This document shows positions 1-39,504 of a DNA stretch of 39,504 nucleotides, in pieces. Under the pieces are notes generated by a model, which worked only from the letters and a program-made list of their open reading frames with translations, did not search any database and was not told the DNA's origin. How positions within the stretch are numbered: position 1 is the first letter of the stretch; each line of letters opens with the position of its first letter. Where the stretch lies: the NCBI GenBank assembly GCA_945903545.1, contig CAMDOO010000026.1, positions 1 to 39,504 of the forward strand, written 5' to 3'. Origin of the DNA: Opitutus sp. GAS368. Its GTDB lineage: Bacteria > Verrucomicrobiota > Verrucomicrobiia > Opitutales > Opitutaceae. A program made the position numbers and the translations under genes.

Positions 1-6
1 CACCCC

Positions 7-1008
7 ATGAAAAAGCTCCTCGCCCTCCTGCTCGCCCTCGGCCTCGCGTTCACCGCCGGCTGCGGCAAATCCTCCACCGAGGCGCCCAAGGCCGCCGGCG
101 CCAAGAAGCTCACCGTCGCCCTCTTGCCCAAGTCGAAGGGCAACGCGTACTTCATCTCCGTGAAGGCCGGTGCCGAGAAGGCCGCCAAGGAGCTCGGCAT
201 CGACCTGATCTTTGACGGCCCCACCGACCCCGATCCCGCGAAGCAGAACGAGATCATCGAGAACTGGATCGCCCTCGGCGTGGACGTCATTGCCGCCGCC
301 TGCGAAAACAAGGAGGGGATTTCCACTGCGCTCCGCAAGGCGCAGGCCAAGGGCATCAAGGTCATCACGTACGACTCCGACGCCGCGCCCGATGCCCGCT
401 CGTTTTTTGTGAACCAGGCCACCTCGCAGGGCATCGGCGAGACGCTGATGGACGAGGCCGCGCGCCTGATGGGCGACTCCGGCGAGTTCGCCATCATCAC
501 CGCCAGCCTCACCGCGCAGAACATGATCGAGTGGCAGAAGCAGATCGAGATCCGCCGCGTGGCGAAGTACCCGAACCTGAAGATGGTCGCGATCCGCCCG
601 TGCGACGACCTCAAGGACAAGGCGCAGTCCGAGGCCACCGCGCTGATGGCGGCCAACCCGAATTTGAAACTCATCATGAACATCTGCTCGCCCGCCGTCC
701 CCGGCGCCGCCGAGGCCGTCAAGCAGGCCGGCAAGACCGGCAAGGTGAAGGTCATCGGCCTCGGCCTGCCGAACGAGAACCGCGCCTACGTGAAGGGCGG
801 CGTGACCGACAGCGTGATCCTCTGGAACACCGGCCACCTCGGCGAGCTGACCATGCAGGCCGCCGTGGCGCTGGCGCAGGGCAAGCTCAAGGCCGGCGAC
901 AAGAGCTTCCCCGGCCCGCTCGGCACCTTCGCCATCGAGGGCGACAACCTCCTCCTCGGAAAGCCCTTCATCTTCAACGCAGGCAACATCGACCAGTTTA
1001 ATTTCTGA
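7..1008 (+). CDS. rhaS: Sugar ABC transporter substrate-binding lipoprotein, RhaS-like
   Basis: A 333-residue type I periplasmic binding protein (Peripla_BP_4/RbsB class) that should capture a sugar outside the inner membrane for an ABC importer. The N-terminus is a lipoprotein signal: MKK, a hydrophobic core, then the lipobox FTAGC with Cys19 as the lipidation site. The mature part starts at about residue 34 (KKLTVALLPKSKGNAYF). The tract VTDSVILWNT and the C-terminal NIDQFNF resemble rhamnose-binding RhaS proteins, so rhamnose is the best ligand guess; autoinducer-2 or ribose binders are the nearest alternatives. The start lies six bases from the window edge, so neither the upstream gene nor a Shine-Dalgarno site is visible. 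No permease or ATPase follows; partners, if linked, lie to the left. Family certain, ligand inferred. Confidence 0.8.
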   Translation: MKKLLALLLALGLAFTAGCGKSSTEAPKAAGAKKLTVALLPKSKGNAYFISVKAGAEKAAKELGIDLIFDGPTDPDPAKQNEIIENWIALGVDVIAAACENKEGISTALRKAQAKGIKVITYDSDAAPDARSFFVNQATSQGIGETLMDEAARLMGDSGEFAIITASLTAQNMIEWQKQIEIRRVAKYPNLKMVAIRPCDDLKDKAQSEATALMAANPNLKLIMNICSPAVPGAAEAVKQAGKTGKVKVIGLGLPNENRAYVKGGVTDSVILWNTGHLGELTMQAAVALAQGKLKAGDKSFPGPLGTFAIEGDNLLLGKPFIFNAGNIDQFNF

Positions 1009-1027
1009 GCGGAGCAATCTGTCGGAT

Positions 1028-1065
1028 TCCTTCAACCGCGGATTTAACGATTACGCGGATTGAAG
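1028..1065. repeat. Imperfect inverted repeat after rhaS
   Basis: CCTTCAACCGCG pairs with CGCGGATTGAAGG around a 13-base A/T-richer loop. It lies 20 bp after the rhaS stop and could act as an RNA hairpin at the 3' end. There is no T-run, so it is not a classical terminator. It abuts the GTAG element that follows. Confidence 0.6.
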
Positions 1066-1175
1066 GTAGGGCTGGCTCGACGAGCCGGCCGCGATGATTT
1101 GACCCGTGTTTGGCCAGCGAGCCATCCAGGCGCAGAGGGTTTACGGTTAGGCTCGACGTCTCGTCGGGCCTTTCC
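1064..1175. repeat. GTAG-foot REP-like element downstream of rhaS
   Basis: GTAG at 1066-1069 is followed by a hairpin with arms GGCTCG and CGAGCC. A degenerate second copy (GGTTAGGCTCGACG) lies near 1149. It fills the gap between two convergent genes. The same GGTAGGG...CTCGACGAGCC core recurs at 6825, which supports a dispersed family. Confidence 0.6.
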
Positions 1176-1187
1176 GGCATCCGCCCC

Positions 1188-1976
1188 TTACTCCGGCAAC
1201 AGCACCGTGCGGCGGATCCAGAGGATGTTGTCCCAGCTCAGCAGCTTCAGCGGCGGGGCGAACAGCGCCGCGTAGCTGCCGCCCGAGGCGGTGAAGTTGG
1301 AGTTCTTCACGCGGTCGGGGGGGTTGGTCGTGGTGTTGCGCAGGATATCGAGCACCTGCTCCTGCCGGGAGATCTGGTAAAAGGTCGGGATCTTCGCGGA
1401 GTAGAACTTCACGTCGGCCAGGTTGCCCTTGTTGGCCGTGCCACGCTCGGCGGTGAGCTGGAACTCGAGCTTCTCGCCCGTGGCCGCCGCGAACACCCAG
1501 TCCTGCGTCTCCATCACCGGTCCGGTGGCGCCGGCGGAAAGCGAGCGCTGCAACGAGTGCGTCGTCGCGAGGAGGTAATTTCCGAAAAGACCGGGCACAT
1601 TGGCCGGGTCATTGGTGATTCCGCCGATCACGAGCTGCGCGTTCGCGCCGGCGGCATCCTTCACCGGGGCGACAAGGTAGACAAGGCGATGGGAACCGGA
1701 GCCGAGCGGTTTGCCGTCCGGGCCGTTCACGCTGATGCGGTCAATGAAGACAACGCGCAGGTTGCAGTCCTTCGCCGGGCCGGTGGTGGCAACATTGGAC
1801 GTGAACCCCGCGGGCAGATAAGCGGCCAGCGCCTTTTCCGGCACGAGGAGATCGAGCTGGAAACGGGCCTCGAGGCTGTTCTCCACCACGGTCTCCGCGG
1901 CGTGGGCGGCGGTCACCAGCAGGAAGGAGAGCAAGGGAAGCAGCAGGGCGGCAAAACGACGGAGGGATGTTTTCAT
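1188..1976 (-). CDS. Secreted protein of unknown function
   Basis: A 262-residue protein with a clear Sec signal peptide: MKTSLRRF, a leucine-rich core, then cleavage near AAHAAE at about residue 27. The mature part is mixed, without transmembrane segments or Cys pairs, and I do not recognise a catalytic motif. The opening LEARFQLDLLVPEKALAAYL and spaced Gly/Asn turns are faintly like acetoacetate-decarboxylase-fold proteins, but this is too weak to assign a function. It converges on rhaS and diverges from the membrane protein at 2340. Start chosen at the ATG that begins the signal peptide. Real gene likely; function unknown. Confidence 0.6.
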   Translation of the reverse strand: MKTSLRRFAALLLPLLSFLLVTAAHAAETVVENSLEARFQLDLLVPEKALAAYLPAGFTSNVATTGPAKDCNLRVVFIDRISVNGPDGKPLGSGSHRLVYLVAPVKDAAGANAQLVIGGITNDPANVPGLFGNYLLATTHSLQRSLSAGATGPVMETQDWVFAAATGEKLEFQLTAERGTANKGNLADVKFYSAKIPTFYQISRQEQVLDILRNTTTNPPDRVKNSNFTASGGSYAALFAPPLKLLSWDNILWIRRTVLLPE

Positions 1977-2077
1977 GGGGAGAAAGCGGAATGTGAGACG
2001 GGGCGCCGGATCTGAAGCGAAGGCCGCGGGAAGCGCAACGCCGGGTCAGGAGATTTTAACCGCGGGCGCCCAATCCT

Positions 2078-2276
2078 GTTGGCCGCAAAAAGGCGCAGAA
2101 GGCGCAAAACGGAACGAACCCTGTATTTTGCCCCAGAGGCACAAAGGCACAGAGGTCGGATGAATTGGGTCCGGAACCCAAAACAATTAACCGAGGCTTG
2201 GGCTCCGTGTCTCTGTGTCTCTGTGGCAAAACTTCCGGGGCATTTTTTGCGCCTTCTGCGCCTTTTTGCGGCCAAC
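2078..2276. repeat. Nested inverted-repeat element between divergent genes
   Basis: The outer arms at 2078-2109 and 2245-2276 are complementary over about 32 bp (GTTGGCCGCAAAAAGGCGCA onwards on the left). Inside them, 2126-2154 and 2212-2231 form a second inverted pair of the CAGAGGCACAGAG type. The element occupies most of the 363-bp gap between the genes at 1976 and 2340; no gene is seen in this gap. The inner motif recurs as a perfect palindrome at 35420-35457. Confidence 0.85.
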
Positions 2277-2339
2277 GGTTTCAGGTTTTCGCCGAAGCGG
2301 GCTCGCCCTGACCCGGGGGCGGCACCTAGGTTTCGGTTC

Positions 2340-3809
2340 ATGTCCCAGCAGCCGGTGCCGGAAAAATCCCCCCTCGCGGAAAAGCGCGCCGGGCGGATCC
2401 TCCTTGGGTGGGTGGCGGCCCTGGCGCTGTTCGCGATCTACGCAGCCTTCCGCCAGCGCGCGATCTGGGGCGCCGATTCGTTCGGCTATCTCGAGCTGGG
2501 GAAATTATTCAGCGAGGGACGCGTGCACCTGCCGCTGGCGTTTTCCGCGGCGGAATTTCCCGCGGTCGTGCCGCCGGGTTTCACACCGGGCGCGGACGGG
2601 CTGGTCGCGCCGGGTTATCCGCCGGGATTTCCGCTGCTGCTGGCGCTCGGACACCTGCTCGGGGCGCCGATGTTCGTGACGCCCGTGCTGGGCGTCGTTT
2701 CCTGCTGGCTGCTTTATCAGCTGCTGCACGAGCGGATCGGCCGCGGGGCCGCCGCCGCGTTCACCCTGGCGTGGGCCTTCATGCCGCTGACGGTGATGGG
2801 CAGCACGATGGTGATGAGCGACGGCGTTGCCGCCACGGTGCTGCTCGGCGCGCTCCTCGCCCACCAGCGTGGAAAGATGACCGCGACCGGCTGGCTGCTC
2901 GGTCTGGCGATCGCGGTGCGGCCGACCAACGCGCTGTTCCTCGCGCCCTTCGCGCTGTTTTGCCGCTGGGACCGCGCGCACGTCCAGCTCGCGGTTCACC
3001 TCGGCCTGGCCGGCGCGGTTTACGCGGCCTACAACACCTGGCTGTACGGCGCGCCGTGGCGCACGGGCTACGGGGATGTGGCCGGTGGTCTCCAACCAGC
3101 CCTGCTGCCTTCCCATCTGAAGTTCTACCTTCGGGAGTCATGGAATGTGCTTTCGCCCGTCGTGGTGATCCTGGCGGGACACGGTCTCGCGCCGCTGACC
3201 CGGCGGAAACTCGGCCTGCTGCTTTGGCCGGTGATGCTCGCGTTGTTCTACGCCTGCTGGGATGCAGGCGGCAGCGACCGGTGGTGGTGGACGCGCTTTC
3301 TGATGCCGGGGCATCCGCTGCTGTTTCTGCTCGCCGCGGAGGGATTCGCGAACGTCCGCGGCTGGTGGTCGGCCCGATTGGGCCCGAGCCGAGCCGGTTT
3401 CGCCGGGGTGATCCTGACCGCCGTGGTCGCCCTGCTGCCGATCTATTACGTGGCCTTCGGCCTGGGCCGGCGCGACCTGTGGCAACGCGACACCGGCCTG
3501 GTCAACCACGAGGTCGTGGCGCGCGTGGCGAAGCTGGCACCAGCCGGCAGCCTTGTCGGCACGATCGAGCACGCCAGCACCTGCCTGATCGAAACGGACC
3601 TCGTTCCGTTCAGCCCGCTCGACGCCAGTGCCCCGCGGCTGGTGACCAAAGCCCTGGGCGAAGGACGCCGCATTTTCGTGCTGCTCGAACCTTGGAACGC
3701 GGAAAACGAGACCGTGCGGCTCCTCCTGCAGCGGTACCACGGGCGCGAGATCGCGCGTTATCCCGAACTTTGGAACGGACTGCCGTTGTATGAGCTCGGG
3801 GCGCCGTGA
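2340..3809 (+). CDS. GT39-like polytopic membrane glycosyltransferase
   Basis: A 489-residue integral membrane protein resembling the ArnT/PMT (GT39) and related GT-C families, which move sugars from polyprenyl-phosphate donors on the outer face of the membrane. An early loop carries WGADSFGYLELGKL; an Asp there, just after the first transmembrane segment (about residues 21-37), is typical of the GT-C catalytic site. About ten further hydrophobic segments follow, then a soluble C-terminal part from about residue 385. The reading frame is open to 2079, but that extension translates the inverted-repeat element, so the ATG at 2340 (MSQQPVPEKS) is preferred. Donor and acceptor cannot be told. Confidence 0.6.
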   Translation: MSQQPVPEKSPLAEKRAGRILLGWVAALALFAIYAAFRQRAIWGADSFGYLELGKLFSEGRVHLPLAFSAAEFPAVVPPGFTPGADGLVAPGYPPGFPLLLALGHLLGAPMFVTPVLGVVSCWLLYQLLHERIGRGAAAAFTLAWAFMPLTVMGSTMVMSDGVAATVLLGALLAHQRGKMTATGWLLGLAIAVRPTNALFLAPFALFCRWDRAHVQLAVHLGLAGAVYAAYNTWLYGAPWRTGYGDVAGGLQPALLPSHLKFYLRESWNVLSPVVVILAGHGLAPLTRRKLGLLLWPVMLALFYACWDAGGSDRWWWTRFLMPGHPLLFLLAAEGFANVRGWWSARLGPSRAGFAGVILTAVVALLPIYYVAFGLGRRDLWQRDTGLVNHEVVARVAKLAPAGSLVGTIEHASTCLIETDLVPFSPLDASAPRLVTKALGEGRRIFVLLEPWNAENETVRLLLQRYHGREIARYPELWNGLPLYELGAP

Positions 3810-3889
3810 CGCGGCAATCAGCTTCATGCGGAATCGTTTCAGCCTGCAGCGCGAAATGACTGCCTTCGCAGACTACGGCGCGCAGCCTT

Positions 3890-3938
3890 CTCCTTCGCCT
3901 TTAGCTGGCGCAGCCAGCCGTAAGCTCGGCGAAGGCTG
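3890..3938. repeat. Imperfect palindrome abutting tRNA-Gly
   Basis: CAGCCTTCTCCTTCGCC pairs imperfectly with GGCGAAGGCTG, with an inner AGCTGGC/GCCAGC stem. It ends at the CCA end of the minus-strand tRNA and could form a hairpin just after it. There is no T-run. Confidence 0.45.
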
Positions 3939-4010
3939 GTGCGGCTGGAGAGAATCGAACTCTCGACACCTGCTTGGAAGGCAGAGGTTTTACCACTAAA
4001 CTACAGCCGC
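3937..4010 (-). tRNA. trnG: tRNA-Gly (anticodon TCC)
   Basis: Read on the minus strand, the acceptor arms GCGGCTG and CAGCCGC pair over 7 bp. The D-loop is AGTGGTAAAAC, the anticodon loop is CTTCCAA (anticodon TCC), and the T-arm GAGAGTTCGATTCTCTC is perfect. The discriminator is A and CCA is encoded (plus-strand TGG at 3937-3939). Length is 71 nt plus CCA. It decodes GGA and GGG. No integrase or duplicated 3' end is seen nearby. Confidence 0.95.
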
Positions 4011-4090
4011 GAGGTCGGCGGAGATTCGCGAGGCCGGCAGGTGTCGTCAAGACCGGGGGCGGGAGCGGTGTCTGTTCGGTTTGCATCGGT

Positions 4091-4189
4091 TTCTGTAGCT
4101 GGCCTCGGTGAGGCCGGAGGATCGGATCCGGGGTCACCCGTCTTCGCTCTTCGAGCTACGCCGAGGCAAGACGACCCCGGCTACAGAAT
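4091..4189. repeat. REP pair with TGTAGC termini (copy 1)
   Basis: Left foot GTAG at 4095-4098 is followed by the hairpin GGCCTCGGTGAGGCC. The right end is CCCCGGCTACAG, a foot in the opposite direction (CTAC 4181-4184). The two units face each other. The element is very similar to the one at 21533-21630 and lies directly upstream of the pilC-like gene. Confidence 0.75.
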
Positions 4190-4276
4190 ACCAGGCCCTG
4201 AGCCGGCCTGGCGGCCATTATCGGATTTTTTACCTCCACCCCGGGAAATTGGGTTGCCGGGCCCCGGGGGTGGGCT

Positions 4277-5506
4277 ATGGCTTGGCGCGCTATGGCGCTC
4301 CTCACTCCCGCTTCGTCCGGCGCCTCCGCCACGGCCCGTCCGGCGGCAGGCCAGCCCAAACGTCCGAACGTCAAGGCCGCGCAGGCGCTGGCCAAGCAGA
4401 AGGCCCTCGAGAAGAAGGCCAAGAAGTACAAGCTGCCCCTCGGCGAACTCGCCATTTTCACCCAGCAACTCGCGTCGCTGCTCAACGCCGGCCTCCCGCT
4501 CGTCCAGTGCCTCGAGGCCCTGCAGGACCAGACCGAGGACCCGTGTTTCCGGATCATCATCCGCGACGTCCGCCTCGATATCTCGTCGGGCAATTCCTTC
4601 TCGTCCTCGGTGAAAAAGTTCCCGAAGAGCTTTCCCAACCTCTTCATCTCCATGGTCGAGGCCGGTGAAGCCTCCGGCGCGCTCGCGGAAATCCTGAGCA
4701 AGGTCGCCAGCTACTTCGAGGCCAGCGTCAAGCTGACCAAGAAAGTGAAGTCGGCCATGACCTACCCGATCGCCGTCATCGGCCTCGCGGTCGCCTTGGT
4801 CAACGTGCTCCTGATCTTCGTCATCCCGGTCTTCGCCGACATGTTCAAGGACTTCGGCGCCAAGCTGCCGGCCCCGACCCAGATGCTGATCGACCTCAGC
4901 AACTTCCTGAAGCCCGCGATGTCGTTCCCCGGGTTCCTCACCAAGATCAGCATCATCCATCTCATCGCCGCCGCCTATTTCGGCTGGGTCGGCCTGCAGA
5001 AGTTCACCGCGACCCCGAAGGGCCGCCGGGTCCAGGACCAGTTCCTGGTGCGCGCACCCATCTTCGGCAACCTGATCCACAAGATCGCGCTCTCCCGCTT
5101 CTGCCGCACCTACGCCACCCTGATCCGCTCGGGTGTGCCGATCCTGCGTACGCTGGAGATCGTCTCGTCCGCCAGCGGCAAGACCCAGATCGAGGACGCC
5201 TGCGCCGAGATCAGCCGGCACGTCAGCCAGGGCGGCCAGGTCTCCGAGGTGCTCGCGGCCAATCCCTTCTTCCCTCCCATGATGAAACACATGGTGAAGG
5301 CCGGTGAGTCCACGGGCAACGTGGACGGCATGATGAGCAAGATCGCGGACTTCTATGATGTCGAATGCGAGGCGACTGTCTCGGCCCTCACCTCCCTCAT
5401 CGAACCGCTGCTCATCGTGTTCCTCGGCGTGGTGGTCGGCGGCATCGTCATGGCGATGTTCCTCCCCATCTTCCAACTCGGCGCCGTCGCGGGCGGCGTC
5501 AACTAA
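4277..5506 (+). CDS. pilC: Type II secretion / type IV pilus inner-membrane platform protein (PilC/GspF)
   Basis: A 409-residue T2SSF-family protein, the inner-membrane platform on which the assembly ATPase acts in type IV pili or type II secretion. Two T2SSF domains are visible: the first from about residue 60 (FTQQLASLLNAGLPLVQCLE) and the second from about 270 (CRTYATLIRSGVPILRTLEI), each with the SG.P-type signature. Transmembrane helices lie near residues 165-190, 225-245 and 375-400. The N-terminal 50 residues are Ala/Lys-rich and probably cytosolic. Starts at 4277 and 4292 are both possible. The response regulator 60 bp downstream is probably co-transcribed. No pilB, pilT or pilin gene is in view, so pilus versus secretion cannot be decided. 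Confidence 0.88.
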   Translation: MAWRAMALLTPASSGASATARPAAGQPKRPNVKAAQALAKQKALEKKAKKYKLPLGELAIFTQQLASLLNAGLPLVQCLEALQDQTEDPCFRIIIRDVRLDISSGNSFSSSVKKFPKSFPNLFISMVEAGEASGALAEILSKVASYFEASVKLTKKVKSAMTYPIAVIGLAVALVNVLLIFVIPVFADMFKDFGAKLPAPTQMLIDLSNFLKPAMSFPGFLTKISIIHLIAAAYFGWVGLQKFTATPKGRRVQDQFLVRAPIFGNLIHKIALSRFCRTYATLIRSGVPILRTLEIVSSASGKTQIEDACAEISRHVSQGGQVSEVLAANPFFPPMMKHMVKAGESTGNVDGMMSKIADFYDVECEATVSALTSLIEPLLIVFLGVVVGGIVMAMFLPIFQLGAVAGGVN

Positions 5507-5566
5507 GGGGTCGCGGGCGGCTTCCCGGTTGACCCGGAGCCACCGGAACCGGAACGTCGGCCGTTC

Positions 5567-6823
5567 ATGCCTTCCCTCCTCATCGTCGACGACCTGCTCT
5601 CGATCCACGAGATGCTGGAGGCTGTCATCCAGCCGAAAGGTTACGCGACGGCGTTCACCACGGACGGCGAAAAGGCCCTGGCCCGCTACAAGGTGGAGAA
5701 GTTTGACCTGGTGCTGGCCGACATCGACATGAAGCCGATGGACGGCATCACCCTGCTCAAGCAGCTTAAGGTCTACGACCCCAGCGCGGTGGTGATCATC
5801 ATGACCGCGTACGCGAGCACCGAGAGCGCGGTGCAGGCCCTGAAGTACGGCGCCTTCGATTACCTGCAAAAGCCCTTCCGGGTCGACGAGCTGCTCGCCA
5901 CCCTCAAGCGGGCCTTCGAGTACCGGGCCTTCCAGTCCGAGCGCTCCGCGGCCGCCGGTGCCTCCACGATCAAGGCCGGCGACATCGAGGCGCGCCTCGT
6001 CGGCAGCAGCCCCGCCGTGAAGAAACTGGTCCAGCAGGTGAAGAAGCTGATTACCGTGCGCACCCCCGTGCTGCTCACCGGCGAGGCCGGCACCGGCAAG
6101 GGCGTGGTGGCCGACATCCTTCATGAGCCGTCGCACGCGCCGGAGGCGCCGCTCGTGCGCATCGACTGCTCGCTCAGCAGCGAGGGCAACTTCCGCGCCG
6201 GCCTGCTAGGGGAAAACGGCGAGGGCGGCAACTGGGTGCGCCAGGCGAAGGGCGGCACGCTCTTCCTGAGCAACATCCACAGCCTGCCGATGGCGATGCA
6301 GACGGAACTCGTCAGCGTGCTCCGCAACAACGCCCATGGGTTCCGGCTGATCTGCAGCACAAACGAGAACCTCGAGGAACTGGCCGACCAGGGGAAGTTC
6401 CACGACGAGCTTTTCTACCGCGTGGCCTCGCTGCCGGTCCGCACCCCGGCGCTGCGCGAGCGCGCGGGCGACCTGCCGCTGCTCGCCAAGCACTTCGCCG
6501 CCCGGGTCGCCAACCCGCACTTCGACGCCGCGCTGGTGGAGTTCTCGGAAGACGCCCTCGCGGTGATGGCCTCCTACGACTGGCCGGGTAATCTCGCGGA
6601 GCTGAACCAGGTGGTGTCCCAGATCGCGTCCACAGCAGATGCCCGCATCGTGACCTCGGAGCAGCTGCCGATGCGCCTGCGCGAGATCAAGGCGTGGCCG
6701 ACCCTCGGCCAGTACCTCGCCGGCCAGGAAAAGCAGTACATCGAGCGGGTCCTCCACGCCTGCAAGGGCGACAAGGCCACCGCGGCCAAGGCGCTCGGCG
6801 TCGACCCCAGCCGGCTGGCCTGA
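5567..6823 (+). CDS. NtrC-like response regulator with degenerate AAA+ core and truncated HTH
   Basis: 418 residues. The receiver domain (1-120) looks functional: D8/D9, phospho-acceptor D52 in ADIDM, T80, and K102 in QKPF. The central domain keeps a Walker A motif, GEAGTGKG (172-179). The Walker B, normally LFLDEI, reads LFLSNI (232-237), so both acidic residues are gone. The GAFTGA loop that contacts sigma-54 is absent (LLGENGEGG there). The Fis-type HTH at 396-418 stops at VDPSRLA, inside what should be the recognition helix. From family knowledge it should neither hydrolyse ATP in the usual way nor open sigma-54 promoters; it may act by binding or titration. It sits 60 bp after pilC. A GTAG element starts 1-2 bases after the stop codon. 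Confidence 0.85.
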   Translation: MPSLLIVDDLLSIHEMLEAVIQPKGYATAFTTDGEKALARYKVEKFDLVLADIDMKPMDGITLLKQLKVYDPSAVVIIMTAYASTESAVQALKYGAFDYLQKPFRVDELLATLKRAFEYRAFQSERSAAAGASTIKAGDIEARLVGSSPAVKKLVQQVKKLITVRTPVLLTGEAGTGKGVVADILHEPSHAPEAPLVRIDCSLSSEGNFRAGLLGENGEGGNWVRQAKGGTLFLSNIHSLPMAMQTELVSVLRNNAHGFRLICSTNENLEELADQGKFHDELFYRVASLPVRTPALRERAGDLPLLAKHFAARVANPHFDAALVEFSEDALAVMASYDWPGNLAELNQVVSQIASTADARIVTSEQLPMRLREIKAWPTLGQYLAGQEKQYIERVLHACKGDKATAAKALGVDPSRLA

Positions 6824-7006
6824 GGTAGGGTTGTCTCGACGAGCCCTTCGACTCCGCTCAGGGCCTTGAGCCTGTCGAAACGGGCGACCGCGATGATCGA
6901 TCCCAGCCGGCCCGTTCGACAAGCTCAGGGTCCCGAGCGAGGTCGAGGGAGTCGTCGACCCAGCCCCACCCAAAATCCCGGTCCGCCGGGACGGCGGACC
7001 CTACCC
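6824..7006. repeat. Composite repeat element filling a convergent gap
   Basis: The termini are GGTAGGG (6824-6830) and CCCTACC (6999-7005). Inside, arms CCTTGAGCCTGTCGAA and TTCGACAAGCTCAGGG form an inverted pair, a widespread environmental repeat motif. At the right end the minus-strand foot GTAG (CTAC 7001-7004) precedes the hairpin GGTCCGCCG/CGGCGGACC. It occupies the whole space between two convergent genes and supplies the TAG stop of the DUF3817 gene. Confidence 0.8.
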
Positions 7007-7306
7007 GCGATCCGTTTCCCGCAGCAGCCGGGCATCCGCCACAAACGGCCCGCAGGGCAGGAACGCCGCGACCAGGAGCCAGGCCGTGGTCCGGAGCGGC
7101 CAGCGCTGTTCGCGCTGCGCCAGGACCACCAGCACCACGTAGAGGATAAAGAGGGCCCCATGGGCCATCCCGACGACCCGCACCGCCTCGGGCTGGCCGG
7201 CGAGGTACTTCAAGGGCATGGCAATACCCAAGAGGACGAGGAACGACACCCCCTCGAGGAACCCCGCCACCCGGAGGCGCCCGACCGTGGACTTGAACAA
7301 AGACAT
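7001..7306 (-). CDS. DUF3817 family small integral membrane protein
   Basis: A 101-residue protein with three hydrophobic helices. The family motif is plain: RLRVAGFLEGVSFLVLLGIA, then MPLKYLAGQPEAVRVVGMAHG, then a long Leu/Val helix. Function is unknown for the family. The ATG at 7306 (MSLFKSTVGRL) is chosen because it matches the usual family length; the open frame runs further upstream to 7564 but would translate a REP pair. The stop codon TAG lies within the terminal GGTAGGG of the adjacent repeat, so the last residues (TDRG) may be set by the element. Confidence 0.82.
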   Translation of the reverse strand: MSLFKSTVGRLRVAGFLEGVSFLVLLGIAMPLKYLAGQPEAVRVVGMAHGALFILYVVLVVLAQREQRWPLRTTAWLLVAAFLPCGPFVADARLLRETDRG

Positions 7307-7397
7307 GGCCGGGAGAGAACTGATGTAGGCTGGCCGCGCAAGAACCGAGGCGTCCCGGTCGCGAGCATCCGCGCTGAGGCGCGGTCCTTCACCGATC

Positions 7398-7463
7398 CAC
7401 CGGCAGAGGTCTGCCGGTGCTACATCAGCGAGATCGACTGTAGCCGGGCAGACCCCTGCCCGG
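7398..7463. repeat. Divergent REP pair in the carB upstream region
   Basis: Two GTAG-foot hairpins stand back to back. On the minus strand GTAG (CTAC 7420-7423) precedes CACCGGCAGA/TCTGCCGGTG, a 10-bp stem at 7398-7419. On the plus strand GTAG 7440-7443 precedes CCGGGCAG-ACCC-CTGCCCGG at 7444-7463. The stems are related but not identical. They lie in the 269-bp gap between the DUF3817 and carB starts. Confidence 0.8.
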
Positions 7464-7477
7464 GGATTGGGGCCAAG

Positions 7478-7500
7478 GCATTTTCCCGCAGGGAAAATGC
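7478..7500. repeat. Perfect hairpin 75 bp before carB
   Basis: GCATTTTCCC-GCA-GGGAAAATGC is a 10-bp perfect stem with a 3-nt loop. No T-run follows, so it is not an ordinary intrinsic terminator. It could affect the carB leader, but no leader peptide or PyrR-type site is recognised. Confidence 0.6.
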
Positions 7501-7575
7501 CCCCAAATGCATTCCCGCCGCTTTCCCGCTTGCCGCGCGTTTTTCCACTCTCAACCTTCGTCAAAATCTACGTCC

Positions 7576-10812
<3,237 letters not shown>

Positions 10813-10901
10813 CCGGCCGGAACGCAGGATTCCGGTCCAGGTCCCGGCCAGCCGGCTTCGTGATGTCCCCGGGGGTTACCGCAGCCCAAGGGCCCTGAAC
10901 T

Positions 10902-11759
10902 TCAAACGCCGCGGCGGCGGCGCCAACGGAACAGCGCGCCCAGCAGGCTGCCGCCGCCCAGCAGCGCCCACGTCGCGGGCTCGGGAATGGCCGAGAAATC
11001 CCCAATCTTGTAGCCCTGCCACAGTCCGCCCGGACCGTCCGTGATGAAAACCCGCCCGTTCGCGATGCTGAGGCTGAAGTTCGGATCAAAACCCGTGCCG
11101 GCACCGACCAGCGTGGTGGTCCCGATCCGGTTCCCGAGTGTGTCCCAGACCGACAGCGTGCGATCGACATACGTGAACCAATAATCGCCGGCGGCCGCAA
11201 TGCCACGGTCCTGCGGATAGCTCCCTTCGCCGTTCGCACCCCAGCCGGCGAGGCTCACGGTCCCGAGCAACGTGCCGCTCAGGTTGTAGCGCCGGACGAC
11301 GCCGGCGTTGAACGCCAGGAATTCCTGACCCGCACCGTTGAAGACCACCGCCGACTGCTCGTTCAGGCCGGACAAGTTCACGGAGGTCGCCGAAAAAACC
11401 CCGGGCGACGTCTGCTGGTAGATGGTCCCGTTGCCGTACTGCCGGGCGTACACCGTGCCGCGGCTGTTCGGATTCACGAACACGGAACGGAAATCCAGGC
11501 CCGGGGAAAAAGTCTGCACAAGCGTGCCATTGCTCGTGATCTGGGCATAACGCACGCCGCTGGTGCTTCCGCCCGAGGACGTCCAATAATGGGTGCCGTC
11601 GAACGTGATCGTCATGGACGAGGAACCCAGCGGATCGGAAAACGTGACATCCGCCGTGTAGCTTGAAAGCAGGCCCGCCGCGGCCACGGCCCGGGTGCCA
11701 TGGAAAAAGCCGAGCGCGAGCACGGTGAGAATGACCAGTTTTCTCGAAGTTGCTTTCAT
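10902..11759 (-). CDS. PEP-CTERM sorting-signal protein
   Basis: A 285-residue exported protein. The N-terminal signal peptide runs to about ATRAVAAAG-like cleavage near residue 28. The C-terminus is a textbook PEP-CTERM tail: IPEPATWALLGG, a short hydrophobic helix, then RWRRRRG. Such tails direct sorting and processing by an exosortase (EpsH/XrtA type) and are common in exopolysaccharide-making bacteria, Verrucomicrobia included. The middle is rich in Gly, Ser, Thr and Asn with repeated short beta-strands (VRRYNLSGTLLGTVSLAGWG), like a beta-propeller fragment. No exosortase is in this window. Ligand or structural role unknown. Confidence 0.85.
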   Translation of the reverse strand: MKATSRKLVILTVLALGFFHGTRAVAAAGLLSSYTADVTFSDPLGSSSMTITFDGTHYWTSSGGSTSGVRYAQITSNGTLVQTFSPGLDFRSVFVNPNSRGTVYARQYGNGTIYQQTSPGVFSATSVNLSGLNEQSAVVFNGAGQEFLAFNAGVVRRYNLSGTLLGTVSLAGWGANGEGSYPQDRGIAAAGDYWFTYVDRTLSVWDTLGNRIGTTTLVGAGTGFDPNFSLSIANGRVFITDGPGGLWQGYKIGDFSAIPEPATWALLGGGSLLGALFRWRRRRGV

Positions 11760-12019
11760 GAAGACCCACGGAGGCTGTCTTGGCGCTGATTTCTCGCAAT
11801 AAATTTAGCTGGGTCCTCTGCCCCGGCGCTTCTCCTTTTGTCGAGCGTAGCCGGAATCTTTCAGAAGCTACCGATCTCCAAGCAGCTGGGTCCGATCAGC
11901 CTGCATTGCCTTGAGCGACTCCCCGGGGGTCGCCACCGATCCTCCCCATCATTTAAACGAATTTACACCGCGCGTGCCTTAAAGTCTCGTGGCCCATCGT
12001 CCGCACTCCCGCCCAACCC
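11760..12019. other. Intergenic gap before purU
   Basis: 260 bp between divergent genes. It must hold the promoters for both the PEP-CTERM gene and purU. An A/T-richer tract around 11950-11965 (CATCATTTAAACGAATTTAC) is the best promoter candidate for purU. I see no repeat or RNA gene. Confidence 0.35.
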
Positions 12020-12877
12020 ATGCCCGCTCCCGTCACCCTCGTCGCCTTGCTGCATGGTCCCGACCAACCGGGACTGGTGGCGCGCGTCGCCGGCTGGATT
12101 TTTGCCCGCGGCGGCAATATTCTCCACGCGGACCAGCACCGTGACATGGAAGAGGGAATTTTCTTCCAGCGCATCGAGTGGGTGCCGGTGCGCGAGTCCA
12201 GCGCCGGCCATGAGGCGGAAGAGTTTCTCGCCTTCGCGGCCTCGCTCGGGATGCAGGCGCGGATCCGCCACTCCGGCCGGAAACCGCGTGTGGCGGTCTT
12301 GGTCTCGAAAGCCGACCACTGTTTTCACGACCTCGCCCTGCGCTGGCGTGCCGGGGAGTTCTCCGGGGAGTTGGTCGCGGTCATCTCCAACCACCGGGAT
12401 TTGGCGGCAACCGCCAAATCCTATGGGCTGCCTTTTCATCACATTCCGGTGACGCAGAAAACGAAGGCCGCGGCGGAAAAACGCCAACTGGCGCTCCTGC
12501 GAAAGCAGCGGGTCGAGCTGGTGGTCCTCGCCCGTTACATGCAGATCTTGTCCGGAACATTCCTCCAGGAATTTTCCGGACCGGTGATCAACATCCACCA
12601 CTCTTTTCTCCCGGCGTTCGCCGGCGGCCGGCCTTACCACCAGGCCCACGCCCGCGGCGTGAAGCTGATCGGGGCCACGGCGCACTACGCGACCAAGGAT
12701 CTCGATGAGGGCCCGATCATCCATCAGGACGTGGCCCGCGTGACGCATCGCCACGGCGTCGATGACCTCATCCGCATGGGCCGCGACCTGGAGAAGCGCG
12801 TGCTGGCGCAGGCCGTGCGCTGGCACCTCGAGGGCCGCACCCTCGCCTATCGCAACAAGACGGTGGTGTTCGACTAG
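12020..12877 (+). CDS. purU: Formyltetrahydrofolate deformylase
   Basis: 285 residues, close to the E. coli enzyme. It hydrolyses 10-formyl-THF to formate and THF, balancing one-carbon pools and feeding formate to PurT-type purine synthesis. An ACT domain occupies residues 6-80 (LLHGPDQPGLVARVAGWIF). The formyltransferase domain follows from about 90. The catalytic Asn/His lie in NIHHSFLPAFAG and the Asp in KDLDEGPII. The ATG at 12020 is the first in-frame start that gives the ACT strand; a longer overlapping frame is a shadow. It is a single-gene unit. Confidence 0.95.
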   Translation: MPAPVTLVALLHGPDQPGLVARVAGWIFARGGNILHADQHRDMEEGIFFQRIEWVPVRESSAGHEAEEFLAFAASLGMQARIRHSGRKPRVAVLVSKADHCFHDLALRWRAGEFSGELVAVISNHRDLAATAKSYGLPFHHIPVTQKTKAAAEKRQLALLRKQRVELVVLARYMQILSGTFLQEFSGPVINIHHSFLPAFAGGRPYHQAHARGVKLIGATAHYATKDLDEGPIIHQDVARVTHRHGVDDLIRMGRDLEKRVLAQAVRWHLEGRTLAYRNKTVVFD

Positions 12878-12997
12878 CGGGACGGCGCTAGCAGGCGCTA
12901 TAACGTAATTTCCGGGCCCGATCTTTCACGGAAAATTTTTCGGGAGAAAGTATTTCGCTGCGTCTACCGCCCAAGGCAGAGCCCGGCTTACTGGCGC

Positions 12998-13837
12998 ATG
13001 AATCCAGAGCTCCATCCCTCATCAGACCGATCGGTCGGATCCGACGGATCAGTCCGATCCTCCGGCAAGTCCGAAACCGGCCCCCTGCGCCCCGGCGGCG
13101 GCTATCGCGGCCTCAAGAGTTTCCGAGCCGCCTCCACGGTCTACGATGCCGCCGTTTCCTTTACCCAGCGCTTCCTGGATCCCCGCTCGCGGACTGTGGA
13201 CCAGATGGTGCAAGCGGCGCGCAGCGGCCGGCAGAACATCGCCGAGAGCAGCCGTGCCTCCCGCAACTCGAGCCAGACGGAGCTGCGCTTGGTGGGCGTC
13301 GCCCGCGCCAGCCTCGATGAGCTTTTGCTGGATTTTGAGGATTTCCTGCGGCAGCGAAAACTGCGGCAATGGACCAAGGATGATCCGGAGGCGAAGGCGG
13401 TCTGCGCGTTGGCGGCTTACCGGGTAGATCCAGAATATCGGACCGAGCGGTCGGATCCGTCTGATCAGTCCGATCTTGCCGCCTACCGGCAATGGCTCAG
13501 GCACGCCGATCCCGCTATCGTGGCCAACGCCATCATCTGCCTGATCCACCAGACCAACTACCTGCTCGACCGGCAGCTGCAGGCTCTGGAACGCGAATTC
13601 ATCACCGAGGGCGGCGACACGGAACGGTTGGCCGCCGCGAGGCTGGCCCATCGGCGACAAGAGCATCGGACCGATCAGTCGGATCCGACCGATCGGTCCA
13701 ATAAGGAATCTCCGCGCTGCCCGAAATGCGGTGGCCTGATGGCCATGCGCACCGCCCGCACCGGTCGCCATGCCGGCCAATCCTTCTGGGGCTGCCTCGG
13801 TTTTCCCGAGTGCCGGGGAATACTGCCCGCCAAATAA
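12998..13837 (+). CDS. Four-helix-bundle suffix protein with C-terminal zinc ribbon
   Basis: A 279-residue protein. A four-helix domain of the 23S-intervening-sequence/Avd-like type spans about residues 37-210 (GLKSFRAASTVYDAAVSFT; RQNIAESSRASRNSSQTE; DELLLDFEDFL). A C4 topoisomerase-type zinc ribbon follows at 240-276 (CPKCGG ... CWGCLGFPECRG). It matches the four-helix-bundle-suffix group; function is unknown, though nucleic-acid binding is plausible. Three palindromic DNA repeats are translated in frame: residues 10-21 (DRSVGSDGSVRS), 148-160 (RTERSDPSDQSD) and 223-235 (RTDQSDPTDRSN). They sit at the N-terminal tail, an interhelix loop and the linker before the zinc ribbon. This suggests tolerated insertions. 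Confidence 0.8.
   Translation: MNPELHPSSDRSVGSDGSVRSSGKSETGPLRPGGGYRGLKSFRAASTVYDAAVSFTQRFLDPRSRTVDQMVQAARSGRQNIAESSRASRNSSQTELRLVGVARASLDELLLDFEDFLRQRKLRQWTKDDPEAKAVCALAAYRVDPEYRTERSDPSDQSDLAAYRQWLRHADPAIVANAIICLIHQTNYLLDRQLQALEREFITEGGDTERLAAARLAHRRQEHRTDQSDPTDRSNKESPRCPKCGGLMAMRTARTGRHAGQSFWGCLGFPECRGILPAK
13025..13059. repeat. GATCGGTC-type palindromic repeat, copy 1 (coding)
   Basis: GACCGATCGGTCGGATCCGA followed by CGGATCAGTCCGATC. It lies within the first codons of the four-helix protein and is read as Ser/Asp/Gly/Arg-rich sequence. It is in the same orientation as the copy at 13441 and inverted relative to that at 13665. Confidence 0.85.
13441..13475. repeat. GATCGGTC-type palindromic repeat, copy 2 (coding)
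   Basis: Begins GACCGAGCGGTCGGATCCGT and ends GATCAGTCCGATC. It falls at a predicted loop of the four-helix domain, in the same orientation as copy 1. Confidence 0.85.
13665..13699. repeat. GATCGGTC-type palindromic repeat, copy 3 (coding, inverted)
   Basis: Begins ATCGGACCGATCAGTCGGAT and ends CCGACCGATCGGTCC, matching the reverse complement of copy 1. It encodes the linker between helices and zinc ribbon. Confidence 0.85.
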
Positions 13838-13840
13838 AAT

Positions 13841-13870
13841 GGGCCCGCCGGTAAGGGCGGGCCCAGGGAA
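13841..13870 (-). terminator. Intrinsic terminator of the BMC operon
   Basis: Stem GGGCCCGCC/GGCGGGCCC (9 bp) with a 6-nt loop at 13841-13864. Read on the minus strand it is followed by ATTTTATTT, so it best serves the leftward BMC transcript ending with the aldolase gene. It may also stop the convergent four-helix gene. Confidence 0.8.
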
Positions 13871-13885
13871 CGGTCGATTCAGGGG

Positions 13886-14953
13886 TTACTTCTTACCAAT
13901 TTGTTTCATCAGCTGCTCGGTGATCTGCTGCACGAGCGCCTCGACCGACGGGTCGGATTTGACGGCATCGCCCTCGGTATCAGGCGCGAGGCAGGTCGCG
14001 GTTGGGCGGAAGTCGGCGCTGTCGCAGAGCTCGCACTCCTTGAGGTTGGCGCGGGGATCCGTCATGCCGAGCTTCTGGCGGATGTTGATCAGCTCCTTCG
14101 CCTGGCCGCCGGTGAAGCGGTGCAGGCCGCCGCCGAGGCTGGCAGCAAAGCCGACGGTGCGGCAGTAGGAGTCGATGTTCTCCATCTTCCAGTAGGCATC
14201 CTCGACGTCCTTGCCCCAGCAGATGACGCCATGGTTCTCCATCAGTACCGCCTGGTGGACCTTGCCGACCTCGCCGACCTCGTCGGCGTTTTCCTTCGAG
14301 CCGGGGGTCTTGTAGGTGGCGACACCGATCTTGCCGAGGAACACCTCGGCCTCGGGGATAAGGCAGGAGGGAATGTCGACGTTGGAGATGGCAAAGGCCG
14401 TGGCGTGCGGCGGGTGCGCGTGCACGCAGGACTTGGCCGCGGGCTGGCGCTTCATGATGCCGAAGTGCGTCATCGCCTCGCTGGTGCGGACGCGCGTGCC
14501 GGCGAGCTGCTTGCCGTCGAGGTCGACGAGGCAGATGTCCTCGGGCTTCATGAAGCCCTTGCAGATCAGGGTCGGCGTGCAGAGGGCGAGATTGTCGCCG
14601 ACGCGGACGGTGATGTTGCCGCCGTTGCCATCGGTGTACTCGCGCACCCAGAGACGGCGGCCGATGTCGCAGATGCGATCCTTGAGGACCTGCATGTCCG
14701 CCGAATGGAAGAACTTCTCGAGGTCGGCGGCCGACTTCGCGTCGGCGCCGGGCTTCCAGCGGTACTCGAGGTCGGGGGTCTTCGGAGTCGAGGGCCCTTT
14801 GCTAGCGGCGGCTGGAGCTGCCGCGGTAGTCTTGCCCGCGCGACCGCCATAAAGCAGATCGCGGGCGGAGGGCGTCAGGATGGAGCCGGCGGGCGGTTGC
14901 TCGCCCTTGCGCTGGAGTTCCTCGGCATCTTGAACGGTGATGACTTTGGCCAT
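13886..14953 (-). CDS. BMC-associated class II aldolase (fuculose/rhamnulose-1-phosphate type)
   Basis: 355 residues, longer than ordinary FucA (about 215) because of added tails. The core (about 85-300) is the AraD/FucA fold: GNGGNITVRV for phosphate binding, VHAHPPHATAFA for the zinc histidines, PEAEVFLG with the likely catalytic Glu, and MENHGVICWG. It should cleave L-fuculose-1-P or L-rhamnulose-1-P to DHAP and lactaldehyde. The N-terminus carries a motif like that of EutT/EutQ (ITVQDAEELQRKGEQ ... SILTPSARDLL). The C-terminus (SVEALVQQITEQLMKQIG) is an amphipathic helix typical of encapsulation peptides. It is the last gene of the BMC operon and is followed by the terminator. The substrate stereochemistry is inferred from PV-type BMCs. 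Confidence 0.9.
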   Translation of the reverse strand: MAKVITVQDAEELQRKGEQPPAGSILTPSARDLLYGGRAGKTTAAAPAAASKGPSTPKTPDLEYRWKPGADAKSAADLEKFFHSADMQVLKDRICDIGRRLWVREYTDGNGGNITVRVGDNLALCTPTLICKGFMKPEDICLVDLDGKQLAGTRVRTSEAMTHFGIMKRQPAAKSCVHAHPPHATAFAISNVDIPSCLIPEAEVFLGKIGVATYKTPGSKENADEVGEVGKVHQAVLMENHGVICWGKDVEDAYWKMENIDSYCRTVGFAASLGGGLHRFTGGQAKELINIRQKLGMTDPRANLKECELCDSADFRPTATCLAPDTEGDAVKSDPSVEALVQQITEQLMKQIGKK

Positions 14954-14954
14954 G

Positions 14955-15001
14955 GGAAATTAGGAGTTGGGAGAGGGGAGATCGGAGATGGGGAAAGGAG
15001 G
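14955..15001. repeat. Purine-rich low-complexity tract in the BMC operon
   Basis: A G/A-rich stretch (GGAGTTGGGAGAGGGGAGAT, then CGGAGATGGGGAAAGG) in the 51-bp gap between a BMC-P gene and the aldolase gene. On the coding (minus) strand it is a C/T tract, so it cannot be the ribosome binding site. It resembles the other short repeats in this operon's gaps. Confidence 0.45.
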
Positions 15002-15004
15002 CGG

Positions 15005-15307
15005 CTACTTGGCGGCCGGCGGATTGTAGAAGACCTGGTCGATGAGCGCGGCGTTGAAGGCATCCACCGGCATCGGGTTCTCGAATGGTGCGCTGGCCTC
15101 GGCGCCCTCGGTGAAGCCGATCAGGTGTCCCTGCCCTGCGCCGAGATTGTCGTACACGACCAGGCTCATGCCCTTGGCCAACGGCGAGATCGGGCCGCCC
15201 TTGAGCTGTTCCCGGCCGCACGGCTGCACGAGCAGGAAGCGGCCGCCCTTGTAGGCGGGATCCTGGTGCGAGAGGGAGACTTTACCGATGACGTGGCCGA
15301 GGCGCAT
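15005..15307 (-). CDS. BMC-P pentameric shell vertex protein (EutN/CcmL), copy 1
   Basis: A 100-residue EutN/CcmL-family protein; pentamers cap the vertices of the polyhedral shell. Family landmarks are MRLGHVIGKV, then GRFLLVQP, VVYDNLGAGQGHLIGF and a final hydrophobic strand (NAALIDQVFY). It begins 2 bp after the stop of the upstream BMC-P, so the two are probably translationally coupled. PV-type BMCs are known to carry three different pentamers, as here. Confidence 0.93.
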   Translation of the reverse strand: MRLGHVIGKVSLSHQDPAYKGGRFLLVQPCGREQLKGGPISPLAKGMSLVVYDNLGAGQGHLIGFTEGAEASAPFENPMPVDAFNAALIDQVFYNPPAAK

Positions 15308-15309
15308 GG

Positions 15310-15582
15310 TCAGACGGTGGCTGGATCGGGATCAACGATCGCCATGATGATGTTGCGGAGCGGGGACTTTTCGTCGCCGACGTGCTTGCGCGTGTGCGAA
15401 CCGTCGGTCGAGACCAGCACATGCTCGTGCAGGCCGGCGCTGAGCGGGTCGATCGCGAGGATCGGCGTACCTTCCTCCTGGCCGTGCTCGTCGAGCGGCT
15501 GGCAGATGATCGAGCGGCAACCCACCATGCTGGGATGGCAGATCGTCGTCACCACCACTCCGTCGACGCGGGCGAGGATCAT
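15310..15582 (-). CDS. BMC-P pentameric shell vertex protein (EutN/CcmL), copy 2
   Basis: 90 residues from the ATG at 15582 (MILARVDGVVVTTICHPSMV). This start is preferred over an in-frame ATG at 15621 because GGAGGGG stands at the right distance before it and the N-terminus then fits the family. The landmarks AIDPLSAGLHEHVLVSTDGS and IIMAIVD close the beta-barrel. It is the most divergent of the three pentamers: the usual GAG loop reads SAG, and several His and Cys residues are present. Confidence 0.9.
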   Translation of the reverse strand: MILARVDGVVVTTICHPSMVGCRSIICQPLDEHGQEEGTPILAIDPLSAGLHEHVLVSTDGSHTRKHVGDEKSPLRNIIMAIVDPDPATV

Positions 15583-15703
15583 GCTGACCCCTCCGGGGAA
15601 GTGACAAGTGACAGGTGGCAAGTGACAAGCGCCCAGCAGGTGAGCCGACCGAGATCGGTCGCATGCTCCTGCCCCTTGGTCCTTGTTGCTTGGTTCTTCA
15701 CCT
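15583..15703. repeat. GTGACAAGTGAC repeat in a BMC operon gap
   Basis: The tandem-like run AAGTGACAAGTGACAGGTGG continuing CAAGTGACAAG lies at 15598-15627 in the 121-bp space between two operon genes. The same wording returns at 37397-37490. The rest of the gap (CCGACCGAGATCGGTCG) contains a short palindrome. Confidence 0.6.
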
Positions 15704-17176
15704 TCAGGAGAGCTTGAGGCCGTCCACCGTCACGCTGCGGCGGGTGCGGGTGAAGGTCTTCGGGTTGGTGATGCCCTCGCCGGTGGTGGTGGCGATCGAG
15801 TAGCTGAGGTAGCCCTCGCCGCCGAGGCCGAGGCCGGCGGTCGACGGGCCGTTCTTGACGAAGAGCGTGGTGTCGAGCGCCCGGGCCATCATCGTCATGT
15901 GGTCGAGGTTCAGCGAGTGGATGATCGCAGAGTGCTTGTAGCCGTGCTCCGACTTCTTCGCGAACTCGATGCCCTGCTCGATGCTCTTCACGGCGACGAC
16001 CGGGATCATCGGCATCATCTGCTCCTCCATGACGAAGAGGTTCTCGACGTCGGTCTGGGCGAAAAGGATCGGGGTCGCCGCGGGGGCGGAAACGCCGGCA
16101 ACCTTGGCCAGGACGGCCGCGTCGGCGCCAACGTACTTGCGGTTGACCGCGGGATGGGAGCAGCCGCCCGCGTCCTTCGTGAAGGTGAAGGCCTCGGCGG
16201 CGAGCTTCTCGACCTGCTGGGCGTTGAGCTGCACGGCGCCGGCGCCCCGGAGGGCATCGATGAACTTGGCCGCATGCTGCTCGAGCACGAAGACCTGCTT
16301 CTCGCCGATGCAGAGGAGATTGTTGTCGAAGCCGCCGCCCGAGACGACATCCCCGGCCGCCTTCTGCAGGCTGCCGGTGCCGTCGACCAGCACGGGGGGA
16401 TTGCCCGGACCGGCGCAGATGGCACGCTTGCCGGACTTCATGGCGGCGTTGACGACGGCCGGGCCGCCGGTGACGCAGAGGAGGCGGACAAACTCGTTCT
16501 TGGTCAGGGCGTCGAAGGTGTCGAGGGACGGCTTCTCGACGGTGCAGACAAGATTCTCGATCCCGAGCGCGGCGTGGATGGCCTCGTTGTAGGCCCGCAC
16601 GGCCAGGGCCGCGGAACGCGCGCCACCCGGGTGCGGGTTGAAGACCACCGAGTTGCCGGCGGCGACGATGTTGATGATGTTGCCGCTGAGCGTGGGCACC
16701 GAGTGGGTGACCGGGAGGATGGCGCCGACGACGCCGAACGGCGTGTACTCTTCCAGCGTGACGCCGTGGTCGCCGCTCAGCCCGTAGGGATTGAGCCACT
16801 CGACCCCGGGCACGAGCTTCACGATCTGGAGCTTGGCGACCTTGTGCTCAAGGCGGCCGATCTTGGTCTCCTCGAACTCGAACTTGCCCCACTCTTCCGC
16901 CTTGGCCGTGGCCATGGCCTTGATGATCTCGACGACCTTCGCGCGGCCGGCAAAGCCCTTCTGCTTGAGCTGCTCGAAGGCGTCCTGCGCGGCGGCGCAG
17001 GCGTCCTTCATCTCATCGAACACGCCGAAGCGCGGGCCGGAGCGGCGCACCGCCGGGGCGGCGGCCGGAGCCGGGGCCGCGGGGGCGGACGCGCCGGGCA
17101 GGCGTCCGAGGTTGCGCAGAACGTCCTCCACGACGGCGCGCAGGGCTTTTTCATCCAGTTGCAGGGTGGAACTCAT
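15704..17176 (-). CDS. BMC CoA-acylating aldehyde dehydrogenase (PduP-like)
   Basis: 490 residues. It oxidises an aldehyde, here probably lactaldehyde, to its acyl-CoA with NAD inside the shell. The N-terminal helix EKALRAVVEDVLRNLGRL followed by a Pro/Ala linker (to about residue 45) is a typical encapsulation peptide. The catalytic core has FGVVGAILPVTHSVPT (cofactor site), NSVVFNPHPG, GPGNPPVLVDGTG and the nucleophile Cys in NNLLCIGEKQ, followed by EEQMMPMIPVV. CoA is recycled by PduL, encoded at the head of the operon. The match to the PduP/EutE class rather than the hydrolytic ALDH class is clear. Confidence 0.93.
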   Translation of the reverse strand: MSSTLQLDEKALRAVVEDVLRNLGRLPGASAPAAPAPAAAPAVRRSGPRFGVFDEMKDACAAAQDAFEQLKQKGFAGRAKVVEIIKAMATAKAEEWGKFEFEETKIGRLEHKVAKLQIVKLVPGVEWLNPYGLSGDHGVTLEEYTPFGVVGAILPVTHSVPTLSGNIINIVAAGNSVVFNPHPGGARSAALAVRAYNEAIHAALGIENLVCTVEKPSLDTFDALTKNEFVRLLCVTGGPAVVNAAMKSGKRAICAGPGNPPVLVDGTGSLQKAAGDVVSGGGFDNNLLCIGEKQVFVLEQHAAKFIDALRGAGAVQLNAQQVEKLAAEAFTFTKDAGGCSHPAVNRKYVGADAAVLAKVAGVSAPAATPILFAQTDVENLFVMEEQMMPMIPVVAVKSIEQGIEFAKKSEHGYKHSAIIHSLNLDHMTMMARALDTTLFVKNGPSTAGLGLGGEGYLSYSIATTTGEGITNPKTFTRTRRSVTVDGLKLS

Positions 17177-17235
17177 GAGGGGATTTCCGGAATGATGGGG
17201 AGGGCCAGCGCGGGCGGGAGCGGCTCAGGGCGTGG

Positions 17236-17547
17236 CTACTTCTTGGGCGGGTAAACTTTCTGGTTCAGGACCTCGACGGTATCGACGATGCCGACCACCA
17301 CCGCGTCGACCGGCAGGCTTTTCATGCCCGTGGCCTGGCGCGCGGAGCTGCCCTGGCAGAAGAGCACGAGCTCATCGAGGCCGGCGCCGAGGGTGTCGAC
17401 GCCGACGATGGTGTTGGCCCCGTTGCGGAACTGGGTCGGGTTGGCCTCGTCCACGAGGAGCGGACGCAGCAGCAGCAGTTTGCGACCCTTCATGGCCTCG
17501 TCCTTCTTGGTCGAGACCACGGAGCCGATGACGCGTGCGAGAAACAT
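17236..17547 (-). CDS. BMC-P pentameric shell vertex protein (EutN/CcmL), copy 3
   Basis: 103 residues: MFLARVIGSVVSTKKDEAMK, then GRKLLLLRPLL, GVDTLGAGLDELVLFCQGSS and AVVVGIVDTVEV. This is the most canonical of the three pentamers, with the intact GAG loop and the VGIVD strand. It lies 59 bp upstream of the dehydrogenase gene and shares its transcript. Confidence 0.94.
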   Translation of the reverse strand: MFLARVIGSVVSTKKDEAMKGRKLLLLRPLLVDEANPTQFRNGANTIVGVDTLGAGLDELVLFCQGSSARQATGMKSLPVDAVVVGIVDTVEVLNQKVYPPKK

Positions 17548-17654
17548 GGAGGGGAATTTATGATTTATGACTCACGATTTATGATTTCGGCGCCGGCGGG
17601 CGCCGGCTCGAACAATCATAAATCATCAATCATTGGTCATAAATGGGTTGATCC
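17548..17654. repeat. A+T-rich inverted repeat island in the BMC operon
   Basis: On the plus strand, 17560-17588 has TTTATGATTTATGACTCACG followed by ATTTATGATTT. The partner at 17615-17645 reads AATCATAAATCATCAATCAT then TGGTCATAAATG. The two arms are loosely complementary and strikingly A+T-rich against the GC-rich genes on both sides. It fills the 107-bp gap between a BMC-P and a BMC-H gene. It could be an mRNA stem or an inserted element. Confidence 0.7.
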
Positions 17655-17951
17655 TTATTTCTTCGCGGCGACGGGCGCCTTGGGCAGCACGATCGAGACG
17701 TCGTCGTTCGGGCGCGGGATGACCTGCACGCTGACGACCTCGCCGACGGTGCGGGCGGCCTGGGCGCCGGCATCGGTCGCGGCCTTGACGGCGGCGACGT
17801 CGCCGATGACGACGGCGGTGCAGAGGGCGTTGCCGACCTGCTTCATCGGGCCGTAGAGGCTGACGTTGGCCGACTTGAGCATAGCGTCGGTGCCGGTGAC
17901 GAGGGCGGTGAGACCCCGGGTTTCGAGAAGACCAATGGCTTTAGCGGACAT
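17655..17951 (-). CDS. BMC-H hexameric shell protein, copy 1
   Basis: 98 residues, single BMC domain: [20 protein letters not shown], then [28 protein letters not shown] and [10 protein letters not shown]. Hexamers tile the shell facets. The pore-loop region, usually around a KxGGG-like or GSG motif, reads QVGNALCT, differing from the two other copies, so the pore chemistry should differ. It follows the kinase gene by 96 bp. Confidence 0.95.
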
Positions 17952-18047
17952 GTGGGTATGGTGGGTTGGAGGTTTGGTTGAGTTGGTTCGCGGATCCGGC
18001 CTGCGCCCGTGGGGGCCGGCCGGTGCGGTTTCGGTTTCGGAAAGGGA

Positions 18048-19262
18048 TTATTTCTTCTGGGACTGGATGCAGCGGACGGTTTCGCGGGCGACGACAAGTT
18101 CTTCGTTGGCGGGAATGACGAGGATCTTCACGCGGGAGTGGGCGGCGGAAATCTCGCCCTCGGTGCCGCGGAGGGCGGCGTTTTTCGCGGGATCGATCAC
18201 GATGCCGAGCTGGTCGAGCCCGGCGCAAAACGCAGCGCGCATGTCGGGGTTGTTCTCGCCGATGCCGGCCGTGAACACGAGGGCGTCGCAGCCGTTGAGC
18301 TCAAAATGGAAGGCCCCGATCCAGTGGCGCGCGGAGTGGGTGAAGACCTCGAGGGCGAGCTTGGCGCGGGCGTTGCCCTGGGCGGCGGCGGCGTTGATGT
18401 CGCGCAGGTCGTTGCTCACGCCGGAGAGTCCGAGCAGGCCGCCCTCCTTGGTCATCTGGCGCTCCACCTCGGCCAGCGGCAGGCCGAGGGTCTTCATCAC
18501 AAAGGGCACGGCGGCGGAATCGAGGTCGCCGACGCGGTTGTTCTGGGGCAGGCCCGACTGCGGGCTGAGGCCCATGCTGGTGCCGACTGCGACGCCGTCG
18601 CGGATGCCGGTCACGGAGCTGCTGCCGCCGAGGTGGCAGGACACGACGCGCAGGGCCGGACCCTGGGTCGGAACCGGGCCCGACTGGTACAGCCCGCGCA
18701 CACGGTCAGCGATGTCGGCCCGGCCGAGCATCTCGGCTGAGCGTTCGGCGATGAACTTGTGGCTGGCGCCATGGAAACCGAACCGGCGCACGCCGGCTTG
18801 GTACCAGGCCTCGGGCACCGCATAGCGCGTGGCCGCCTCGGGCATCCATTGGTAGAAGGCCGTCTCGAAGAGCGCCACCAGCGGGACACCCGGGAGTTTC
18901 TCGCTGAAGCGCTTGATCCCGGCCGCGTACGGCGGGTTGTGCGCAGGCGCGATTTCCTTGAAGCCCTCGAGGGCCGCGATCACGCGGTCATCGGCCGGGA
19001 CGCAGCCCGTGACACCCTTGCCGAGGACGGTCTTGAAGCCGACCCCGTGGAGGTCAGCCGCGGAGCGCACGTGGCCGGCCGCCTTGAGCTCGGCCAGGCA
19101 GTCATCGATCGCCTGGCCGTAATCCGTGACGCGCTCGTAGCCGCCCTTGGCGAGCATCGTCGCCCCGCCCGCGCCGCCGGCCCCGAGCGTTGTCGCGGGG
19201 TCGAAACGGAACAGGCGGAACTTGAACGAGGTCGAGCCGAGGTTGGCGACGAGGATGTTCAT
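18048..19262 (-). CDS. ackA: Acetate/propionate-type kinase of the BMC operon
   Basis: 404 residues of the acetokinase family. In this setting it should convert lactyl-phosphate (or propionyl/acetyl-phosphate) and ADP to the acid and ATP. Landmarks: NLGSTSFKFRLF at the N-terminus, the signature RRFGFHGASHKF, CHLGGSSSVTGI, TSMGLSPQSGLPQ and FTAGIGENN near the C-terminus. The ATG at 19262 (MNILVANLGS) is chosen; the upstream open frame is a shadow of the preceding shell gene. No encapsulation tail is evident, so it may act outside the shell, as in other BMC pathways. Confidence 0.93.
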   Translation of the reverse strand: MNILVANLGSTSFKFRLFRFDPATTLGAGGAGGATMLAKGGYERVTDYGQAIDDCLAELKAAGHVRSAADLHGVGFKTVLGKGVTGCVPADDRVIAALEGFKEIAPAHNPPYAAGIKRFSEKLPGVPLVALFETAFYQWMPEAATRYAVPEAWYQAGVRRFGFHGASHKFIAERSAEMLGRADIADRVRGLYQSGPVPTQGPALRVVSCHLGGSSSVTGIRDGVAVGTSMGLSPQSGLPQNNRVGDLDSAAVPFVMKTLGLPLAEVERQMTKEGGLLGLSGVSNDLRDINAAAAQGNARAKLALEVFTHSARHWIGAFHFELNGCDALVFTAGIGENNPDMRAAFCAGLDQLGIVIDPAKNAALRGTEGEISAAHSRVKILVIPANEELVVARETVRCIQSQKK

Positions 19263-19317
19263 CCGGGATGGCGGCGGCCCGGCGCACGGCAAAGCGCACG
19301 CCGGGTCAGCGCGGAAA

Positions 19318-19611
19318 TCAGGCCGCGGGGGACTGGTTGAGCCACTTGCCGAGCAGCCCGAGCTCCTCGTGCGGACGCGGGATGACCTGGACGGCGACGA
19401 CCTCGCCGACCTTGGCGGCGGCCTCGGCGCCGGCGTCGATGGCGGCCTTGACCGCGGCGACATCGCCCCGGAAGAAACCGCACACGTAGCCGCTGCCGAC
19501 CGCCTCGTAGCCCGTCATCGTGACGCTGGCTGACTTGAGGGCCGCGTCAGCCGCCTCGAGCAGCGCGCAAAAACCCTTCGTTTCGATCAAACCGATTGCT
19601 TCCTGTGCCAT
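19318..19611 (-). CDS. BMC-H hexameric shell protein, copy 2
   Basis: 97 residues, single BMC domain: [40 protein letters not shown] and [10 protein letters not shown]. The pore segment VGSGYVCG contains the common GSG motif. A short Ala/Ser tail ends the protein. It stands 29 bp after copy 3 and 55 bp before the kinase gene. Confidence 0.95.
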
Positions 19612-19640
19612 GGTAAGAGTGTGTTAAATTAAGGTTGGGT

Positions 19641-19910
19641 TTAGAGGCCAATCGTACGCACGAGGTCGGCATGCGGGCGGGCGATGATGTGCGAGCAGAT
19701 AAGCTCGCCCACGCGCTTGGCCGCCTCGGCGCCGGCGTCGACGGCCGCTTTCACGGAGCCGACGTCGCCCTTGACGATGACGGTGACAAAGCCACCGCCG
19801 ATTTGGATCTGACGAACGAGGGTGACGTTCGCCGCTTTGACCATGGCGTCGCTGGCTTCGACGCTGCCGACATAGCCACGGGTTTCTACCATTCCGATGG
19901 AATCACTCAT
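19641..19910 (-). CDS. BMC-H hexameric shell protein, copy 3
   Basis: 89 residues, the shortest of the three: SIGMVETRGYVGSVEASDAM, VTLVRQIQIGGGFVTVIVKG, and ICSHIIARPHADL. The pore motif is IGGG, as in many main-facet hexamers. It is the first shell gene after PduL and probably the major facet tile, judging by its canonical pore and promoter-proximal place (inference). Confidence 0.95.
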   Translation of the reverse strand: MSDSIGMVETRGYVGSVEASDAMVKAANVTLVRQIQIGGGFVTVIVKGDVGSVKAAVDAGAEAAKRVGELICSHIIARPHADLVRTIGL

Positions 19911-19949
19911 GATGTTTTTCTGTTACGGGTGAGGGTTGTGGGTGTGAAT

Positions 19950-20627
19950 TTACTTCAAAAGTTCGACGGGGGTATCGGGCTGCAGGGCGCAGGCGTTGCC
20001 CTCGTCGGTATCAATGTGAACCTCGAGCTTGAAGTCAGCGTGAACGCGGACGAGCAGGCGGTCGAAGGTGGTGGCGCAGGGTCCGCCGACGCGGAGCTTC
20101 ATGAAATCGCCCGGCTTCACGCCGTAGAACGCGGCATCATCCGGGTGCATGTGCACGTGGGGGGCGGCGCGGATCACGCCGTCGGGCATCTCAAAAAAGC
20201 CGTTCGGGCCCATCAGCATGCAGCCGGGGGCGCCCTTGATGTTGCCGGACTGGCGGATCGGAACGTCGAAACCGAGGGCGATCGAATCCGTGAGGGCCAG
20301 CTCGATCTGGTTCAGGTCGCGGCAGGGACCGAGGATGCGGAGATTGGAGATCACGCGGCTGCGCGGGCCGATGAGCGTGACGGTCTCCTTGGCGGCGAAC
20401 TGGTCCTTCTGGTAAAGCCACTTCATCGGCGTGAGCTTCGCGCCCTTGCCGAACAGCGCCTCAACGGCCTGGGGGGTAAGGTGGCAATGGCGCGCGCTGA
20501 TGTTCACCAGCAGCGGATTCGGGGCGGCAGCTGAGCGGGGTAGCGATTTGCCCAAACGTTGGTACAAAGCTCGGCGCACCTGGTGCTCGACTTCGACGCG
20601 ATTGGGCAGTGGAGGAGGCAAAGACAT
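19950..20627 (-). CDS. pduL: Phosphate propanoyltransferase, PduL type
   Basis: 225 residues. It exchanges CoA for phosphate on an acyl group, regenerating CoA inside the shell. Two PduL domains are visible. Zinc-binding histidines lie in NISARHCHLT (about residues 42-51) and APHVHMHPDD (about 154-163). The N-terminal helix VEVEHQVRRALYQRLGK is a likely encapsulation peptide. It is the first gene of the leftward BMC operon, separated by 102 bp from the divergent DeoR-family gene, so the operator at 20663-20704 lies just upstream of its start. Confidence 0.95.
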   Translation of the reverse strand: MSLPPPLPNRVEVEHQVRRALYQRLGKSLPRSAAAPNPLLVNISARHCHLTPQAVEALFGKGAKLTPMKWLYQKDQFAAKETVTLIGPRSRVISNLRILGPCRDLNQIELALTDSIALGFDVPIRQSGNIKGAPGCMLMGPNGFFEMPDGVIRAAPHVHMHPDDAAFYGVKPGDFMKLRVGGPCATTFDRLLVRVHADFKLEVHIDTDEGNACALQPDTPVELLK

Positions 20628-20662
20628 GAAGGAATTTGCGGTAAAGCTGTCGGACAGTCCCA

Positions 20663-20704
20663 GATATTGGGAGATATTGTCAAGTAATCATTGCAATATC
20701 TCCC
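20663..20704. promoter_or_regulatory. Probable DeoR-family operator of the BMC operon
   Basis: GGGAGATATTG (20669-20679) and CAATATCTCCC (20694-20704) are exact 11-bp inverted arms with a 14-bp spacer. A third half-site, CAGATATTGG (20661-20670), overlaps the left arm as a direct repeat. The arms sit in the 102-bp divergent gap, 25 bp before the regulator start and 42 bp from the pduL start. They are the most symmetrical feature of the gap. Control of both genes by the DeoR-family protein is inferred from position. Confidence 0.8.
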
Positions 20705-20729
20705 ATAAACTTCCAAATCTTACCACGCG

Positions 20730-21497
20730 ATGCACCCCGAGGAACGCCAATCCAAAGTCGAAGCCTACCTGCACAAGGCGGAATTCGCTTCTTTGGAAGA
20801 GCTTGCGTCACACGTCGGCGTTTCGGTTTCAACCGTTCGGCGCGATGTCAGCGTCTTGGAGGAAAAAAAGGTTCTCCGTCGCACGCATGGAGGCGCCCGC
20901 ACCCTGCAGCCGAAGACCGACGAGTTTGTCTTCAATGTGCGCGACACCCACCAGGTCGCGGAAAAGGAAGCGATCGGCGAGGCCTGTGCCGCCCTGATCC
21001 AGCCCGGCCAGAACGTGATCATGGATGGCGGCACGACCTGCTTCCACGTCGCGAAGCGCCTTGGCGACAAGGTCGCGCAGATCATCACCAGCTCCCTCCC
21101 GGTCGCCAATTTCTTCTCGGCCTCCAACCGCCACGAGGTTCACCTCTCCGGCGGCGTGATCTACCCGCGCCTGGGCGTGCTGGTCGGACCGCACGCGGTC
21201 GACACCTTTTCGCGGATGCACGCCGACGTCGCCATCCTCAGCGGCAGCGGCCTCTCCGAGGACGGCATCTACAACTCGCACGCGCTGCTGGTGGACATCC
21301 AGCGCGCCATGATTGCCGGCGCCGCCAAGGTCATCTTCTGCTTCGACCACACCAAGATCGGCCGCCGCTCGACGTTCTTCGTCTGCGACTTCTCGGAGAT
21401 CGACATCGTGGTCACCGACGCCGGCGCGCCCGCCTCCCTCGTGGAGCAGCTCCGCGCCCGGGGCCTCGAGGTCGTGGTCGCGCCGCTGCCAGCGTAA
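20730..21497 (+). CDS. DeoR/GlpR-family transcriptional regulator
   Basis: 255 residues. The N-terminal winged HTH is canonical: SLEELASHVGVSVSTVRRDV, then LRRTHGGA at about residues 50-57. The C-terminal sugar-phosphate-sensing domain (DeoRC) follows: EKEAIGEACAALIQPGQNVI, MDGGTTCFHVAKRL, ADVAILSGSGLSEDGIYN and a final DIVVTDAGAP. Such regulators repress catabolic operons until a sugar phosphate binds, here plausibly rhamnulose- or fuculose-1-phosphate. It diverges from pduL across the operator. Confidence 0.95.
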   Translation: MHPEERQSKVEAYLHKAEFASLEELASHVGVSVSTVRRDVSVLEEKKVLRRTHGGARTLQPKTDEFVFNVRDTHQVAEKEAIGEACAALIQPGQNVIMDGGTTCFHVAKRLGDKVAQIITSSLPVANFFSASNRHEVHLSGGVIYPRLGVLVGPHAVDTFSRMHADVAILSGSGLSEDGIYNSHALLVDIQRAMIAGAAKVIFCFDHTKIGRRSTFFVCDFSEIDIVVTDAGAPASLVEQLRARGLEVVVAPLPA

Positions 21498-21532
21498 CCG
21501 CCCGCCGCGGCCGGGTCTTGGATCGAATGCGA

Positions 21533-21630
21533 TTTCTGTAGCTGGCTTCGCCGAGGCCGGCGGATCGGATCCGGGGTCACCCATCCTCGCTCTTCGATCT
21601 CCGCCGGGGCAAGACGACCCCGGCGACAGA
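21533..21630. repeat. REP pair with TGTAGC termini (copy 2)
   Basis: GTAG 21538-21541 starts a hairpin (GGCTTCGCCGAGGCC, imperfect). The right end CCCCGGCGACAG is a degraded opposite foot (CGAC for CTAC). It matches the element at 4091-4189 along most of its length, including GGATCGGATCCGGGGTCACC. It lies in the gap before the blaI-like gene. Confidence 0.75.
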
Positions 21631-21666
21631 TGGCTCGATCCCACCAGGCTGGTTTCGGCTTGCCTC

Positions 21667-21695
21667 TACTACACGGGTATGCTTTACTACTACTC
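21667..21695 (+). promoter_or_regulatory. Possible BlaI-like operator/promoter
   Basis: CTACTACACGGGTATGC followed by TTACTACTAC, with a small dyad TAC-ACGG-GTA, stands 16-44 bp before the BlaI-like start. BlaI/MecI family proteins bind TACA/TGTA-type dyads near their own promoters. The match is partial; autoregulation is a guess. Confidence 0.25.
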
Positions 21696-21710
21696 AAGAT
21701 CAGATCCATC

Positions 21711-22091
21711 ATGAAACTCAAATCCTTCAAGCCCACCCGGCTGGAACTGGAACTGCTGGAGCCCCTCTGGGCGCTCGGCACCGCCTCGATCCGTGAGATC
21801 CAGGAGAGCCTCCCGGAAAAGGACCGGCCGGAATACACCACCGTGCAGACGATCATCTACCGCCTCGAGGAGAAGGGTGCCGTCGAGCGCATCAAGAAGA
21901 TCGGCAACGCCCACATCTTCCGCCCGCTCGTGACGCGCCAGGGCGCCGTCGCCGGCCTCGTCGAGGACTTCCTCTCCCTCTTCGCCGGCTCGCACCAGCC
22001 GCTCGTCACCCACCTCGTCGAGTCCGGCCGGATCTCCTCCGCCGAGCTCAAGCAGCTCCAGAAGCTGGTGAAGCCGTCCAAGTCAAAATAA
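21711..22091 (+). CDS. BlaI/MecI/CopY-family repressor
   Basis: 126 residues of the penicillinase-repressor family. The winged-helix core reads LELELLEPLWALGTASIREI, then YTTVQTIIYRLEEKGAVERI. A C-terminal dimerisation helix region follows (AVAGLVEDFLSLFAGS). In this family a membrane M56 peptidase (BlaR1/MecR1) senses a signal and triggers repressor cleavage; such a peptidase is encoded 264 bp downstream. The ATG at 21711 (MKLKSFKPTRLELE) fits the family; the longer open frame starts inside repeat DNA. Target genes probably include its own operon. Confidence 0.92.
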   Translation: MKLKSFKPTRLELELLEPLWALGTASIREIQESLPEKDRPEYTTVQTIIYRLEEKGAVERIKKIGNAHIFRPLVTRQGAVAGLVEDFLSLFAGSHQPLVTHLVESGRISSAELKQLQKLVKPSKSK

Positions 22092-22130
22092 CGCCCGAAT
22101 TTTCCGGAGGGGACATAAGAGGTCTTCATC

Positions 22131-22187
22131 GTTGACCACGGATTTCCCGGACCGATCAGCCAAGTCCGCGAAATCCGTGGTTCAACC
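22131..22187. repeat. CCACGGATTT inverted repeat
   Basis: GTTGACCACGGATTTCCCGG pairs with CCGCGAAATCCGTGGTTCAA around a short centre. It lies in the 263-bp gap between the BlaI-like and M56 genes; nothing else is recognised in that gap. Confidence 0.7.
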
Positions 22188-22354
22188 CGATCCCACAACT
22201 CCCCGCTCCGTTTTACCTGTCTCGCAGCGTCCGTGTTAGCGTCCGTGTAAGCCCCCTTCCCCATCCGGCCCCTCCGGATCGCCCGTGTTGCCCAGTCCCC
22301 CGCCCCGGTCCCCAAGGCGCCGCCCTGCGCGGCCAAACCAGACCCCGCCACCCC

Positions 22355-25300
22355 ATGCACGCCACCCCTGCCTTCCTGTCCTGGACGCCGGCCGATCTGG
22401 TCAACCACCTCTGGCAGTCGAGCGTCATCGCGTTCGCGCTCCTGCTCCTGATGGCGCTCTGCGTGCGCCTCTCGGCCCGCACCCGCCTCGCGCTCGGCTG
22501 GATGGCGCTGGCCAAGTTCGCCCTGCCCTTCGGCATTTTCGCCGCGATCATCACCCTGTTCGGTGGCGAGCCGGAGCACTGGGCCGTGTCCCGTCTCTTC
22601 CCGGTGCCCTTTGAGCTCTCCACGTCTTCCGCCGCGGTACTCACGGTCGACCCGGCGTCGGTCGGCACCGCCATCTTGGAGTCTGCCAATCCCGCCGCGC
22701 TGGCCGCATCGGCCACGGTCCAAGTTGAAGCACCCGGCTCGCAGGGGTTGTCGGCCGTCTTGTCCCTCCTGCAAGCGCTCGCCCTCGTCTGGCTGGCTGG
22801 CTGCGCCGGACTTTATGGCTGGTGGATCATCGGCGGTCTGCGGTTGCGCCGACGGCTCCTCGCGGAGGCGACGGAGGTCTCACCCGCCATGGCCGCCTAC
22901 CTCGCGGCCGCGGCCACGAAGGCCGGCGTGCGCCAGCTCCCACGTTGCCTCTGCGTGCAGCATGGGAGCGGTCCGGGGCTGCTCGGTGTCTGGTCGCCGA
23001 TCCTCACGCTCCCGCCCGGCTTGGAGAAAAAGCTGACGCCCGCCGAGCTGGAGTCGGTGCTGCTCCACGAGCTGATTCACCTTCAACGGCGCGATCCTTT
23101 CTGGCTCGCCGTGCATGTTGCCGCCGTGAGCGCCCTCTGGTTCAACCCGCTGGCTTGGCTGCTTAGCCGCTGGATCCGGCTCGAGACGGAGAAGGCCTGC
23201 GACGAGCGCGTGCTCGAAATCACCGGCCGGCCGGACACCTATGCCCAGGGAATCCTGAAAGTGGTGCACCTCGCCCTCGGCCTCCCGGAGCCACGCCTGC
23301 TGAGCGTGATCACTCCCCCAGTGGTGTCCCGCGTGAAGAACATCCTGCGCCACGGTTCGCGTCCCGACCACCGCTGGCTCCGGGCCGCCGCCCTGGCCTC
23401 CGGCGCATTTCTGCTGGCGCTCGGTGGCCATGCGGGCTCGCTCGCCAGCGCAGCGGTGATGCCTGAAACGGAATCGACCGCGCCCAATCCGCCCGTCTGG
23501 ACGAGTGAGCCGCCCGGTGGCGGAAACCGGGCTCCCACGGTAACCGGTGAACCCTTCACCCAGCGTTCCGGCAACTGGAGCTTCACCCCCATCGGCACGA
23601 CCACCGGTCCGACCACCCTGCTCGCCCAATCCTATCCCAAACCCCAAGCCGCCAGGGATTTCATCCAGGGGTGGGATGGCGTCACGATCTTCCGCGGGCC
23701 GATCACGAATGCCCTTCTCGACCCCGGGGTGAAGCCACTCACCGCGGCCACGCCCACGACCCAAGCCATGGCCCTCCAAGCCGGCTTGGATCCTTCGGCC
23801 ATTGAATTGCTGACCAAGAACATTGAGGCTGCGAAAGCGGAGTTGGCGACCTTGCGCCAACGCTACGGAGAGCAACACCCGAGGGTCCAACAGCAGCTTG
23901 CGACCATCGGCGCACTTGAAAGCAGATCCCGCGAAGTCAGCGCCGTGATGTTCGCGCAAGCCACCGTCCCGGCGAATCCGCCGGCTGCCAGCCGCGGGCG
24001 CACTCTCTCCGGAAATGACACGCTCTCTCTCGACTTTCCCGATGACGATATCCGCGGCATCCTGCGCAATGTCGCCGATCTCTTTGCCCTGAACATCGTC
24101 CTTCCGGATTCGCTGCAGGGCAAAACCACGGTCAAGCTCACCGACGTCACGTGGCGCCAGATCTTCAAGGCAGTGCTGGATCCTGTCGGCTACAGCTTCC
24201 TCGAGGAGGGCAAGATCATCCGGATCGTGCGCAAGCCGACGGTGCCTCCCGCCGTGAGAACGGTGATGGTCACCCTCGATCATGCCAAGGCGAGTGATCT
24301 CGTGACCTCGCTCTCCGGCATGATCGATGCCTCTTCGGGCGGGAAGCTCGTGATTGATGCCCGCAGCAACGCGCTCGTGATTACCGAAACCCCCGCCAAG
24401 TTGGAAAGGCTTCGTGAGCTGGTCAGCGTGCTGGATCGCGCTGCAGCCCAAGGAGTGATCGAGACGCACATAATCCAAGTCGCCCGGACCGACATTCGCA
24501 ACCAGAGCGTCTCTTCGGCCGACCTGAGCCAGGGTGCCCGCGATTCAGCGGAGCCCGTGAAACTCCCCCCCGTGGATTCCGTCGGGGCCAACGATGGGGG
24601 ACCTGCCCCTACTTGGGGCACCTTCACCGGTCTCGACTTGGATCGGATCCCTTCGCGCCTGAGCCAAAAGCGCCCGGTCTATCCCGCCGCCTTGGTGGAG
24701 AAAGGAATCGAAGGGAGCGTGACCGTCGGCTTCATCGTCGATCCCGTCGGCAACATCCTGAACCTGCGCGTGCTTTCGTCCACAGATCGCGAGTTCGAGC
24801 AAGCGGCCCTGGACGCTGTGAAACTGTGGCGCTTTGGACCGGGAAAAAAGGGCGGACGGTTTGTCGCGACGAACATGTCGGCCGTCCTGAACTTCCGCCC
24901 GCCGGTCACGGTGAAAACGTCGGACACGACGACGCCGACGGCCGTGTTCGCCGCCGCTGTTCCAGCGACACCCACGCCGACTCCCCTGCCGCTTATCGAA
25001 CCCTCGGATCCCGGAATGGCGGCGGTCTTCGAACTCAAAGACCTGGATCAGCTTCCCATCGCGACCTTGCAAGTGCCTCCAAATTATCCCGCCGCCATGA
25101 AGCGCCAGGGCATCGAGGCTTCCGTCGAGATCGGCTACATCGTCGATGCCCAGGGCCTCGTGCAAAACGCGCGCGTGATTTCGTCCAGCAGGCGGGAGTT
25201 TGAGCCCGCAGCGCTGCAAGCCGTCGCGAAATGGAAATTCAAACCAGGCCAGAAGGGCGGGAAGGCGGTCGCCACCAACATGACTGTGCCCCTCAATTTC

Positions 25301-25726
25301 CACCTGAGCGGCGTGCCCAAGCCCGCGGACACCCCGCCGCCCGCGGGCTCGTTTACGGTTACCACCGAGGCGCTGCCCACCCCGGTTGCCGCCACCCCGA
25401 TCAACCCGGTCCAGCCCGTGACCCCGCAGGTCTATGCTCTCAGGGAGCTCGATACGATTCCCTCGCCGACCCTGCAGGTGCCGCCGATTTATCCCGCGGA
25501 CCTGAAGCGGATGGGCGTGGAGGGCCGCGCAAACATCACCTTTGTCGTGGACGAAAAGGGCCAGGTGCAGAATGTGCGCGCCTCCGATTCGACGGATCCG
25601 CGCTTCGAGCAGGCCGCGATCAACGCGGTGAGCCGCTGGAAATTCAAACCGGGCCGCAAGGCCGGCAAACCCGTCGCCACCGCGATGGATGGGCCGATCA
25701 ATTTCCATCTCAACGGCAACAAGTGA
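22355..25726 (+). CDS. BlaR1-like M56 peptidase fused to secretin-N and three TonB C-terminal domains
   Basis: 1,123 residues. Residues 1-345 are a membrane M56 peptidase: helices near 20-40, 50-70 and 138-160, zinc motif HELIH (238-242), and EKACDERV (279-286) with the third ligand. A helix at about 345-360 then leads outside. Residues 480-530 form a coiled coil with YGEQHPRVQQQL, like chain-length (Wzz/GNVR) proteins. Residues 556-630 match the secretin/TonB short N-terminal domain (DIRGILRNVADLFALNIVL), and 637-700 a secretin N domain (VIDARSNALVITETPAKLER). Three TonB C-terminal domains follow near 759-848, 886-985 and 1026-1120, each with YPA and a .W.F.PG.K motif. The blaI-like gene upstream is its likely partner. 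The signal sensed is unknown. Confidence 0.85.
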   Translation: MHATPAFLSWTPADLVNHLWQSSVIAFALLLLMALCVRLSARTRLALGWMALAKFALPFGIFAAIITLFGGEPEHWAVSRLFPVPFELSTSSAAVLTVDPASVGTAILESANPAALAASATVQVEAPGSQGLSAVLSLLQALALVWLAGCAGLYGWWIIGGLRLRRRLLAEATEVSPAMAAYLAAAATKAGVRQLPRCLCVQHGSGPGLLGVWSPILTLPPGLEKKLTPAELESVLLHELIHLQRRDPFWLAVHVAAVSALWFNPLAWLLSRWIRLETEKACDERVLEITGRPDTYAQGILKVVHLALGLPEPRLLSVITPPVVSRVKNILRHGSRPDHRWLRAAALASGAFLLALGGHAGSLASAAVMPETESTAPNPPVWTSEPPGGGNRAPTVTGEPFTQRSGNWSFTPIGTTTGPTTLLAQSYPKPQAARDFIQGWDGVTIFRGPITNALLDPGVKPLTAATPTTQAMALQAGLDPSAIELLTKNIEAAKAELATLRQRYGEQHPRVQQQLATIGALESRSREVSAVMFAQATVPANPPAASRGRTLSGNDTLSLDFPDDDIRGILRNVADLFALNIVLPDSLQGKTTVKLTDVTWRQIFKAVLDPVGYSFLEEGKIIRIVRKPTVPPAVRTVMVTLDHAKASDLVTSLSGMIDASSGGKLVIDARSNALVITETPAKLERLRELVSVLDRAAAQGVIETHIIQVARTDIRNQSVSSADLSQGARDSAEPVKLPPVDSVGANDGGPAPTWGTFTGLDLDRIPSRLSQKRPVYPAALVEKGIEGSVTVGFIVDPVGNILNLRVLSSTDREFEQAALDAVKLWRFGPGKKGGRFVATNMSAVLNFRPPVTVKTSDTTTPTAVFAAAVPATPTPTPLPLIEPSDPGMAAVFELKDLDQLPIATLQVPPNYPAAMKRQGIEASVEIGYIVDAQGLVQNARVISSSRREFEPAALQAVAKWKFKPGQKGGKAVATNMTVPLNFHLSGVPKPADTPPPAGSFTVTTEALPTPVAATPINPVQPVTPQVYALRELDTIPSPTLQVPPIYPADLKRMGVEGRANITFVVDEKGQVQNVRASDSTDPRFEQAAINAVSRWKFKPGRKAGKPVATAMDGPINFHLNGNK

Positions 25727-25811
25727 CCGATCCCGGGTCGGGTTCGGCCTTGTTCGTGTCCGGGGTTTGGGGTAACCATGCGCGCGCTCCCTCCCCGGAG
25801 TTTTCCCCGCC

Positions 25812-26264
25812 ATGAACCCGCGCCCGTTGCTCGCCGTTGCCGTCCTCGTCGGGTCCGCTGTTGCCCTCTCGCGAGCCGCCGAAAGCGAAACGCCGCAGGC
25901 TCCCGTCGCCGGCGCAACCCCGACCCCGCCCGCCAAGGAGCCGGAACTGCAACGGCTGGTGACCGAGCCCGTCTACTCGCTGAAGGAGGTCGACCAACTG
26001 CCGGTGGCGACCTACCAGCTGCCGGCCGTCTACCCGCGCACCTTGCGCACGCAGCGCCTCGAGGGTTCGGTCAATGTCGGTTTCACCATCACATCCAAGG
26101 GCGTGGTCATGGATCCTTACGCGATTTCATCCACGAACGAGGGATTCGAGCAGGCCGCGATCGATGCCGTGAGAAAGTGGCGGTACAAACCAGCCATGAA
26201 GGACGGCAAGGCGGTGAACTCCAAGGCTCAGGTGACGCTCACGTTCTCGCTGAAATCGCTCTAG
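25812..26264 (+). CDS. Small exported TonB C-terminal domain protein
   Basis: 150 residues: signal peptide (MNPRPLLAVAVLVGSAVALS, cleavage near RAAES), a Pro-rich linker, then one TonB C-terminal domain (YPRTLRTQRLEGSVNVGFTI ... KWRYKPAMKDGKAV). It is a stand-alone relative of the repeats in the preceding giant protein, 85 bp upstream, and perhaps arose by duplication. It lacks an ordinary TonB anchor helix, so it may be periplasmic rather than an energy transducer. Function unknown. Confidence 0.8.
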   Translation: MNPRPLLAVAVLVGSAVALSRAAESETPQAPVAGATPTPPAKEPELQRLVTEPVYSLKEVDQLPVATYQLPAVYPRTLRTQRLEGSVNVGFTITSKGVVMDPYAISSTNEGFEQAAIDAVRKWRYKPAMKDGKAVNSKAQVTLTFSLKSL

Positions 26265-26276
26265 TGCCGTCTCACC

Positions 26277-26364
26277 TCCTGTAGCCGGGGTCGTTGACCC
26301 CGGTGCTCGGGGACTGCGGACGAAGTCGGGCGAACCGGGGTCGCCGCCCCCGGCTACAGAATAG
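26277..26364. repeat. REP pair with TGTAGCCGG termini (copy 3)
   Basis: GTAG 26281-26284 precedes the perfect hairpin CCGGGGTC-GTT-GACCCCGG. The opposite unit ends CCCCCGGCTACAG (CTAC 26354-26357), with stem CCGGGG/CCCCGG on the minus strand. The pair faces inward between two same-direction genes. Confidence 0.85.
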
Positions 26365-26466
26365 CTTAAATCACTCCAGCCCACCGCCCCGCCGGCCGTT
26401 CCCGGCCCGGATCTTGCTGAGTTCCGTCCGCTCCTCCAGCTTCCCACCGGTCTAGAAATCCCTGCC

Positions 26467-26865
26467 ATGAAATCCTTCACGAAGCTTTCCCTGCTGGCCG
26501 CCGCCGCCTTCTTGATCGCCAGCCCGATCGTCGTCCAGGCGGCCAGGTCCACCGATGCCACCGGGAATCCCCGGCATCCCGTGCTGCACCGGCTGCTCCA
26601 AAAACGCGTCGTGGCCCGGCAGCTCGCCCGACGGCTGCACCTGACGACCGAACAGAAGGATGCGCTGCAACAGGTCCAGACGCAGGCGCGTGACGAGATC
26701 CGCTCGATCCGCTCCGACCAGAATCTTTCGCCGGCGGAAAAACGCACCAAGACGCGCCAAGCCATCCGCGTCGCCCGCGAAGAAGCGCGCACCAAGCTCC
26801 TCGAGCCGCAGCGCGAGAAACTCGACAAGCTGCGCCAGCGACTCCGCGAGCGCCGCATGACCTGA
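26467..26865 (+). CDS. Small periplasmic Spy/CpxP-like protein
   Basis: 132 residues. Signal peptide with cleavage near VVQAARS (about residue 25). The mature protein is nearly all charged helix: LARRLHLTTEQKDALQQVQT carries the LTxxQ-like motif of the Spy/CpxP family, and LSPAEKRTKTRQAIRVAR repeats the pattern. Spy/CpxP proteins are periplasmic chaperones or stress sensors; heavy-metal-resistance relatives are alternatives. It has its own terminator directly downstream and no operon partner. Confidence 0.75.
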   Translation: MKSFTKLSLLAAAAFLIASPIVVQAARSTDATGNPRHPVLHRLLQKRVVARQLARRLHLTTEQKDALQQVQTQARDEIRSIRSDQNLSPAEKRTKTRQAIRVAREEARTKLLEPQREKLDKLRQRLRERRMT

Positions 26866-26867
26866 AC

Positions 26868-26897
26868 AAAAACCCGCGCTCGACGCGGGTTTTTTGC
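26868..26897 (+). terminator. Intrinsic terminator after the Spy-like gene
   Basis: AACCCGCG-CTCGA-CGCGGGTT followed by a T-run, 3-5 bp after the stop codon. The upstream A-run makes it possibly bidirectional. Confidence 0.9.
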
Positions 26898-27023
26898 TTT
26901 CGGCCCGGACGAATCGTCCGGAGCGAGGTTACGAACCTTGCAAAAATTTAAGCCGCCAAATTCGGCCGGCGCCGGCAACGGCCGTGGTTGCGTCGCGTCT
27001 CCCTGCTCAGAACCAACACTACC

Positions 27024-27179
27024 ATGAAAAAAGCCGATATCTCCTTTCGCATTCTGACCGCCGTCATCCTGACCGGAGTCGTTGTTGCCCTCGCCAGCCC
27101 CGCCCCTGCCACGGATCCCGTGGCTCCGGCTCCGGACAGCGTGGCGGCGGCGACCGCACCCGCTGTGACCGGGAGCTGA
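27024..27179 (+). CDS. Small exported Pro/Ala-rich peptide
   Basis: 51 residues from the ATG at 27024 (MKKADISFRILTAVILTGVV), an N-terminal signal or anchor helix followed by a low-complexity tail rich in Ala, Pro and Val. An upstream in-frame ATG at 26988 is less likely. A strong terminator hairpin follows at 27240, supporting transcription. No known family; real gene status is moderate. Confidence 0.5.
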   Translation: MKKADISFRILTAVILTGVVVALASPAPATDPVAPAPDSVAAATAPAVTGS

Positions 27180-27239
27180 CGGCGTTTAATCTGGGTTAGC
27201 TGGGTTGAAACCCCTGGTCGCAGGCATAATCCGACCCGA

Positions 27240-27284
27240 CCGCCGCCCCGGAGTGAAAGCTCCCGGCGGCGGTTTGTTTTTCCA
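27240..27284 (+). terminator. Intrinsic terminator
   Basis: Stem CCGCCGCC(CC)GGAG / CTCCCGGCGGCGG with loop TGAAAG, then TTTGTTTTT. It lies 60 bp after the small peptide gene and ends that transcript. Confidence 0.85.
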
Positions 27285-27285
27285 A

Positions 27286-27440
27286 ACCTGTTTCTCGCAG
27301 AGAGCGCAGAGGCCGCTGAGCTCGGAAAGGATGCAAACGCCCCAGGAATTCGAATCACACCCGTCCGGGCAGACAGCGCGAAAACGGTCCCGACCTTCCC
27401 TGACTCTGCGCTCTCCGCGATCTCTGCGTGAACCAAAGTC
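27286..27440. repeat. CGCAGAGAGCGCAGAG-type inverted repeat
   Basis: The left arm CTCGCAGAGAGCGCAGAGG (27291 on) pairs loosely with the right arm CTCTGCGCTCTCCGCGATCT (27413 on). Related wording is common near genes in GC-rich environmental genomes. It borders the 3' end of the malG-like gene. Confidence 0.6.
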
Positions 27441-28310
27441 CTACCCTTTCAACGCTCCCGCCGCGATGCCCTTCACGATGTGGCGCTGGAGGAACAGATA
27501 AACGAGCAGGATCGGGATCGTCACCAGCACGATGCCGGCGAAGAGGCTGCCGTAATCGGAACGGTACTGCGCGGTGATCGAAAGATTCGCCAAACCGAGC
27601 GGAAGCGTGCGCGAGGCGCCGGTCGGATCGCCGCCCGTCAGCATGAACGCATAGAAATACTCCTTCCAGACGCCGATAAACTGGAAGATCGCCACCGTCA
27701 CCAGCCCGGGCCGGGCCAGCGGCAGCATCACGCGCCGGAACGCCGTCCACTCGGTGCACCCATCCATCATCGCCGCCTCGTGCAGCGAACGCGGCAGGGC
27801 GCGGAAAAAACCCGTGAGAATGAAGATCGCGAAGGGCAGGCCGTTCGCCGTGTAGACCAGGATCAGGCCGAGGCGGGTGTTGAGCAGCCCGGCCGCGCGG
27901 AGCTCAAAGAACAGCGGGATAATCGAGAGCTGCGCCGGGATCATCAGGCCCGCGAGAAACAACCCGTAAGCCATCCCGCCGCCCGGCAGCCGGAAGCGCG
28001 CCAGGGCATAGGCCGCCGGCGCGCCGAGCCCGAGGATCAGCAGCACCGCGGCCAGGGTGATCACCGCCGAATTCATGAAGTACCGGCCGAAGCCACCCTC
28101 TCGCCAGGCCTCCGTGTAGTTTTCCGGATGCAACTCGGAAAGCCCGGGCAGGGAAAAAGCATCGCGGAAGATCGCGGCGTCGGCCTTGAGCGACGAATAC
28201 GCGACCCAGAGCATCGGGAACACCACCCAGACGCCGTAGGCGACGAGCGCCGTGAAGATGAGGCCGCGGCCGAGTTTCGGGCTGCGGGTGTTTGGGAACG
28301 CGGAGGCCAC
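27441..28310 (-). CDS. Carbohydrate ABC transporter permease, MalG-like
   Basis: 289 residues, six transmembrane helices. The EAA loop that docks the ATPase is clear: HEAAMMDGCTEWTAFRRVML followed by PLARPGL (about residues 190-216). It matches the MalG/second-permease class of CUT1 sugar importers. It would pair with the MalF-like half of the fusion protein encoded upstream on the same strand. The GxxExxY gene lies between the two. No ATPase gene is present here, so a shared MsmK-type ATPase elsewhere is expected. Substrate unknown. Confidence 0.93.
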   Translation of the reverse strand: MASAFPNTRSPKLGRGLIFTALVAYGVWVVFPMLWVAYSSLKADAAIFRDAFSLPGLSELHPENYTEAWREGGFGRYFMNSAVITLAAVLLILGLGAPAAYALARFRLPGGGMAYGLFLAGLMIPAQLSIIPLFFELRAAGLLNTRLGLILVYTANGLPFAIFILTGFFRALPRSLHEAAMMDGCTEWTAFRRVMLPLARPGLVTVAIFQFIGVWKEYFYAFMLTGGDPTGASRTLPLGLANLSITAQYRSDYGSLFAGIVLVTIPILLVYLFLQRHIVKGIAAGALKG

Positions 28311-28336
28311 GGAGGAAGGGGGAGGAAGCGGAGGTT

Positions 28337-28771
28337 TTATCGGCGGGTGTTGATGACCCGGCGGATGCCTTCGCGCAGATGGGGAACGTGAAAATTGATC
28401 AACAGCCCAACCTGGCAGGACGATAGTCGGAGATAGGAGAGGAGTTGGGCCTCGTGCACGTCGCGCAATTGTTCGACGGCCTTCAATTCAACTACGACGG
28501 AGTTCTCAACGAGAAGATCGATCCGGTAGCCTTCCTCCAGTTTCAGGTCTCCATAAGTGATGGGGAGCTTGCGCTGGCGCTCCACCGCGAATCCGGCGTT
28601 GGCCAACTCGTAGGCGAGGCACGCCTCATAGGCCGACTCCAGCAGCCCTGGCCCAAGTGCCGTGTGCACCCGCATGGCTGCTCCAATGATCCGTTCCGTA
28701 ATGCGATTCAAAGGCTCGGGCCCTCCGAGCCCTCCCTTCTCCTCCACAACCTCAGTGTTCCCGTTTCTCAT
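28337..28771 (-). CDS. GxxExxY family protein
   Basis: 144 residues. The family signature is exact: NRITERIIGAAMRVHTALGP followed by GLLESAYEACLAYEL. The second half, YRIDLLVENSVVVELKAVEQ, has the D...E.K pattern of the PD-(D/E)XK nuclease fold. Function is unknown; the family is common in Verrucomicrobia and related phyla and is often found as a lone insert. Its ATG overlaps the TGA of the ABC fusion gene (ATGA), and malG starts 26 bp after its stop, so it sits inside the transporter operon. Confidence 0.9.
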   Translation of the reverse strand: MRNGNTEVVEEKGGLGGPEPLNRITERIIGAAMRVHTALGPGLLESAYEACLAYELANAGFAVERQRKLPITYGDLKLEEGYRIDLLVENSVVVELKAVEQLRDVHEAQLLSYLRLSSCQVGLLINFHVPHLREGIRRVINTRR

Positions 28772-31185
28772 GACTCGTTCCCCTCCCGCTTGAGTCCACG
28801 CAGCACCAGGGCGCTGCCAGCCATGACGAAAATAAAGAGCACCACGGCGATCGCCGTGGCGCGTCCGACCTGGAAGTCCTTGAACATCGAGGTGACCATC
28901 AGCGTGCCGAGCGTATGCACGGAGGTGCCGGGGTCCTGCGAGGTCAGCAGCCACACCATCTCAAAGGCGTTGAGGCCGCCGATGACGATGAAGACGGCCG
29001 CGACCAGCACGATCTCCCAGATCAGTGGCAGGGTGATGGCGAAGAACTGCCGCCACACGGGTGCGCCGTCCATCTCCGCCGCCTCGTAGAGCTGCTGGTC
29101 GATGCCCTCCATCGCGGCGAGGAAGAGGATGAGGTTAAAGCCGCAGGCCATCCAGATGTAGATCGGGATGAGCGCGCCGTAGAGATTCGCGGCCGAGAGC
29201 CAGGGAAACGCATCGAAGGACATCAGCCACTCATTGCCCAACAGTTTGCCGAGACCGGTGAGGCCGGCATTCACCAACCCGCCGCGCGGCTCGTAGGCAT
29301 TCAGCCAGAGCAGCGTGGCCGCGATGCCGCCGAGCAGGTTCGGAAAAAGGAAAACGGCCCGGAAAACCTTCGCCCCCCAGATGCCGCGATGGAGCAGGAA
29401 CGCGAAGAGCAGCGCGAGCGGCAGCACCACCACCGCGGGCACCAGCATCAGGTAGAGGTTGTTACGCAGCGCGAACCAGAAGCCGTCGTTTTCAAACAAC
29501 AGCCACTTGAAGTTGAACCAGCCGGCCCAGCTTTGCTCGCTGAGACCGTCCCAGCGGGTGAAGGCCCAGCCAAAGGCCACCAGGCCGGGCCCCAGCACCA
29601 GCAGCGCGTAGAGGAGAAAGGCGGGGCCGACGAAACCCAGGGCGTTGCCCTTCGGAAGGTGGGGACGGTAATCACCGTGTGCCCTCGATCCCGGCCCGCC
29701 GGAGACGGCGGGCCCTACCTTTTTTTTCCATGCCCGCCAGCAGGCCCAGGCGCCGAGCACAGCCAGTCCCGTGAGCAGGGAAATGCCGCCGGTCAGGTGC
29801 CGGTACTCGATGTGGTCGGGTTCCGCGGCACGACGGCGATCGAGCGCCGCGGCCGACTCCACCTCCTGGGCGAACTGCTCCGGAGTGCTGCGCCCGGTCA
29901 TCAGCGCGAGGCGATTGTCGGTCAGCGCCTGCCGGAGCGCCGGGGTTTGGAGCATGACCTGCGGCATGTTGAAGCCGTCCTTGGCCGCGGTGATCATTTC
30001 GACCGTGCGGCGCATCTGCGGCGAGTAGGCCGTGAGCGGCACGCCCCGCACGGCGACAGGAGCGTCGTTGCCGCGGACGAACGCTTCGGCCCGGCTGCGG
30101 GAGGTCATGAAGCGCAGGAAATCCACCGTCAGCCGCTCGCGCTCCGGGTCGCCCGTTGCAAAGAGGAAAAAGCAGTCCGCGCTCGATTGCACCGACGAGG
30201 CGTCGGCCACGCCGTCGGCGAAGACCGGGAAATTCATCACGCCCAGCTCAAAGCCGGCCGGGATCTTGCCCTTCATCTCCTGGATCATCCACGAGCCGGA
30301 GACGACCATCGCGGCTCGGCTCTCGAGGAAGCCGAGTTGCGCCGCCGTGTGCGTCGCCCCCTCCCAGCCCTTCAGCGTGTAGTTCTGGGTGATGCGCTGG
30401 AGCACGCCGGCCGCGCGCACATAGCGGGAATCGGTGCGGGCCCCGGGCGCCATCTCGTTGAGCGCGCGCCACCCGTCGCCCCCGGCGAGGTTGAAATAAG
30501 CGGAGCGCAGGAAGGCGTCGGGATAATTCTGGTAGATGCCGGTCAGGCTGACCGGCGCGATGCCTGTCGCCTTGATCTTCTCGCAGAGCGCGAAGAACTC
30601 TTCCCAGGTGCGCGGCTCCGACCAGCCGTGCTCGCGGAACATCGCCTGGTTGTAGAAGACGGTCCAGCAGGCGTAGCCGAGCGGCACGCCGTAGACCCCG
30701 CCGTCAATCCGCCATGAATTCAGTGCCCCGGGCAGGAAGCTGTCGCCCCAGCGGGCGTCGCCCTCCCAGTTCGGGCCGTCGAGGTACGTCGTGAGGTCGC
30801 GGATCTTGCCCGCGCGGGCCAGCGCCGGGATGAGCAGCTCGCGCGGAAAAACGGCGTCGGGCAGATCGCCGGTCACGACCCGGATGCGCACGCGGTCGGT
30901 CACGCGCGGATCGCCGTAGAGGTTAACCTTCACCCCGGGACGCTCCGCCTCGAACAGCCGCGCGGTCTCCTCGTAGAACGAGAGCCCGTAGCCGCCGTAG
31001 AACACCGGGATGTCGAGCTCGACCGCGCGGAGGGGGGTGAGGAGGAGGAAAAAGAGCAGGAGGTAGGGGCGTGTGTCCCCACACGCCCTTGAGGGACAGC
31101 TGAGGTCAGCCGCCCCTAGCTTTTTAGGCCTTTGCAGAGCGCAAAGTGCGTGCCGCCAACTCATGACTCCAGAATCCACGGCCAT
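28768..31185 (-). CDS. Sugar-binding protein fused to MalF-like ABC permease
   Basis: 805 residues in one open frame. The signal helix is at 41-54 (YLLLFFLLLTPLRA). A CUT1-type extracellular solute-binding domain occupies about 55-450 (FYEETARLFEAERPGVKVNL; GVYGVPLGYACWTVFYNQAM; VVSGSWMIQEMKG). A helix at 466-483 crosses the membrane, followed by a 30-residue linker and a MalF-like permease (516-805) with EAA loop YEAAEMDGAPVWRQFFAITL. Binding protein and permease are normally separate. Linker residues 489-510 (VGPAVSGGPGSRAHGDYRPH) are encoded by a REP element, and the region before the signal helix (about 24-41) by a REP pair. Starts at 31185 and 31164 are possible; the latter overlaps the RAYT stop as ATGA. 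Confidence 0.88.
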   Translation of the reverse strand: MAVDSGVMSWRHALCALQRPKKLGAADLSCPSRACGDTRPYLLLFFLLLTPLRAVELDIPVFYGGYGLSFYEETARLFEAERPGVKVNLYGDPRVTDRVRIRVVTGDLPDAVFPRELLIPALARAGKIRDLTTYLDGPNWEGDARWGDSFLPGALNSWRIDGGVYGVPLGYACWTVFYNQAMFREHGWSEPRTWEEFFALCEKIKATGIAPVSLTGIYQNYPDAFLRSAYFNLAGGDGWRALNEMAPGARTDSRYVRAAGVLQRITQNYTLKGWEGATHTAAQLGFLESRAAMVVSGSWMIQEMKGKIPAGFELGVMNFPVFADGVADASSVQSSADCFFLFATGDPERERLTVDFLRFMTSRSRAEAFVRGNDAPVAVRGVPLTAYSPQMRRTVEMITAAKDGFNMPQVMLQTPALRQALTDNRLALMTGRSTPEQFAQEVESAAALDRRRAAEPDHIEYRHLTGGISLLTGLAVLGAWACWRAWKKKVGPAVSGGPGSRAHGDYRPHLPKGNALGFVGPAFLLYALLVLGPGLVAFGWAFTRWDGLSEQSWAGWFNFKWLLFENDGFWFALRNNLYLMLVPAVVVLPLALLFAFLLHRGIWGAKVFRAVFLFPNLLGGIAATLLWLNAYEPRGGLVNAGLTGLGKLLGNEWLMSFDAFPWLSAANLYGALIPIYIWMACGFNLILFLAAMEGIDQQLYEAAEMDGAPVWRQFFAITLPLIWEIVLVAAVFIVIGGLNAFEMVWLLTSQDPGTSVHTLGTLMVTSMFKDFQVGRATAIAVVLFIFVMAGSALVLRGLKREGNES
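29658..29719 (-). repeat. REP element translated in frame inside the ABC fusion gene
   Basis: On the minus strand, GGTAGG at the start gives foot GTAG (CTAC 29715-29718), then hairpin GGCCCGCCG-TCTC-CGGCGGGCC (29693-29714), a small stem ACGGT-GATT-ACCGT, and CCCCACC as the inverted end. It is 62 bp. The closest relative is at 6971-7005, whose stem is GGTCCGCCG/CGGCGGACC: the C-G to T-A change is compensated on both arms. Confidence 0.9.
31061..31125. repeat. REP pair over the signal-peptide region of the ABC fusion gene
   Basis: Foot GTAG 31063-31066 precedes the perfect hairpin GGGCGTGTG-TCCC-CACACGCCC (31067-31088). The opposite unit, ending GCCGCCCCTAGC, has a damaged foot (CTAG). The pair lies between the RAYT stop and the hydrophobic core of the fusion protein's signal sequence. 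Confidence 0.85.
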
Positions 31186-31709
31186 TCTTCTGCACCTGCA
31201 ACCAATCCTTTTCTCACGGGATTCTGGCGGATGTAGGCGGCTTTGAGCCTCAGCTCTTCCTCGTTGCGCGGGCGGTGCTCAAACCAATCGCGCTGCCACT
31301 CCACCCCAAGCACCCGGGCGGTGTACCGCTTCCAATCCTTCAGAACTTTGGCCATTTCCTCGTTCCCCGGAACCGCCAGCAAGGCGTGCAGGCGGTCGGG
31401 CATGAGGAGGAAGAGGCGCACGTGCCACCGGCCCTGAGCATGGTAGTGACCGGCTGAAGCAAGCAGCTGTTCAGCCATCGCAGGTGTCGTCAATTGATCA
31501 GAGTTTCTCTGGCGACAGCAGATCGTGATGAAAAACGTGCTGCCGACGGACACCCATGGAGGTATGCCGTGCGGCAATCGCTTGCGGGCATCAAACCTCG
31601 TTTTGAGGTGCGGGGCGTGTGTTCCCGCGCAACCTTCCGTTGAGATTGGGCCGAGGCCCTGAACCCAGGGCGGCTGAGGACAGCCGCCCCTACCTTTTTT
31701 ATCATCCAT
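31161..31709 (-). CDS. REP-associated tyrosine transposase (RAYT, IS200/IS605-like Y1 family)
   Basis: 182 residues as an open frame; the homologous part starts at about residue 44 (RLPHGIPPWVSVGSTFFITI). Motifs: WHVRLFLLMPDRLHALLAVP where the HUH motif should be (normally MP[ND]HxH), WKRYTARVLGVEWQRDWFEH, and AAYIRQNPVRKGLV with probable catalytic Tyr159. The first His of HUH is Arg106 (CGC; one transition from CAC), which should weaken metal binding. Residues 6-33 are read from a REP element, so the true start is unclear (ATG 31709, or TTG at the RLPHG Leu). It lacks any insertion-sequence ends but is bracketed by REP pairs. The stop overlaps a start of the ABC fusion gene. Confidence 0.85.
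   Translation of the reverse strand: MDDKKGRGGCPQPPWVQGLGPISTEGCAGTHAPHLKTRFDARKRLPHGIPPWVSVGSTFFITICCRQRNSDQLTTPAMAEQLLASAGHYHAQGRWHVRLFLLMPDRLHALLAVPGNEEMAKVLKDWKRYTARVLGVEWQRDWFEHRPRNEEELRLKAAYIRQNPVRKGLVAGAEEWPWILES
31607..31700. repeat. REP pair at the 5' end of the RAYT gene
   Basis: On the minus strand the foot GTAG (CTAC 31690-31693) precedes the perfect hairpin GGGCGGCTG-TCCT-CAGCCGCCC (31668-31689). The distal unit (GCGGGGCGTGTGTTCCCGCG) is a diverged copy of the GGGCGTGTG hairpin with its foot lost. A T-run (plus strand) follows the right end. Confidence 0.85.
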
Positions 31710-31827
31710 TTCTCCCTAAAACGTAATTCGGGACGAAATCTTTCACTCTGTTACGAATTTTCCGCCGGCCCGCTGGTCAAAAAATCGCTGTTGCTGGTCC
31801 CGCGACCCCGGCCAACCCTCCCCGGCC

Positions 31828-32178
31828 GTGTTTCAGGTCAACTTCAGCGCCCAGGCGATGCATGAACTCAACCGTCTCGACAAGATCGAGCAGCTTGAGG
31901 CGATCATGCCCATCAGCTCCCTCAAGGCCTCCGATCTCGCCTCCCCGCGGGAGCCGCTGGGCCGCTTCCACCGGGCGGGCCATGAATTCTACCGGCTGCG
32001 CGCCGGCGAGTTCCGCTTCTACTTCGAGGTGGCCGGCGAGATGCTCCACGTGAACTACATCCTCCATAAGAACTCGCTCGAGGATTTCCTCCTGCGCAAC
32101 AAGCTCCCGGTCAGCGAACAGCAGCTGGTGGAACAGCATTCCAAGTTCTGGAAGTACCTCGAGAGCCTGACGAAATGA
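31828..32178 (+). CDS. RelE/ParE-like protein coupled to pssA
   Basis: 116 residues. The segment GRFHRAGHEFYRLRAGEFRF followed by YFEVAGEMLHVNYILHK resembles the RelE/ParE beta-sheet, in which R and Y residues face RNA. The C-terminal helix part is longer than in classic RelE. No antitoxin gene stands next to it. Its TGA overlaps the ATG of the lipid synthase (ATGA), so the two are translated together. That makes a housekeeping or regulatory role more likely than a free toxin. The start ATG at 31828 begins MFQVNFSAQAMHEL; no stronger one is visible. Confidence 0.6.
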   Translation: MFQVNFSAQAMHELNRLDKIEQLEAIMPISSLKASDLASPREPLGRFHRAGHEFYRLRAGEFRFYFEVAGEMLHVNYILHKNSLEDFLLRNKLPVSEQQLVEQHSKFWKYLESLTK

Positions 32179-33053
32179 GCTCCCGGAATCACTCGGACCC
32201 CGAGAATCCCTACGACGTCGCCCAGGCGAGCCGGATTTACTTCCTGCCGAACCTGATGACGGCCGGAAACCTGTGCTGCGGCTTTGTGGCCGTGATCTTC
32301 TGCATCAAGGCCAGCTACGAGATGCGCCTGGCCGGCACGGCCAACGCCACCGCGATGCCCCTGGCGGCGATCTCGTATTTCAAGTGGGCCGTGGCCCTCA
32401 TCCTGGGCGCCGCCGCCTTTGACACCCTCGACGGCCGCCTCGCCCGCATGGGTGGACGCGAATCCCTCTTCGGCGCGGAGTTCGATTCGCTGGCGGACGT
32501 CATCTCGTTTGGCATCGCCCCGGCCCTGCTGGTTTTTTTCCTCATCCTCTCCCCCACGCAGGAGTACCCGATTTTCCAGCAGCTGAGCGGCTTTCTGAGT
32601 TTCCTCTATCTGCTCTGCGCGGCAATCCGCCTCGCCAGGTTCAACGTCATCACCAACCCGTTGCTGCACCGCGACGCGAAGGATTCGCACAAGGATTTTG
32701 TCGGCCTGCCCGTCCCGGCCGCCGCGGGTACGGTTGCCTCACTCGTGCTGGCCATGCTGCAACTCGAGGAGTCGGGCTTCAGCCTGCATCGCTGGGCCCT
32801 CGTACTGCCCCCGCTGCTGGCCCTGATCGCGGTCCTGATGGTCAGCACGGTCCGCTATCCCAGCGGCAAGCAGGTCGACCTCCAGACCAAGATGCGCCTC
32901 CGTCTCTTCGTGCTTATCATCGGCATTGGTGGTGCCCTGCTCGTCTACAAAGAGTACGCCCTGCTGCTCGTGACGCTCGGCTACATCTTCTACGGCCTGA
33001 TCCGGCATTGGCGCCGGAAGCTGGTGCACCCCCCCGTTGCGAATCGACTGTGA
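32175..33053 (+). CDS. pssA: CDP-diacylglycerol-serine O-phosphatidyltransferase
   Basis: 292 residues, integral inner-membrane enzyme making phosphatidylserine from CDP-diacylglycerol and serine, the first step to phosphatidylethanolamine. The CDP-alcohol phosphotransferase signature DG(x2)AR(x8)G(x3)D(x3)D is exact in DTLDGRLARMGGRESLFGAE followed by FDSLAD. About seven transmembrane helices follow the opening FLPNLMTAGNLCCGFVAVIF. It is translationally coupled to the RelE-like gene. No psd gene is nearby. Confidence 0.93.
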   Translation: MSSRNHSDPENPYDVAQASRIYFLPNLMTAGNLCCGFVAVIFCIKASYEMRLAGTANATAMPLAAISYFKWAVALILGAAAFDTLDGRLARMGGRESLFGAEFDSLADVISFGIAPALLVFFLILSPTQEYPIFQQLSGFLSFLYLLCAAIRLARFNVITNPLLHRDAKDSHKDFVGLPVPAAAGTVASLVLAMLQLEESGFSLHRWALVLPPLLALIAVLMVSTVRYPSGKQVDLQTKMRLRLFVLIIGIGGALLVYKEYALLLVTLGYIFYGLIRHWRRKLVHPPVANRL

Positions 33054-33276
33054 GCAACTTGCGGGCGATTTGGTGATAACGGCCTGCTTGCGCATAACCC
33101 GTGGTTTACTCGCATTCGCCGGCAGGTTCTTCACAAGCCGCGGACCGCGTTTTTGCGAGGGAAAACCAGGAGTTACTGCGGTTGTGGGCCCCCCATACTA
33201 ATACGGATAGAGTTCCTGATTGAACTGTCTGTTAATCAGACTTTGTTAGTTACTCGAAACTTCCTTCGCCCCACTC
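33054..33276. other. Gap before dnaN
   Basis: 223 bp. It is A/T-richer than its surroundings near 33190-33250 and holds the short dyad GTCTG-TTAAT-CAGAC (33228-33242), which may belong to a promoter. I see no DnaA boxes (TTATNCACA) and no gene. Confidence 0.4.
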
Positions 33277-34401
33277 ATGAAATTCAAAATCAACCGGGAT
33301 CATTTCGCCAGCGGGCTGGCGCAGGTGCTCAACGTCGTCGGGTCCAAAGCCACGATGCCGATCCTGAGCAACGTCCTGATTGAAGCGGAGAAAGACCAGA
33401 TTTCCCTGACGACCACCAACTTGGATCTCGGCATCCGTTGCCGGATCAAGGCCGAGGTCAAGGAAGGCGGCGCAGTCACACTGCCGGTCAAGCGCCTGGC
33501 CACCATCGTGCGCGAACTGCCGAACATCGATGTGACCTTCGATGCCGCGCCCAACCACCAGGTGAAGCTTTCGTCGGGTGGTTCGAATTTCCGGATCATG
33601 GGCATCGGCCGGGAGGATTTCCCGCCGCTCGCCGAGATCGGCGACGACAAGGCCTACTCGCTCGAGCAGGCCGAGCTGGCCGGGATGCTCCGGAGCGTGG
33701 CCTACGCGCAGTCCACGGATGAGACGCGTTTCATCCTCAACGGCGTCTATTTCAACTTCAAGGACCAGAAGCTTTCGCTCGTGGCGACCGATGGCCGCCG
33801 GCTGGCGCTGGTGAGCAAGGAAATGGAAACGCCCGCGGCCAAGTCGGGAGCCATCATCCTGCCGGCCAAGACCGTCAACGAGCTGGTCCGCCTGCTCGAC
33901 AAGGGCGCCAAGGTGAAGATCAGCTTCAGCGACCGGAAGGCGGCGTTCCAGATCGCGACCGACAAGGACACCAGCGGGCTGGTGGACAGCATCTATCTCT
34001 ATTCGAAGGTGGTCGAGGGCAACTACCCAAACTACCTGCAGGTGATCCCGAAGGAGACGCACCAGCGCATCAAGCTGGAGCGCGAACTCTTCCTCCAGTG
34101 CATCCATCGCGCAGGCTTGGTCTGTTCCGACAAGTCCAACTCGGTGAAGATCAAGCTCACCAGCAACCTGCTCGAGATCACGGCGCAGAGTCCGGACTTC
34201 GGCGAGGCGCACGAGTCGATGGCGATCAGCTACAGCGGCCCGGAACTCCAGGTGGCGTTCAATCCCGCGTTTGTGATGGATCCGCTTCGCGCCCTCGCGA
34301 AGGACGAGGTTTATTTTGAGCTCAAGGACGAGGTGAGCCCGGGTGTGTTCAAGACGCTCGAGAGCTTCATCTGCGTCATCATGCCGGTCCGCCTGAGCTG
34401 A
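33277..34401 (+). CDS. dnaN: DNA polymerase III sliding clamp (beta subunit)
   Basis: 374 residues, usual length. Three clamp domains can be followed: [20 protein letters not shown] at the start, [20 protein letters not shown] in the second, and the C-terminal [11 protein letters not shown], the standard end of the clamp. It encircles DNA as a dimer and tethers the polymerase and repair enzymes. Unlike in many bacteria, it is not beside dnaA or recF; its neighbours are pssA and an unknown membrane protein. Confidence 0.97.
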
Positions 34402-34410
34402 TTAATTTTG

Positions 34411-34472
34411 TTGGTAGGGGCATGTGTCCCCACCTGCCCTTGCGCGGGCGGCTGAGACAGCCGCCCCTACCT
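34411..34472. repeat. Inward-facing REP pair after dnaN
   Basis: GTAG 34414-34417 precedes GGGCATGTG-TCCC-CACCTGCCC (stem with mismatches). The opposite unit has CTAC 34467-34470 and the perfect minus-strand stem GGGCGGCTG-TCT-CAGCCGCCC (34446-34466). Its layout matches the pairs at 31061 and 36279. Confidence 0.85.
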
Positions 34473-34481
34473 CCCCATCCC

Positions 34482-35372
34482 ATGACGCCGCAACCGCTCT
34501 ACGCCTACCCGTTGCTGTCGGCCATGATGATCTCGATGATCCTCGTGCAACTGCACCACCGGCTCGGGGCGCCAGGCCTGGCGATCGCGAACCGCTGGCT
34601 CCGCTGGCTGATCTTTGCGTTTGGCGCCGCCTACATCAGCCGCGACCTGGAATTGATCGATCGTCCCCTCCCTATTCTGGTGGCGGCCTTCTTCCTCCTC
34701 TGGTTCCTGGGCGAGACGCTCTACAACTGGATGGCGATCCACGCCCTCAGCGTGAGCCAGCTGCCACTCTTTCCGCGCTACACGGTCAACCAGAGCGGCG
34801 AGGAGTGGCCGACCCGGGCGCGTTTTCTCAAGGTGCGCGACTGGCTGCGCAGCCATGGCTTCCGCCAGGTCCAGTCGCTCAAGGCCGAGGTTGGCAGCGG
34901 CTTTTATCTCCGGGTTTCCATCTATCAGGATGAGCCGGCGCAGGTCCGCGTGCAGGTCACGTTCCTGCCGCAGCCCAACGGGACCCTGACGATATGCTAT
35001 GCGGTGACCTCGCTGTCGTCCGACGGCTACCGTTTCCTGACCGACAATCTCTACATTCCCTTCGGCGGCTTCTATCCGGAGAACTGGCTGGTCGAGCGCA
35101 GCCCGTGGCGGCGCTCCCTGCCCCGGCTGCTGGCGCGCCATCTGGACCGGGTGAAGCGCAGCGGCGCCAAGCTCGAGGCCTGGACCACGGATCCGGTGAC
35201 GGACCTGAATGTCGAGCAGGGCCAGTTGGACCGGCTGAACACTGAGCTCGGATTTCTCCATCCCCATCAGGACCGCGAGGAACTGGGCAAGATCACCAGC
35301 CCGGGGCGTTACCGCGTCTGGAAGGAAATCTGGATGCTCGACTACTTCGGCCGCGCCGCGCGGTACGAGTGA
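34482..35372 (+). CDS. Membrane protein of unknown function
   Basis: 296 residues from the ATG at 34482 (MTPQPLYAYPLLSAMM). Three hydrophobic segments lie in the first 90 residues (YPLLSAMMISMILVQL; LRWLIFAFGAAYI; LPILVAAFFLLWFLGETLYN). The remaining 200 residues look soluble, with RFLKVRDWLRSHGFRQVQSL and VERSPWRRSLPRLLARHLDR. No family is recognised. The open frame extends 20 codons upstream but reads REP sequence, so that start is rejected. Confidence 0.65.
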   Translation: MTPQPLYAYPLLSAMMISMILVQLHHRLGAPGLAIANRWLRWLIFAFGAAYISRDLELIDRPLPILVAAFFLLWFLGETLYNWMAIHALSVSQLPLFPRYTVNQSGEEWPTRARFLKVRDWLRSHGFRQVQSLKAEVGSGFYLRVSIYQDEPAQVRVQVTFLPQPNGTLTICYAVTSLSSDGYRFLTDNLYIPFGGFYPENWLVERSPWRRSLPRLLARHLDRVKRSGAKLEAWTTDPVTDLNVEQGQLDRLNTELGFLHPHQDREELGKITSPGRYRVWKEIWMLDYFGRAARYE

Positions 35373-35419
35373 CCGGTCGGTCGGTTGCGCCGGTCACCGG
35401 CGCGATCCTTTCGGATGAT

Positions 35420-35457
35420 TTGCCACAGAGGCACAGAGCTCTGTGCCTCTGTGGCAA
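35420..35457. terminator. 38-bp perfect palindrome, likely bidirectional terminator
   Basis: TTGCCACAGAGGCACAGAG is followed at once by its exact reverse complement, with no spacer. It is flanked by GATT on the left and AAAAAACA on the right. It lies between two convergent genes. The motif matches the inner arms of the nested repeat at 2126-2231. Confidence 0.75.
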
Positions 35458-35520
35458 AAAACAGGTTTGGCCAACAGCGCAGCCGATCCGCGCGCCCGTC
35501 CCCACTGGAACACTCGGCGT

Positions 35521-36198
35521 TCAACCCTGCTTCTTTCGCTCCACCTCGATTTCGTCCCAGAGCGCGGTGGCCTGCTCCTCGGCCAGCTTGGGCTCGAGCT
35601 TGCGCAGGGCCTGTTTGAGTTCGTAGCAGCGGCGGGTTTGTTCGCCGAAGGAGATCGCACCGGCGGTCATCTGCGGAGGCATCAGGAAGTGTTGGGCGAT
35701 CCGCGGGTAGACGAGGGCTCCCGGATCGGTGTCGGTGGGCGAACGCAGCCCGACCGCATAGCCGGAACGCGAGAGCAGCCGGCCCAAGGGACGAAAACAG
35801 TGCTGGAGATTCACGGCAAAATGGTCGGGAAACGGCGATTCGGGCCGGCCTTTGCCCCGCAGGTAATCATGGATCTGAAACCCCGAGGCGTCGGGATAGA
35901 CATCGTTGACGGTGAAACACGCCATCATCCACCGATCGGTGAACGCTTCCTCCAGCAGGTGCGGCACGTCCCACGCCAACAGGTCGGCCTCATCCATCAG
36001 CTCCTTCAGGCCCGCCTTGGTGCGCTGGTGCGAGATCACGAAATCCTCCCGGCCGATGATGGCCGTGATCCTAGGATAGGCGGCCATCACCTCAGGGGAG
36101 GCCATCCGACGAAAAGCGCCCAGCTGGGTGCGCATCAGCCCGAGCGTCTGCTCGATGTCTGATGTCAGCTTCACGACAGCGGCGGCGGAATTGCTCAT
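35521..36198 (-). CDS. Conserved-looking protein of unknown function
   Basis: 225 residues from the ATG at 36198 (MSNSAAAVVKLTSDIEQTLG). It is mostly helical and soluble, without a signal or membrane segment. Notable tracts are DRWMMACFTVNDVYPDASGF and RRCYELKQALRKLEPKLAEE. An alternative ATG at 36234 is in frame; the longer frame to 36324 reads REP sequence. The region before the start carries a REP pair. No family is recognised. Confidence 0.6.
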   Translation of the reverse strand: MSNSAAAVVKLTSDIEQTLGLMRTQLGAFRRMASPEVMAAYPRITAIIGREDFVISHQRTKAGLKELMDEADLLAWDVPHLLEEAFTDRWMMACFTVNDVYPDASGFQIHDYLRGKGRPESPFPDHFAVNLQHCFRPLGRLLSRSGYAVGLRSPTDTDPGALVYPRIAQHFLMPPQMTAGAISFGEQTRRCYELKQALRKLEPKLAEEQATALWDEIEVERKKQG

Positions 36199-36278
36199 GG
36201 CGTCAGAGACAAGGTTGAGGTGGTTTGCCCCCATCCGGCAACGCAAAGGTAGGGGCCGGTGTTCGGGATCGATCGCAA

Positions 36279-36360
36279 GGTAGGGGCGTGTGTCCCACAC
36301 GCCCTGTTTCAGCCCGTGAACCAATCAGGGCGCCTGGGGACAGGCGCCCCTACCCTTTTT
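36279..36360. repeat. Inward-facing REP pair between the unknown gene and moaA
   Basis: GTAG 36280-36283 precedes GGGCGTGTG-TCC-CACACGCCC (perfect, 36284-36304). The opposite foot CTAC 36350-36353 precedes, on the minus strand, GGGCGCCTG-TCCC-CAGGCGCCC (perfect, 36328-36349). A further lone GGTAGGGG lies at 36248. A T-run follows on the plus strand. Confidence 0.88.
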
Positions 36361-37376
36361 TACCCTCCGATGTAACTCATCTCGACCGTGGGACGGGATT
36401 CGCCCGCGGCCAGCAGGCCGGCGCGTTCGTCGCTGTAACGGTCGCGGCGCCCGGTCCAGATTCCGGTGAGGAATTGGGTCAGGGCCGCGTCGTCGTCCCC
36501 GGCCCGCAGTCGGGCCAGGACGTTATGGCCGGAGGAAGCGAAGAGGCAGGTGAAAAGGTTGCCGTCGGCCGAGAGGCGGGCGCGGTGACAATCGCGGCAG
36601 AACGGTTCGGTCACGGAGCTGATGAGGCCGATCTCGCCGCGGCCATCGCGGTAACGATAGCGGGCCGCCACCTCACCCCGGTAGGCCGGGCCGGCGGCCT
36701 CCAGCGGCCAGCGGGCGCCCACGCGCTCCACGATCTCCTTGGCGGGCACCACTTGGGCAGACGACCAGTGGTTGGTGTTGCCGACATCCATGTACTCGAT
36801 GAAACGCAACGGGTGCCCGCGTTCGCGGAAATATTCGCAGATGGAGAGGATCTCGTGGTCGTTCACCCCGCGCTGCACCACCATGTTGATCTTCACGGGC
36901 AGGCCGGTCGCCGCCGCGGCATCAATGCCGCGCAGGACCCGGTCCACCTTGAAGCCGAGGCCGTTCATCCGGCCGGCGACCGCATCGTCGAGTGAGTCCA
37001 CCGAGACATTGACGCGATCGAGTCCGGCCGCCCGCAGGGCCGGGGCGACGGACTGCAGCAGCCAGCCGTTCGTGGTCAGGGCGACGTCGGGCATGGCGAG
37101 GTCCTGCTTCAGGACGCGAACCAGTTCCGGCACATCCGCCCGGAGCAGCGGTTCCCCGCCCGTCAGGCGGATCTTCTCGACGCCCAGGCCGCGGAAGACC
37201 CGGACAATGCGGGTCAGCTCCGCGAGGGACATCAGCTGGGGATCCTTGAGGAAGGCATGGCCGGGTCCGAACACCTCCTTGGGCATGCAATACGGGCAGC
37301 GGAAATTGCAGCGGTCGGTGACCGAGATGCGCAGATCGCGCAACGGACGCTGGAATTGGTCGGTGGGGTGACCCAT
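36360..37376 (-). CDS. moaA: GTP 3',8-cyclase (molybdenum cofactor synthesis)
   Basis: 338 residues. A radical-SAM enzyme that starts molybdopterin synthesis by rearranging GTP. The N-terminal cluster motif CNFRCPYC (residues 23-30) binds the SAM cluster. The C-terminal cluster has CRDCHRARLSADGNLFTC near 258-275. RLTGGEPLLR and the C-terminal GG (SYIGG), needed for activity in characterised MoaA, are present. It is divergent from moeA, so the two cofactor genes share a 121-bp region. Confidence 0.96.
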   Translation of the reverse strand: MGHPTDQFQRPLRDLRISVTDRCNFRCPYCMPKEVFGPGHAFLKDPQLMSLAELTRIVRVFRGLGVEKIRLTGGEPLLRADVPELVRVLKQDLAMPDVALTTNGWLLQSVAPALRAAGLDRVNVSVDSLDDAVAGRMNGLGFKVDRVLRGIDAAAATGLPVKINMVVQRGVNDHEILSICEYFRERGHPLRFIEYMDVGNTNHWSSAQVVPAKEIVERVGARWPLEAAGPAYRGEVAARYRYRDGRGEIGLISSVTEPFCRDCHRARLSADGNLFTCLFASSGHNVLARLRAGDDDAALTQFLTGIWTGRRDRYSDERAGLLAAGESRPTVEMSYIGG

Positions 37377-37394
37377 GGAGGTGCGGGGGGAATA

Positions 37395-37490
37395 ATGCGT
37401 GACGAGTGACGGGTGACAAGTGACCAGATTGGATGACCCCTCCGGGTCAGTTTCGACTCGTCACCCGTCACTTGGCGCCCGTCACTAGCA
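37395..37490. repeat. GTGAC-type inverted repeat in the moaA-moeA promoter gap
   Basis: GACGAGTGACGGGTGACAAG (37399 on) pairs with GACTCGTCACCCGTCACTTG (37456 on), both about 20 bp. The same wording (GTGACAAGTGAC) occurs in the BMC operon at 15598. It fills most of the divergent gap, so it should overlap one or both promoters. Confidence 0.8.
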
Positions 37491-37497
37491 CCGGCCC

Positions 37498-38709
37498 ATG
37501 CTCACCCCTGCTGAAGCCGAAAAGCTGATTCTTGCCTCCCTGCCGGCCGCCGACAGCGAGGATTGCCCGCTCGGGGCGGCGCATGGGCGCGTCCTACGGC
37601 GGGAGATCCGGGCGGACCGCGACCTGCCGCCCTTCGACCGCGTGACCATGGACGGCTTTGCGTTGCGGGCCGAGGTGCTGGCGGAAGGCGGCCGGACGTT
37701 CCGGATCATAGGCCTCCAAGCCGCCGGGATGCTGCCGCGAAAACTCGGGGCGGAGGACGACGCCTGTGTCGAGATCATGACGGGGGCCGTGCGACCCGAG
37801 GGTGCGGATTGCGTGGTGCCGTACGAGGAAACCAGCCGGGACGGCGTGAAGATGACCGTGGCCGAGCCCGCCGCGAAAAAGATCCAGGCGGGATTCGCGA
37901 TCCATCGCCGCGGGAGCGACCATCCGGCCGGGGAGCGGATCGTCCCCGCGGGAACCCGGCTCGGCGGGCGTGAAATCGCGGTGGCCGCCGCCTGCGGCTG
38001 CGAGAACCTGTCCGTGGCGGCACGACCACGCATCGCGGTCGTGGCGACGGGCGACGAGCTGGTCGAGCCAGGCATGCCCGTGGCGCCGCACCAGATTCGG
38101 CGCAGCAATGACTACGGATTGCGCGCGGCGCTGATCGCCGCGGGGTACCCGGTGGTCGAGCGGTTTCATCTCCGCGATGTGCGCGAGGAGATCGAGCACC
38201 GGCTCTGGCACATCTTGGCCGAATTCGACGCCGTGCTGCTGACCGGCGGCGTCTCGAAGGGGAAGTTTGATTACCTGCCCACGGTGCTGGAGGGACTACA
38301 GGTGAAGAAACTTTTCCACGGCGTCGCGCAGCGTCCGGGCAAACCCATGTGGTTCGGCGTGAGCGCCCGCCGCACCCCGGTGTTCGCCCTCCCCGGCAAT
38401 CCCGCGGCGTCCTACACCTGCGTCCATCGCTATGTCCTGCCCGCGCTGGCCCGGGCATCGGGCGTGACGGAAGGGCCGTTGCGGATGATCCCGTTGGCCG
38501 AGGCGGTGACTTTCCGTCCGCCCCTCGCCTATTTCCTGCCGGTGCGGCTCGAGTCCGACGATCAGGGTAAAACCGTGGCCCGGCCGGACCCGATCAACAC
38601 TTCCGGGGATTTCGCCGGACTGATCGGGACGGACGGCTTTGTGGAACTCCCCGCCGGCCAGGAGGAATTTCCCGCGGGCTACACCGCGGTTTTCCGCCCT
38701 TGGGTTTGA
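37498..38709 (+). CDS. moeA: Molybdopterin molybdenumtransferase
   Basis: 403 residues, usual length. It inserts molybdate into adenylylated molybdopterin. Landmarks: LPPFDRVTMDGFALRAE at about residues 42-58, the Gly/Asp-rich IAVVATGDELVEPG, IRRSNDYGLRAALIAAGYPV, VLLTGGVSKGKFDYLP and ALPGNPAAS. Domain IV follows at the C-terminus. Its 3' end overlaps the convergent DUF1016 frame by 116 bp. Confidence 0.96.
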   Translation: MLTPAEAEKLILASLPAADSEDCPLGAAHGRVLRREIRADRDLPPFDRVTMDGFALRAEVLAEGGRTFRIIGLQAAGMLPRKLGAEDDACVEIMTGAVRPEGADCVVPYEETSRDGVKMTVAEPAAKKIQAGFAIHRRGSDHPAGERIVPAGTRLGGREIAVAAACGCENLSVAARPRIAVVATGDELVEPGMPVAPHQIRRSNDYGLRAALIAAGYPVVERFHLRDVREEIEHRLWHILAEFDAVLLTGGVSKGKFDYLPTVLEGLQVKKLFHGVAQRPGKPMWFGVSARRTPVFALPGNPAASYTCVHRYVLPALARASGVTEGPLRMIPLAEAVTFRPPLAYFLPVRLESDDQGKTVARPDPINTSGDFAGLIGTDGFVELPAGQEEFPAGYTAVFRPWV

Positions 38710-39504
38710 CTTTCCCGACGCGCCTGTGCGCCGCGGGCTTTTCGGCTGGGAGGGCAGTCTGGATGCGCGACAGTTCCTGCTCCAATTGCGCGATGCTGGG
38801 CAGGGCGCTCCGGAATTTCTTCGGGAGCGCGCGGGTGAGCTCGTAGGCGGAAATGCCGATGGCCTTGTTCATGCCGCGCAGGGCGTACTCGGCGACGACC
38901 TTGTTTTTGTCCTCGCAAAGGATGAGCCCGATGGAGGGCTGATCCGAGGCGTGCCGCATACGATCATCGACCGCGTTGAGATAGAAATTCATCTTGCCGG
39001 CGTACTCGGCCTTGAACCGGCCAACCTTCAGGTCGATTACGACGAAGCAGCGCAGCCGGAGGTGGTAGAAGAGGAGATCCATGTAGAAGTCATCCGCGCC
39101 CACCTCCAAGTGGACCTGACGGCCGACCCAGGCAAAGCCGGTGCCGAGGGCCACGAGGAAATGCTGGATGTGGTGCAGCAGGCCGGTTTCTAGTTCCCGT
39201 TCGTTGAAAGGCTTCTCCAGCGTGAGGAAATCGAAGACGTAAGGATCTTTCAGCAGCTGGGCCGCGAGGTCCGACTGCGCCGGTGGCAGGGTGCGGTTGA
39301 AGTTGGTAATCGCCTTGCCCTGTCGCGCATGGGCGCGGCTCCGGATCTGGACGAAAAGAACATTCCGGCTCCAGCCATGTTCTAGAGCCTGCTGTGCGTA
39401 CCAGAGACGGATGGGCAGCTCTTTGAGCATCTGAATAAGGATGACGTTGTGTCCCCAAGGCAATTGGGCCACGGGCTGTGGCCCAATTGGGATGGCATCC
39501 GGAA
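38594..39504 (-). CDS. DUF1016/YhcG-type PD-(D/E)XK nuclease-domain protein, 5' end cut off
   Basis: The frame is open past 39472 to the window edge (DAIPIGPQPVAQLPWGHNVI), so the gene is partial at its start; the usual N-terminal winged-helix half is missing from view. Visible landmarks: PWGHNVILIQ, HGWSRNVLFVQI, LLKDPYVFDFL, ELETGLLHHIQHFL and the nuclease core DDFYMDLLFYHLRLRCFVVI followed by DLKVGRF. The family is often found in phage or defence contexts, but its role is unsettled. The last 70 residues are basic and unlike the family, and overlap moeA; a lost stop or a frameshift is possible. Confidence 0.82.
   Translation of the reverse strand, partial: PDAIPIGPQPVAQLPWGHNVILIQMLKELPIRLWYAQQALEHGWSRNVLFVQIRSRAHARQGKAITNFNRTLPPAQSDLAAQLLKDPYVFDFLTLEKPFNERELETGLLHHIQHFLVALGTGFAWVGRQVHLEVGADDFYMDLLFYHLRLRCFVVIDLKVGRFKAEYAGKMNFYLNAVDDRMRHASDQPSIGLILCEDKNKVVAEYALRGMNKAIGISAYELTRALPKKFRSALPSIAQLEQELSRIQTALPAEKPAAHRRVGKVKPKGGKPRCSPREIPPGRRGVPQSRPSRSVRRNPRKC

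Follow-up and report, generated by a model that had tools for sequence, protein, structure and literature searches.

The transporter fusion gene and its locus

The window, by which we mean the whole stretch of 39,504 nucleotides from Opitutus sp. GAS368 analysed here, carries a sugar-type transporter gene in which a solute-binding protein is fused to an ABC importer permease, with a palindromic REP element read in frame in the linker between the two halves. The features to which we refer below are the following:

6980-7005, minus strand: REP of the linker subfamily, with a 3-nt loop and one compensated pair (C-G to T-A)
27441-28310, minus strand: second ABC permease gene (BPD_transp_1), downstream of the fusion gene
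28768-31185, minus strand: fusion ORF of 805 aa, solute-binding protein (SBP_bac_1, residues 70-362) plus ABC importer permease (BPD_transp_1, residues 588-788)
29658-29686, minus strand: possible decayed second REP arm, codons 500-510; alternatively native linker
29693-29719, minus strand: REP with a GGTAGGG foot, a perfect 9-bp stem and a 4-nt loop; codons 489-498 (KVGPAVSGGP)
31062-31120, minus strand: REPIN translated in frame as fusion residues 22-42, just ahead of the hydrophobic LLLFFLLL
31161-31709, minus strand: RAYT (REP-associated tyrosine transposase) ORF, NF047646 at 85.3 bits (cut-off 80)
31607-31694, minus strand: REP and a degenerate partner in inverted orientation, both at the start (5') of the RAYT ORF and free of stops in its frame

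The fusion frame runs through its 805 codons without an internal stop or frameshift, and the position of the second permease gene suggests that it likely encodes the transporter partner of the fusion protein. The fusion genes of the window's own genome (G000, 3.08 Mb) and of a same-genus relative (G001) show about 85% DNA identity, the latter being the only same-genus orthologue that we found (L002, identical to L042). Between the two, dN/dS was 0.063 for the binding domain, 0.045 for the permease and 0.315 for the linker, the last value being based on 26 codons only.

In an AlphaFold2 model built from 16 sequences (mean pLDDT 69), residues 491-511 fall below a pLDDT of 50 and lie between two helices, 464-490 and 512-544, of which the former is presumed to be the membrane anchor and the latter is modelled as the first permease helix. 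This agrees with the earlier note, made from the letters of this DNA, which had placed the element between the first permease helix and the transmembrane anchor of the binding domain. As evidence of linker disorder the model is weak and supportive only, since its confidence is moderate and six other segments, four of them in the permease half, are also below 50. The linker loop starts with several Lys and Arg residues. Given the positive-inside rule and the N-in topology usual for MalF-type permeases, the loop should be cytoplasmic.

A RAYT cassette at the gene start

Directly upstream of the transporter gene lies the RAYT frame, flanked by REPs on both sides and scoring under the PF01797 cut-off (18.2 vs. 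23). At this position, the same-genus relative lacks a RAYT and instead has some 100 nt with a likely native ATG, and no RAYT match was found in the G001 genome. The REPIN at 31062-31120 was matched in our sample of the window's genome. The first 60 codons of the fusion frame contain an ATG, GTG or TTG at three places only (31185, 31179 and 31164), all of them upstream of the REPIN, and CTG codons are found at 31137 and 31059, the latter just past it. At 31164, the ATG and the RAYT stop overlap in the sequence ATGA. Provided that the gene is still expressed, the signal peptide of its product probably starts within DNA derived from the transposase; moreover, expression could be impaired, since the start region has been rebuilt by the RAYT cassette.

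It is tempting to suppose that a RAYT-REPIN cassette captured the transporter gene as a whole, leaving a start codon (31164), a signal-peptide n-region and a portion of the linker that all derive from repeats, and that the linker is a site where mobile repeats recurrently turn into protein. We offer this as a tentative suggestion that may well prove wrong; if true, a transposase gene would be translationally coupled to a secreted transporter partly made of its REPs. It is less probable still, and in our opinion unlikely, that the gene is a decaying pseudogene, in which the REP merely marks relaxed constraint. Such decay would fit a native start that has been replaced by the cassette, with the in-frame ATG, GTG and TTG among the first 60 codons confined to the DNA upstream of the REPIN, and is opposed by the intact 805 codons and by the low dN/dS; neither of these is decisive, because the cassette could be too recent for visible decay.

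Where five relatives have His, the RAYT has Arg in place of the first His of MPDHLHA, which we take to be its HUH motif. Therefore, the adjoining RAYT may be inactive, and another copy may have mobilised the REP. RAYT-type ORFs gave six matches in G000, one of which covers only the REP-derived query residues 3-36. The latter (G000:C74:8455-8553) lies inside an open frame of 430 aa and is possibly another translated REP.

The linker REP and its relatives in the genome

The element at 29693-29719 belongs to the GTAG class of REPs, described in the accessible text of Di Nocera, De Gregorio and Rocco (2013, PMC3733652) by a GTAG foot, a stem of 5-13 bp and the formation of dimers; here, an unpaired GTAG stands at the end of the stem. 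The GTAG foot and the perfect 9-bp stem noticed earlier inside the 805-residue frame, uninterrupted by stops, are thus present. The 62-nt stretch claimed at the time as one complete element is open throughout and encodes residues 489-510, KVGPAVSGGPGSRAHGDYRPHL. When 29658-29720 (63 nt) was folded, only 1 of 200 dinucleotide shuffles was as good or better (z = -3.24).

A first subfamily pattern was dropped as too loose, its control matching about equally often. The pattern of the 27-nt arm retained here has 16 matches in G000, two of them within the window, and three in G001, with none for the reversed-pattern control in either genome. We also scored the arm against 42 REPs taken from a 400-kb sample of G000; none of 500 simple letter shuffles reached or came near its score, and it agrees with one sampled genomic REP at 26 of 27 positions. 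It should be said that this sample (20 stretches of 20 kb out of 3084 kb) is non-random, being partly chosen for REP copies, so that it contains 9 of the 16 known subfamily copies, and that the RsmB-like case presented below was known beforehand. In the same non-random 400 kb, GTAG REPs of many stem types numbered 56, against 6 in the reversed-sequence control, and a stricter scan of it gave 23 against 1. The matches of the arm, together with the absence of comparable shuffles, bear out the earlier view of a dispersed element and not a chance coding palindrome.

The extent of this element is another matter. The outer foot of the far arm, GGTGGGG, has one mismatch to GGTAGGG, and its score was reached by 41 of 500 simple shuffles; for two control stretches in the flanks, the corresponding numbers were 22 and 333 of 500, so the far arm is no better than ordinary flank. 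Consequently, the complete 62-bp element of the earlier note is upheld for the 27-nt arm, while its far arm is indistinguishable from chance, and instead of some 21 translated residues we count ten as securely REP-encoded and about twenty as possible. By eye, GDYRPHL, encoded by the far arm, is similar to the Y-F-x-P-L seen in other linkers and may be native. Other copies of the subfamily (e.g., L052, L057 and L058) look head-to-head dimeric, also by eye.

The copy at 6980-7005, which had been called intergenic, does share the stem, with its one compensated pair, but it is partly genic: a DUF3817 gene (7001-7564, minus strand) ends on the TAG (7001-7003) contained in the GTAG of this copy, which fits the account, in the accessible text of PMC3733652, of REP ends giving TAG stops. 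Several of the 16 copies in G000 fall in long open frames (e.g., those over L058 and L062) which we judged spurious from composition alone. In all, 15 long open frames of the 400-kb sample run across a REP; three were compared with NCBIfam, so the number of coding cases is a minimum. In-frame REPs were found there in MnmA (L129; 382 bits, cut-off 284) and HrpA (L131; 1144.7 bits, cut-off 722.75).

A further copy of the linker's subfamily (G000:C1:98083-98109) is read in frame within an RsmB-like rRNA methyltransferase gene (L123, G000:C1:96993-98426), the name resting on a best NCBIfam score of 168.5, under the model cut-off of 319. Between shared anchor residues, this gene measures 213 nt in G000 and 150 nt in each of G001 and G002, an excess of exactly 63 nt or 21 codons, and the REP residues appear in 0 of the 29 other rows of the alignment, in which L116-L120 are paralogue-like and poorly aligned. 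An empty-site proof of insertion exists for the RsmB-like gene, with the same REP subfamily, and not for the transporter linker; the congeners thereby supply the states before and after. A second stretch of L123, SQISNLKS...AFNFQPSTFNSS, resembles translated simple repeats.

Orthologous linkers and the capture of repeats

We searched for orthologues of the fusion gene in 57 genomes, including the window's own (30 loci), and in a collection of named genomes (15 loci). Leaving out L018-L030, which have the permease part only, gave 32 loci, with L001 being the window itself; L016, whose contig ends within the linker, and three duplicates (L042, L040 and L043, identical to L002, L010 and L011) were then removed. 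The resulting set contained 28 distinct sequences, the window included, with linkers of 18 to 54 codons.

The earlier note had proposed that a relative lacking exactly the roughly 21 REP codons would prove insertion. No such empty site occurs at the transporter linker among the 28 distinct orthologues. The window's linker length of 26 codons recurs in 6 of the 27 others, including L003 and L033, two of its four nearest orthologues. The linkers of the 26 orthologues beyond the window and G001 were judged not reliably alignable, and L003, the closest orthologue outside the genus by identity, is equal in length to the window; for these reasons, the linker alone is no proof of insertion.

The G001 orthologue aligns without gaps over the REP arm, with 5 of 10 residues identical, and its site has no stem (fold z = +0.51). 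This comes close to the situation named earlier as speaking against insertion, a linker shared at the protein level with the DNA stem not conserved, but the G001 sister arm is still REP-like in score, being reached by 4 of 500 simple shuffles (22 of 500 for a flank control); the right-arm side of G001 does no better than chance (229 of 500). Because the sister arm remains REP-like and the REP is multicopy in the window's genome, the simplest reading of these sequences is that G001 carries a decayed ancestral REP, so that the insertion would predate the split of the two lineages, staying intact in the window and decaying in G001. The G001 linker also contains an extra 30-nt insert that looked like a repeat and was ruled out as such, being single-copy in G001 at up to 3 mismatches and absent from G000; looser relatives of it number five in G001 and four in G000.

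Eight orthologues have linkers of at least 36 codons; seven of these, all except L013, were examined for repeats, and five hold a repeat dispersed in their own genome. In each case, the control was the same pattern read backwards in the same genome, and each control gave 0 matches. L031 has a linker of 53 codons (26 in L003, to which it is most closely related by identity), and this linker holds a different GTAG REPIN with an imperfect stem (63 matches in its own genome at up to 3 mismatches). That of L017 (G007) holds a 30-nt inverted repeat (92 matches, two arms counted singly). In L006 the repeat is a CCTTCGCCAAGC palindrome, for which a degenerate pattern matched 31 times, and in L009 it is a short palindrome that matched 20 times, in 14 cases with 3 mismatches. 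L044 has a 7-nt tandem repeat, whose 27 matches include several that overlap. The palindrome in the long linker of L008 was rejected as a dispersed repeat, being single-copy in G003. No repeat hit was obtained for the linkers of L003, L004, L007, L010, L011, L012 and L014 in 100-200 kb per genome, which is weak evidence, since these samples are small and the window's sample is enriched in REPs. A scan of the orthologue ORFs other than the window's for GTAGG with a perfect stem gave no hits and also missed the imperfect-stem REP of L031, so this negative carries no weight. In L017, a gap between matches points to another insert in the binding domain as well.

As a control within genes, we matched nine ORFs against sampled parts of the genomes that carry them. 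The linker received 10 hits in the window, 11 in L017 and 0 in the seven others, while hits elsewhere in the ORF numbered 7, 7 and 0-3, respectively. Among the four shown of the window's 7 non-linker hits, two are in the N-terminal REPIN; three of the four shown for L017 are the same 22-23-nt stretch, which may be another repeat.

It seems very improbable to us that the palindrome is ordinary coding sequence of a native linker that resembles a REP by chance. The G001 linker, homologous codon by codon and stemless, and the length shared with the six other orthologues would suit this idea, which can hardly be reconciled with an arm matching one genomic REP at all but one position and approached by no shuffle, with the 16 subfamily matches against none in the control, or with a 78-nt linker that takes 10 hits where the remainder of the 2415-nt ORF takes 7, even though the latter counts come from a REP-enriched sample. 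Just as improbable is a REP retained as a nucleic-acid element, an mRNA or DNA hairpin between the gene halves with coding as a side effect: REPs have been proposed as RNA elements (PMC3733652, accessible text) and the stem is perfect in the window, but it is gone in G001 while dN/dS stays low, and five other orthologues carry other repeats and seven none in small samples.

The explanation we favour, with a probability of roughly 0.88, is a tolerated in-frame insertion of a RAYT-mobilised REP, which now serves as a neutral spacer in a flexible linker. Before the lineages of the window species and its same-genus relative diverged, a GTAG-class REP would have been mobilised in trans by a RAYT transposase and would have entered, in frame, the short loop between the first permease helix and the helix that follows the binding domain. 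Since the element is GC-rich, its GTAG is a stop in only one forward frame and the loop probably lacks structure, adding nucleotides in a multiple of three may have been harmless, and the insertion would have drifted to fixation. The encoded residues, with no sign of a specific function, would act as a spacer; we read them as neutral because the linker is weakly predicted to be disordered and the dN/dS of the gene is low. Overall, the REP stands in frame, belongs to a dispersed family, lies in a conserved gene with low dN/dS and has a subfamily member with a 63-nt empty site in another gene. Its insertion at the linker, mobilisation by a RAYT, the cytoplasmic position and neutrality of the loop and the production of the protein are what we infer from these observations.

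Translated intragenic REPs are already known in Opitutaceae, and nothing in the accessible text of PMC3733652 is overturned here. According to that text, GTAG REPs lie inside ORFs for known proteins and encode 20-30 residues; Opitutus terrae, a member of the family Opitutaceae, has the most intragenic GTAG REPs, the targets including both uvrA genes and RNA helicases; and flexible linkers or loops are proposed as the basis of tolerance. The window REP shares its GTAG foot, stem and translation within an ORF with these cases, so the earlier note was right to see a repeat making protein sequence directly, though this is not a first case. What we add is a linker that has taken up unrelated repeats several times, an exact empty site seen in congeners for another gene of the genome, and a RAYT cassette placed at a gene start. 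The sole recurrence near one site in the accessible text of PMC3733652 concerns recB of two Xanthomonas species, in contrast to the unrelated repeat families and several lineages seen here, and the exact empty site in congeners, given here for the RsmB-like gene, likewise goes beyond that text. In the literature searched, including the accessible text of PMC3733652, we found no earlier description of a single linker that repeatedly captured unrelated repeats. Such cases show mobile non-coding palindromes becoming protein sequence, and where this is tolerated, with one orthologous linker offering a natural series of unrelated-repeat captures.

In-frame palindromes in protein genes are also known from the Rickettsia palindromic elements (RPEs), for which insertion hotspots were raised as a possibility (PMC10969869, PMC3767692, in the parts accessible). 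RPEs measure about 100-150 bp and occur in Rickettsia and Wolbachia; the window element, of 27-62 nt and with its relatives in Opitutae/Opitutaceae records, was rejected as one of them. RPE-4 and RPE-6 are classed, in the accessible text of PMC3733652, as CGTC REPs, a class apparently without a dedicated transposase. The arrangement at 31062-31709 is like the inverted REP pairs of REPIN-RAYT systems (PMC3116915, PMC2817692) and the RAYT gene with REPs on both sides of PMC3733652, as far as the accessible parts of these sources go. Unlike those systems, the linker REP has one certain arm, and the adjoining RAYT has Arg for the conserved His. Two more REP pairs, of the GGTAGGGGCG type, lie in the window at 34417-34479 and 36271-36359.
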